A DNA stretch of 64,000 nt from Lampris incognitus (taxonomy: Eukaryota; Chordata; Actinopteri; Lampriformes; Lampridae): assembly GCF_029633865.1 (NCBI RefSeq), contig NC_079223.1, positions 9,061,736 through 9,125,735 on the forward strand. The letters run 5' to 3'. Below the pieces are notes generated by a model. It ran no database searches. It was not told where the DNA came from and worked only from the letters and a program-made list of their open reading frames with translations. Below, in pieces: positions 1-64,000 of this stretch. Position numbers and translations under genes: made by a program. Numbering within the stretch: position 1 is the stretch's first letter; every line of letters begins with the position of its first letter.

Positions 1-2740
1 TGCCTTTCAGTGTACGCTTTCCCAGCTAGCATTTTACACCCTGCTACTTAGTGCTGGACTGTCTCAGGGCGTCTTTGCACAGCCTGCATCTTGGGTCTTG
101 TCTGGTGTGTTAGACCCCAGCCTCAACCGATCTGGTGCTGAGTTCCTGTTCTTGTGCTGCTATGATCAGCACCTCTGTGTTGTGCTTCAGTCCAGCCTTT
201 TCTTGCCACTGGTAGGATTTTTCAATATCGGCTACATCTTCTGTCTGTCGATGGTACATCCCATGGAGGGGCTTGATCTTCCATGATACCCCCCCCCCTC
301 CTCCTCCTTCTTCTTCTGCACTCGCTGTCTTCTGCTGCCTGAGGTACTCACCTCGGCAGTTCATCCTGGGGGGGGCATCTTTCTAATGTACTCATGGATG
401 TTCCTTGTTTCATCCTGGATAGTGGCCCTAACACCCACTAACCCTCAGCCCCCATCTTTTCGCTTATCGTACAGTTGCAGGCTGCTGGACTTCGGGTGGA
501 ACCCTCCATGCATTGTGAGGGGTTTCCATGTCCTGACATCTGTGACCTTTATCTCCTCCTTTGGCCAGCTTATTATTCCAGCTGGGTATCTGATGACTGG
601 TAGGGCATATGTGTCGATGGCTTGGATCTTATTCTTCCCATTGAGCTGGCTCCTCAGGACCTGCCTCAATCTCTGTAGGTATTTGGCTGTAGCTGACCTT
701 CTTGCTGCCTCCTCTTGATTTCCATTTGCCTGTGGAATACCCAGGTACTTGTAACTTTCCTGTATGTCTGTTATCCTGCCATCTGGTAATTCAACCCCTT
801 CAGTGCTCACCACCTTTAATCTTTTTGCCACCATTTGACCGCACTTGTCCAGTCCGAATGACATCTCGATGTTGTCACTATAGATCCTGGCGAGGTGGCT
901 CAGCGAGTCAATGTCTCGCTCATTCCTGGCATACAGCTGGATGTCATCCATAGGAGGTGGCTGATGTTAACTCCACTTCTGAACCTGGCTGTATCCATAT
1001 CCACTCTTTGTGATGATCTGACTAAGGGGGGGCTCAGGCCTATGCAGAACAGCAGCAGAGACAATGCATCACCTTGGTATATGCCATATTTGATGGTTAC
1101 CTGTGTGATTGTCTTTGAGTTGGCCTCTAGTGTTGTTTTCCACTGCCACATTGAGTTCTTAATGAAAGCTTTTAGTGTGCTGTTGGCTTTGTATAGTGCC
1201 AAGCACTCCAGTAACCAGGTGTGGGACATTGCATCGTATGCATTCTTGTAGTCAATCCAGGCTGTGCTTAGGTTGGTCTGTCTGGTAGAGTCTTGGGTGA
1301 ATGCTCTATCAACCAGTAGCTGATGCTTTGAACCTCTGGTGTTGATCCCAATTCCTTTGAGTTTTGCTCATGTATTGACCCATGTGCCCCTTCAGCTTAG
1401 CTGTTATGATGCCTGACAGGATCTTCCATGTTGTGGAGAGGCAGGTTATCGGCCAGTAGTTTGAAGGTGTTGTACCTTTGTGGGGATCCTTCGTGATCAG
1501 TATTGTTTTGCCCTGTGTTAGCCAGTCAGGGTGAGACCCTGATGTTAGCAGCTGGTTCAACTGTGTTGACAGGCCTTCATGGAGTGCCGTTAGCTTCTTC
1601 AGCCAGTAGGTGTGAATCACGTTAGGGCCCTGCGCAGTCCACCTCTTCATGTTTGAGACTCGTCATTGGATGTCAGCCACTGTAATGATAACTGGTTCCT
1701 GTTCTGGGATATTGATGTGGTCTTCTCTTAGGCCCACCAGCCACTGGGCATTGGTGTTGTGTAATGTCTCCTTTTCCCATATATATCCTTGCAGTATCAC
1801 TCAGTCTCTGCTCTGGGTGGGTCTGATGTTTTTCCCTTGTTATTCTGCAGCTGAGAGTACACTTTGGATGGTTCTTTGAGGAACAGACCATTTACTCTTT
1901 TGGCTTCTGCTTCTCTAGCATATCTCTTCAGCCTGGTGGCCAGAGCTGTGAGTCTTTGTTTGGCAGTTTCCAGGGCCTCACTTATAGACAGCTTGCTCTA
2001 CTTCTTCATCCAGGGCCTGTCTTTCATCACAACTTTCTGCACCTCTGTTAACTGGCTAACATCTCTCCATGCTACTTTGAGCTTGGCTTCCAGCCTTCTC
2101 TTCCATGGAGGGTACTGTTGGTGACCCGTGTTCCAAATCCTGTACCCAGGCTTCTCCAGGATTATAGTTGCAGTATAATCCTGAGCATATACAAGCTTAT
2201 TGGTCTCTGTTATGGTGGCAGTTGAGATGTTGCGTAAGGCTGTGTTCACATCCGCAAGCAGACTTTGTGATGGTACTTTGTCACTGAGTCATAGAAGCCG
2301 TGTCCGGGGGTTGACTGTCTTTAGTCTGGCCATGATTCTCATTTGAACCTCAGTGGCTTCAGCTGTCATGGCTGGTAGGATTTTTTTCAGCTGGTTGGGG
2401 TCTGTCCTCATGTATATCCTGCCTACTGGGTGGCCATTCGGGGTGCTGAACTGTGTGGTCATCCTGTTCAAGGAGTCCCTCCATCTCAGGTCATGACAGT
2501 ACCTTCCTTCTATTGATGTCTGAGCATTGAGCCACTAGCTGCTTCTAAGTCAGTCTGGAAGTAGATCTCCTACTGGTCCACAGTTCCCACATACGCTTCA
2601 TATAACCCCTCTCCAGGGGTCTGCTATTATGGTAGCATTCCATCAATTCCAGGTTCTCGGCCCTTGTCTATGAATGTCTTGTTCCAGTAGCCTATTTCTC
2701 ATCAGGGTGCCCTGGTTCCCCAACACCTAACGCTAACCTT
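1..2740 (-). mobile_element. R2/R4 (Dong/Rex6-like) LINE, incomplete
   Basis: Minus-strand frames read as a reverse transcriptase of the R2/R4 group, from the start of the recognisable protein near 2740 down to base 1, where the window cuts it. Visible pieces are a fingers/palm segment (about 1650-1309), motif B (YQGDALS, about 1100), a YMDD-type box (LLWMDD/MDDIQLYA, about 970-945) followed by a thumb segment containing YKYLGIP (945-445), and a terminal region with a CRLC zinc-knuckle-like motif near 50-100 that suits the restriction-enzyme-like endonuclease of this group. The frame changes several times between 2471 and 445, so it is a dead copy. Clade assignment is from memory of family motifs; a NeSL/R2 relative is the alternative. 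Confidence 0.7.
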
Positions 2741-2780
2741 GTTGACCCGGGTGACGTCCGAGTGTGTGTGTGTGTATATA

Positions 2781-3997
2781 CACTCACCGGCCACTTTATT
2801 AGGCACACCTGTCCAACTGCTCATTAACGCAAATTTCTAATCAGCCAATCACATGGCAGCAACTCAATGCATTTAGTCATGTAGACATGGTCAAGACGAT
2901 CTGCTGCAGTTCAAACCGAGCATCAGAATGGGGAAGAAAGGTGATTTAAGTGACTTTGAACGTGGCATGGTTGTTGGTGCCAGACGGGCTGGTCTGAGTA
3001 TTTCAGAAACTGCTGATCTACTGGGATTTTCACACACAACCATCTCTAGGGTTTACAGAGAATGGTCCGAAAAAGAGAAAATATCCAGTGAGCGGCAGTT
3101 CTGTGGGCGAAAATGCCTTGTTGATGCCGGAGGTCAGAGGAGAATGGCCAGACTGGTTCGAGCTGATAGAAAGGCAACAGTAACTCAAATAACCACTCAT
3201 TACAACCGGGGTATGCAGAAGAGCATCTCTGAACGCACAACACGTCGAACCTTGAGGCAGATGGGCTACAGCAGCAGAAGACCACACCGGGTGCCACTCC
3301 TGTCAGCTAAGAACAGAAAACTGAGGCCACAATTCGCACAGGCTCACCAAGATTGGACAATAGAAGATTGGAAAAACGTTGCCTGGTCTGATGAGTCTCG
3401 ATTTCTGCTGCAACATTCGGATGGTAGGGTCAGAATTTGGCGTCAACAACATGAAAGCATGGATCCATCCTGCCTTGTATCAACGGTTCAGGCTGGTGGT
3501 GGTGGTGTAATGGTGTGGGGGATATTTTCTTGGCACACTTTGGGCCCCTTAGTACCAATTGAGCATCGTGTCAACGCCACAGCCTACCTGAGTATTGTTG
3601 CTGACCATGTCCATCCCATTATGACCACAGTGTTCCCATCTTCTGATGGCTACTTCCAGCAGGATAACGCGCCATGTCATAAAGTTCGAATCATCTCAGA
3701 CTGGTTTCTTGAACATGACAATGAGTTCACTGTACTCAAATGGCCTCCACAGTCACCAGACCTCAATCCAATAGAGCACCTTTGGGATGTGGTGGACCGG
3801 GAGATTCGCATCATGGATGTGCAGCCGACAAATCTGCAGCAACTGCGTGATGCTATCATGTCAATATGGACCAAACTCTCTGAGGAATGTTTCCAGTACC
3901 TTGTTGAATCTATATCACGAAGGATTAAGGCAGTTCTGAAGGCAAAAGGGGGTCCAACCCGGTACTAGCAAGGTGTACCTAATAAAGTGGCCAGTGA

Positions 3998-4000
<3 letters not shown>
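2781..4000 (+). mobile_element. Tc1/mariner element, complete, TA-flanked
   Basis: A 1220-bp DNA transposon. The left terminal inverted repeat starts CACTCACCGGCCACTTTATT and the right end, read in reverse, starts CACTCACTGGCCACTTTATT. About 28 bp pair with two mismatches. Both ends abut a TA dinucleotide, the expected target duplication, inside a TG/TA microsatellite. The single intronless transposase frame is open from end to end. Ends and frame both look whole, which sets it apart from the two decayed Tc1 copies in this window (about 20.2 kb and 27.3 kb). Confidence 0.95.
2928..3968 (+). CDS. Tc1-type transposase, intact, DD36E spacing
   Basis: A 346-residue cut-and-paste transposase, close to the usual Tc1 length of about 340. 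Residues 10-45 form the first helix-turn-helix (ISETADLLGFSHTTIS) and 59-110 the second paired-like DNA-binding domain. The catalytic core shows WSDES (D155), QQDNAPCH (D246) and SPDLNPIEHLW (E283). The gap between the second Asp and the Glu counts as 36 residues rather than the 34 of Sleeping Beauty or Tc1, so this fits the DD36E group (described as Incomer, mainly in ray-finned fish). The first ATG lies about 147 bp inside the left terminal repeat and is the natural start; the stop lies 32 bp before the element end. No stop, frameshift or missing catalytic residue is seen. Confidence 0.95.
   Translation: MGKKGDLSDFERGMVVGARRAGLSISETADLLGFSHTTISRVYREWSEKEKISSERQFCGRKCLVDAGGQRRMARLVRADRKATVTQITTHYNRGMQKSISERTTRRTLRQMGYSSRRPHRVPLLSAKNRKLRPQFAQAHQDWTIEDWKNVAWSDESRFLLQHSDGRVRIWRQQHESMDPSCLVSTVQAGGGGVMVWGIFSWHTLGPLVPIEHRVNATAYLSIVADHVHPIMTTVFPSSDGYFQQDNAPCHKVRIISDWFLEHDNEFTVLKWPPQSPDLNPIEHLWDVVDREIRIMDVQPTNLQQLRDAIMSIWTKLSEECFQYLVESISRRIKAVLKAKGGPTRY

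Positions 4001-4074
<74 letters not shown>
4001..4074. repeat. (TA)n microsatellite
   Basis: About 37 uninterrupted TA units directly after the Tc1 right end. Confidence 0.97.
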
Positions 4075-4075
<1 letters not shown>

Positions 4076-4221
4076 CATTTTTTTTTTCCGAAACCATCAA
4101 TGGTGTTGAGTGCTTGACTAATGAGGAGCGGAATGCGAGATGCACGAAACAGGCCTGTACTTCTATGCATTAAAATCTTTTTTCCTGTATCGTGTTGATA
4201 TATATATATATATATATATAA

Positions 4222-4299
<78 letters not shown>

Positions 4300-4462
4300 T
4301 ATATACTATATGTAGCATTTTTTTCCGGAAACCATCAATGGTGTAGATAAAAGTGCTCAACAAACGAGGAGCAGAATATTTGGATGGATGTAGGAAAAAA
4401 AACTTTAATGCATTTCAGTACAAGCTTGTTTCACGGGTCACGCACTCATTCTGCTCCTCGCC
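4075..4462. repeat. Direct and inverted copies of one repeat around microsatellites
   Basis: A segment beginning AGCATTTTTTT and continuing through CCATCAATGGTGT to GAGGAGC occurs at about 4074-4127 and again, in the same orientation, at 4314-4369. A second part (GAGGAGC to the TTTTTTCC tract, about 4122-4187) returns inverted at 4394-4460. Family not identified; it could be the terminal repeat of a Penelope-like element. Confidence 0.6.
4199..4296. repeat. (TA)n followed by (CA)n microsatellite
   Basis: TA units at 4199-4220, then about 35 CA units at 4227-4296. Confidence 0.97.
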
Positions 4463-4755
4463 TATGAAACTCTCCCACAAGAAATGTGCAACATTGACTC
4501 TCTTTCAACCTTCAAATCCCATCTCAAAACGTACCTTTTCAAACTGGCATATTCAGTCTGATACCTGCTTCATTGAGTTTTGTGCAGATGATGATTTTAT
4601 ACTTATCTGTTGTACTAACTTTTTATTGTCTACCTGCTTTGTTTTGATTTTACGCTGTCTGATACAGTGCTACTTGTTTTTTACTGTGTTCTGTAAGGTG
4701 TCATTGAGTGCTTTGAAAGGCACCCACAAATAAAATCTATCATTATTATTATTAT
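4463..4755 (+). mobile_element. L2 LINE, 3' end only
   Basis: Nearly the same sequence as the 3' end of the L2 element at 63.5-63.8 kb, starting at CTATGAAACTCTC and running through the AATAAA-like tail into an ATT repeat. It is 5'-truncated, as most LINE copies are. Confidence 0.85.
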
Positions 4756-4886
4756 CAGCTGCCAATGTGATATATATATATACATACGTATATATTCTAC
4801 TACTACTACTTTTGGCTGCTCCCGTTAGGGGGCGCCACAGCGGATCATCCGTTTCCATCTCTTCCTGTCCTCTGCATCTTCCTCTG

Positions 4887-6184
4887 TCACACCAGCCACC
4901 ACACATGTCCAAACCATCTCAGTCTTGCCTCTCTTGCTTTGTCTCCAAACCGTCCAACCTGAGCAGTCCCTCTAATATAATCGTTCCTAATCCTGTCCTT
5001 CTTCGTTACTCCCAGTGAAAATCTTATCATCTTCAACTCTGCCACCTCCAACTCCACCTCCTGTCTTTTCGTCAGTGCCACTGTCTCCAAACCATACAAC
5101 ATAGCTGGTCTCACAACCATCTTGTAAACCTTCCCTTTAACTCTTGCTGGTACCCTTCTATCGCAAATCACTCCTGACACTCTTCTCCACCCACTCCACC
5201 CTGCCTGCACTCTCGTCTTCACCTCTCTCCTGCACGTCCCGTTACTTTGGACAGTTGACCCCAAGTACTTAAACTCATATGCCTTGATCACCTCCACTCC
5301 TTGCATCCTCACCATTCCACTGTCCTCTCTCTCATTCACGCATATGTATTCCGTCTTGCTCCTACTGACTTTCATTCGTCTTCTCTCCAGCGCATACCTC
5401 CACCTCTCCAGGCTCCCCTCCACCTGCACCCTACTCTTGCTACAGATCACAATGTCATCCGCGAACATCATCGTCCATGGAGACTTCTGCCTGATCTCGT
5501 CCGTCAACCTGTCCATCACCATTGCAAACAAGAAAGGGCTCAGAGCCGATCCTTGATGTAATCCCACCTCCAACTTGAACCCATCTGTCATTCCAACCGC
5601 ACACCTCACCACTGTCACACTTCCCTCATACGTATGCTGCACCACTCCTACATACTTCTCTGCAACTCCCGACTTCCTCATACAATACCACACCTCCTCT
5701 CTTGGCACCCTGCCGTATGCTTTCTCTAAATCTATAAAGACACAATGCAACTCTTTCTGGCCTTCTCTATACTTCTCCATCAACATTCTCAAAGCAAACA
5801 TCGCATCTGTGGTGCTCTTCGTGGCATGAAACCATACTGCTGCTCGCTAATTGTCACCTCTCCTCTTAACCTAGCTTCTATTACTCTTTCCCATATCTTC
5901 ATGCTGTTGCTGATCAACTTTATGCCTCTGTAGTTGCTACAGTTCTGCAAATCGCCCTTGTTCTTGAAAATCGGTACCAGTATGCTTCTTCTCCACTCCT
6001 CAGGCATCCTCTCACTTTCCAAGATTGTGTTAAACAATCTAGTTAAAAACTCCACTGTCATCTCTCCTAAACACCTCCATGCCTCCACAGGTATGTCATC
6101 AGGACCAACTGCCTTTCCACTCTTCATCCTCTTCATAGCTGCCCTCACTTCCTCCTTGCTAATCCACAGCACTTCTTGATTCAC
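4887..6184 (-). pseudogene. RTE reverse transcriptase, frame-broken
   Basis: Two minus-strand frames (6184-5789 and 5801-4887) together cover the RT domain. Seen are KSGKAVGPDDIP and PIFKNKGD in the first, and FIDLEKAYGRVP (motif A), GLHQGSALSPF (motif B) and MMFADDIVICS (FADD box) in the second, then the YLGSTVQSNG thumb and the RNDYIRGTAQ tail. The FADD active site is intact, but the frame shift near 5795 and a C-terminal deletion make the copy dead. Confidence 0.88.
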
Positions 6185-6198
6185 TATCTATCCCTCCA

Positions 6199-7512
6199 TT
6201 ATCCAACCTTCTCTCTCTCATTTTCTTTATTCATCAGCCCATCAAAGTACGCCTTCCACCTTCTCAGCACACTCTCTTCACTTGTCAGCACATTTCCATC
6301 TCTATCCTTGATCGCCCTAACTTTCTGCACATCATTTGCAGCTCGGTCCCTCTGTCTAGCCAATCGGTACCAGTCCTTTTCTCCTTCCTTAGTGTCTAAC
6401 CTGTCATACAACTCACCATACGCCTTTTCCTTTGCCTTTGCCACCTCTCTCTTTGCTTTACGCTGCATCTCCTTGTACTCCTGTCTACTTTCTTCATCTC
6501 TCTGACTATCCCACTTCTTCTTTGCCAACCTCTTCCTGTGTATACTTTGCTGTACTTCCTCATTCCACCACCAAGTCTCCTTGTCTTCCTTCCTCTGTCC
6601 TGATGACACACCCAGTACCTTCCTAGCTGTCTCCCTGGTTGTCCAGCCATCTGGCAGCTCTTCACTACCACCCAGCGCCTGTCTTAACTCCTCCCTGAAC
6701 TCTACACAACAGTCTTCCTTCTTCAACTTCCACCATTTGATCTTCGGCTGTGTCTTCACTCGCTTCCTCTTCTTGGTCTCCAAAGTCATCCTACAGACCA
6801 CCATCCGATGCTGCCTAGCTACGTTCTCCCCTGTCACCACCTTGCAGTCTCCAATCCCTTTTAGATCACGCCTTCTACATAAGATATAGTCCACCTGTGT
6901 GCACTTTCCTCCACTCTTGTACGTCACCCTGTGTTCCTCCCTCTTCTTGAAATATGTATTCACCACAGCCATTTCCATCCTTTTCACAAAATCCACCACC
7001 ATCTGTCCTTCCACATTTCTCTCCTTGACTCCATACCTTCCAATCACCTCCTCATCACCTCTGTTCCCTTCATCAACATGTCCATTGAAGTCCGCTCCAA
7101 TCACCACTCTCTCCTCCTTGGGTACCCTCTCCACCATGTCGTCCAACTCACTCCAGAATTCTTCTTTCTCGTCTGTCTCACACCCAACTTGCGGGGCATA
7201 TGCGCTGATAACATTCAGCAATACACCTTCGATTTCCAGCTTCATACTCATCACTCTGTCTGACACTCTCCTCACCTCCAGCACGCTCTTGACATACTCT
7301 TCCTTCAGAATTACCCCTACCCCATTTTTCCTCCCATTCGCACCAGGGTAGAAGAGTTTGAACCCACCTCTGATACTCTTGACCTTACTCCCCTTCCACC
7401 TGGTCTCTTGCACACACAGTATGCCTACCTTTCTTCTTTGCATCATATCAGCCAGCTCTCTCCCTTTACCAGTCATAGTGCCAACATTCAGAGTTCCAAC
7501 TCTCACCTCCAC
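6199..7512 (-). CDS. RTE ORF, AP-endonuclease and linker part
   Basis: 437 residues. The N-terminal 230 form an exonuclease-endonuclease-phosphatase fold: VGTLNVGTM at the start, CVQETRWKG (catalytic Glu) at about 34-42, and ADFNGHVDEGN (Asp/Asn pair) at about 145. The usual SDH near residue 235 reads RQHR, so one catalytic residue of the final motif is not standard. A basic, coiled linker follows up to the frame break before the reverse transcriptase. It resembles proteins annotated as craniofacial development protein 2-like, which are RTE-derived. The neighbouring frame continues the same polyprotein. Not a host gene. Confidence 0.85.
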   Translation of the reverse strand: MEVRVGTLNVGTMTGKGRELADMMQRRKVGILCVQETRWKGSKVKSIRGGFKLFYPGANGRKNGVGVILKEEYVKSVLEVRRVSDRVMSMKLEIEGVLLNVISAYAPQVGCETDEKEEFWSELDDMVERVPKEERVVIGADFNGHVDEGNRGDEEVIGRYGVKERNVEGQMVVDFVKRMEMAVVNTYFKKREEHRVTYKSGGKCTQVDYILCRRRDLKGIGDCKVVTGENVARQHRMVVCRMTLETKKRKRVKTQPKIKWWKLKKEDCCVEFREELRQALGGSEELPDGWTTRETARKVLGVSSGQRKEDKETWWWNEEVQQSIHRKRLAKKKWDSQRDEESRQEYKEMQRKAKREVAKAKEKAYGELYDRLDTKEGEKDWYRLARQRDRAANDVQKVRAIKDRDGNVLTSEESVLRRWKAYFDGLMNKENEREKVG

Positions 7513-7796
7513 ACGCCTACCTTTCCTCCTCTCTAGCTGCCTCTGGACATGCCTTCCCCCTCTCCTTCTCTTTCGCCCAACAGTAGCATAGTTTCCACCG
7601 GCACCCTGCTAGTTAACAGTTCTGGTGGTGATCGTCGGTAACCTGGGCCTTTCCGGTATGGAAATCTTATTTACATATTTGATTTGGCAAAGATTTTATG
7701 CCGGATGCCCTTCCTGACGCAACCTTCCCCATTTGTCCGAGCTTGGGACCGGCACTTAGAATACACTGGCTTGTGCATCCTCAGTGGCTGGGTTTT

Positions 7797-7809
7797 ATAT
7801 ATATATATT

Positions 7810-7856
<47 letters not shown>

Positions 7857-7882
7857 GTGTGCGCGCGTGTGCATGTGTGTAT
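7797..7882. repeat. (TA)n(TG)n microsatellite
   Basis: A short TA run, then a TG run with a few interruptions, immediately upstream of the RTE 5' end. Confidence 0.95.
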
Positions 7883-8280
7883 ACTTTCACATACTTATTT
7901 TATTTTATTTGATCTTATTCTCTGTACCAACAACGCCAAGTTAAATTCCTAGTGCATGTAAAGCATATGGCAATTAACGAATTTCTGATTCTGATAGAGC
8001 TGCAGGTGACATTTTTTACACATTCAGCAGGTGTGGGTGGTTGCATACTGACTAGTATGATTTGAAGTAAACAATGTGAAATGACCTGTTGCCACAAATT
8101 GGTAGTAGGCCTATCTGCAGAGTAAAAAGAGGGTCTGACCCCAGATCTTGTATGAACAAAATATCCAGTGGCCAAGAGCCCCCCTTCCTGTGTGACAGCA
8201 TACACAGGCATGTCAAACAGTCAAACAACATTATAGGCTACATATTAATATTGATGGGTTAAGGAATTCATACTGAATAG
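7883..8280. other. Unassigned intergenic sequence
   Basis: No reading frame of substance. A GAATTTCTGATTCTGAT motif near 7977-7997 looks like the tail of a retroposon; nothing else recognised. Confidence 0.5.
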
Positions 8281-8427
8281 CAGGGGCGACTCTAGGATCA
8301 GAGCTTTAGGGGTGCAGAGCACCCAGAGTGCTGGCCGGCCAGGCAAGATAAATTTGGGGGGGTGGGTGGATCAAACCGTTTTCGAAGCATGGGGGGGTGT
8401 GCTGTATTTTTGTTGTTAAAATATTAC

Positions 8428-8562
8428 TGTAAACTACTAATAAGACCCGTTAGCCCCTAGCTAACGGGTCTGACCCTTTAGCCGAGCGGTTAGCGACGTC
8501 GCCTTGTGGTGCAGTACACCTCGTATCGAATCCCGCACCGGGCATGAAAATAACCGGTTACA
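8428..8562 (+). repeat. TRIM copy A, 5' LTR with tRNA-like module
   Basis: 135 bp, TG...CA. A perfect 9-bp stem with loop CCCTA lies at 8446-8468 (CCCGTTAGC / GCTAACGGG). An A-box-like TAGCCGAGCGGTTAG is at 8479-8493 and a B-box-like GTATCGAATCC at 8523-8533, spaced as in a tRNA gene. Confidence 0.85.
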
Positions 8563-8563
8563 T

Positions 8564-8582
8564 TGGTGGCGGCGGTGGGATC
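8564..8582 (+). promoter_or_regulatory. TRIM primer-binding site, tRNA-Leu type
   Basis: TGGTGGCGGCGGTGGGATC. Copy B has TGGTGGCAGCGGTGGGATC, which complements the 3' end of vertebrate tRNA-Leu(AAG), CCCACCGCTGCCACCA, as I recall that tRNA. Confidence 0.8.
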
Positions 8583-8664
8583 CGGAAGTGTGCAGATCCT
8601 CAGAAGTCTCTTCAGAGCGCGGAATGACAAAGCGCGAGGGCGCGCTTCCGGGGAGGGTGACGAC

Positions 8665-8759
8665 TGTAAACTACTAATAAGACCCCTTTAGCCGAGCGGT
8701 TAGTGGTGCGGTATATCTCGTATCGAATCCCGCACCGGGCAAGAAAATAACCGGTGACA
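8665..8759 (+). repeat. TRIM copy A, 3' LTR
   Basis: Begins with the same TGTAAACTACTAATAAGAC as the 5' LTR and ends GGTGACA; also carries the A and B boxes. Confidence 0.85.
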
Positions 8760-8989
8760 TTACGTTTAAACCATATACTGGATACGGTTTTGACATTTCT
8801 TCAGTTTATCGAACGTGGACGTACAGTAAAAAAAAAAAAATCTCTTCAATTTTAGGGGTGCTGGGGTTCAACGTAGGGGTGCTGCAGCGCCCCCCCCCCA
8901 AAAAAAAATGGGCTAGAAACGCCTATGCCGAGCAGATAACGTTGATCCAACCACGGGCGGGCGGTTTGAATCAAACGGGATTCTGTAAA

Positions 8990-9140
8990 TCCGCCTCAAA
9001 CCGTGCGCCGCCGTCAGGGAACTACAACTCCCGTCGGCCGCGCGTCCTGATTGGACGCACATCAGCCAATGGGACGGCCGCTTTGAATAATGGTCGCTAT
9101 TTGGGGCACGGGGCCAGCGACGTCTAGCCAGCTCGAAGTG
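8990..9140 (+). promoter_or_regulatory. rrbp1: rrbp1 promoter, CpG-rich, TATA-less
   Basis: GC- and CpG-rich DNA upstream of the first exon, without a TATA box. ACTACAACTCCC at 9021-9032 matches the core of the ZNF143 site. Two CCAAT boxes are present, one reversed at 9050-9054 (ATTGG) and one forward at 9066-9070. This arrangement suits a broadly expressed gene. CpG richness continues through exon 1 into the first 0.8 kb of intron 1. Confidence 0.65.
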
Positions 9141-9333
9141 CCACGACTTCACAGCGCACCGGACTCCCCTCCGGACCCGCACGGCTCGGAAGACGGACGA
9201 GAGTGAGCAAGGATCGGCGGAGAACTAGGACAGAGCCGCTTCACCAACCAAGCCCGAAAAAGCTTTGTCTCCCTCCTCTCTTCGTCCCCCCCATCTGGAA
9301 AAAGCGCTCGTAGCTAAGCACAGCAGCCGGGAG
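9130..9333 (+). other. rrbp1: rrbp1 non-coding first exon
   Basis: The inferred 5'-UTR exon ends at a clear donor, GGGAG|GTAGGTG, at 9333. The next exon begins at 11598 after TTGACAG, 18 bases before the ATG. The transcription start is a guess from the promoter motifs. Confidence 0.6.
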
Positions 9334-11597
9334 GTAGGTGGGGAGTGCGGGGATATGGGAGTTCTTTCTTCGCTCGGTTAGCCCCGTCGCCAGCTAGCGC
9401 GGTAAGCTAACAGCCGCTAACTGCGGGCAGTTGTAATTCGGCCGGGGCCGTTTTAAAGTCGCCTAAAAACGTCGTCCGCCGTGTACTTTTCCGCAGCTTT
9501 GGGGCGTCGCGGTGCGTATAACGTGCGGGGACGGCGGTTAGCTGGGTCGGATGATGGGGGTCGTGTTAAGCGATCCAGCTGCGATAGAGTACCGAACTTA
9601 GCAACCGGATCAAAGATTTGTGTTAAAAAAAACCAAAATAACCCCGCGCGCGCTCCTATGGGGCATCTCGGGTGTGTGGTACCGACCCAGACGGCCGCGT
9701 TCCTAACGAGCTACGTGGTATTGTCGGGCCCCTTTCTTGAGTCAACCGAACCTCTCGTCCCTTCCGTCCTTCTTCCATATGTAACCTCAACACTTGGGAC
9801 TATCGAGCCTCGTTAAGCCGGCAACCCCCCTGGTGGGAAAGGGGGGGACGGTCGGAGACGAAAGGAGGCGAAGATAACGCTTCGGTCCTGGGCAAGTTTG
9901 TTCCTCCGAGGGTGGAGAAACCCAGCAGTTCGCAGCGGTTTCCTGTCGGCGAGGCAAGCCGCTGGAAGTGCTCCGTCGGCGGGCGCGGGAGACGCGGACT
10001 TTGCCGACTCGGCCGAGCGTTCGCGTGGAAGCCTTTTACACGGCGGACGAGCGTTATCCGAGACCAGCACCAGGAGCTGTGCCCCCCCCCCTCCCTCCCC
10101 TCTTTAGAAAGTCGGTCTGAGGAGGGGGGGGGGCATCTCGCATCAGCAGGCGGGACAGTTCTCCTCCCTGCCTTGACACGTAATGAATGAGAAAGTTGTT
10201 CGATTGTTTGCGCCCCGGTTACAGTTTATAATAAAAAGAAACAATGTGTCCATTCGCACGTACGTGTTTGTTGTTCGAAAACCTGAAGCGATTTATTGTC
10301 ACGTGCCCCCCCCCCCCTATTTAGAGTTCTGCATGGCTGTACGAGTGGAGCGAAAGGGGTTTCTGGTGCCGAGTCCCGAGTTGTTTCCTATTCGCCCTCC
10401 GCCAGCTTTCTTCCCCCGCAGGCGCAGACTCTCTGCCGTGTGTGAGATGCGTTTTAAAAAAGGGGCCCTTTTGCACGACGAGAAACTCAGCTCTGGCTGC
10501 CAGTCTTCATTGGCTTTGCTTTTCTTTCTTTTACGCTGCAGAGCTTTTAATCACTCTCATATGCAGTAAAACCGACAATTGCTTCTTTTCTTATCCGTTT
10601 GTGACTGGCCAGCAGATAACGCACACACTTCAAGATCTAATCAAGTTGATAATGTTCACCCGCATGCCTAACCGTACATACTGAACTATTTTTAGTACTT
10701 ATAATAAAGAAATGTGGGCCCAACAGTCTTATTAGTTTGTCCCTCATTATGTTGAAATAGTTGGATTCTAGTCTCAGTAATAATGTTTAGTTAAATCTAA
10801 GCTTTTAGGCTATACGTGGTTTCCAAACTGGGAAAGAAGGCCAAATTCACTGTAAATGTTTTATATAATCAATCAATCAATCATAGTATGCTGTATGCAA
10901 CCATTAACGTAAATATTGAGTAAATACTCTGCAGTGCTTGTTTGTATTCAGCCGTGTTCTCCTTGTTTAACGTAGTTAAAAGTCCTGAGACACCGACAGC
11001 TGGCTTTCACTCTGAGAGGCAGCCACTTTTTGCCACGTTATGCTGTCAAGACTTCCTCTGTTGTATGGTCTAACACAAGGTGCAAGTATATGCAGAGGGA
11101 TAACAGCGACACCTTGAGGCCATTACGTTTGCCACAACGGCTGTTCTGGCCCTCCATAGTGTTATCTTGTATCTGTTGAAATAGGTACATAGCATTCACT
11201 GTTTTATTTTGCACTAGCAGAGAAACACAAGTAATATAATGGCTCTTGGAATAGCTTACTTCTGGAGTGTGTTTTGCAGTCTTTCCACCTATGAATTGCC
11301 TGGATTTTCTTTGCTCTTGGGAAACAACCTGAAGCAAACACAGAATTAGGAAGACCTTTAGGGTTAGGTAACAGCATTTTCACCAGGACTTCTTTGCCAC
11401 GAGTATTGGTGTACTTTGCTTTTAGAAGTTTTTCTCTATTTGGCATTAGAATGGGGGGAATAAACAGATTTTATCTGTAAATTATTAATCTGTATCATGT
11501 CTCGGATAATCTGCATTTGTCTATTACGAAAGTAAGATGTTGTTGCACTGTCCATATTGTATTGCCAAATCTGGTAATGATATTTTTCTGTTGACAG
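9334..11597 (+). other. rrbp1: rrbp1 intron 1
   Basis: The first 0.8 kb is CpG-rich with several short G and C tracts, an extension of the promoter island. The rest is AT-rich. No repeat family or extra exon recognised. Confidence 0.6.
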
Positions 11598-11615
11598 GTT
11601 AACCAAAACTCAACA

Positions 11616-14600
11616 ATGGATATCTACGACCCCCAGACCCTTGGGATTATGGTGTTTGGTGGATTCATGGTGATCTCTGCCCTTGGCATTGTATTGGTCT
11701 CCACCTTCTCCATGAAGGAAACCTCTTATGAGGAGGCGCTCGCCAAGCAACGTCAAGAGCTGGGCAGGATGCAGCCAGCTCGCTCGGAGAAGAAGAAGAA
11801 GGATAAAGCATCTGAGAAGAAGAATCGAGGGAAGAAAAAAGAGGAAAAGCCCAATGGAAAGATCCCCGAGCCAGAGAGTATACTTGAGGCCCCTGTGGCT
11901 GACCTACCACCTGAGCTTCCTTCTGCCCCAGTCGTAGCTGCCCCTGCTGCCCCTGCTGCCCCTGAACCTGTCCCTGCCTCTGAGCCTAAATCAATTCCAA
12001 CTCAAGCACCTGTTGCTGCCCAAATCTCCGCACCTGCTGAATCCTCACCTGCTCCATCCCCGAAAGAAAAGAAGAAGAAAAAGGTAGCCAAGGTAGAGCC
12101 AGCCTCTACGCAGCCAACCTCTAAGTCTGCTCCCACCCCTGCCAATTCTTCTCCTGCCCCTGTCCCAGCCAAGTCTTCCCCTGTACCAGCTAAAGCTGCT
12201 CCTGCCCCTGCACCAGCTAAAGCTGCTCCTGCCCCCGCCACAACTAAAGCTGCCCCTGCCCCTGCCACAACTAAGTCTGCTCCTGCCCCTGCCAAGTCTT
12301 CCCCCACCCCAAATAAGTCTGCTCCTGCCCCCACCGCAACTAAGTCTGCCCCTGCCAAATCTGCTCCTGCCACAGCCAAATCTGCCCCTGTTCCTGCCAA
12401 GTCTGCCTCTGACCCTGCCAAATCTGCTCCTGCCCTTGCCAAGTCAGCCTCTACTGGTGCTGTTAAATCAGCCCCTGCTCCATCGCAGACCAAATCTGCT
12501 CCATCCCAGACCAAGTCCTCTCATCCTCCAGCCAAGACGTCCGCAGCTCCTTCCAAGTCTGCTGCGTCTGCTAAGTCTGCCCCAGTGCTGGAGACTGTTA
12601 CCAAAGAGGTCCCAGTGATGGCAGTGCCCCCGGTGGGCTCTGCACCTGTGGCCCCAGCAAAAGCACAGGAACCCAAAAAGAAGGCCTCCAAGAAAAAACC
12701 TGAACCTGGTAAGTGGATTGTTTAAGCAACACCTGGTGTTGGCATGGCACAAGCATAACGTGGACAGGGATTCTAATGGTTATTACAAATATAATTGTGA
12801 CTAAAAGGGTGTTAGTAAAAATTTTGAGGTGTTGAACCTGCAACTGTTGGAACTGCTCAGTGTGGCCACCAGGATTGAGTTTTTAATGAAGTTCCTAGTT
12901 GGGACAAGTTTATGGAAGGAAACACAATAAACTTTTTTCTAACACTATATAAGAGACATTTAGGACAAAGAACCTCAAATAATGCTCAAGCTCAGTATGA
13001 TTGCAGGAAACTAAAAGGGAGTGTAATAGTTAAAGTACCCCAACAAGATATTCACGTGACTCTAAAGTTAAATGATTATAGATAAAATTAGCTCTCCCCT
13101 TTTGAATTGAAGGAAATGGTTGTCTAGGCAGGAAGTGGATCAGCCATAACACCAGTGGTGGTATAGTTCTCAGATTAAAAAGCGTCTCAAGTTGGGAGTG
13201 ATGGCACATAGAATTGAAAAGTGCTTATGCAGAATCTAAGAGGCACTGTTGGCACTGATGAACCTCCAGCAGTGTCCATGGGAAATAGCACCCGTGGGCA
13301 GAGGTGGTTAACGTCTGGCACTCCAACTCTGGAGGGCATAGAGCACGCTGGCCTGTCCAAACACCACTGCCGTGTTTAGTTAGCTAACAAAGCCTCTCAG
13401 TGTCCCAACAATGGGCGGGTTTCTCCTGCCTGAGGGCCGTCTCTGCCTGGTGCCTCAGTGCCCCATCACTTTGCCAGCCGAAGAAGCCCAGCACCCCATC
13501 CTTAGAGGAGAACTTGCAATCTGGACATTTCCAGAGGCAATGTGGCAATTTATTCTGAAGGCAGGCCATCTAATGAGACCCTCAGAAACATTTTTTTCTG
13601 TTCAGTATCTTCATGAAATAAAGTCAAACCTGCCTAGACTTTGAATGAGAGTTTGTTTATTCTTTTTGCTAGTGTCAGTTTGTATTGCTGTGTTGTGCCA
13701 TGTTTCATTGAAATGCTGTCTTTCTGTCTAGCTGCCGTGGTGGATTCTGCCGATGCCCCATTGTACCTTCCTTACAAGGCGCTGGTGTCCACCGTCAGTA
13801 ACATGGTGTTCAGCGAGGGAGAGGCCCAGAGGCTCATAGAGATCCTCTCTGAAAATGCTGGCATCATTCAGGACACCTGGCACATGGTATGGAAGATTGC
13901 TATGAGCTCCAAGGAGAAAGTGTCTGTTGCACTTTGAAAACCAGCTAAAATGTCCAGGCATGTGGACTGAAACGAAACATGAGGGGGTGATTGTCTCCAT
14001 CGGGCCTGTGTCTTCTCTGCATGTGTGACTGTTTCTATTTGTATGAATGATTTTCAGGCCACACAGAAAGGAGACCCAGTGGCCATGATGAAGAAGCAGC
14101 TGGATGAGAAGGAGAGACAACTGGTGGCTGAACAAGAGGATGCTACTGCAGCCAAGAATCGTCTAAGAGAAATTACCAAGGTTAGAAACCACTGTCTCTG
14201 TTTAACTAAGTCAATTAAAGGTGAACCTTATTTGAACCTGGACTGAAATTCACTGACTTCTTTACACAGTTGTAAACCTAGTCACTAAACGTATCAAACA
14301 GAATACCCATGACTGTGAATCACAGTCAAACCTGGGCTATTGTGGCATCAGGCTGCCGACTCTCCAACAGCTGCACAGGACTTGAATGAAGCAGAAGTCG
14401 AAGAGCAGTTAAAAGCATGGTTTAAATCTGAAACTGCCAGAGGGCCTTTTTCCATGTAGACAGTCACAGTTTTGTAATCTAAAGCGAACAAAATGATGAT
14501 TGGTGTTTCTTGCACAGAGCTTACCAGCTGCAGGCCCTGATTGCACATGTCAAACTGACTAAAGGTCACTTCTCTGCTCCCAACAATGGAGACTAGGGAA

Positions 14601-17600
14601 ACTTGATGCTTTATTTCTGACGGCCCCTTTCTTGCTGTCAATCAGGAGCTATCCGCCGAAAAGTCCAAGGTGGCCAGTGTGGAGACGAGGCTCAGCTCCC
14701 AACTGAGCAAGCGAGAACAAGAGATGATTGCTCTGCAAGCGCGCATGCAGGCCAGCTACCAGGACCACGTGGCCCAGACCCAGAGGCTCAATGCAAAGGT
14801 CAGTTCATATACACAAATATGGTCATTTATTTCCATCATGTAATCCAGATCTGGTGCATAAGTTGTCCTGCTTTTGTTTTGATGTTTGTATGTAGGTAAT
14901 CATTTGGGAGCTGTTCGCCTTATTGGGATGTCTGTTTAGGTGATGGCTAATGCAGTAGCTCAGGAGGTAGAGCAGGTCATCTGATAACTGAAGGGTTGCC
15001 GATTTGATCCTCGGCTCCTCCTTGCAAAAATATCAGTGTCTTTGAGCAAGACACCTAACCCCTAAACTGCTCCCGATGAGCTGGTTGGCACCTTGCATAC
15101 CTGACACCACCATTGGTGTAGGAGTACGTTGTGTGCGTTTGGTGAATGTGAGGCATTCATTCATTGATAAGTGCTTGAGACGCTGTTGTAACTAGAAAAG
15201 CACTATATAAATGCAATCCAATTCATAAAAAAAATCTATTAAATCTGTATTGATAAGGATGAGTCAAAAAGATAGTCAGATAGTCAATAATGGAGTCATT
15301 GGTCACTGTGAAATAATCAGATTTAAACAACATTTCAAGGTGCATAATTAGGATATGGTTAGTAAAAAAAAATGTAAATTACTGATACTGAATCACTTGG
15401 AACAAATATGTGGGAAAAAATCTCATGTCTCTAGAATACTCACTCTGCTGGCTAGTTACTGATTTCCTTCAAAATACTCCATCAGATCCTTAGCCTGCAG
15501 GACCAGCTTGAGAAAGGCCCAAGTGCTCAACTGGCCCGTCTGCAGCAGGAGAACTCCATTCTCCGCGACGCTCTTAACCAAGCCACAAGTCAGACTGAGA
15601 GCAAGTGAGTGACTTCTGGCCCGTCTACATACAGTGCAGGATGTTTGGATTGGTGTGGAAGGGGGAAAATGAAAGTAACTAGGAGAGCCAATGGATCTGT
15701 GACAACATACTTTAGTTCTTAATAATGAGATTTGTTTGAAGCTTTGTCAGTAGAAAAGGTGTTTTTGTATTTATGTGCCATTACCAACTCAATGGTGACG
15801 CTGTGAAATCTGACCGGGGGCCTAAATTAACTCTGTGACATTTCTGACTTCCTCTCCTTGGCTTCCTAAGACAAAACGCAGAATTGGCCAAGTTGCGTCA
15901 GGACTGTGTCAAGCTGACCAAAGAGCTTGAAGAGAAGAATGAGGGTCTACAGGCTGATGAGCACATCAAGAGGAGTTTGGAGGCCAAGGTTTCTGCCACT
16001 GAGAAGCAGCTCTCTCTGCTGCAGGTAAGGTTGGCTCATGGGATCCCAACATCATATTTATTACTATTACTTTGTACATGAGAATTCGCTTTGGAAATCA
16101 TCCTTTTTAATACAGCATAAGTAGAATTCCCCAGTATTTTCTGGACAGCCAGTTGTTCAGTCTCTAAATGGCAAGTCGAGGCTTTCCCACCTGTACCCCA
16201 GCCCTCTAATGCTGTGTTATGGGAAGTTTGATAGCCTTGTAATCACAGAGGCCTTGACTGGGCTGGAATGCAGCCACACAATAATGGGGCTCGGGGAGGA
16301 AATGCATTTCAGCGGCAAGTGGAATGTGTACGTGCCCGAGCATCACGAATCTATAGCCCTTCATAATTGTCTGTAAAATGGCAGGCACACACTGACACAT
16401 CTGGTCTGACGCATGGCCTCCGGACATTTAAGTATACGCCTTTGTCACATAATCGATTAATTTGCCATAGATGACCCAACCCTTGTTGTCTCTTTGTAGC
16501 CTTCATGGTCACCACTGACGCTGTTCGCCTGAACTGCTGGTTAGTGTGGAGTGAGTGAGTCAGCACTACCTGACAGTCAAGCGCTCGTCTGTCTAATCAT
16601 TTACTCACAACTCTTCCAAGGGTTTAGGGCCTTATCAACATGTTATGCAATGGTTTGGGCTATTGGTCAATAGACACGTGTTCCAGGCTTGAAAGTTGAT
16701 TGTTCTTTTTTACAATTGGATAGTTCTTTTTCATTAGAGGGGAAGTTGCCTAGATTGAATTGGAATATGTAGCTGGACTGTCTGGTAATCATGCCAAGAC
16801 TGGTAATCGCCAGCAATGTTTAACCGTTGGTATTGCTAGGGGAATCAGTCTTACAGACAAGTCCAGCAACTCATGGCTATGTTGTCTAAAATCAATTTAA
16901 ATCAAACATGTTAGGATTATCGGGCCAGCCTGGGGACATTGCTTTGGTGTGCAAAAAACTGAACTATGCATTCTCAGACACATCACCCTCAAGCCAAATG
17001 ACTCGCATGGAAGAAAAACTGGATACAGTAAAGCACTATGCTTAGTCCTTTTGTTTTGTCTAAATGGGGAAAAAATGCTTTTTTATCAATTCCCAAAGGA
17101 AACAAAAGCAGTCTGTTGCACCGCTGACACATGATGGGATAATCTGTCAAGCTTCTGCTGCCCCCTGTTGATTGACAAAAATCTGTGCATTTCCATATCA
17201 GGCCAGCCACGCAGAGAGCGAGCAGGCATTACAGAAGAGACTGGAGGAGGTGTGTGAGGAGCTCAGGACAGCACAGAGCACAAACGGTAGCCTGCAGGCC
17301 AGCATGGAGAAAGCCAAACAGGACAGCAGCAACCTCTCAGGTCAGGACAGTGGGAGCATGATAACTACCCCCAGTGGAACAGGACTTGGATTGATGTTTA
17401 GGCACATCATTACTGGGAGGAAATTGATTATACTCTCAGTAGTGAATAGTATTTTTCAACTAGTATGTTAAGAATTTTGCAAAGATTGGCTGTTAGCTTA
17501 GTGTAGCAGGTGACAGTAAATACCAAATACATTTATACTCATATACTAACTGAAGCCTTTTCCCCACAGAACTCCAGGTGCGTATGGGCAGCATGGAGGC

Positions 17601-20600
17601 TGAGCTCAAGGAGCGCTCTGTCCAGGTGGACAACCTCACTTCCCAGCTAGAGCAAACACAGGTGGAGAAGAGCCAGATGGAACAGCAGGTGGCCTCCATC
17701 AATTCCCTTCTAGAGGCCAGTCAGAGCAAAAAGGAGGAGCACGACAACCAGGTGAGAGACTCAAGACAATAACATGGCCATTGATGGCTGACTTGACCAT
17801 GGGTTGCATTTATAAAGAACTCTGTCGCTTGTGACTTGGCAGGGAAATACTGCAGAACTTGAACAGCTGAAGCTCAGGTAAGTGTGCAATATCCCCTTCT
17901 TGACAGTTCTCGGATCCAGAATCATTCCAGTTCTTGGTTAAAATCTTACCTCTTATTTCAGCCTCCAGGAGAGGGACAGCCAATTAGCTTCACTGGATGA
18001 GCAATTGAAACAGCTAAAGATGACGCAGGAGGCTGCTGTAAGTGCCACAAGAACTACTCTATTATTGCCACAAAGATAAGTTTCAAATAGTACCACCTAC
18101 TGATTATCTTGGAGATTTTCCTTTTCTTATGATGAAGCCCTTTTACAAATCTGTGGGCATTTTCCCTGCTAACCACACGTTATTTGCTGTCCAAGCAGAA
18201 TAATTCTGTCGATCCAGAGCAAAGAAACAACAGGTACCGTCGATGACTAACTTGTTCAAATTCTGATTTTTCAGACTTGTCAGCGCTTTACTCAAACTGT
18301 TTCTCTTGTCCATTCAGTGAGGACAGCAGCCTTATAGCATCACTTCAAGATGAACTTAAAAATCTCAAAGAGGAGATGGAGCTACTTAAGAAAACACCAG
18401 TAAGCTTGATTTAGCATAGCCTCTGCCATTACAGACATCTGCAGCAAAGCAACGTGTCTGTCTCAATTTAAAGCTGACCTGACTGACTGCACTTTATTTC
18501 TGTTTTAGCATTCAGACAGCTCTGCAGAGCTGGCACTACTACAAAGCAGGTAAGTAGTTCAGCCCCTTATTTAAATTGACAGTTTCACATTTTATCAGTT
18601 GGTGTTGCATCAACTGGATTTGGTGTCTTACCTGTTGAGTCCTATTTGTTTTTTGATCAGTCTGACTCAGAAGGATGACCTGCTCACATCACTGCAAGAA
18701 GACTTGACAGAGGCCAGGGAAAAATCAAAGGCTGTCAACGATGTAAGGCTTGTAGAGTGTCCCTTATTGTTCGCTGTTGTCTGATTGTACAGTTGGGGTT
18801 TATGCATTGTTTTTTGTTATTATCTTAGGAATTGGCGGCAAAGCTGACGGCATTTAAAACTGAAACCAAAGAAAACCTGCAGACTCTTTTCCCACACATT
18901 TCCATAGAGACAGAGCAGGTAAGAAACCCGTGTAGCGTTTAACAAGTGAGAAGGACAATATTTAGAATACATTGATGCTAATTTGCATGTTTGTTTTTCC
19001 CTTTCAGTCCAACTGGTTACAAGTCTTTACACAGGAAGCCAATGAGACTCTCAGTCACCTTCAACAAAGCCAGGACACTCAAACAAGCACAGATTTGCCT
19101 GTGAGCCAATCCAAGATGGTGTAAACTAGTTGGTTGTACAATTGCGGGGGGGGGAAAAGTTTCTCATGGACTTTATTATTTTCAGGAGTTACTTGAGAAG
19201 CTGAAAGAGGCTGAGGAGAGCCACAGCTCACTGCAGGCTGAGTGTGAACAGTACAGGACAGTCCTGGCTGAAACGGTGAGACACTTTCAAACAATTAGGA
19301 CATTTGAAAGAATATATTCAGCATTCTTTCTACAATTGTTGCATTAATAGCATATATGCATTGTTTTGCTCACTATATATACAGGGATAGTTTATTTGCC
19401 TCATTTTGATCTGATCTGGTCCTCCTGTCCTTTAGGAAGGGATGCTGAAAGACCTGCAGAAGAGTGTGGAGGAGGAGGAGCTAGTATGGAAGTCCAAGAT
19501 GGCTGATGCTGAGCAGCAGTTGAGGGCGGTGAGCACTGTGTATCATAATGTTCACTGGAAAATAAGCGGTATTGACTTAGTTTCCTCTTTGGACACAACG
19601 CTGTAGGTGGCCCACCTGCCTCGGTCTAACCGTAGACCCTCTCACTCACACACTATTAGACCGTGGAGAGGGCTCAGTTTGGAGGAAAGAGGTCAGATAG
19701 CCTAAGCATACAGCAGGTGGGGTTTTTGCCTTGTGGTTGTAATTGCCCCCTAGAGGAAGCTTTTCTTAAGTGTTGGGTGGGTGTCAGTGTTGGAGTAGTT
19801 AAGATTTAAATAGTAATACGTTAGATATTATGTGTTATAGTTTAATGTACCACTAAATTATGTTGGTTGTGTTATATAACTAGTTAAATTACCTTTTGAT
19901 TTGCAAACTGTATGCTATCATGCTGAAAGTTGTCCTCCAGGAGGAAATGTGAAGATTAAGTAACTGGGACGCAAAATTCTTTGTTCTTATTTTTTGCCAT
20001 TTCACAGAGTGATTATGTCAAAGCTTAGGGACAGGGATGTACAGACAGATAAAATAGTTAACTTAACATCAGAAAACTACACCCTCAAATTACCACAGAA
20101 TTAAATTGACACCTCTCAGACTCGGCCCCAACAAACTACGTCGCAAGCTTCACAAGGCTAGAATTTGTGGTAGGGCTGTCATTCAGAAATAACTTGTACC
20201 CAGTCGCACAAAAATTAGACCTTCTGAGCAATGCAAAAAAAGTAATATGGTCAGATGACTTGTATTTAACGGTTTTCCTACATCCAGACTATCCGTTGTT
20301 TGATCTGTAATGGGTTGGGCTACCATCTTTGAGTCATCGGGTTCGATGGCTGCTTGGTTGTATAACGGCCAAAGAACATGAGGCCACTTTACAGAAGAAG
20401 GGCCACCCTTTGCATTCAGATTACTTTCAGTCCATGGAATGCTTTTCTGCAAGTTTTGAACTGTGTGTAGTGGGATACGGGACCATTCTTCAAGAAAAAC
20501 AAAAAAACCTCCAGTTCTTTGAACGATGAAGGAAGTGGAAATCTCAATATTTTGTTCCATAAATGTTCAGGGATGTTTAGACCTGGTGACAGGTGAGGTC

Positions 20601-23600
20601 ATGGAACCCATTTGGCTTTATCCTAGTGCTCATGAAACCCCCCTTTACTTGGTTTAGAAGTGTGTATGGGAGCATTATTGTCTTGGAATATGTGAACATG
20701 ATGAGGGAACAGTGTTTGCACCATAAAGTACACCTGGTCCTATTAGCATTTGACATTGATATATTGTTAGGTGTTTATGTTATAACGGCCACCCCCTGTA
20801 CTTCTGTGGACAAGATGACATGCACACAAATGGCAGATAGTTGCAGGCAGGAGTGGTGCCAGGCAGCTTTGCGGCTTCCACTGTTCAAATGCAGATGTTG
20901 AACTGCTGTTATAGTCTCCCTGCTGGAGCACTAGACAGCATTGCTGTGCTGTAATGAAACCCTCTTCAGTCTTTGAAACATGTTCAGGCTCTCCATTTCA
21001 GGTTGTGGCTTCAAGTATTCAGCCACTTTGTGCAAACACATTTGACTGCATCACCAGTCTGTGACTCATTCAAATGCAAAAAAAGAAATAGTTCCCCTCA
21101 GCTGTACAGGCAGGTTTCAGGGGACGATTGCCAGGTGCTAGAACCCGATTAGCCTCTTCACTGGGAGTGGGGCATTTTGACGAGAGCGGGAGCTTTATGT
21201 GGTCTTTCCTGCCCTCTTCTCTCAGATGGCACAGCTTAAACTTGAGTGGAACGGCACATCCTTTGATTATAGCACAGGTGTGGATGGATCATTTTGATTG
21301 TTGCGTTCAGCAATCCAGCAGCCACCCGACATGCCATCTTTCAGTTAATAAGATTTTGGTCATCAAATTTGCAGAAATTGTTGCATTGTTCCATCGTAGC
21401 AATTGTCCTCCGCCTGCAAAATGTCCAAAGGCAGCCCTGACTCTGTGCACAGGTCTGTAAGGTTTATCTTAGTGACCCTTGTTACTGCGTCAAAGGTAGA
21501 TGTTGGGTCAGGCAGTCTTCTCAGATTTGTCAACTCCACCTGCTCGGAGGCAGTTATTTAATGGCTGGTCTACTTCCAAAGGGTGTGGAACTTCTCCATG
21601 GAGCAATTTACAGACATGACATGAGACTATCAGCAAGACGATTAGATGTTGCCATTAATTATTCCAAAGAAAAATTCCTTCAGGTTGCGTTCCCTTGCAA
21701 AATCTGACCAAATGATTTATGTCTCATAGCCACAATTAGACAGACATGAGGCTTAGTGTTTTCGGTTTTTATTTTTCAAATCCATCCAGCATGCCGAATT
21801 TCGCCACAAGAGGACACTGTTACATAACCTCACACGAACAGGAACAACTTTTTGATCTGTGGAAACATAAAATCTGGGTGAAAAATCAGTTTAAAAATCT
21901 GGGTATTTTTCGTTGAAAATCGGTAAAAACCAAAAACGCTGAGCCTTGGAGATACATTACCTCATCACTATGTCTTTTAAACAGCTATTTTGACAAAACG
22001 GCACTAAATCTCTCACTCTTCTCATGAGATAAAATGCTTGAGCACTCGAGGTTGAATGTAGATCTGTACAGCAAGAGGCAATGCTAATGGGAAGTGAAGT
22101 TATTCTTCCCCAAAACTCTTCCTTTTTTTTTTTTTTTGTCCACATGGGTGCACAAAGTCAAGAGAAATCCAAAACTGCAAAACCTCTCATAGCAGCTTTA
22201 CCTGAAAGATGAGACCAAGACACACACTTCTCTTTTTCTCCCTCAAAGCAACAGCGTCATGCTGTCTCTTTTGTTGACTTTATTACAGGGGCAATTGTTT
22301 CTACCACCACATAGTCATGCCAACATGTTTTCAGCTAAAAAAAAAAAAAAGTTAACCTCTTTATAAAGTCCCCCCCCCCCATTTTTCCCTATTAAATTAA
22401 AATGAGGGCAGGAAAAACTAATGCAAAGTTTTCATCCACTGTTGATGGCAAGAAAATGAGGGACAATGAGGAAGAATATGTTGCCAAAGATTTCGCTTGG
22501 GAAAACAACTGGCTTTTAAAATCTCATGGAGGCATTATTAACACATGTTACCCATAGGAGTAATGACAATAAGATGTGGAGGTTTTGTTTGTAAAAACAT
22601 CTCTTTTGTGGCTTCTTTTTTTTTCTTTCTCCTACAGTCTAAGGAGCAGATTATGCTTCTGGAGGCTCAGCTGGAGAAGCAGTCCGACTCTGCTGCCTCA
22701 GACAGCCAGGGGAGCTCAGAGGAGATGACACAGGTACGTACACTGTTTCTGGGCCATCTGTAGGCAAAACCAACTTTGGACAGAGTTTCTGCCATACTTG
22801 AACATGGTGTCTTTGGGTTTGCACTTGAACGTGTGTTCATGTGCCCTCTTGTTATGAAGCCAGACATTTTTTTTTCTTTTTTTTATTTCAGCAGCAAATA
22901 AGCTGTTAAAAGGATTTGATTTAAATGTTTTTGTAGGAATATTTCAGGGCAGTAGTTCAGAGATACATAGGCAGTCACAATGGTCAGTCACAGTCAAAAG
23001 ATTTGACTCTCTATAATATCTGTTATGGTTTGGAAAAAAGCTGTCGATTTGAAGAATGGGTTTGAGTATTTAATAAATTTGATGTCAAATGATCAATGTT
23101 TTACCGTTTTTGTAGAATCTTTGAACAGATATTGAAGAATATTTAAAACTAAAGTCAACCCATTGGTGATATTTGCCCTTGTTTTGGACTCTATGCAGTT
23201 GCGAACGCTGCTGACTGAGTGTCAGGGCCAGCTGGACTCGGCCCAGAAGGAGGCTCAGGCACACAAGGAGGAGCTAGCACAGGTGAATCAACATATCTGC
23301 TCTCATTTCCCTCTTCTGAAGTGTTGGTATTCATGCATCTGGGATCATCTTTGAAAGTACAAGTGAATGTTTATAGAAGTGGCTTTGTAAGGAGTTTGGA
23401 GGAATGTCTCCTTACTGGACACAGCCAAGTTAGGTAAGGTAAACAGTGAGACGTAAGGCAACGGGGATTCATGGAAGGATTGAGGTTGTATAACCAGTGA
23501 TGAGCAACGGCTTCCCTTTTCAGGTCAGGGAGCAGCTGGGCGAGGTCATGAAGCACGCTCAGCAGGAGCACAACGGCCCAGCTGAGGCTCAACCCAGTCA

Positions 23601-26208
23601 GGTCAGGGTGCACAGGTCGCAGGGCACCCTTAACTTCCGGTCAGGGATTACTGGACAGTGAATGCCATTGACTAGGGCATGCACTGAAAGTTCTGCTCTC
23701 AATCATAAGGACTAAGTTGGACCACTGTCCATGTGCAGTAAACCCTCAGAATGACTCGATTGTTAATAAGCATTTTTTTTTTTCCTCAAAAAGATCTGCA
23801 ACTGCATGCATCCTCCACTAGGTGCCGCACAGCCACATGCATTTGTATTTAAGCCTTGGTCAAAACTGACCTACACCAAGGAAGTTGCCAGAGTACGATG
23901 ATAGTGTGGTATTTCCGATCTGTCCAGTACTTCCCAGACCTAGCAGCTGTTTATTCTAACCACTGTTTGCATTGACCAAGCGTGCTCCACATGATCCTAA
24001 CCACTGCTTCCCATCTTTCTTGGCATGCTCACTTCTGCTCTTCAGTTCCCAGATATGTATTCTAAATAATACTAAACAGCTAAAAAAAATTGCCTGATGT
24101 GTTTAAATGAAAACTAACACAGCACACAGATTGAACAGCATTTTTGTTTGTGTGTAAGATAAGTGATTTGCCAGGAGCGCCTGCATCCAGACATATTTTT
24201 ACTTAGCATTTGTTTGTCTTTTTATTTCATGTGACCGTATGTTTGTATCATCAGGTCCAGTGTCAGTTGAGTCAGACAACAGATAAGCTCCATGGGGAGG
24301 AGGCTCGAAGACAGCAAGTCTGTGAAGAATTTGAACAGGTAACTGAGTCTACTACCTTTCGTAGCTCCCGCTAGGCGAATTCGCGTTAAGATCCAAGTCG
24401 GCCTTGTTTCATGTTTACATTAGTTACGAATATAAGAACAAATTTGAAAGAAAACAGTCATTTTGTAATGTGAATCAATGCTTCACATTATCCAGGTCCA
24501 AAAGACCGTCTCAGAACTTCAGGCTCAGCTGGATCTCCTGAAGGCTGCTGGAGATGCTCCACAGGCTGACACTGAAGATGTCGCCCAGCTTAAGGTACCA
24601 TAACGGTTAACACCCCTTAGGATATTGGAAGCCTCTGGTCAAATCAATAGCATCATCCTCGCTTAGCTGGGCATGTTTAACTAACAGTTCGTTTTAGTTA
24701 AGAGCTGATTGGAATTACCTTTAACATGTGCTGTTTGCCCTTGCCCAAATTGTTTCTTTTCGATAGAGTTGGTAGTCCACTTACTGCAGAATATTTATTT
24801 ATTAAGATCATGTTAAAGCTGATGGTAAGAGGTGGGAGAGAATGTTTTGATACTGGGCAAATGGGAATATGCAAGTGACTATAAACAGAGGTCACAATCG
24901 CTTGGCTATCTCTTAGCATATCCAATCTGGCTGGCAAAATTGGCCAAAATTATGTTCGATTGTTCTTTCTATAAAAAAAAAAGGTTCAAACCCATTCATG
25001 TATGTCCATAAGAGGGCAAACCAATACAAGAGCCATAACTACTTGTATAGGTATATTTATTTCAACATAAACATGTCTTTTAAAAGATCTACATACCTAC
25101 TAAGCATTACAAAATACCATGGTACCAATTCCTGACAGAACTCGCTACAGCCCAGCCCATCAGCTATACTGATGGACCGCATGTCCTTGCACAAAGTCAG
25201 TTTCTTCGTGCAAGCCTCTTGTGCTCCAGATAGCGAGCTTGTGGTGGGTGGTGTAAAATGAGTTGAGACGTGGCTGTTTGGGTGGAGTTCTGGACATCAG
25301 GCCATGCTCATTTGGGTGCATATTTTCGAGATTTGCCCTCAGGTTACTAGTGGTGGGATGGTAAGCTAACTGTAGCTTACATAACTTGCATACGACTATC
25401 TCGAGGTTCCACACTTTTTCAGTTTTCTGACCAAAATCTTAAGTATTCCCAAACTGGGCTTTTTAGATTGATTGGAGTGAAAATCACTCTCTCTGCAGCC
25501 GAGTTGGGTTGTGAACTCGCTGCCATCTTTACCACACGGTTGTTGTTGAATTATTCGCTCCTTTCAGCTTGACCTAAATTTCATTTTCAACCAGTGAAAG
25601 TGACGTTGTGTGACTCCTGTCCATCATGTAGCGTATTCAGTGCAGTGGCCAAGGCCCTTGTTAGAATTTGTGAGTAGACAGCCGTGGTAGTGCTGTTTTT
25701 TTTTTTTTTTTTTTTTCACAAATGAATATTAATTCTCACACTTTTTTTTTTTTTTTTTTTACAATTTGGTTATAGATTCGAAATCAGAATATTGATTGAT
25801 ATTCATTGACAGCCCTAATGTCCAAATATTTTCTGAACCATTTGGAATGGCTGGTTTACAAAGCTGATTTGGACTTATTACTCCTCCTGGAAATAGGAGC
25901 GTCTGGAGAAGGAGAAGAAGCTGTCCAAAGACCTGGGCCAGGCAGCCACCAAGCTGCAACAGCTTCTCCAAGTTACTCAGGAGCAGCTGACCAAAGAGAG
26001 AGACACAGTCAGAACACTACAGGAGCACCTGGATAGCAAGGTAAGGGGTCCGACTCTATAGCAGCTTAAAAATATCCACATTTAAATTAATCTGGTTTGC
26101 TTATCTGTTTGACACATAACTCGGTATTTCTTTGTTTTTTTTTGTTTTTTTGTTTTTTTTTTTTGCAAGGGAGAGTATGTGGAACTGAAGGAAGGAACAT
26201 CGGTGTAA
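11616..26208 (+). CDS. rrbp1: Ribosome-binding protein 1 (p180)
   Basis: Rough-ER membrane protein that binds ribosomes, mRNA and microtubules and supports secretory translation. 25 coding exons give 1152 residues: 11616-12708, 13732-13886, 14058-14180, 14646-14798, 15486-15604, 15871-16024, 17202-17340, 17570-17751, 17843-17877, 17962-18037, 18199-18233, 18318-18399, 18509-18549, 18661-18742, 18829-18918, 19008-19100, 19186-19275, 19436-19528, 22638-22733, 23199-23282, 23524-23601, 24255-24338, 24496-24594, 25897-26040, 26170-26208. All introns are GT-AG and the phases add up. The N-terminus MDIYDPQTLGIMVFGGFM is the RRBP1 signature, with a membrane helix at about 7-29, then a Lys-rich stretch and an Ala/Pro/Ser/Lys-rich region in exon 1. 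PLYLPYKALVSTVSNMV opens the conserved part, and the rest is coiled coil ending KEGTSV. Start chosen by family match and the context AACAATGG. Whether this is the a or b fish paralogue cannot be told. Confidence 0.95.
12120..12560 (+). repeat. rrbp1: Coding repeat, KSAPAP-type, in rrbp1
   Basis: Imprecise repeats of 5-10 residues built on Lys-Ser/Ala-Ala/Ser-Pro-Ala-Pro, roughly twenty copies at residues 170-315. This is where mammalian RRBP1 carries its NQGKKAEG-type ribosome-binding decapeptides. Here the motif differs but keeps regularly spaced lysines. Confidence 0.8.
14952..15228 (+). mobile_element. tRNA-derived SINE in rrbp1 intron
   Basis: Head GTAGCTCAGGAGGTAGAGCA (A box), a B-box-like GTTGCCGATTTGATCC, the central GAGCAAGACACCTAACCCC block and the tail TAGAAAAGCACTATATAAAT, all common to a widespread fish SINE family. 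The same head and body occur inverted at 34.7-35.1 kb, and similar tails near 37.0 and 48.5 kb. Confidence 0.8.
20150..21000 (-). mobile_element. Decayed Tc1/mariner remnant
   Basis: Minus-strand pieces resemble the C-terminal half of a Tc1 transposase: SPGLNIPEHLW (about 20580) and NLNAKGGP (about 20410). Many frame changes; ends not found. Sits in rrbp1 intron 18. Confidence 0.6.
21000..22100. other. rrbp1: Non-repetitive intron block, possible regulatory DNA
   Basis: Balanced-composition sequence with no recognisable repeat, in the longest intron of rrbp1 (19529-22637). It contains homeobox-like ATTAATTATT (about 21653) and TCF-like CCTTTGAT (about 21260). Speculative without comparison to other fish. 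Confidence 0.25.
25150..25560 (-). mobile_element. hAT transposase fragment (BED zinc finger)
   Basis: The minus-strand frame contains VVCKLCKLQLAYHPTTSNL followed by a His region (ENMHPNEH), the CxxC...H BED finger found at the N-terminus of hAT transposases. Only this part is present and upstream codons are interrupted. It lies in the last large rrbp1 intron. Confidence 0.7.
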
Positions 26209-26695
26209 GACTGAAGCTGACTGAGGACACTAGACAAAACTGCCAAATATGCCTTATGATTACCCTAGTTATGCATTCCAAAACTATCGTTTCTTACTTG
26301 TACTGTAGTTGATTGCAATTGTTGCAACTTAATTAATCAATTATTTGATATTATGAACATTTCATTGTAAAATTAGAGGAGAAATCATGCTCTAAACTAT
26401 TGAAGTCCACATTCCATCAACATTTCTGGCTATGTCAGAAGATATGAGTCTCCCCTGCCTTATATTCCAAAAATTTCCCCATGGTTCAGTGTTAAAAGGG
26501 AAACTGATTGTACGTCAAACGTACATCAACCTGTGCAATTACTTTTTATGTGTCTTTTGTATGTGGTTGAATGATGGGAACATTTTATGGTACAGCGATG
26601 CAATTAGGGCCTGCTACCTTCTGTGGCGGGCTTCCAACAAAACTGTTAAAATTTGAATTTTTATGAATGAATAAACTACAGTGTAGCTATACGTG
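26209..26695 (+). other. rrbp1: rrbp1 3'-UTR with poly(A) signal
   Basis: Follows the TAA at 26206-26208. The first canonical AATAAA is at 26670-26675. Confidence 0.65.
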
Positions 26696-26699
26696 ATAA

Positions 26700-27285
26700 C
26701 ATGTCAATGATTTTGCTGTATTTACATTCAGACTGCTGTCGTACACGTATAGGCACGAGTCGTTGGCTAAACTGGAAGTTCTGTACTGGGAATTTCATTT
26801 GAGGGAGCTGTTTCAGATGCAACTGCTGGTGTGTGTCCATATCAATTTAGCAAACAGAAGCTACTCTCTCGTCTTCACTTGACACTGGGTACTTTTGCTT
26901 GTATCGCAATGAAGACAAAGAGAAATGAAGGTAAAGAAAAAAAAACGCCTGTTTTTCTCCCCTTTTTCTGTTCTGTCACACCAACACCCTTTTTGCACAA
27001 ATCAGTCCAAATTTGGAATATAGGGGATGAATTTGGTACCCGATTAGAATTACTTCCAAAGCACAAACAAGGTAACTGCAACTATCCACTCTTAGATGAT
27101 GCGTCATTTGGAGCTTTGTTTAACTGAACGTAGCAAAATTCTCCAGAAAATATTGTTGGTCCTAAATATTTAAGATCCTTTCAACACCTGGTTGAGGGAT
27201 TAAGTATGCAAATTCCTCACTATCAGCCCTCAAATATGTTCCTGTAATTCATCAGATTCACTAAGTTTTATATATATATTACAAA
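26700..27285. other. Unassigned intergenic sequence
   Basis: Nothing recognised apart from an A-rich tract near 26936 and a short TA run near 27272. Confidence 0.5.
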
Positions 27286-27286
27286 C

Positions 27287-28400
27287 ACATGCTGATCAGC
27301 CAAAACATTAAAACCACCTGCCTCTAATATACCAAAACAGCTGACCCATCTGAAGTTGTCCTCTGGTATCTGGCACCAAGACGTCAGCAGCAGATCCTTT
27401 AAGTCCTGTAAGTTGTAGGGTGGGGCCTCCATGGTTGGAACTTGTTTTTCCAGCACATCCCACAGATGCGTGATAGGATTGCTATCTGGGGGATTTAGAT
27501 TGAGATCTGGGGCCAAGGTAACATCTTGAACTGTCGGTCGTGTTCCGTAAACCATTTTTGAACAATTTTTGCAGTGTGCATAATCCTGCTGAAAGAGGCC
27601 ACTGCCATCAGGGAAACCGTTGCCATAAAGGGGTGTAGTTAGGTCCGCAACAATGTTTAGGTAGGTGGCACATGTCAAAGTAACATCCATGTGAATGCCA
27701 GGCCCAAAGGTTTCCCCAGCAGAACATTGTCAAGAGCATCACGTTGCCTCCGCCAGCTTGCCGCCTTCTCATAGTGCGTCCTGGTGCCATCACTTCCCCT
27801 GGTAACTGACGCGCACGCACCCACACGATGTAAAAGAAAACATGATTCGTCAGACCAGGCCATTTTGCATTGCTCCATGGTCCAGTTCTGACACTCGCGT
27901 GCCCATTGTAGACGCTTTTAGCGGTGGACGGGTCTTCTTGGGCACTCTGACTGGTCTGCGTCTACACAGCCCCATATACAGCAAGCTGTGATGCACGGTG
28001 TTCTGACACCTGTCAATCATAGCCAGCATTAACTTTTTTTTTAGCAATTGGGAGCTACAGCAGCTGTTCTGTGGGATCAGACCAGACGGGCTAGCCTTCA
28101 CTCCCCACACACGTCAATGAGCCTTGGGCGCCCATGACCCTATCGCCGGTTCACCGGTTGTCCTTCCTTGGACCACTTTTGGCAGGTACTAACCACTGCA
28201 TACTGGGAACACCCCACAAGACCTGCCGTTTTGGAGATGCTCCCCCAGTCGTCTAGCCATCTTATTCAGCCCAAATCAAAGTCACTCAGATCCTTATGCT
28301 TGCCCATTTTTCCTGCTTCCAACACAATTTCAAGAACCAACTTCCCTTGCTGGCTAATATATCCCACCCCTTGATAGGCGCCATTGTAATGAGATAATCA
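27287..28400 (-). mobile_element. Decayed Tc1/mariner element, one end missing
   Basis: The right end of the minus-strand element (27287 onward, GCTGATCAGCCAAAACATTA) is the inverted repeat of a common fish Tc1 family. Transposase pieces include FQQDYAHC (second catalytic Asp), DSNPITHLWD (third motif region, Glu changed to Thr) and WSDESCFLLH (first Asp, about 27865). The frame breaks at least three times. The opposite inverted repeat is lost where the LINE at 28.4 kb begins. Confidence 0.85.
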
Positions 28401-28404
28401 TTGT

Positions 28405-29215
28405 TAATAATCATGATTGATGACCAGCTCTTGTGGCCTCGATTGCTCTGTCATGCCGATTTGCCCTGAACAACAACAGGAAAATTAGACCCTACCTGTC
28501 TGAGCATGCAGCACAACTCCTGGCACAGGCTCTTGTTATGTCACGCAGTGACTACTGCAACGCCTTACTGGCAGGTCTCCCAGCATGCATTTTCAAACCT
28601 CTGCAGACGATCCAGAGCGTGGCGGCACATCTGGTCTTCAACCAACTCAAAACAGCACATGTCACTCCGCTATTCATATCCCTCCACTGGCTCCTAGTTG
28701 CTGCCTGCATCAAATTTAAAACCTCAATGCTCGCTTACAAAACGACAACTAAAATGGCTCCCACCTACCTGAACTCCCTCATTCGGGTCCACACTCAGTC
28801 CCGCTCACTACGCTCTGCCAATGAAAGACTCCTGGCACTTCCGCCACAACATGGCCCTAAGTCACTAGCCAGACTCTTCTTTTCTGTAGTTCCCCGGTGT
28901 TGGAACGAGTTACCAAACTCCATTCGATCCGCTGAGTCCCTCTCCATCTTTAAGAAGAAGCTAAGACCAGCTCTTTCTCGAACACCTCCACACCTGATGG
29001 TATTAATAAAAATACAAAAAAGGGGGGGGGGGATTCGCTTCTATGCACCCTGTACACTGCCTTTGTGCACTGCCTGTTGACACCTACTATGTCCTGTCGG
29101 AGCTGAACCTAGATTTACTTGTGTTGTCACCTCCTGACTAGATACTTGCTTGTGTTGTATTAACTCTGATGTGCGTCACTGTGGATAAAAGCGTCTGCTA
29201 AATTAAATTGTAACA
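28405..29215 (+). mobile_element. L2/Rex1-like LINE, 3' part
   Basis: A 215-residue frame (28433-29080) reads as the C-terminal part of a CR1/L2-group polyprotein: LAQALVMSRSDYCNALLAGL, PLFISLHWLL and PRCWNELPNSIRS are family hallmarks. The 3'-UTR ends GATAAAAGCGTCTGCTAAAT with an A/T-rich tail. The upstream RT domain is absent. A fragment of the same sequence lies inverted at 33.4 kb. Confidence 0.8.
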
Positions 29216-29219
29216 TGAT

Positions 29220-30130
29220 TAATTTAAAATTATTGCTGTAAAGGATCAGAATACTTTATTCATCCCCGAGGGGAAATTAAAAGACTTGGAGGCTGGCTTT
29301 GTAGCAACATACAGTTAATTCTTTACTGTTTAAGTGTGTGAAACTAGTGAGGGTCCAAGTTTTACAGAGAAAACTGGAGAACAACAGTGGCTTTCAGCCA
29401 GCACGATACTCAATAGGCCAAAATCATAAAAATGCCTTCTGGCAACATTGGAAATAATACAAGCTATGGAAATCTGCCTGGTAATAGTCTCCAACTATTT
29501 GTTTATTCGTTTAATTAACGTCTGTGCATTATCCACATGATTAGACAGAAACTTTTGATCACTAGTCAAGTTTAATTTAAAACTGATGGCGAGAAGAAAA
29601 CCGCCTCCAAGGGATATGCGATCACTGGCCTGTTCATTCACTTTAGTCTGGTGGTGGTTTTAGGGAATTTGAACTCTTTTGTCCAAGTTTATTTTTCTGT
29701 TTCTCACTGGCATTACTTACCAACAGGCCCAGCAGGGTATCAACCGCTATCAACACTCTGGAGAACCCGAGTTTTTGCACGCTGGCTCGAAAGCGTTGCA
29801 AAGTGATGCATAAACTTAAGAGAACTCAATCTGCTCGGGAAACTTTTCTTTAAAAAAAGATTAACTAGCTCCGAGGCGAGTCAGTTCATCTGGACACGAC
29901 GTTTATTGACACATTGCATCACTCATCTAAGTGACCTCTGCAGGTATCCTCCCCCTTGTAAATAAACAAAGTGGCAGAACAACCAAAACCAGTGATGATT
30001 ATGCTGCCGTGTTGTTTATCAGGGTGGGGATATGTGAACCTTTCCCTTTGTCTCTGCATGTACAGGTAAAACACGACATATGTAAGACTAAACAGTTTAT
30101 GGACACATGCGTTCATTTTATTTTTACTAC
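29220..30130. other. Unassigned sequence with a retroposon tail
   Basis: ATACTTTATTCATCCCCGAG at about 29250 is the inverted 3' end of a common fish retroposon. Nothing else recognised. Confidence 0.5.
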
Positions 30131-30264
30131 CTTGAACCCTGATGCCTCTTGCTTGCAGATAACCCTGCATCACGCGGTATCCAGAATTCGGGAACATGCG
30201 CTGTAACTTCCTGGCAGCATTACCGAGTTCCTCATCTGTGAGGTTGCCGTAGAAATCGGCAACC
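30131..30264 (-). pseudogene. Isolated exon of an integrase-core-domain gene
   Basis: A 134-bp exon with plausible acceptor (GTTAAG|G) and donor (CAAG|GTAGTA), reading VADFYGNLTDEELGNAARKL and then FPNSGYRVMQGYL. I recognise this as part of the multi-exon fish family annotated 'integrase core domain', whose helix-turn-helix, catalytic and tail parts appear on the plus strand at 43.4-45.7 kb. No neighbouring exon was found within several kb, so it is probably a stranded remnant. Confidence 0.55.
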
Positions 30265-30317
30265 CTTAACATACAATAGGTGGGTTAGTGAGAAACGGCT
30301 GTCATGCAACTTTGAAT

Positions 30318-30790
30318 CAGTAACACTTGGTATGTCGTTTCATTTCATGCACTTGGGCACCTGAAACGAAATGTCTTTTCCCCAGCACACAGCAGTGCAA
30401 CACACAGACAAGAACACATCGAAACACTACAAGAACACATATCTCTAAACTAAACAACAACAAAAAAATCACTGTCCAGGAGAGTGAACGCCAGCCAGGA
30501 TGACTGTCGGAACGTCTGGTCTGCATGGGCTAGCAGTTAGCTTAGCCTGCCCCGCTTCTGCGTCCTGTCAGGCCGCCCTCGGTGTTTCCTCTTCGGGCGC
30601 AGCTCCAGGCAGGGCCGTGGTCCCTGGGCCCTCAGGATGCAGCAGACCAGGCTCTCCCAGCCAATCCAGCGCCAGCTGTCCCAATCGTCAAACGAAGACA
30701 AAACTTAGATGTGGACAAAGACACTGCGTGGACGGTACTGGGTGAGGCTGCCGCAAACGTAAATTTGCACCGCCATCCACTATGGCATCT
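30318..30790 (-). repeat. Dispersed repeat X, copy 1
   Basis: Matches, in opposite orientation, the repeat at 41.98-42.80 kb over several hundred bases (for example TGCTAGCCCATGC and TCATCCTGGCTGGCGTTC). Class unknown; probably a retroposon. Confidence 0.7.
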
Positions 30791-30799
30791 ATGACGTGT

Positions 30800-32150
30800 C
30801 ATAGGTGCCAATCCCCGAAAAGGTTGAGCACCCAAAAAAGAAAACCTCCATCTATTTCTTATTACACACACGGCGTAGTGTTGTGAATGTGGCCAGTGTG
30901 TTGGGAGTACTGCATGATGAGGTGTCGAGGCAGCTTGACACGCCGGTTGAAAGGTTGAAGCCAGGTGTCTCGGACACTCCCTGTCCACCTTTTGTCTTTA
31001 CCAAAACCAACAATATACACCGTCCAGCTTTTCTTTTTCTTTTTTTTGCACTCCTTGTAGTCACATAAACTGGCCATTTTTAATTAAATACAGGGGGTTT
31101 CCTCATTGCAGATGGACAACTTGAAATCATCCCTGCCTCCGAACGTCGCACCTTTTGTCGATCGTGGCCTCTTTTTACTGAGACAAAGTCCTTCTCGCGC
31201 CTCTCTTGCAGTAGAGCAGTTGGTTGTGCACGTCAGCCAGTGCAGACTGAAGGGTTCTAGGCCTGGGCGTGGGAATACCCGAGTACTGAAATCTACCGTT
31301 ATTCCCACGTATTAAGGTGCGGTCGGCTGATTTGGGCTGAGTCCCACTCGGGAGACCGCGGGAGACGTGACGGGGACCGAAGTCAAATTTGTAAAACCTC
31401 AAAAGCTTCGTCGTTTGCAAGACCTCGGTGATATTTGCAATGTTTTGGGTTTCTTTCTCTGGATCACTGTCATTAAAGCGTGACTACAAACCTATAATTA
31501 ACGAGTGATCCATACGAAAAGTAAACGCAAACCTCTTAATTCATGGAAATGAATCATGGTTCTGACATGACTCCTATCAGGAAAGGTTATATTTTTGGTA
31601 ACACCTGTTCCTTCACATTCTGAGACTTGTTACTTCCCATTCTGAGAATGGTTCCTTCACATTCTTGTTTTACAGTATTACAACAGCTGTCCGGCACTGG
31701 GTAGTTTTATAATTGTGGAATTGAATATTAATGAAACTCACCATTTTCTTTTACGAATAAAGAAACGGAGGCATTGCAAAGTGTGCGGAGTTACAGAAAA
31801 GACGTTTTTAAGAACACGGCGTGTGTGACTAAGCTTTTGTTTCTGTTGGACTGCATGAGCTACCTGTCCTCCTGCAGGTGGGTATAAATCATCTAAGGCA
31901 GGTTCTAGGAAGACTGGTGGGTTTTCATATCGGCCGTCTGAAAATGCGGGTTGGCTTGAAAGAGCACGGCAGGCCGCTCGGTTGTCGGGTTTGCTGAGGC
32001 CGAGCTCCCTCCCTCGGCCTTCCACTTTCCGACTTGCCCTGCGTGGGCTGATTATGACAAGACGGCAAGCTTCAGACACACCGGGACATACTTGAAATCG
32101 ACACACTGGAATTGCATTGCCCGTCATGAAGCAACATTAAAAAGAAAAAG
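30800..32150. other. Unassigned intergenic sequence
   Basis: No gene or repeat family recognised. Contains the downstream flank of the glyatl-like gene. Confidence 0.5.
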
Positions 32151-32152
32151 TG

Positions 32153-32703
32153 CTAGAAGTTGAATTCAAACCAGGTAGCCCTGTAAGAGGGGTCTTCGAT
32201 GAAGCCCAGTTTTGTAAACAGCCTGTGCGACACCGCGTTCTCCTCCTCTACGAAGCAGTACACCGGATAACCCAGAGCCTGGAGTTTCTTGGCCATGCTG
32301 CAAATCAGAACCTTGGCGTAGCCTTTCCCTCTGTGCTCTGGCAGAGTGTGCAGCATGCCCATGGCACAGTAGTCGTAGACCAGGATCCAGGACACGGGCC
32401 GGCCCTGGCCGTCGGTGATGCAGCACGAAGGAAAGTTGCTTATGAGGTTTTCGATAGTTCTGTACCCGTTTTCGTCTCCTCCGAACTTCCAAGTTTTGTT
32501 CACCAATTCGACGTGGGAAATGTTCAGCGGCGATATCCTCGACTCAGTCTCGCTGTTGAATTTGGAAAAAGATGAGAGGGAGAGAAAGAGGGAGGGAGAG
32601 AGAGAAGGGCTCTGTGAAAGTGATGGTCACTGCAAGTTGGATCCCATTTAGCCGACATGATTTCATGAGCAGAGGCAGGCCATACACAGGACAGGTACAC
32701 ACA

Positions 32704-32745
<42 letters not shown>

Positions 32746-34110
32746 TATGTCTGCTTCTATAGTATATACCTGTCCACTTCTGATGAGGGGAGAAGGCTGC
32801 AGTCCGGCAGATACATAAGGTGCGCGTTGGTAAACCACCTGACCCCGATGCCTCTGGCAGAGGCCACTTGTTTTAAGATGGGAGCATGGCGAGTGTTGAA
32901 TCCTGTGGGCAGGAAAAAAAAAACCCCATTGTCAAAACACCGTTTAAGTTTCAGTGGTTATTTGAAATAACAGCGGTTATGGTTACAAATTGCTAAAAGA
33001 TGACGTCAACGTTTGACGTAATCACCCCCCTATTGTTCACAGTAGCTGGGTTTGTATTGCGCAGCGCAACTTGCACCGAAGTTGCACTACACGGCGCGGT
33101 GGGGGGTCGGCTTTGACATGTAGAGTAGCTAATTAACCTAAGAGGAGGTGATGGCCTTATCTGTGTGTCGTGTGCTGCTCATTTAGGTGTTGGAAACCCA
33201 GTGTTGCGGGTTCGTTCAGCAGACGCTTTCATTACACATCTGAGAGTTAATACACAGTACAAGCGAGGATCTAGTCGGGGGGGGGGGCAACAACGCAAGG
33301 AAGAGCCACAAAACGAGGTTCGAGTCCGGTAGGACGTAGGTGTCAACGGGCGGTGCACAGAAACGATTCTACCTGTTTATGTCTTTAATATGAACCCCAC
33401 CAGGTGTGGAGGTGTTCGAGAAAGAGCTGGGGGTTGTTTTTTGTGGCTTCTTCAAGATGGAGAGGGACTCCGCGGGGGGTGTTCGGATATAAAAATCATC
33501 GTTCGTCCATCGTGGCGCGTGTTCTGGGTGGCGCCACGTGACTAAACGGCGGCCCCGCACGCACCTCCGAGGAAGGAACGGATGCTCCAGTCGATGGCGT
33601 TCTCCTCGGCCAACACGCGCCGCAGGATCTGCGCGTCCGTGCTGTAGACGGTCACCCGTTTCCTGTGGTCCAGAGCGCCCTTCTTCTGTGAAGCAAAACC
33701 CAGGCAGTAGCTGACGAGGGGGACAGTTTGGCAGACACGGTCAAGACGATCGGAACCCCCCCCTCCCCCCCATTATGTCTCCAACGCAAATGTGCCAACT
33801 CACCCTGGAATCGGGTCGGCAAATGATGACCTTAAAGTCGGGCCAGGCGTCAACGACCACTTCCAGCGTGCTCGGCTTGTTTCGGTTTATACCGTACAGG
33901 AATCCATAAACCTAAAACCCCCCCCAAAAAAAAAAATCACATCAGCTGAGTCCTGGAGAACGAAAGTGCCGCGCTTTTGGCTGCAAACTGGAGAAAGAAG
34001 TGCGGCGGTCTCTGGGGACCGACGGGTCCGTTTACCGTCAGGCTCTCCGGGATGAGCCTCTTGAGACGCTTCTCGGCGCTGTGCAGCTCACCGACGCTCA
34101 AAACCTTCAT
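32153..34110 (-). CDS. Glycine N-acyltransferase-like protein (GLYATL3-like)
   Basis: Acyl-CoA:amino-acid N-acyltransferase family, which conjugates acyl-CoA to glycine or related amines, mitochondrial or cytosolic in relatives. Five exons on the minus strand: 34110-34036, 33911-33804, 33685-33565, 32902-32770 and 32552-32153, all GT-AG with consistent phases, giving 278 residues (relatives about 290). The first exon (MKVLSVGELHSAEKRLKRLI) and VYGFLYGINRNKP form the N-terminal Gly-acyltransferase domain. The last exon carries the C-terminal GNAT-like fold: NFPSCCITDGQGRPVSW, then the acetyl-CoA loop HTLPEHRGKGYAKVL and the ending FTKLGFIEDPSYRATWFEF. It lies 1.6 kb from the cystatin gene on the same strand. 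The second-last intron has gained a TA microsatellite and the intron between exons 3 and 4 a LINE fragment. The exact orthologue among fish glyatl copies is not certain. Confidence 0.9.
32704..32743. repeat. (TA)n microsatellite in glyatl-like intron
   Basis: About 20 TA units, 27 bases from the splice donor at 32770. Confidence 0.95.
33385..33485 (-). mobile_element. LINE fragment in intron
   Basis: The reverse complement matches 28.93-29.0 kb (GAGTCCCTCTCCATCTT, TCTCGAACACCTCCACACC), the C-terminal coding end of that LINE. Confidence 0.75.
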
Positions 34111-34715
34111 GCTTGGGTCCGCGGCTCGACTCTCTTGACGAGGGGATCCGGTGGACAAACTCAGTTGTTATTATTATGCTTTTAATGTGGTGCAACTAAA
34201 GATCCCGACAGTGATTTCTCTCCCCCCCCCCTTTCTTTCAGAGCGAACATGGAAAGGAGAACTGTTGACAAAGGGTGGACTTTAAACTTTGATCCAGTTT
34301 TGGGGCCAAAGCAAAACGTTCCCCAGCTGTCTTGCGTCCCACTTCCTGTTTGTGCCCCACTTCCTGTTTTCCAAACCGGACGCATCACTTGCCACGTATG
34401 TGGCTCCCAGTTTGTGTCTTGTGTGACCCGAGTTGACAAGAGGTCGTGTATAACGTTAAAAGTGTAAACCGTCAGATTTTATATTTGTTTTTTTATGCCA
34501 CGAGTCTGTTGAACCATCGGTCAGCGTTGCAGCCGAGCAGCGTCCCGGTACTCTGGGATGTAGGAGCCAGGGAGAAGGCCTGTTGACGTCAGTTACCTGG
34601 GCCTAGATAAATGACCCCGTGGTCCGCACCTATACAGCGCGTCTCTACTCCACCAACCATCCACCCGAAGTGCTTTAAGAGTGTAGGCCTCACATTCACC
34701 CTATACACTGATGGG

Positions 34716-35058
34716 GGAGGCTGCAGTGCAAGGCACCAACCTGCACACCAGGAGCAGTTAGGGGGGGCGGGGTTCAGTGTCTCGCTCAAGGACACTTCGA
34801 CACGCTCTCCGGAGGAACCGGGGATCGAACCAGCGACCTTCCGGTTACTTGACGAGCCGCTCTACCGCCCCAACAACGCGTACCGGGAGGCTGCAGTGCA
34901 AGGCACCAACCTGCACACCAGGAGCAGTTGGGGGGGGGGGCGGGGTTCAGTGTCTCGCTCAAGGACACTTCGACACGCTCTCTGGAGGAACCGGGGATCG
35001 AACCAGCGACCTTCCGGTTACTTGACGAGCCGCTCTACCGCCCCAACAACGCGTGCCG
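34716..35058 (-). repeat. tRNA-type SINE head, tandem direct duplication
   Basis: Two near-identical units of about 170 bp (34716-34885 and 34886-35058). On the minus strand each reads GGCGGTAGAGCGGCTCGTC (A box), GCTGGTTCGATCC (B box) and GAGCGAGACACTGAACCCC, the same family as the SINE at 14.95 kb. Confidence 0.85.
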
Positions 35059-35375
35059 TCGGCTCTCCAGTAAATAGTCAGCACCCACGCGAAAGGGTGC
35101 AGACTATTTGGAGTCGAGCACACACCCTGCCCGGTCCAGCCGGTTGACAAGAGACCGGGGAGTGTTTCCTATACCACGGTAAAAGAAGACCGGCAGTACG
35201 ATGCAACCTGACCCAGAGGGATAAACCAGGTTGTTATTACTGGAGAAATGTTTGGGACCGCAGCCCTTCCAGAAACGTTGACTTGTAAACAGGCAGAAGT
35301 GAGAGAGCACACACACGACACGACACCACACCCACCTCGCAGAGGCAGCTTGGGGCAAAGAAACACCAGACTCCA

Positions 35376-35709
35376 GTCCATACAAGAATCGCTCTTTATT
35401 CATTCTTTTTGCCATGTGCGACAGGGTTTAGGGGTTCACGAGAGCCGGTGTGAAAATGCAAAATGAAGACAAGCTGGGGATGGGGTGAGTAATGCTTTTA
35501 TTAGTGGGTTTAATATCTGCGTTGTCCTGCACAGTTAGTGGGCGCGTGTGCGTGCAGCAAAGCGACGCGCGAGACATCTGCGCTCGTCTCGCCTGCTCGC
35601 TCACGCGACGAGCGCCTTGAAGCGTTTAGCGAGACTTCCGGTCGAACGCACGACAGGACGCTGTTGTAGTTCTCCCTGCTGCCGCGTGGTCCGTGTTGTC
35701 CTCTCCTCG
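35376..35709 (-). other. Cystatin 3'-UTR with two poly(A) signals
   Basis: Minus-strand AATAAA at 35502-35497 and again at 35400-35395. The block from 35354 to 35528 is repeated, diverged, at the right end of the window. Confidence 0.65.
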
Positions 35710-36501
35710 CTAGCACGTGTGCTTCGTCAGCTCGATCACGTTCAGCCACGGCTGACTGACCACCTCGAACGTGCACTGGTAAGGCTGAGGGGGAGGGGGG
35801 GGGAGACACGAGTGTTAAGACTAAACGTGCCAGGAGGCACGTAGCCACTTAAGAACGAAACATTTAGATACTTAATAAAACCACTGGGAGACCAAACAGC
35901 GGGGCCTCTTTTAGCCAAAGCCATCATTTCCGAAGGGAAACAAACAAAAACAGGAGCAAATCTTCACCTGAGCCTTCTCGGGGTCTTGGTGGATGGCGCA
36001 CAGCTGGTCGGTGCCGCTTTTCTTGCACGGGGTCTTCGCCATTTGCACCGTGAAACGGTACTTCAGGCCAGCGACCACCTAAAGGGGAAATGTTGGGTTT
36101 AGGATTTACATGCGGGAATCAAGAGCTCCCCCCCCCCGTCGTTGCCTCTCAGATGACGTGATAAAAAGCTCACAGGGGTGAATCCGTGTCTGCGCACAGA
36201 ATCAGTGCAGCTAAGAGACTAAACGTGAGACGGGACGTTTTTATGCGCAGCAGGATCCGCGCAAGTGTGTGTGGGGGTGGGGGGGGGTCCTCACACTGAC
36301 CTGTTGTTGAGCCTTGATCACTTTGGCCACCTGACTGAGGTACAGGCTGTTGGTTAACTGGTTGTGCTGGACCACAGCGAACCGCAGGGCCTCTTGTACG
36401 CTCGGGTCGTTGATGTCTGCGTCCATCGGAGCTCCCACCAAGCCGGCCGCCCCGACGGCCACAAGCGCCGCCAGCAGGGGAAAGACGAGCTTCGGGTTCA
36501 T
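35710..36501 (-). CDS. Cystatin (type 2, cystatin C-like)
   Basis: Secreted inhibitor of papain-type cysteine proteases. Three exons on the minus strand, 36501-36301, 36078-35968 and 35784-35710, all GT-AG, give 128 residues; the exon layout is that of type-2 cystatins. Residues 1-23 form a signal peptide (NPKLVFPLLAALVAVGAAG). The protease-binding elements are a Gly near the mature N-terminus, the QVVAG loop (67-71, split by intron 1) and PW in SQPWLNV. Four cysteines (PCKK..LC and YQC..HTC) allow the two standard disulfides. The start is the only ATG before the signal peptide. A TATA box lies about 50 bp upstream. A diverged copy of its 3'-UTR at the window end points to a tandem paralogue. 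Confidence 0.95.
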
Positions 36502-36550
36502 GTTTGTCCGAGGAGGCGGAGAGAGAGATGTTTACTGTCGGAGGAGCGAC

Positions 36551-36568
36551 TACTATATATACGTCATC
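36551..36568 (-). promoter_or_regulatory. Cystatin promoter: CRE-like site overlapping TATA box
   Basis: On the minus strand the sequence reads GGATGACGTATATATAGTAG. The TGACGT half of a cAMP-response element runs straight into TATATATA, about 50 bp before the ATG. Confidence 0.6.
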
Positions 36569-36759
36569 CGCAGCCCCGGGTGGGCGTTGACGGCTCCTCT
36601 AAGCCCTGCTCGCCATAGGCAGATTAGATCACGTGGTTGTTTGTTTCCGGGGTGGAGGCTGGTCTGGGAAACCACGTGATCAACACGAAGCCGGCCGAGC
36701 GGGGTTCGTCGGTCGGGGCGCTCGCGGTGGTGGAGCGAAACCCGGGCCAGATGTTTTTT

Positions 36760-37045
36760 GATAACTCGGAAAAATAAAATGGCGGTTGAAAAACCGACAT
36801 TTGAAACTTTAAAAGTTCAAAAATGTTTTTCTCCAACTTTTGAGGACTTCGCTTTTTTCAGTTGCAAGATTTTATGTTTTCAGATTCAAAAAAAATTTTT
36901 TTTTTTTAGTTTCAAATCTTATTTTTTAAGTTTCCGTCTTTTTTTCAGTTTCAGACATTTGGCCCTGATCTGAGTGGCCGCTGCAGCTAGAAAAGCGCTA
37001 TAAAAAATGCAACTTCATTGATTGATTGATTTTGATTGATCTGGC
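36760..37045. repeat. T-rich tract plus SINE tail
   Basis: Loose reiterations of (C)AGTTTCAAA/TTTCAG (36880-36960), then GCAGCTAGAAAAGCGCTATA and an ATTG repeat, the 3' tail of a fish SINE. Confidence 0.55.
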
Positions 37046-37320
37046 GTGGGGGGCGTGGCATCGATTGAGAGGGGTGTGGAATCATGAGTGGCAGCATAGC
37101 AAAGAGGGCCGAGGACCTACCTCAATCAGGTTGTCTTCGGGGAACCTAGACCTTTGAGAAGTAAGACCCAACACTTTCTATACACCCTACTCATGGCAGT
37201 GAAAAAACTGACGCCAGTGACAAAGCTGTGTTTAGCAAGCTGTTTTAGACCGTACTTGGCACCAGTCGCAATATAAAAGCAATAAACTATGCCAGACTAT
37301 GCAGTTCAACAGCCGCACTT

Positions 37321-37772
37321 TAAGGTCCCTTTCACACTTGTAAGTCCAAACCAAGGTCTGAACCAGAGTCTGGTTCTGGTGCTTTCACATCTGTTACTTT
37401 ATAGTCATTAGGTTCAGGACTTTTGCTTTCATGCCAGCGGACCTGTTATTTATATGCACCTACACATGCAACAACCTTGACTTGAACTTTTGGCTCGTAG
37501 TCACCGCCAGGTGCGCTCGTTGTTGCCAGGCGCGCTCGCTGTTGCTAGGTGTTACTGTTTGTGTTTGTTTTATCACTTGCTATGATTAATCCGAAAGTCC
37601 GAACCTTTGATTTCACATTAGACATTCATGAACCTTGGTCTGAACCGAGACTACCTCCTGAGCTTGGACCAAAGACCGAGTCTTTGATCCCTGTACCCTG
37701 GTCCAAGAGGTTTCACACCTGGCAATCTGGTTTGGACTTTTCTGGAAAGTCCAAAAGTGTGAAAGGGCCAAT
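37321..37772. mobile_element. Miniature inverted-repeat element
   Basis: Starts GGTCCCTTTCACACTT and ends AAGTGTGAAAGGGCC. Both ends are internally rich in short repeats of GTCCAAACC and its complement. TTAA-like bases flank it, but the target duplication is unclear, so the superfamily is open. Confidence 0.65.
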
Positions 37773-39335
37773 TAATGTTGACATTCCCCACTTCTACATA
37801 GCACTGTGAACGCAGCGTGGTATCCCCTTGTGATGCGATCACATGGGCGTCTGCTCCAGCGGGACAACCTGCTGGCTCCAGTGCGCAGGTAAGAAATGTT
37901 TTGAATGGATACTGTGGGAAATCATCCTAATTATTATAATGACATAGGGCCATACATTGAGGGGAAACATGTCTTGCCGAATCTGTAGCAGGATCAGCGC
38001 CATGGTTCAGTACAACAGCTGGGCACTTGATGCTGGAAGGCCTCAACCAGATGGACACGTCCCTCGTGGTGCCAACTGCTGCTTTGCCTTAACACACTAC
38101 TCAGATAACTTGAGAAAACACCCCCTAATTAAATACAAGGCTCTGACTGTGGATCCTGCCAACAACGCCAGTTTGTAACAGGGCCAACAGGGGCCTTAAG
38201 TTAGAAATACTTAAAGGACAACGCCACCTCAGGACTTTCACCTAAGGATGACACCTTTAGTATTGTACAAGCCAAATGGCTAAGTTGACCGTTAAACAGG
38301 GGTTTCCCTCAGTGCAGGCAGACCACAAACAGTCAGAGACGAGGTTTTTCGTAAATATGACAGATCTGGCTTATTTACCACTTGAGCAATAGATCTATCA
38401 TAGGGAGGAACAATATCTTGTAAAACATCAAGTCTGCCGTATTTAATAATAAAACCTGAAGAGAGGCTACTATATAGGTCCACCAGGGCAGCCACAACCA
38501 CCTACTACCAGGGGCACCTAATACAAATGATAAATCGCACAAAATTAGGAAAACCACACGAAATGAAATGCATGCAAATGAAAGAAACACACAATCACTT
38601 GTTTTAAAGGTACTCCCATACCCCAAGTTGGATGTGTCCACCAACTAGAGAGGTTAGACCGTCTGTCACTATAATAGCAGCCCTCAATTTAGAGCCCAGG
38701 ACAGCAAGATTTAAACCTGACCATGTAAGGGACAGCGCCCACTAAAACCATGTAAACTACAGTAGTTTCTGTGCAAATTCTAAACAGGCAAAGATGCAGT
38801 GACAATATTCCGCGGTATGTTCTTGGCTGTAGCAACACCTGCGGATCCTGTCGCAACCAGCCAGCCAGACCGATGCTCTCAAAGTCACCGCACACCAGGG
38901 CGTCGGCCTCAACTCAGGAAGTGGCCATGAGCAATCAAATAAAGTGGGAACAGCGGAATAGGCAGGAAGCCAGATCAACACCTATGACCGGTAGGTTATT
39001 TATCATAGGAGATAGGCCCAGTCACACCCACTCCACCTAACTAAACCCAGCGGTTACACGTCCACACCAGGGAGACTCACATGACACCATTCACACAGAA
39101 AAAGAGAAAGGAGAAGACATCATTTGCAATAGTCATTAGTCATAATCAATTAAGTCATCAATTAATCATAATCTATACTCTATAATCTCGTCGGCAGAAC
39201 AGTAGTTGGTAAATTCATTCAGGCAGAAAACCGACCCGCCATGCAGTACAGGTCGTGAAGCACTCAACGTAAAGGCAACTAATTGTAAGCTAAGGCAAAA
39301 AGATGAGTTGAAAAAGATGAGCTGGACACTCCTTA
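37773..39335. other. Unassigned intergenic sequence
   Basis: No convincing frame and no repeat family recognised across 1.5 kb. Confidence 0.5.
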
Positions 39336-39401
39336 CATGTCTGTGAATGTTCTCATTCATCCAGGTCATGACCTGGATGAATGAGAACATTCACAGACAT
39401 G
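39336..39401. repeat. Exact 66-bp palindrome at Penelope 5' end
   Basis: CATGTCTGTGAATGTTCTCA ... and its complement meet at CCAGGTCA|TGACCTGG (centre 39368/39369) with no mismatch and no spacer. The right arm belongs to the Penelope coding sequence. Confidence 0.95.
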
Positions 39402-41736
39402 TTGCGGAACAATTTGGGTCTGACACCCTTAAAATGGTGAGGGAATATGAAAGGATGGCTCGGAAGATTGCAGACTACAGAAACCACTTGGGATTCAATC
39501 TGAGATGCAGACAACACAGGCTCATACCCACTAGCCTGCGCCTGTGTACCACAATGAAAGGACATAGAGCAGACAGAATCCTAGAGATGCCACAGAATCA
39601 ACTCCTGAATGAAAGAGTGAGACAGGTCCATTTCACTATTGAAGGGCTGAAGGAGAAATCTGACCAACTACTCCAGCAAATAACATCCCACTTTTCTGGT
39701 GCAGTCTTGGAGAGGATCACTAATTTCACCAAGAAAGCCCAACTATCTCAACACAACGAAATCAAGGAAAGGCAGACAAGGAAGTTTCAAAACGTACAGC
39801 GACGAACCAGCAACACTAGCCAAGCAGATATACTTACCTGGAGACAAAAGACAGAACATCCCACACAAAACGGAACGCAGAACAGATGGATCAAGGATCT
39901 GTCTAACAAGGTACTTTCCCAATCAGAGAAGGAGGTCTTAGCCAAAGGACTGAACTTCGCCATGACACCCAAACAACTACCTATAGTTGACCTCATCATA
40001 TCCACAGAATCAGCCATAAGGAAAAACAATCTAACAGAAATTGAGGCGGAACATCTTAGGTTAAAGGTATCAGCAGCTCTGTCCAATGCGAAACTCCCTC
40101 TTTCCAACCTAACCATGGAGGAAAGGAAAGCCGTGACAGCCCTGAGCAAGGATGAAAACATCACTATCCTTCCAGCAGATAAGGGGAGATGCACGGTTAT
40201 CCTCAACACAACAGACTACCATGCCAAGACCACGTCATTACTCAGCGACACCGACACCTATGATGAACCTCTGAGACGTGATCCAACTAGTGGTTACAAG
40301 AGGAGAATAATAGAGTACCTACAGAAACTACAGAAAGGAGGAACCATTGATCGGATACAATACCACCGTCTCTACCCACAAGACAACATTCCATGCCTAT
40401 ATGGACTCCCTAAGATCCATAAAGATGGAACCCCCCTCAGGCCCATCGTCAGCAGCATAAACTCGGTCACGTACAACATTGCCAAACATATAGCCAACAT
40501 CTTGACCCCTTTAGTGGGCGAAACACCTCACCATATCCAAAACTCCATTGACTTCCTGGACAAAGTCCAAGGCATAAAACTGGAACCGGATGAAACCATG
40601 GTATCCTACGACGTGACGTCGTTATTGACCTGCATCCCAACCATGGAGGCTTTGGAAACTGTGAGGCAACGTTTGCTACGGGACGACACCCTCCACAATA
40701 GGACCAACCTCAGACCAGACCAGATTTGCCAACTGCTGGACCTTTGCTTGAACACTACATATTTCTAATTCAGGGGCCAGTTTTACAGACAGAAACACGG
40801 CTGTGCAATGGGCTCACCGGTATCGCCCATTGTAGCCAACGTATGTATGGAAGAGGTAGAACACAGGGCCCTGAACTCCTTCAGAGGAACACCTCCGAGC
40901 CACTGGTTCAGATATGTGGACGACACAATGGGTCAAAATCCAAACACAAGAAGTGCAAGCGTTTACCAAACACATCAACTCAGTGGACAAGAACATTAAG
41001 TCCACAAGGGAAGACGTAAAGAACAACAGTTTGCCCTTCTTGGACTGTGACGTCCACATTGGGGAAGACAGGAGCCTCCACATTGGGGTTTACAGGAAAC
41101 CTACACACACAGACCAATATCTACTTTTCGACTCACACCACCCTCTGGAACACAAACTGAGCGTCATCAGAACTTTGCAACACAGAGCTGACAATGTGCC
41201 CAGCAGCTCTCAGGCCCAACGGGAAGAACACAATCACCTGAGGGGAGCTTTAAAAACCTGCGGCTACCCCAGTTGGACCTTTGTGAAAACTGCAACACGT
41301 TCCAGAAAGACCAACCAGGGGAGCGACAGGGAGAAAATTAACAGAAGGAAGAGCACAGTCATCCCGTATGTTTCCGGGGTCTCCGAGAAACTCAGGAGAA
41401 TTTTTAACAAAGACCACATCCCGGTATACTTCAAACCCAGCAACACACTCCGACAAAGACTGGTTCATCCCAAAGACCGTGTACCACACACCCCAAAAAA
41501 GCAATCTGGTGTATGCTGTACAATGCAATGAGGATTGCACTGACCTATACATAGGAGAAACCAAACAACCACTACACAAACGGATGGCCCAACACAGAAG
41601 GCCAAACTCCTCAGGACAAGACTCAGCAGTCTATCTGCACCTAAAGGAGAAGACACACTCCTTCGAGGACAGCAACGTACACATTTTGGACAGAGAAGAT
41701 AGATGGTTTAAAAGAGGGGTGAAGGAAGCCATCTAT
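39336..41736 (+). mobile_element. Penelope-like retroelement with GIY-YIG domain
   Basis: The first frame (39347-40768, 473 residues) carries the Penelope N-terminal region, ILPADKGRCTVIL, GLPKIHKDGTPLRPIVSS and SYDVTSL (RT motif A). MGSPVSPIVANV (motif B) and FRYVDDT (motif C) follow in downstream frames. A GIY-YIG-type nuclease is visible at 41.5-41.7 kb (VYAVQCNEDCTDLYIGETKQ). The element looks broken in about two places and its 3' end is replaced by a tRNA-like LTR at 41737. A rearranged fragment of the same family lies at 60.4-61.0 kb. Confidence 0.9.
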
Positions 41737-41856
41737 GCGACAGCCGGGACGCGAACCCGTGTCTCCCACTCCGCAAGTGACAACGTTAACCAGTCGACTA
41801 AAGGGTCCGACCCGTTAGTCAAGGACCAACGTGTCTACTTATCCATGCACGCTACA
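41737..41856 (-). repeat. TRIM-type LTR with tRNA-like module, subfamily 2 (copy D)
   Basis: The minus strand starts TGTAGCGTGCATGGATAAGT, then a stem-loop (GTTGGTC / GACTAAC), an A-box-like TAGTCGACTGG and a B-box-like GGTTCGCGTCC. It matches the solo LTR at 60.17 kb and, more distantly, TRIM copies A and B. It is joined directly to Penelope codons, so the other end is incomplete. Confidence 0.75.
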
Positions 41857-41882
41857 ATGCGTTACATAAGTTAGGTTATGGT

Positions 41883-43255
41883 CAGTGGTGGACAAAGTAC
41901 ACAACTCCATTACTTGAGTTAAAGTATAGATACTCCTAGTCAAATATTACTACAATACAAGTGCAAGGTGTGGGGAAATGGTGTTGCGAACTCACGTTTG
42001 CGGTGGCCTCCCCCAGTTCCGACTACCCTGATCCATGTCTACCTCTGCGTCTGAGTTTGATTCATCGTGTGAAGAATTTTGTGCCTGTGATCGTCAACTT
42101 CGTTTGATGGGTGGGAGAGCTTGGTCTGCTGCGTCCTGTGGGCCGAGGGACCCCGGCCCTGCCTGGAGCTTCGCACGAAGAGGAAACACAGAGGGCGGTC
42201 TGACAGGACGCAGATGCAGGGCAGGCTAAGCTAGCTGCTAGCCCACGCAGACCGGCAGTTCCGATTACACCGAGGGCGGTCTGGCGGCGGCTTCGCCTGG
42301 CGTCAACTGTGCAGTGTTTTTGTCTGCGTTTGTGTCGTTGTGTGGAGTATGGGGGAGGTGTCTGGCTGGGGGAACTGGCGTTGGATCGGCTGAGGGAGCC
42401 TGGTCTGCTGCGTCCTGTGGGCCCAGGGACCACGGCCCCCGCCTGGAGCTGCGCCCAAAGAGGAAACACCGAGGGTGGTCTGACTGAACGTGGAAGCGGG
42501 GCAGGCTAGGCTAACTGCTAGCCCATGCGGTTCCGACAGTCATCCTGGCTGGCGTTCGTTCTCTGGACAGTGACATTTTTGAACCATGTTGCATATTTAC
42601 TGAATGGACTGTGTTGTTGACTGTGATTTCTTTTCTTCTTCTTTGTTCTCCGTTTTTGTGTGTTTTTGGTGGTGTCGTTTTCTTTTGGCTATGTGTTTTT
42701 TGTCTTTTGTGTTGCACTGCTGTGGGCTGGGAGAAACGAAATTTCGTCTCTTTTGTGTATGAAAGTGCATGACTGAGATGACAGTAAATCGTTACTGATT
42801 CTGAAGTAGTTCAGTCCAAATTTTACTTGAGTTAAAGTACTGAAGTACTTGCTTTTAAAAATACTTAAATGTTCAAAAATACATTTTCTTTTTAATGTCA
42901 ATGCATTGTTGTATTGTTGCGACAATGCATTGACAGAACCTAATGACTCTGAAACAACCTACCGAATACACTGACTTGCTTGTAGAACCTGCAGAGTAAA
43001 AAGCTTGTAGACTATGATACAAAGCCTATAGAAATGCCTATGGAAACACAACTGAATTGACAGGACAGTCATTATTGTTTTAAAAATTTTTATGGGAACC
43101 CTCAGAGATTTAATGGAGTCAAACGTGCAATATCTGTCTTTCAAATATATTGGCGTAAAAGTCACAAGTTTCCAAAATCAAGTAAAGTACAGGTACTGAA
43201 AAATGTACTTAAGTACAGTACTCAAGTAAATGTACTTTGTTACTGTCTACCCCTG
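41883..43255. mobile_element. hAT-type non-autonomous element with perfect 8-bp duplication
   Basis: Begins CAGTGGTGGACAAAGTA and ends TACTTTGTTACTGTCTACCCCTG-type inverted ends. GTTATGGT flanks it at 41875-41882 and 43256-43263. The interior shows the repeated ACTCAAGTA/TACTTGAGT motif of this abundant fish family and is split by dispersed repeat X. Confidence 0.88.
41985..42803 (+). repeat. Dispersed repeat X, copy 2, with internal duplication
   Basis: Inserted in the hAT-type element. About 150 bp (GAGCCTGGTCTGCTGCGTCC ... ACTGCTAGCCCATGC) occurs twice, at about 42117-42250 and 42388-42528. Ends in GTTACTGATTCTGAA, a retroposon-like tail. No coding capacity seen. Confidence 0.7.
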
Positions 43256-44811
43256 GTTATGGTAGACGCCTTCCAAGTTTGCTCACATGTCTTATGTGAT
43301 AACTTGCATGCTGTTTGTTTGTTATATGTATGTTATGTGTGTGTAACTTAAATAACTTAATCAAGCTAGTACGATAATGTAAAGGGATGTTTGTTTATTC
43401 TAGGAGCAACTGAGAAGGGACTTTCTTCAGAGACTATTGACGAAAGTTTTCCAGGTCACGCAAAGACTGCCCCTAGATGTGGACTATGCGGTTTGTGGTC
43501 AGCCAGGAGATAATTCTTTTTAGGTCGCTGTCGGGCCAGGTTGAGATGCCACAGGATGTCATCAGTGCTTTGACTGTGCCGTCGACGCTCGTCAATATGG
43601 AGGACAACTCTAATCTGACCCCTAGCCAGGTGCCAGTGTTACAAGGAGAAATGGGACGGCCAAAATATGACGTGCCTCTTCAGCAACTACAGAGCTTGAT
43701 AGAAATGTCCCTACCAGTGTCATGCATTGCAAAAGTTCTGGGTGTATCTGAGAGGACAGTGGAACGGAGCATGCAAGACAATGGCCTATCCATAATGCAG
43801 TAACCCTAACTGATGAACAACTGGACAATTTGGTGAGGTCAGTGAAGGTCAGGACACCACATGTAGGATAGATGTGCATCCTACACCACATGTAGGAAAA
43901 CTTAAATGGCCAACTTATAAATTCTTTTTCTTTATGTGTGTGATATTCTCTTTAGAGTGAGTGGTGACCAAGGAGTGGAAAATGTTGGCATAGCCCGAAG
44001 CATGTTCACCATCATGGGCTGTGGATGGGGAAGTTTCCTGTCAGGAAAGAGTGTGCGCAATCAAAGGTATTATTTTTTAATAATATTCTGTAGCTTTAAT
44101 CGTGTCAGATGTTGCCTTCCGCATAGTTTGTGAAAGTTCAGATATACTGTACAAACTTGAGGGTAATTTGATGTTTTAACAGAATAGAGTGTTTGGCGAG
44201 ATGTTTGGACGAGTGTTTCAAACGTGCGCTGTGAGATTCTTCACAGCCTTGAGGATGAAGGTCTTCTAGAGCCTTCTGACAGCATCCACCTGTTCTGTGC
44301 CCAGTATGTATTTCTTCCATGTCTGCAGAAGGATCTCGATGTCTTCAGGGTGGGTGGGGGTAATCATCCTCTAAGAACAGAGCAAAACCCGTCTCCACAG
44401 CAACTGTGGACAACTGGACTCCTCCAGAATCCTATTGATGCTCCGGACATGGTATCAACTGCCGAGGTTTTGGCCAGTGTTCCTATATCAGAATAATGAT
44501 GCTCACACCATTTCATTGGAAAGATTTTAGACACAAGCATTGGGCTTAAAACAGCTTTACAACACCGTAAAGGAAGCCCTCAAAAGTTATACCATGAAAA
44601 AAACTTGGAGGTACAAATGTATTTTTCACTGTATATTACACTAGTAATTAAAAATTGGGGTAGGAAATTTAATGTTTTTTTTTTAATTATTATTTTATGT
44701 CATATAAAAAAAACATGTTTCAAAGTGGTTTCCAATCATCGGCATCCGATAAACGAATGAGATAATCTTGTCCAAATTCAAATGGCAGAGAACTTCAAAA
44801 AGATGCTTACT

Positions 44812-45128
44812 AACTGCTCCCGTTAGGGGGCGCCACAGCGGATCATCCGTTTCCATCTCTTCCTGTCCTCTGCATCTTCCTCTGTCACACCAGCCACCTG
44901 CATGTCCTCCCTCACCACATCCATAAACCTCCTCTTTGGTCTTCCTCTTCTCCTCTCCCCTGGCAGCTCCATATTCAGCGTCCTTCTCCCAGTATACCCA
45001 GCATCTCTCCTCCACACATGTCCAAACCATCTCAATCTTGCCTCTCTTGCTTTGTCTCCAAACCGTCCAACCTGAGCTGTCCCTCTAATATACTCGTTCC
45101 TAATCCTGTCCTTCTTCATCACTCCCAT
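44812..45128 (-). mobile_element. RTE LINE, 5'-truncated 3' end
   Basis: Same family as the 4.8-7.8 kb element. Contains the C-terminal codons RIRNEYIRGTAQ, WFGHVWRRDAGYTGRR and RRGRPKRRFMDVV, and ends at the same block as the first copy. Confidence 0.9.
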
Positions 45129-45521
45129 TGAAGTATGTAAGTATGTAAATTCACTCTTCATAATGTAAGTTAAATGCACAGCATATAACTTACATTAAAT
45201 ATGCCAACCTCTAAATAACCTTGTTTGAGAGGTGAACTGGACAAAAGCTGAATGAGGCCTGTATTACTTTGGGCAGGTTGAAAAAACAAATGAATTTATG
45301 TTGATACTTGCATCAGCATAGTGTCACTTCTGTTCACATGTTGGTCTGACTTAAACTCTGCTTGCTTGCCTTTATAGTTTTACTTTATGTCCCCTGATTT
45401 CTATATGACACATTTTTATTTTGAAATCTACTTTTTTTTTAAATGTAGGAAATCGAGGATGCAGATTTCAACACTGCCGGTGAGCTAGATGCAACCAGTT
45501 CTGGAGTGATTCTTCCACCTG

Positions 45522-45523
<2 letters not shown>

Positions 45524-45561
<38 letters not shown>
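45524..45561. repeat. (TCTG)n microsatellite
   Basis: Nine to ten TCTG units. Confidence 0.95.
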
Positions 45562-45983
45562 GAGCAGGATGTGCAGGCCTTAGAGCCACTATTGATGTTA
45601 CAAGACCACCTGAGTCCTATACAGCCGAGACATTTATTTAGCTGTATTGAACTATGTGCTAAATCCTGTACCCTAGATGCAAATGTGTCTTTCAAGGGTT
45701 TAACCAGATTAACACCAACACGTTTACAATGAATGTGTTTAAAAAAAATTATTTGTTTTTACTGACAATAGTGAAGCCACATGGTAAAAAAAAATAATCT
45801 CAAATGGCTTCCCAAAGTTCTGGGTAGCAAGATGTTGGTGAGACAATGTTACAGTGGCTTTGTTTACTTGACTAAATTCTCTTTCCAAATATGGCAAGAT
45901 CCGGTAGCAGTTGGCGCTCAACATTTATCAAGTAAACACTTATAGGTAGTAATTTAACATCGGAATGCAGGCGGTTAATGGCA

Positions 45984-46720
45984 TTACACATTGTTGAATT
46001 CTTGGCCTAGATGAAAAGCCTCCATTAGAACCTCTTTGAATTGGTCACACGACCTCATACGTCTTACAGGTGGCACAACAGTCTTGGCACATGCTGACAC
46101 AACAGGGTAACGGACTTCGTGATGCCCGAAGTCTGTACTGCAGTCATGGTTAAACTTGATCGTTACAGCAGAATCCTTCTTCTCTGGGGGAAGAAGTGGG
46201 ATGTGACCTTGGCCCGTGATCCACTGCAGAGACCTTGCAGGTGTGATGAGATGTGGGCCATCTTTGTCATCTGCATGCCCCTGGTCTTCAGCTATGAAAT
46301 ACATAAGATTAAAAAAAAGAAAAAGCGTTGTGTAACAGTTGGACTGTAGCAGGGAACTGGAATATTGTCTTCTTTGCAAGTATGGTTTTTCATCTTCTAT
46401 AGCAGCCTCCAAAACGGCAGCCGCTGCTTTTCTCTCCAAGTTTAAAGCATGCAGCTCAGCCTGTGGCTCTGCATCTTTACAAGCTGAATCTGCTGCAAGG
46501 CGTGCCTTTCAGCACACTAGCTTCTTTTGCAGCATAGGACGCTTCAGCCCGCGCAGCCTCCGCTCGAACTCGTGCTTTAATTGTTGCGGCACTGACAGAA
46601 GACCTACTAGTAAGTCTTGGAAGATTTGGAGCCTGGGCAGCGGGATCTTGTTGCCACTGATTTCTGGTCGTCTGTGTCCTCTTGTCATAGCATCTCATGT
46701 GTATGGCAAGTGGATGAAAA
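45984..46720 (-). mobile_element. BEL/Pao-like gag remnant (fossil)
   Basis: Minus-strand frames contain an Ala/Arg/Glu-rich coiled segment (VSAATIKARVRAEAARAEAS, then KAAAAVLEAAIEDE) of the kind found in Pao-type Gag proteins of fish. Broken in several places; no LTRs seen. Assignment is tentative. Confidence 0.45.
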
Positions 46721-46739
46721 AGACATGACGCTTGCAGTT

Positions 46740-47190
46740 GTAGTCGCTCTTGTGTAGGTGGAGTTGTTGCTAATATGCTTTTTTACTATTCTGTCCTCAT
46801 CTAACGTTCCAGTATCACACTAGGCAGATAGGTAACATGGTTGATCCAATAAAGACTTAAGGCTTGAATAAGTTTAAGTTCTCTACTTAGTTTCCTTGTT
46901 TATCCAGCTTTCTCACTGAATCCTTTCTTTGTAAAACTGAAACAAAATATAGAAACAAAATACTTCTGATTACAATTAGTTGTACATGTGGTTATTTGCT
47001 TCCATGTTACAGGTACACTGTAGCAAAGTGTACATTCACAAAGAAATAATATATTCTCCAGGACATTTCTATAGCAACCACATTGTCAAATAAAAAAAAA
47101 ACCCTGTAAAATATTAAAACAATGAAACGCAGTATTTTCAGGCAGATAATATCAGTTCAATTTGAAGTTCATGACCAGCTAACCAGCTAG
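46740..47190. other. Unassigned intergenic sequence
   Basis: AT-rich; nothing recognised. Confidence 0.5.
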
Positions 47191-47192
47191 GG

Positions 47193-47882
47193 CAGTGGTT
47201 CTCAACCTTTTTGGGGTCCTGGACCCCCCTGCGTATTTTTGATCTACCCTGAGGACCCCTCCACCTGATCTTGGGGGAGGGGGGTTGCAATTTGATAGAA
47301 ACAGTAGAAACTGCATTTTAAATTGCATTATAGCATTTATTCACTCTTTGGGGCAAAAATAAGAGCTTTCAGTTGTAACTTAGATATAGTTGACAAAACA
47401 GAATTCTTATGCAGTAACTTTCAGATATATGTAACAAAACAGAATATGTATTCAGTAACTTTCAGATATATGTAACAAAACAGAATATGTATTCAGTAAC
47501 TTTCAGATATATGTAACAAAACAGAATATGTATTCATTAACTTTCAGATATATGTAACAAAACAGAATATGTATTCAGTAACTTTCAGATATATGTAACA
47601 ACAGAATATGTATGCAGTAACTTTTAACAACGCAAACGGGAGCGAGATCTCTTATTAAAATAAAATAAATTACACTTGTGAAACAGATGTAATTAGAGAA
47701 AAAAGTCCTGTTACCCTTTATAGTTTAGGTAGATAAAAGTCTCAGTCACATTTGAGTAAAATAATCCTATTTCTATAAATGTCATAGGATCTTTTTTTTA
47801 AAAGATATTTTATTTTCACGGACCCCTTGCAATTACACCACGGACCACTAGGGGTCCGCGGACCCCCGGTTGAGAAACACTG
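47193..47882. mobile_element. hAT-type non-autonomous element with perfect 8-bp duplication
   Basis: Ends CAGTGGTTCTCAACCTTTTT and CGGTTGAGAAACACTG are inverted copies. AGCTAGGG flanks both sides (47185-47192 and 47883-47890). No coding capacity. Confidence 0.92.
47413..47625. repeat. 41-bp tandem repeat inside the hAT-type element
   Basis: About five copies of a unit containing GTAACTTTCAGATATATGTA and ACAAAACAGAATATGTATTC. Confidence 0.9.
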
Positions 47883-47890
47883 AGCTAGGG

Positions 47891-48701
47891 TACTTCGCTA
47901 ACTAAACAGTCTAGCATGAATAAGCAAGATATTAGCTCTGCCAAACATATTAAAATATTTGCAGAAAAAAAACTAAAAAACGATACAGCTGTCATCCAAC
48001 TATCATCAGTGTACAACAAATCAAGTTGTGTGATGCTCACAGGCAAACTCACATTCTCAAAACTTCACCGAGAGAAAATGCTAAACTGCACACTCCAGCT
48101 TTGCAACAACTAAATTGGTGACCGGCGCAACAGACTTTTATGTAAATTAACAATGACCACTAGAGGACGCTCAACACCACGAAATTTTACTTTAAATTAG
48201 ACAAATTGTACGAATGACCGGCAAGATGCTCAGTACGCTGTTCTGTAGCTCGAGCAGCGTAGGTTCAGTTTTGGTTTTTCTTCATCTCTGGACTTTTTAA
48301 TGGTGTGTCAAGAGCCAGTTGTGGGCTTTTAGGCCATGGGTATGAGTGATCACCATCGATTGTGTTCATCTCGTCTTCAAAAAGTTCGGGAAGCAAGAGC
48401 CAGTTGCTGTTTGGCAGATTTCTTCGCTATGGAGTGTGATATCCTGTTACAATAGCAGACACGTAAAGCGTTTTGAGTGGCTGTTGCAGCTAGAAAAGCG
48501 CAATGTAAAATGCAACTTGACTGATTGATTGAATGATTGATTGATTGGTTAAAATACGTATCTGCAGTACCACTCCACGCCACACGCGGCATGACCTGAA
48601 GTTATAGGCCCTACCTACCCGATATATATCCTTGTAGAGTTTAAACATAGAGGGAGAGACAGCTGTCGTTATGAGAGAGTTTCAACATGTGATGGCCTAG
48701 G
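47891..48701. other. Unassigned sequence with a SINE-type tail
   Basis: Mostly unrecognised. TGCAGCTAGAAAAGCGCAAT and an ATTG repeat at about 48485-48550 form a SINE-type 3' tail like that at 37.0 kb. Confidence 0.5.
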
Positions 48702-49440
48702 TGTTGTGTTTTATACTAACACAATTCACCACGGCAGTAGGGATCTCATTAACGGCTGCTTTATTGAAAGATTGCGTACATCTCTGGTGAAGGTTCTTCA
48801 ACCGCCTGTCGAAAGGTACTCTTCTTCTCCAGTGCGTCCGTTAACCACGGCTCTGTAACTGAGCCTCTAGTGCCATCTACTGGCGTACTGTCACAATTCA
48901 CAACTGCATGTATTGCAATACGCCACATCGCCCTCGTTTAAAAAACAGAAACAGAAACAGTTTGAATCACCTTCCTTCTCACAAGGAAACTTGCTTTGTT
49001 AACATATGAACATCCTCTTTCAGTTAACCTTATGGACATAACATCGTATCTGTCATTTTCCCCATGTATAACAACTTTCCCATTTAACCACTAGTATTTG
49101 TACAATATCATCAGCATGGAATCGTTCTTTATTTCAGTTAACTTTTCACAAGTCCAGTCTTTGAGGCTTAGTAACAACCCTTGACCTGGTTCTGATCCCA
49201 GCAGGTGAGAGGGTAGGGTAGACCATGTCTCTGCTGGATGTTGATCAGTCTTTGTTGTCTCAGGTACATCCTCGGGTGATGGGTCGAGCACACTGGGCGC
49301 TTCAGCGCTGCTGTCCGACACTTGCATGGGGATCAGAGGGCGTCTGTTCCACCTGATGGTGCCATGTGGCCCCTCCACAACATAATAACGAGGAGTGGAA
49401 TGTGTAGCTAACCCAATTCCAAGTTTAATTCTAAAGAGAT
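48702..49440 (-). mobile_element. Ty3/gypsy fragment: integrase end and LTR (fossil)
   Basis: On the minus strand, the end of a gypsy-type Pol (TPRYYVVEGPHGTIRWNRRP, from about 49400) is followed by a purine-rich tract (ACGAGGGCGA) and an LTR at 48927-48702 that starts TGTGGCGTATTGC and holds an AATAAA signal. The 5' part of the element is missing; broken. Confidence 0.75.
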
Positions 49441-49560
49441 TTCCCTGCTGAACAACTACTTATTCACATTATTGCACGTCTAATGTTTTAAATATGTATT
49501 GCAGTATTTCCTGTTTTGTTTGCTTTGAGGGACTTTTATTCTGAAATTGCGAATTGATTC

Positions 49561-49695
49561 TGTAGCCGGTTATTTTCTTGCCCGGTGCGGGATTCGATAC
49601 GGGGTGTACTGCACCACAAGGCGACATCACTAACCGCTCGGCTAAAGAGTCAGACCCGTTAGCTAGGGGCTAACGTGTCTTATTAGTAGTTTACA
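49561..49695 (-). repeat. TRIM copy B, 3' LTR with tRNA-like module
   Basis: A-box-like TAGCCGAGCGGTTAG at 49644-49630 and B-box-like GTATCGAATCC at 49600-49590 on the minus strand, with the upstream stem-loop CGTTAGC / GCTAACG. Confidence 0.88.
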
Positions 49696-49778
49696 GTCGT
49701 CTCCCTCCCCGGAAGCGCGCCCTCGCGCTTTATTATTCCCGCGCTCCGAAGAGACTTCTGAGGATCTGCACACTTCCG

Positions 49779-49797
49779 GATCCCACCGCTGCCACCA
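49779..49797 (-). promoter_or_regulatory. TRIM copy B primer-binding site, tRNA-Leu(AAG)
   Basis: TGGTGGCAGCGGTGGGATC on the minus strand, one base after the LTR. Complementary over about 18 bases to the 3' end plus CCA of tRNA-Leu(AAG). Confidence 0.82.
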
Positions 49798-49798
49798 A

Positions 49799-49933
49799 TG
49801 TAACCGGTTATTTTCTTGCCCGGTGCGGGATTCGATACGGGGTGTACTGCACCACAAGGCGGCATCACTAACCGCTCGGCTAAAGGGTCAGACCCCTTAG
49901 CTAGGGGCTAACGTGTCTTATTAGTAGTTTACA
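49799..49933 (-). repeat. TRIM copy B, 5' LTR with tRNA-like module
   Basis: 135 bp, same layout as the 3' LTR. Confidence 0.88.
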
Positions 49934-49937
49934 ATTC

Positions 49938-50675
49938 TTAGTATTTCCTATCGCCAACGAAAGAAGGAACATTAACGGTGAAATGAAATCTCATTAAGTC
50001 GAATTTTATTGTATTAGCACCCTCCGAAGAGGCACAAGGTTGGTGTTCTTTGTATTGTGTTGTGTGTTTTTGTGCTTTGGTGTAATTTTGAAGCCTTAAG
50101 GAACCTCATAGCTCTTCTCAGTTGAGTATCGGTTAACAGATGTGAGCTAATGTTAAGCTAGGCTAACGCTTGAAGCTACATGGCTGTGTAGTGAATGTAT
50201 TTCTGTTTGTGCTTTATATCTAGCTCTTACGGTGGTTTGGAGTTTTTAAATAAATGAAAAATCATCAGTTGAAGTGCAGTGAGTTGCAGCACGTTGTGTG
50301 ACGGTCAAGGGAGACGGTAAGGACAGCATACAGCCACACGCAAAATGGATGACAGTACGGAGCAGATAAATAGGCTACAAACGGAAATACAAGAAAGTAG
50401 AAGTTTACTGCATCAAGGGGAATGTGAAGACATGTTTAGGCAGTGTGATGTATTGAAGTTGTAGTACTGGAGAGTACCTCTAAGTGACGTTGTAACCTTG
50501 AGAACCCCACACTGTACCGATATACCACAGTCGAGTAAGTAAACGTTGTTCAGTCTACCTCAACCTGTCTCATGCTTGGGTCTGATACAATACAGGCAGG
50601 AATTAAAGGAGATCGATGAAAGTAAGGAAAACCGACTAGGTGAGCTTCAGCATGAAATGGATAATGATAGGCTAA
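49938..50675 (+). other. Unassigned, possibly the leader of an LTR element
   Basis: Contains an AATAAA-like stretch (about 50250) and, after TACAGCCACACGCAAA, an ATG followed by a short Glu/Gln-rich frame (MDDSTEQINRLQTE) of gag-like character. Could be the 5' part of the BEL/Pao element whose 3' part follows. No firm call. Confidence 0.35.
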
Positions 50676-50773
50676 TGTAGACTACTAATAAGACACGTTA
50701 GCCCCTAGCTAACGGGTCTGACCCTTTAGCCGAGCGGTTAGTGATGTTGCCTTGTGGTGCAGTACACCCCGTA
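50676..50773 (+). repeat. TRIM LTR, partial (copy C)
   Basis: TGTAGACTACTAATAAGACA through the stem-loop and A box to GTACACCCCGTA, then an abrupt join to BEL/Pao integrase codons. Confidence 0.85.
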
Positions 50774-52823
50774 GGAAACTCAGGAGAAGCACAGAACAAC
50801 AAAGGATGGCAGACCTCCCGGAAGAGCGGATGGAGACCACGCCTCCATTCCCTTACTGTGGAATCGACTGTTTTGGACCATTCTACGTCAAGGAAGGGAG
50901 GAAAGAGTTAACGCGTTATGGATTGTTACTTACCTGTATGTGTTCCAGAGCAGTACACATCGAGACGCTTGACAACTTGACCTCAGATGCCTTCATCAAT
51001 GCTCTGCGTTCATTCATCGCCATTCGTGGTTCAGTCCGCCAGATAAGATGTGATCAAGGGACAAACTTCGTCGGTGCTAGACGTGAGTTTGTTGAGGTAC
51101 TGAAAGAGATGGATCAAGAAGAACTCAAGGAATTGGGATGCGAGTTCCTCATGAACAGCCCAGCTTCAAGTCATATGGGTGGTGTCTGGGAACGACAAAT
51201 ACGCACCATCAGAAATGTCCTGGCGTCCACCCTAGAACAGTCAGCCAAGCAGCTTGACTGCTCCTCTCTGCGAACGTTCCTGTACGAAGTCATGGCAGTT
51301 GTAAATAGCAGACCTCTAACCACTGATTATCTGAACGATTCATCTAGTCCAGAACCCTTGACACCCAACCACATACTCACCATGAAATCCACGATCCTTG
51401 CCCCACCTCCTGGAAAGTTCGTCAAGGAAGATCTTTACCTCCGCAAGCGATGGCGCCGAGTGCAACTCTTAGCCAACAGTTTCTGGGCACGGTGGAAAAA
51501 GGAGTATCTCCTAAACCTCCAGCAAAGGCAGAAGTGGACTAAAGACCGCAAAAGCGCAAGGATCAACGACATTGTTCTGCTGAAAGAGGATGCTACACCA
51601 CGAAACCAGTGGAAGTTGGCAAAGGTTATCGAAGTGAACCCAGGAAAGGATGGAAGAGTCAGGAGACTCAAGTTGCTCATCAGTGATTCAACTCTGGATT
51701 CTAAAGGAAAGCGCATCTCCAAGCCAGTTCACATGGAGAGGCCTATCCAGAAGACAGTTACACTGTTGGAAGCTGAAGACTGAAGGCTTTAGTATATCTA
51801 AAGACCAATACAAATACAGTAGAAGCTAGTAGTTAACAGCTTAATTAAAGATAAGAATTGTGAATTAAGTTGACAGTATAATAATCATTTCTAAAGCTGT
51901 CTTTATCTCCAATCCCTCCACCAGTAGTTCAGGTGGTTCATAGTATATTTTTTAAGTTAATGTTTTGTCCTATACTAGACTTTATCACATTAGTATAGCT
52001 GTAAAATAATAACGAGGCAAGAGACGAGCACCGTACGTTTTCAACTCCTTTCTTTTTTATCTCACTTCTTCATCACCCTCAGCACCGTACTACTCAGCAA
52101 CAATCATTAGACTACTGCGCCCTCTGGTGGCGTGGTGGTATTGCAATGCATGAACAATGAATGAACCGACTACACAACATGTTTCTATGCAACGTGACGT
52201 CTTTCAAAGTCTGTCGTTCTAAGAAATCACTAATGATTTGGTGGGAGTGTAACTGCAGACAGTGTCAGTTAAGTTTTTAGTTTTGTTTTCTGCATTATAA
52301 TTTTGGTTCCTACTTCTCACCTGTATATGGTATATTGTAGTACGGAGGGCGGAACTAATCTCCGCGGCTCTATTGTTACCGGCAATTTAAGAATGTAGTA
52401 CCTCGATGTCAAGCGCCAAAAATAATAGCACTAACAGCGACAACAAGAAAATAGCAGCACACAAGACAAAGCTAATTAAGAGAAAGACAAGTTAAGATAA
52501 CAAGAAGATTTAATTGTATACTTACCTGTGAGACCTGAGGAAAGAAGATAATCTAGACGGAGACCAGACGAAGTGAAGAATTTAGCCCCTCTCAGTACTA
52601 AGCAGCTGACGAGGTAACGTTGTGTTGCTAATTGTCTGTTATGCTAGCTAATTTGCTAATGTGTTAACTATCTGTGCAGTTATTGAGAATTGACGTACAT
52701 GTATGCATTTTATTTTTATTTTTATTTGCTCTCAACCCAGTCTCACGGGTTGGCCTGTTCCCGAAGAATAAACCCCGTTACTGTCCAAGACTTGCTTTGT
52801 TGCGATTACTGAGTGGAGCTACA
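50774..52823 (+). mobile_element. BEL/Pao element, integrase and 3' LTR (fossil)
   Basis: The integrase-bearing end of a BEL/Pao Pol (50774-51783): YCGIDCFGPFYVKEGRKE, CDQGTNFVGARREF, SHMGGVWERQIRTIRNVL and PGKFVKEDLYLRKRW mark the Pao integrase core and C-terminal domain. About 460 bp later a purine-rich GGTGGGAG precedes a 576-bp LTR (52248-52823). The 5' half is absent, so it is a partial copy and cannot be complete. Confidence 0.88.
52248..52823 (+). repeat. BEL/Pao 3' LTR
   Basis: Starts TGTAACTGCAGACAG, ends GTGGAGCTACA, with AATAAA shortly before the end. The boundaries are judged from the TG...CA ends and the purine tract only. Confidence 0.6.
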
Positions 52824-52824
52824 T

Positions 52825-52838
52825 TAGTAGTTTACACT
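52825..52838 (-). repeat. 14-bp TRIM LTR start, inverted
   Basis: ATTAGTAGTTTACA is the exact complement of the first 14 bases of the TRIM LTR (TGTAAACTACTAAT). It sits between the BEL LTR and the L2 element. Confidence 0.6.
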
Positions 52839-52924
52839 ACCATACTAGCCACTGTTTATCAACCACCGAAGCCCAATAACAATTTCTTAAATGAATTTTC
52901 TGTCTTTCTAACCTTCTTATGTTC
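52839..52924 (+). mobile_element. L2 LINE, left piece
   Basis: Reads ILATVYQPPKPNNNFLNEFS, the endonuclease region of L2. The frame resumes at 60127 on the far side of the retrovirus (SPNVILLGDFNI). Confidence 0.85.
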
Positions 52925-53411
52925 TGTTGAGAAATCACCTTCGTGGTCCTCGTCCCCGGGTCCGTTGATGTGAAGAAAACAGCCACTACGTTTTAGGAGA
53001 TTAAAATAATTTTATTGAGTACAGATCTGGAGACACACTGCCAATCCGTCGTGTGTGTCTGACTTCTTTGTGTGTCCTGGTGGGTTATATAGACCCCCCT
53101 GCTTCTCCTTTACGACACCTCTGGTCTTGATTATCCTATCAATAGGACCTTTTGGTGGTTGAGCTTTAAGAAGTGCTCATCCTGTTTCAACCTACTGATC
53201 TTAGCAGGGGGTCCTCCTCGTACCAGACACGGTGTCTCTCCCAAGGCCCCAGGGGAGGGCAACCCCCTCCCCTACCCACATTCTTGTGGGAGACCTGTAA
53301 TATATTGGTCTACATGAATGTGTCTTCTTCACCCTCTGTTCTGGTTACATACATTGGTTACATACAGAGTAATACAAAATACACTCGGATTATATTTAAT
53401 ATCACTCAACA
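52925..53411 (-). repeat. ERV 3' LTR
   Basis: TGTTGAG...CTCAACA. On the minus strand it holds a TATATAA box (about 53090) and AATAAA (53016-53011). Preceded by the purine tract AAAAGGGGGAA. Confidence 0.92.
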
Positions 53412-53493
53412 ATTCCCCCTTTTGATCTCCTCTAAGGAGATCACTAAAAGGCTTCTAACTCCTGATCTAAGGGGTTCAGGACAAACAGGGGCA

Positions 53494-53900
53494 TCATAGG
53501 GGGCGGTAGTTCCCGTCTTTGCGGTCGATAGCTGTGATGATGAGCCGGTTTACCAGGGAACGCAGGCAGGGTATGAAGCAGCAACCGCAAGTTACTAGTA
53601 TAGCCAGAAATATGGCGAGGGAAGGAAGGAGGGACATTACAACACCCTTCCACTTGCCAAATAGGGAAGCGAGCCATCTTTCAAACGGGTTGGTAATCCC
53701 AGAGTGCTCATGCATGGTCTGCGATAATGCCCTCAGACCCTCGAGGGCTCGTGTAACAGATCCATCTGGGGCGGTGTTATTGGGAATGAAAGTACAACAC
53801 TGGTCCCCAAACATAGAGCAAACACCCCCTTTTTACCTCGTCCCTCTTTGCCCGGCTCTGGGTTAAATCAAAAGCCCAGACGCACATGGTCAGCCACATC
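53494..53900 (-). mobile_element. ERV Env, TM subunit region (fossil)
   Basis: A Cys-Cys motif typical of gamma-type TM proteins (FGDQCCTFIPNN), then a helical segment and a hydrophobic membrane anchor (VVMSLLPSLAIFLAILVTC) with a short tail. Partial and broken. Confidence 0.8.
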
Positions 53901-54055
53901 ACCACGGCCAGAGCCCCAACCGCAAATCTAGTTTCTACATGATGGTGAATTCTTTTGACCGTCATGGCGCAGGCTGCTGGGTCGCCGATCTGCTGGACCA
54001 TTCCTCCCAAATCGGCTTCTTCTAGCCGGGTTTGTGATCGTCCGGCCGGGCTCCT

Positions 54056-55123
54056 CTATGACCTAGGGGAGAGGTTACCAGCACTCTCACCCTGTTCCAA
54101 ACTAACAGTGTGGTTTGGTGCTTTGCTGGAATCTGGTCTCGCTTCCTGGGGGGACGTTGCCTCCTGTAGGCCCTCTGGTATAGCGTCTAGGGTCCGTCCG
54201 GGCTCCTCCGCGACAGCACACTTGCTCCAGTGGTACCAGACTTCTCCTTTCCCTTTCAGCCGGACTGCGTGAGACGTCCTCTCTACCACCTCGTAGGGTC
54301 CGGTCCACCGGGGCTCCGCCCACTTCCGCTTAATGGCTCGCAACAGGATCCACTGCGCCTGGGGGAGGATGGATTCCGGTGCTGGCGTGCGTCTTTCGCC
54401 AACCTGTCGGGAGATATCTGAAACCAAAGCCTGTAATTCTTTAAAACATGTGCTTTTAGTTCCCCCCATTGACTCTAGTCCCTCCGTTGAGGCCGCCCCT
54501 GGCCCCGGAAACTGTCGCCCCGTCATTAATTCATATGGGGTGAACCCGGTCCCCTGATTGATGACCTAATCGTCATTAGTGCCAAGGGAAGGGCCTCAAC
54601 CCAATTCATTTTAGTTTGAGCACAAATCTTAGCCAGTTTTTGTTTGAGGTTTTGATTCATTCTTTCTACCTTGCCCTGGGACTGTGGATGGTATACGGTC
54701 ACAAAGGCGTGTTTCAGTCCTAATAGGCTCTCGACCTTTCTGAGGTCGGCCCCCCTTGAAATGAGATCCTTTGTCGGAGCGGATTTTGGAGGGGAATCCA
54801 TGTCGAGGAATGTAATGGTTAATCAAGCATTTTATAACAGTGGCGCTATCTTCCTTTTTTGCCGGCCATCCCTCCGGCCACCCTGTCAATTGATCCACAC
54901 ACACCAACAAATACTGGTATCCTTTCACCCTCTTGGCTTCCCCCATATCCATATAATTCAATACCACCTCTTGTCCTGGACAAGAGATCAGGGGAAATCC
55001 CCCCATCTCAGGTTTTATGGTGGGGCGTGAATTATACTGAGTGCAAATGGGGCAACTCTTGACGTGGTATTTAGTCATGTCGGTCAAAAAAGGATGCCAC
55101 CAATGGCAAAGATTTCGATTCAT
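54056..55123 (-). mobile_element. ERV integrase region (fossil)
   Basis: MLV/epsilon-like integrase features: a zinc-finger end (CPICTQYNSRP), a core segment with VCVDQLTGWPEGWPAKKEDS and a C-terminal part with RWTGPYEVVERTSHAVRLKG. Partial and broken. Confidence 0.82.
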
Positions 55124-55464
55124 CTGAACAGCCCCTACATGCCCTATTCCGAGTCTGAGTATATGGTTACTCTTTTTTTTCCTTGTTTTTTTCTTCTTCT
55201 TTTTTCACTTAATCCTACCAGCACTCTTATTAGTGCGAGACCGAGGGTAAACAGCCGCATTATTGTCAGTGCACGACCTCATGTGCGTTTTTAAATGATC
55301 TTATGCGTGCGACGAATCTCCCAGGGTTTTGCTGAGGAATCTCAGCGACACCGACCAAATGGACCACCCGCCTCTCTCTTTCTTAGGTTATTGGGAGATC
55401 GGTAACTATGTTCTTGTCCCGAGAAGATCAGTCCGCCGGTTGTCCGTTTGGCGAGCGACGTGAG

Positions 55465-55482
55465 ATCCCACTTCTGACACCA
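55465..55482 (-). promoter_or_regulatory. Internal LTR's primer-binding site, tRNA-Leu
   Basis: TGGTGTCAGAAGTGGGAT on the minus strand, three bases after the internal LTR. Complementary to tRNA-Leu(CAA). Confidence 0.82.
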
Positions 55483-55485
55483 AAT

Positions 55486-55984
55486 TGTGGATTTTCTTAT
55501 CCTCTTAATGGGCTCTTGCCCCAGCAACCTCTGGGACGAACAATCATTGGACAAATATTGGAGCAAACAGAAAATCTCTAATGCATCTGCAGATGGAGAA
55601 TCATATAATCACAGAAGTCAGTCTGTGAGGATAAGCTCCGCCCCTATACTGGAGATAGGGGTTTTCTAGCACAGTCCGTCGTGTCATACCCTATGTTTCC
55701 TGCATTAACCAAGGTGTTGTCTTACAAAGGAATGCAGGAAAACATCAGTCATGTTCTGTGCCTGGTGAGTGTCTGTAGATTTATTCTTTTACTGCCCCAG
55801 GCCGGAGTGGCCCTCATGTTTTAGTGACCCCTTGTTGTTATCTTTACTGCCCAAGGCTGGGGAGGCCCTCATGTGTTAGTGACCATTTGTCGTCTGCAGT
55901 GTATGAGAAGTTTCATACACACAGAGAAGTGGAAAACTACAGAGTACCTACGGAGTGCACATGGAGTACTATTTGTACTCCACA
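55486..55984 (-). repeat. Internal LTR of a second ERV family
   Basis: About 499 bp, TGTGGAGTAC...AATCCACA. Preceded on the minus strand by an Env TM-like tail and AAAAGGGGGAA, and followed by a primer-binding site, so it reads as both a 3' and a 5' LTR. Confidence 0.78.
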
Positions 55985-55994
55985 ATTCCCCCTT

Positions 55995-56202
55995 TTGTTC
56001 ATCATTGAACACCCAAAGGTAACATAGAAGGGGAAGATGAAACAAGGTCCCCTTCCTGTTGGGCAAGGAGGTGATAATACACGAGCTGAGTAGCAATGAG
56101 GCCGTGTATCAAACGCCGAACTATGGGCACGATGCAGCAGGTGAGGAGTAGCAGGACACCCAGGAAAAGTGATGCTGCTATGACTCGGCGAGTTAAAGAC
56201 AT
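55995..56202 (-). mobile_element. Second Env TM-like tail (fossil)
   Basis: A hydrophobic anchor (VIAASLFLGVLLLLTCCIVP) and short basic tail unlike the 53.5-kb Env, just before the internal LTR's purine tract. Confidence 0.55.
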
Positions 56203-56490
56203 CAGGACCCATTATTTGCATCAGCATCTCCGACATGAACTGCACCGGATCTCTACCGGCCTCACTACCTTCAAAAATGTTCAGTACATGGAGATTGGCC
56301 CTCCGAGATCGGTTCTCGAGGTCGTCAATTCGGTCCTGCAGAGACCGGTTTTGGGTTCGGACCATTTTGATGGTGGACTCAGCTGCAGTTAAACGTTCAA
56401 AGTTGTCACTGGTTACAGACTCCACAGAGGCAAGGCGATTTCGGACTCTCAAAGCCAAACCCAAGTCTATGGTCTCCAGAGCTAGCTAGT
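56190..56490 (-). mobile_element. L1-type ORF1 fragment inside the ERV
   Basis: The minus strand reads a coiled segment, then DDLENRSRRANLHVLNIFEG and DPVQFMSEMLMQIMGPDVF, the start of the Transposase_22 domain of L1/Tx1 ORF1 proteins. Confidence 0.6.
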
Positions 56491-56499
56491 TGGTGGTAG

Positions 56500-58960
56500 T
56501 CTCATCTAGACAACCAGAGGGGTCTTCATGTGTGGGGGGATTGGCTGGGCCAGGAGCAGACCACCCTCACCTCCTCTCTCACCCGGAAGCTAACCGGGAC
56601 ACCATGGAGACCACCCTTACACAGACACAGCTCCTACAGCCACGTTATGTGGCGGGTTGCTCTTAGTTCTGTCCAGCCGGGAGGTTGTCTTCCCGTGGAG
56701 CATACCCCGGGCCCCTGGACCCGGTACCACGGGAGTGGGGGTGTTACTCAGCCCGTCTGGAGGAGGGGGAGGAGCAGGTGGTGACAATATCTGCAGGGAA
56801 AAACTTTCAGAGAGAAACTGCACAACACTGAAAACACTGTCATTCTAGGATTCTGAAGATTTGTAGTCAACTTGATTCAGTGTTCTTCAGATACTTCCGC
56901 TATGATCTAAGTTTGTATCCGTTTGTTTCTTATGAAGTAAAAAAATCAAAGAAAACTGTACAGAAGAAGGCTCACAACCATTCTAAATTTCAATTCCTCA
57001 TTCCCACATTTCAATTCCTCATTCCCACTACCCCTCGTTTTACACAAGAAAAGAACACATTGTGTCAACCCATTTAACCATGAAGGACAAAAATGAAAGT
57101 ATGACATGATCAGTTTGTGTGTTAGTTGTTAATAAACCAAAAACAATTTCATGCAGTCGAATGAATCGGACTTTCATTTCATCCAAGCTGTTTACAAATG
57201 TTCTGAAGTCTGTAATGTTGTACTTCTCTGAAATAAATTGTCTTTAAAACTAAAACAGATGAGGGATGATAAGGATAGTTGTCTCAGATCCTGAACGTTC
57301 AAATATAAACCTAAATGAATAAAACCATAAGGTATCTTGTAAATCAATAAAACAATGAGCTGTTTGAAGACAAGAAACAAATGCCCCCCACCTTAACCAA
57401 ATGAAACAACAAGAAGCCCCTTTTCAAGGCCCCAAAAAGAGGGAGGTGGGGTTTCAAAGAAAAGAAATGCTCAATTAACAATACAAAGAAATTGATGTAA
57501 TCAGTTAAAACCAAATAAATCAAACCAAAAAGGAGTCTTATGAGGAGGCTCAAACTCATGGTAAAAATAACATAAACATGGCCATAGCATAGACCTTTAA
57601 AACGCAGGACTCAGTAGGTTTCATTCATATCCAAATAAAATGTAATCGTCCTCCTCACAAGAAATTGTCAAAGAAATGAATACCCTCTTTTAAAAAAAAG
57701 AACAACATCATAAAATACACACCTTAGTGTTGAAAAACAAAACAAGTTCAATTTAACACAGAGGAAAGTCAACATAAAAACAAATAAACCAATGGGTGTC
57801 TTCTAATGGAAAGGAAAACAACAACAGCTTAAAACAACATAACTGTGGTTTACATTGTCCCTGTTACTCTCAAGGCAACCCCCCCATCCATCCCCCCAAG
57901 GTGTGAAGCGGGTAGGCAGTTGGTTCCCCCCAGTTATCCTTTTAAAAAAAATCCCAGTAACAGAAAGAAAAACAGAATAGGTAAAATTAAAAATATTGCA
58001 GCTGTGGCGTTGGACGTAACAGAGTTCTGCTTAACAATTCAGGAAATGAAACAGGGACAGGAATTTCTTCAGTTTAGGGGAATCCTAAAAGAAGTGAGGA
58101 CAGGATCAAGTTAACGTGAAAAATACACCACAAAAACTTTCAATGCAACAAAAACAAAAAACAAAAACCAAAATGGATATATCACATTTTATATGAGGTA
58201 CCTCAGAAAGAAAAGAAATAGATTTCTTGAAAGGATTTAAATAATTAATGCTTCAGGTTGGTGACTTTCTAAAGCCAGTTGTTTGTCACACAAGAACAAA
58301 AGCCGGGTTGGGTCTGATAAGGATGCTGAACGAGGTGGTCTCTGAAGATTCCTCTCACACCCCAATTGTCAGGAAAACAAAAGGTTTGGAAAAGCCAAAA
58401 CAAAACCTCCCCCAGCTTTTATATCCCCTTTTAAGCCACTCTCAAGGACTTGCAACTTCTAAACAACACAAAATGGCCAGACGGACAAACACCACGGAAC
58501 AAACTATGAACACACACACAGACAAGTCATGTCAAACACAAAAGTCAGTCAGGGTCAGTCAAGGCGCGGTTTGGTACCAATGGTTTTGTGTCATAGTCCT
58601 CTGTAGCTTTTTCTTTCCCTGCTTTCACACTCTTTCTTTTCCGAGTATTCAACATTATTCCGACCAGTACATCTATTTGTTCCCGTAAGGACTTCCACCG
58701 GGGCTTCTCTTCACCCTTTTCACCCGTCACAAATACCTTCCCAACGGAACGGCATCCTCCGCCTTTCTCTCTCTCCCAATATAATAGCTTCTTCTAACCT
58801 CCTTTGTTCTTCCTCCCCTCGTCTTGCCTTTGCCCTGGCACCCTCATTTTTTTGGTCCGTCATCATTTGTATCAGTATGTCGCTCTGCTTCTGCAGGGAC
58901 TTCCACTGCGGTCCGCTCCCGCTTTTTTCTCCTTCTTCTTTTTCCATTCTACCTTTTACG
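56500..58960 (-). other. ERV interior, mostly unassigned
   Basis: Two short Lys/Glu/Arg-rich frames (58947-58720 and 58730-58545) share the pattern WKSLxxQxDxLxxxM and may be gag-derived. A Pro-rich frame lies at about 56820-56620. The 1.7 kb between is A-rich on the plus strand with nothing recognised. Confidence 0.45.
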
Positions 58961-58977
58961 TCTCCTGTCTATCTGTT

Positions 58978-59262
58978 AGGGACTCCAACCCTTACTCTAT
59001 TTAACCTATTGTTCAGGGACTCCAACCCTTACTGTATTTAACCAATTGTTCAGGGACTCCAACCCTTACTCTATCTAACCAATTGTTCAGGGACTCCAAC
59101 CCTTACTATATTTAACCAATTTTTCAGGGACTCCAACCCTTACTGTATTTAACCAATTGTTCAGGGACTCCAACCCTTACTGTTTAACCAATTTTTCAGG
59201 GACTCCAACCCTTACTGTATTTAACCAATTTTTCAGGGACTCCAACCCTTACTGAGCTCTAA
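58978..59262. repeat. 37-bp minisatellite in ERV leader
   Basis: About seven and a half tandem units of GGGACTCCAACCCTTACT plus TATTTAACCAATTGTTCA. Two lone GGACTCCAACC copies follow at 59372 and 59419. Confidence 0.92.
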
Positions 59263-59614
59263 GCTTCCCTCCTTTGGGGGTCCTCAATTCCCCGGGAGAG
59301 TTTTCCCAGCCTTAATCTCACCCCCTCGTCAGAGAGTGAGTGGGTGCGCCACTACCTAGGATCTTAGACAGAGGACTCCAACCTCTTCTACAAATTATCT
59401 CCTTTTTACTCTTACCGTAGGGGACTCCAACCCCTCCTTTTTTGTTAAACTGGTCGCCTTCTCCTTCCCGAGCTTAGTACAATTTAGTAATTCAGTCCAA
59501 TATGCAGATTTCGTTAAAACAGGTTCTGCTTACCTTATTCGTATTATGGGTCGACCCCAAGCTCGGGAGGTGTCAGCGGGCAGCCACACTGTCCAATTAG
59601 GACTGCTTCTTCAC

Positions 59615-59632
59615 ATCCCGGACGAGCCCCCA
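59615..59632 (-). promoter_or_regulatory. ERV primer-binding site, tRNA-Pro
   Basis: TGGGGGCTCGTCCGGGAT on the minus strand, three bases after the 5' LTR. The classic proline site of murine leukaemia-type viruses. Confidence 0.92.
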
Positions 59633-59635
59633 ATT

Positions 59636-60122
59636 TGTTGAGAAATCACCTTCGTGGTCCTCGTCCCCGGGTCCGTTGATGTGAAGAAAACAGCCACTAC
59701 GTTTTAGGAGATTAAAATAATTTTATTGAGTACAGATCTGGAGACACACTGCCAATCCGTCGTGTGTGTCTGACTTCTTTGTGTGTCCTGGTGGGTTATA
59801 TAGACCCCCCTGCTTCTCCTTTACGACACCTCTGGTCTTGATTATCCTATCAATAGGACCTTTTGGTGGTTGAGCTTTAAGAAGTGCTCATCCTGTTTCA
59901 ACCTACTGATCTTAGCAGGGGGTCCTCCTCGTACCAGACACGGTGTCTCTCCCAAGGCCCCAGGGGAGGGCAACCCCCTCCCCTACCCACATTCTTGTGG
60001 GAGACCTGTAATATATTGGTCTACATGAATGTGTCTTCTTCACCCTCTGTTCTGGTTACATACATTGGTTACATACAGAGTAATACAAAATACACTCGGA
60101 TTATATTTAATATCACTCAACA
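59636..60122 (-). repeat. ERV 5' LTR
   Basis: 487 bp; I see no difference from the 3' LTR at 52925-53411. Confidence 0.92.
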
Positions 60123-60165
60123 GTTCTTTATCCCCTAATGTAATATTGCTGGGTGATTTTAATAT

Positions 60166-60322
60166 TGTAACGTGCATGGATAAGTAGGCACGCTGGCCGC
60201 TGGCTCGCGGGCCTGACCCTTTAGTCTAGCGGTTAGCGATGTCTCCTGCGGTGCGGGCGATACGGGTTCGCGTCCCGGCCGCGGCAGTTCCTGTGGTCAC
60301 GTTGCCCCCCGAATTCGCTACC
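60166..60322 (+). repeat. Solo LTR with tRNA-like module, subfamily 2 (copy E)
   Basis: Starts TGTAACGTGCATGGATAAGT and contains TAGTCTAGCGG (A box) and GGTTCGCGTCC (B box) 46 bases after the TTAG, the spacing of tRNA-Asp and tRNA-Glu genes. Flanked by ATAT; removing it with one ATAT restores the L2 frame (DFN-IYMDN). Confidence 0.8.
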
Positions 60323-60380
60323 ATATATACATGGACAATGTCCACAATACTCTCATAAGGGATTTTACATCATGCCTGGA

Positions 60381-61005
60381 CATGTCTGTGAATGTTCTCA
60401 TTCATCCAGGTCATGGTTATCCAAAGGAGTTGAATCAAGTGCAACTGGACTTGGTAATGACGTGGTCTTGGCATGGTAGTCTGTTGTGTTGAGGATAACC
60501 GTGCATCTCCCCTTATCTGCTGGAAGGATAGTGATGTTTTCGTCCTTGCTCAGGGCTGTCACGGCTTTCCTTTCCTCCATGGTTAGGTTGGAAGGAGGGA
60601 GTTTCGCATTGGACAGAGCTGCTGATACCTTTAATCTAAGCTGTTCCGCCTCGGTTTCCCGTTAGCTTGTTTTTCCTTATGGCTTATTCTGTGGATGTGA
60701 TGAGGTCAACTATAGGTAGTTGTTTGGGTGTCATGGCGAAGTTCAGTCCTTTGGCTAAGACCTCCTTCTCTGATTGGGAAAGTACCTTGTCCGTCAGATT
60801 CTTGATCCATCTGTTCTGCCGTTTGTCTCCAGGTAAGTATATCTGCTTGGCTAGTGTTGCTGGTTCGTCGCTGTAAGTTTTGAAACTTCCTTGTCTGCCT
60901 GGACAGTTTTGGATTACAGCAATATATTGAGTTTCTTACGCTCTCTAAAGGACACATAGTTGATCTGATCTGCTGCTGTGGTGTAGCGCCTCTTAACTGC
61001 ATGCA
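60381..61005 (-). mobile_element. Penelope fragment, rearranged
   Basis: Begins with one palindrome arm (CATGTCTGTGAATGTTCTCA), continues with KGRCTVILNTTDYHAKTTS and AVTALSKDENITILPADK, and ends in SNTSQADILTWRQ, the same N-terminal half as the 39-kb copy but with an internal deletion. Inserted in L2. Confidence 0.85.
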
Positions 61006-63815
61006 TCTGATTTGCCCATTTCCGACCACAAGTTAGTGTCTTGCGATGTTAATTTAACAGTATCCAAAACAAATTTGTCACGCTCCATCTCGTTCCGTAA
61101 TATTAAGAATACTAGAAGAACCCCGCTACAATGTAGCGGTTTGGTTATCCACCCGTCTAAATCTCCCTCCTCTTCATCCTGCCAGCTAACCGCCTTCCCC
61201 CTGCCCCTAAACCCCCTCCCCACTCCAACTCCCTCCCCCCAAATGCTCAGAATTATCTGAAATGCCGAGAAAAGTGGTTTTTAGACATTTTTAGAAAATG
61301 CATATTTTGCATATTTATGCAGAATTATGCATACTTTTAATTTTCTGGGATTTTCCCCTTACTCTCTGAGACAATACCTACCACCTCCAAAAAGAATTAG
61401 GGTCATAAGTGCTTTAGTTTTCGGTCCCGCTATCTACACTAACTAACACACACTAACACCACACCACACACATTACGAAAATATATGAGTAGATTGAGTT
61501 ATCTACTCTCACTAGTGAAATTGATAACCTCCCCAGGAAAGACAATTTATCCACCCCAGACAAACTGGTCTCTCATTACAACGATGGCCTTTATAGTATT
61601 TTAAACAATCTCGCTCCTTTAAAAAGCAGCTCTGTTTCCTTTACCCACTCTGCCCCTTGGTTTACACCTGCACTACACCAGCTTAAAGCTAAAGGCTGTC
61701 GCCTGGAACGCATTTACACGAAAACTGGCCTTGTTGTTCATAAAGACATGTATAATGACCACATACTTAATTATAAGGAGGCTCTGTCCACAGCTAAATC
61801 ATCTTATTATGCAAACTTAATTAGATCAGGTGAAGGGAACACTAGAACCCTGTTTTCCGTGGTAAACAATATTTTACGGCCACCAGACACTCCCGCACCT
61901 CACCTGTATTCAGTCGCTCAATGTAATGCTTTCATGACCTTTTTTAATGCCAAAATTTTAAATATTCATCAGTAATTGACCTCGTCAAACAATACTGCAT
62001 AGAGTTCATCTTATTCACCCTCCTATGTCCCCCTCTGTTCTTCACTATCTAGTTTTAAACTCCCAACTGTTGCAGAAATATCTGGTCTTATTCACAAATC
62101 CAAATCATCTACCTGTCAGTTAGACCCCCTTCCTACTCATTTAGTACAAGCCTGTCTACCTTCTCTATCCTCTTTAATAACTGATATCATACATTCCTCC
62201 CTTACCTCTGGTCTTGTTCCCTCATCTCTCTAAACAGCTGCAATAACTCCAATACTCAAGAAACGTGGTGCAGATCCCAACAATTTGAATAATTTTCGCC
62301 CAATCTCAAATTTACCATTTCTTTCTAAAACACTTGAAAGAACAGTTGCATCTCAGGTACACGTTCACTTGACTAACAACAATCTGTTTGAACAATTCCA
62401 GTCTGGTTTTCGCTCCATGCACAGTACGGAGGCAGCATTGGTGAAAATCACTAATGATCTTTTGATGGCAGCTGACTCTGGGCTCTTAACCATACTTGTC
62501 CTCCTTGATCTGAGTGCAGCCTTTGATACCATCTTACACAACATCCTCCTAGAAAGATTAGCTTCAATTGGAATAACTGGCACTCCCCTTGACTGGTTTA
62601 GATAATATCTCTCTGGCCACACTGTTTTGTCCTACTTAAAAATTTGAGATCTCAGTCCTTTCCTGTTACTACCGGTGTTCCCCATGGCTCTGTATTGGGA
62701 CCCCTCCTATCGATTATTTGCCTACTACCTGTTGGCTACATTTTCAGGAAATTTGGCATTCAATTTCACTGCTACGTTGATTACACCCAGCTTTATCTAT
62801 CCACCAAACCTACCCCCACTCTTCCGCTCACATCCCTTTCTGACTGTTTACTACTAGAAATTAAATCCTGGTTTTCATACCACTTCCTGATAAACTGAGG
62901 TCCCTTTAGTTAGCACTAAATCTACTTTGGCCAAAACTGATAGTTTTTTTTTCTTACTATTGACAATTCTATAGTTCCCCCCCCCCCATCGCCTCAGGTT
63001 AAGAGTCTGGGTGTCATCCTGGACAGCACATTATCTTTTGAAGCCCACATCAACAATGTTACTCGGTCTGCATACTTCCACTTCCACCTACGCAATATTA
63101 ATCATCTTCGGCCGTCACTTACACCTAAAAGCACAGCCATACTCACTCACCCCCTGGTTACATCCCGTATTGACTACTGTAATTCTATCCTCTTTGGTCT
63201 TCCCCTCAAGTGTCGTCATTAGCTTCAATTGGTCCAGAATTCAGCTGCCTGTATCATTACCAGAACTCCTTCCATAGATCATATCACTCCTGTTCTTCAG
63301 CAACTCCATTGGCTGCCTGTTTTATACCATATTGACTTCAAGATCCTGATCCTCACCTTTAAGGCTCTTAATAACTTAGCTCCTTCGTATCTTTCTGAAC
63401 TCCTTCATATTCGCACACCCTCCCACACTCTCAGATCCTCTTCTGCTCTCCAACGCACTACACACTCGGCCCGCTTGACTACCATGGGGACTAGAGCCTT
63501 CAGTCGTTCTGCCCCCCACCTATGAAACTCTCTCCCACAAGAAATTCGCAACATTGACTCTCTTTCAACCTTCAAATCCCATCTCAAAACGTACCTTTTC
63601 AAACTGGCATATTCAGTCTGATCCACGCTTCACCGAGTTTTGTGCAGATGTTGATTTTATACTTATCTGTTGTGTTAACTTTTTATTGTCTACCCTGCTT
63701 TGTTTTGATTTTACGCTGTCTGATACAGTGCTTTTTTTTAACGGTGTTCTGTAAGGTGTCCTTGAGTATTTTGAAAGGCATCCACACATAAAATGCATTA
63801 TTATCATTAGTTTAC

Positions 63816-64000
63816 GGCAAAGAAACATCAGACTCAAGTTCATACAAGAATTGCTCTTTAATCCTTTTTGCAATGTGCGATATGGTTTAAGGATCAACGA
63901 GAACTCGATTGAAAATGCAAAATTAATTAAGACAAGATGGGATGCATGAGTAATCTTTTTATTATTAGGTTTAATTTCTGCATTGTCTTGCATAGTTAAT
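63816..64000 (-). other. Probable 3'-UTR of a second cystatin gene
   Basis: About 80% similar over its length to 35354-35528, the 3' flank of the cystatin gene, in the same orientation (GGCAAAGAAACA, CATACAAGAAT, TGAAAATGCAAAAT, TAGTTAAT). Minus-strand AATAAA-like signals are partly kept. The coding exons would lie to the right of the window. Confidence 0.6.

Follow-up and report, generated by a model that had tools for sequence, protein, structure and literature searches.

The window, by which we mean the whole 64,000-nucleotide stretch of Lampris incognitus DNA that was analysed, carries on its minus strand a 373-bp element, designated E1, at positions 49561-49933. A direct-repeat search recovered its two LTRs as 135-nt direct copies at 49561-49695 and 49799-49933, 97% identical and 238 apart. 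The LTRs have TG...CA ends and agree at 131 of 135 positions, leaving 4 differing positions. In sense, which is the minus strand, the element reads TGTAAACT...TTACA. The LTRs enclose a 103-bp interior (49696-49798) with no coding content, which opens T-TGGTGGCAGCGGTGGGAT in sense, and a target duplication of 4 bp (GAAT in sense, ATTC on the plus strand) flanks the whole. The features of E1, in order along the plus strand, are as follows.

49557-49560, no strand: target site duplication ATTC on the plus strand (GAAT in sense), downstream side, from the sequence
49561-49695, minus: 3' LTR, 135 bp, from the repeat search
49696-49798, minus: interior, 103 bp, without TTTT in sense
49700-49710, minus: polypurine tract GGGGAGGGAGA, separated from the 3' LTR by 4 nt, as read from the sequence
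49744-49756, minus: sense match of 13 nt to the tRNA-Leu-TAG variable arm, of uncertain significance, interior positions 43-55
49780-49797, minus: primer-binding site (PBS), interior positions 2-19, from complementarity to tRNA-Leu
49799-49933, minus: 5' LTR, 135 bp, from the repeat search
49828-49838, minus: box B-like GTATCGAATCC in the 5' LTR, LTR position 96
49872-49882, minus: box A TAGCCGAGCGG in the 5' LTR, LTR position 52
49934-49937, no strand: target site duplication ATTC on the plus strand, upstream side, from the sequence

The preliminary description of this locus as a miniature, non-coding LTR element with a purine tract and a perfect ATTC duplication was thus borne out. Folding of the LTR and of the interior gave nothing unusual (z of -1.17 and -0.45, respectively).

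The PBS is exactly complementary, at 18 of 18 positions, to the 3' end of tRNA-Leu including the CCA. The tRNA-Leu sequences used here, and in the LTR and interior comparisons below, were taken as those of the human genes. The AAG and TAG isoacceptors have the same 3' end, and hence both fit the E1 PBS; the site had been assigned to tRNA-Leu(AAG), of which the tRNA-Leu part stands and AAG as the sole choice does not. A tandemly duplicated, tRNA-derived SINE might imitate an LTR element; the A and B boxes that each repeat carries would suit it, as would a size within the SINE range. This explanation is contradicted by the anatomy of the element, namely the TG...CA ends, a PBS immediately following the 5' LTR, a purine tract ahead of the 3' LTR, duplications of 4 bp around both copies and the lack of an A-rich tail, and we give it next to no credence.

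A second copy (E2) and three partial or divergent relatives were located elsewhere in the window.

8428-8759, plus: second copy E2, 332 bp, with 5' LTR at 8428-8562, interior at 8563-8664 and 3' LTR at 8665-8759
8424-8427 and 8760-8763: E2 duplication TTAC
50676-50773, plus: truncated LTR (S3), first 98 bp
41743-41858, minus: divergent LTR-like relative (B41k), adjoining an ORF whose GIY-YIG match falls below threshold
60164-60279, plus: divergent LTR-like relative (C60k), whose box B reads GGTTCGCGTCC

The 5' LTR of E2 is 94.8% identical to that of E1, its 102-bp interior is 94.2% identical, its PBS matches tRNA-Leu at 17 of 18 positions and its 3' LTR has two internal deletions. Both copies that have two ends are bounded by 4-bp duplications, GAAT for E1 and TTAC for E2. 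The CpG observed/expected ratio is 1.09 and 1.25 in the two copies versus 0.53 in the window, which suits a recent insertion. E1, E2 and S3 constitute a mobile family. B41k and C60k are 81% alike across 116 bp, versus 77-82% across 50-70 bp when compared with LTRs of the E1/E2 family; with their better box B (GGTTCGCGTCC), they possibly represent a second family of the same general kind, the Helenus-like kind described below. A profile built from all seven LTR rows recovered its seven source sites in the window and otherwise only weak matches (E of at least 0.00087). Exact-pattern scans of viral contigs (three patterns) and genome contigs (one pattern) yielded 0 matches; these are viral and prokaryotic collections in which little fish sequence is expected, so the result carries little weight. 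The same holds for a distant search of a plasmid collection, where little fish sequence is likewise expected and no match was obtained.

E1 could instead descend by deletion from an autonomous Gypsy family sharing its LTR, and TRIMs may indeed arise by internal deletion (PMC10886601, Figure 1 legend). Against this, the same short interior occurs in two independent insertions and no longer element bearing this LTR was seen in the window, and we judge such an origin highly improbable.

Each LTR had been described as holding A- and B-box-like motifs, and these were confirmed: box A TAGCCGAGCGG begins at LTR position 52 and the box B-like GTATCGAATCC at position 96, with 44 nt between the starts. 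Box A is identical in all five family LTRs of the window. The box B-like motif departs twice from GGTTCGANTCC in both E1 and E2; its core is GTATC in both LTRs of each copy, versus GGTTC in B41k and C60k. When the LTR was compared with box patterns 12 and 11 positions long, the lowest mismatch sum was 3, which 2 of 1000 dinucleotide shuffles reached; another box-like pair, beginning at LTR position 31, has as few mismatches as the pair at 52. Box motifs alone are weak evidence, because a scan of the whole window for A plus B boxes with 2 mismatches allowed in all returned seven rows, C60k among them and none in E1 or E2.

Direct comparison of the LTR with tRNA-Leu was more discriminating. Two collinear exact blocks were found, one of 10 nt at box A and one of 9 nt at box B. 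The resulting two-block score of 19 (against tRNA-Leu-TAG) was obtained in all three full-length LTRs tested (both of E1 and the 5' LTR of E2), and was reached by none of 2000 dinucleotide-shuffled sequences and by none of 2763 segments from elsewhere in the window. These segments were drawn from both strands with the five copy or relative regions excluded. The truncated and divergent relatives scored lower (C60k 13, S3 10 and B41k 8). A single local alignment of the LTR with tRNA-Leu is a weaker test, and its score was equalled by 26 (AAG) and 19 (TAG) of 1000 shuffles. Judging from these matches, the LTR segment is most likely tRNA-derived, and the proposal that the LTRs contain such a segment, as a counterpart of the plant element Cassandra, held up.

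The segment is not a tRNA. ARAGORN at default settings called no tRNA anywhere in the window. A comparison of the LTR with Rfam, down to matches with an E of 10, returned no tRNA; at gathering scores the whole window gave nothing, and C60k gave just two chance-level matches, neither of them to tRNA. The earlier wording of a "tRNA-like gene" is therefore too strong. ARAGORN was also run on the element under relaxed settings; one setting produced two calls, both antisense, and the other a long list with introns among the matches listed, and these were ignored. A hairpin that overlaps box A and extends upstream of it is paired in 88.3% of cells, a figure that falls to 23-60% if the pairing is shifted by 1-3 columns, and it shows one G-C to A-U change; it was rejected as evidence, its covariation score and percentage paired being equalled by 163 of 500 shuffles.

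An ordinary, Pol II-transcribed TRIM, in which the tRNA-derived boxes of the LTR are a non-working relic, for instance of a SINE insertion, would accord with the two departures in box B of both copies and with the failure of Rfam and default ARAGORN to find a tRNA. It accords less well with the invariance of TAGCCGAGCGG across the family LTRs, five recent copies being too few to show selection, or with the retention of box A TAGTCTAGCGG together with a GGTTC box B in C60k and of box A TAGTCGACTGG, with one departure, in B41k. We consider this explanation unlikely, while according it real weight.

TRIMs with tRNA-derived sequence in their LTRs have been named Helenus (Kojima 2024, PMC10886601), and the element at this locus belongs to that published kind. 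E1 is very probably a copy of a Helenus-type TRIM, non-autonomous and with a degenerate tRNA-derived A/B-box promoter in its LTR, the likeness being drawn from the published description. Helenus occurs in fungi, animals and one plant, and is grouped with Ajax and Cassandra as TRIMp3 (PMC10886601). In animals it generates 4-bp duplications, and its vertebrate members are primed by tRNA-His, -Leu or -Lys (PMC10886601). The zebrafish family LTR-11_DR is a Helenus, counted at 5575 LTRs and 2618 interiors, with relatives in other Cypriniformes, one catfish and milkfish; Helenus families are also reported from sturgeon, paddlefish and coelacanth (PMC10886601). The earlier statement that no family like this one had been described was accordingly not upheld. 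The group is mentioned in a 2026 meeting report (PMC12859917); among the literature matches listed there was no other description of it, and a word search of the main text of a zebrafish transposable-element paper found neither "LTR11" nor "tRNA" (PMC9341512).

The likeness extends to several features. A Helenus TRIM has two LTRs, usually totals less than 1000 bp (311-1263 bp among described members) and lacks a coding interior, and E1 has this form at 373 bp. As in Helenus, A and B boxes lie inside both LTRs, and tRNA-derived sequence was detected within all three full-length LTRs tested, with no match to the Rfam tRNA model. A PBS follows the 5' LTR (18 of 18), a purine tract (GGGGAGGGAGA) precedes the 3' LTR, and the 4-bp duplications (two of two copies), the tRNA-Leu primer and the fish host all have parallels in animal or vertebrate Helenus. 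Most Helenus members have a box A of the form TRGCY ... YGG (PMC10886601), to which TAGCCGAGCGG of E1 and E2 conforms. The difference lies in box B, where GGTTC is conserved in Helenus without being the naming criterion (PMC10886601); this core is present in B41k and C60k, whereas E1 and E2 have GTATC. With E1, a second copy and divergent relatives in 64 kb, the window adds a clean genomic example of the group.

Two other TRIMs invite comparison. Cassandra, a plant TRIM with 5S rRNA sequence in its LTRs, resembles E1 in that its LTR includes part of a small-RNA gene and with it a Pol III promoter (PMC10886601), but the segment in E1 is tRNA-derived rather than 5S and the host is an animal. Cassandra transcription is furthermore reported to end within the 3' LTR (PMC10886601), whereas the E1 LTR has no TTTT in sense. 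Ajax, a nemertean TRIM, likewise has a small-RNA segment in its LTR and a tRNA-Leu primer (PMC10886601), but it combines a 5S segment with 5-bp duplications, in contrast to the tRNA segment and 4-bp duplications of E1.

Under the Helenus-type reading, a replication cycle can be proposed for E1. TFIIIC would bind boxes A and B and Pol III would start near LTR position 35-45; we regard this transcription step as reasonably probable. The R region would then, following from the start position, span most of the LTR, and the RNA would continue past the 3' LTR and terminate at a T-run in the flanking DNA. TTTT is absent in sense from both E1 and E2, and the first TTTT past the 3' LTR lies 28 nt downstream in E2 and 615 nt downstream in E1. 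The absence is neutral, because most shuffles of the element (69.6% of 1000 dinucleotide shuffles) lack TTTT too and the element has a higher G+C content; in the window, 97 of 656 plus-strand pieces of 373 bp are also without it. Minus-strand synthesis would be primed by tRNA-Leu at the PBS, strong-stop DNA would transfer between the R copies, and the purine tract would prime the plus strand. Finally, a Gypsy integrase acting in trans would insert the product and leave the 4-bp duplication. E1 thereby joins a class for which Pol III transcription is proposed but unproven: in the description of Helenus, Gypsy is inferred as the likely helper and the use of Pol III is not validated (PMC10886601). 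Fish copies are numerous, as the zebrafish LTR-11_DR count illustrates (PMC10886601), so that a laboratory animal is at hand for testing Pol III transcription.

A search of the window revealed no Gypsy helper sharing this PBS; outside the copies, the opening 20 nt of the interior were matched at 17 of 20 positions at best. The retrovirus-like region at 53-56 kb was considered as a helper and rejected; it has a PBS-like site matching at 17 of 20 positions, and at the settings used there was no direct repeat of at least 40 bp in 52000-57500. This region is itself a broken retrovirus-like element (53000-56000, minus strand) with the PBS-like site near 55483; one of its ORFs matches an integrase core (rve), and a second gives a below-cut-off match to the C terminus of an MLV-type integrase.

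The interior of E1 has a further, possibly new detail, a sense copy of part of the variable arm of the primer tRNA. The sequence AGTCTCTTCGGAG, located 23 nt downstream of the PBS, is identical over 13 nt to the variable arm of tRNA-Leu-TAG and over 11 nt to that of tRNA-Leu-AAG. A 13-nt match was reached by 0 of 500 mononucleotide shuffles, and a further 500 gave 12 at best. E2 has an exact run of 9, and in the alignment it agrees at this site in 12 of 13 letters. AGTCTCTTCGGAG is a small UUCG-type hairpin, so it may well have arisen by convergence. In HIV-1, LysRS is bound by a tRNA-like element close to the PBS (PMC11181671). By analogy, AGTCTCTTCGGAG might mimic the primer tRNA and attract leucyl-tRNA synthetase or tRNA-Leu to the RNA, such that a Pol III-made, helper-dependent RNA would load its own primer; we offer this as a long shot, and the segment would matter if it is conserved.

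Several other features were noted in the window, in which the Pfam domain scan covered 9 of 22 listed ORFs. ORFs at 39347-41874 (plus strand) resemble what we take to be a Penelope-like element; they have a GIY-YIG match just below the Pfam cut-off and end against B41k. The ORF adjoining S3 has a DUF5641 match above the Pfam cut-off and an integrase-core match below it. At 2877-3968 (plus strand), a 363-aa stop-to-stop ORF appears by eye to be like a Tc1-type transposase. Probable host exons lie at 11595-12725 (plus strand), which is RRBP1-like with a ribosome receptor domain and gave 34 hits, the named ones from fishes, mouse, a bird and, among the weakest, Plasmodium, and at 32153-32626 (minus strand), which is glycine N-acyltransferase-like.
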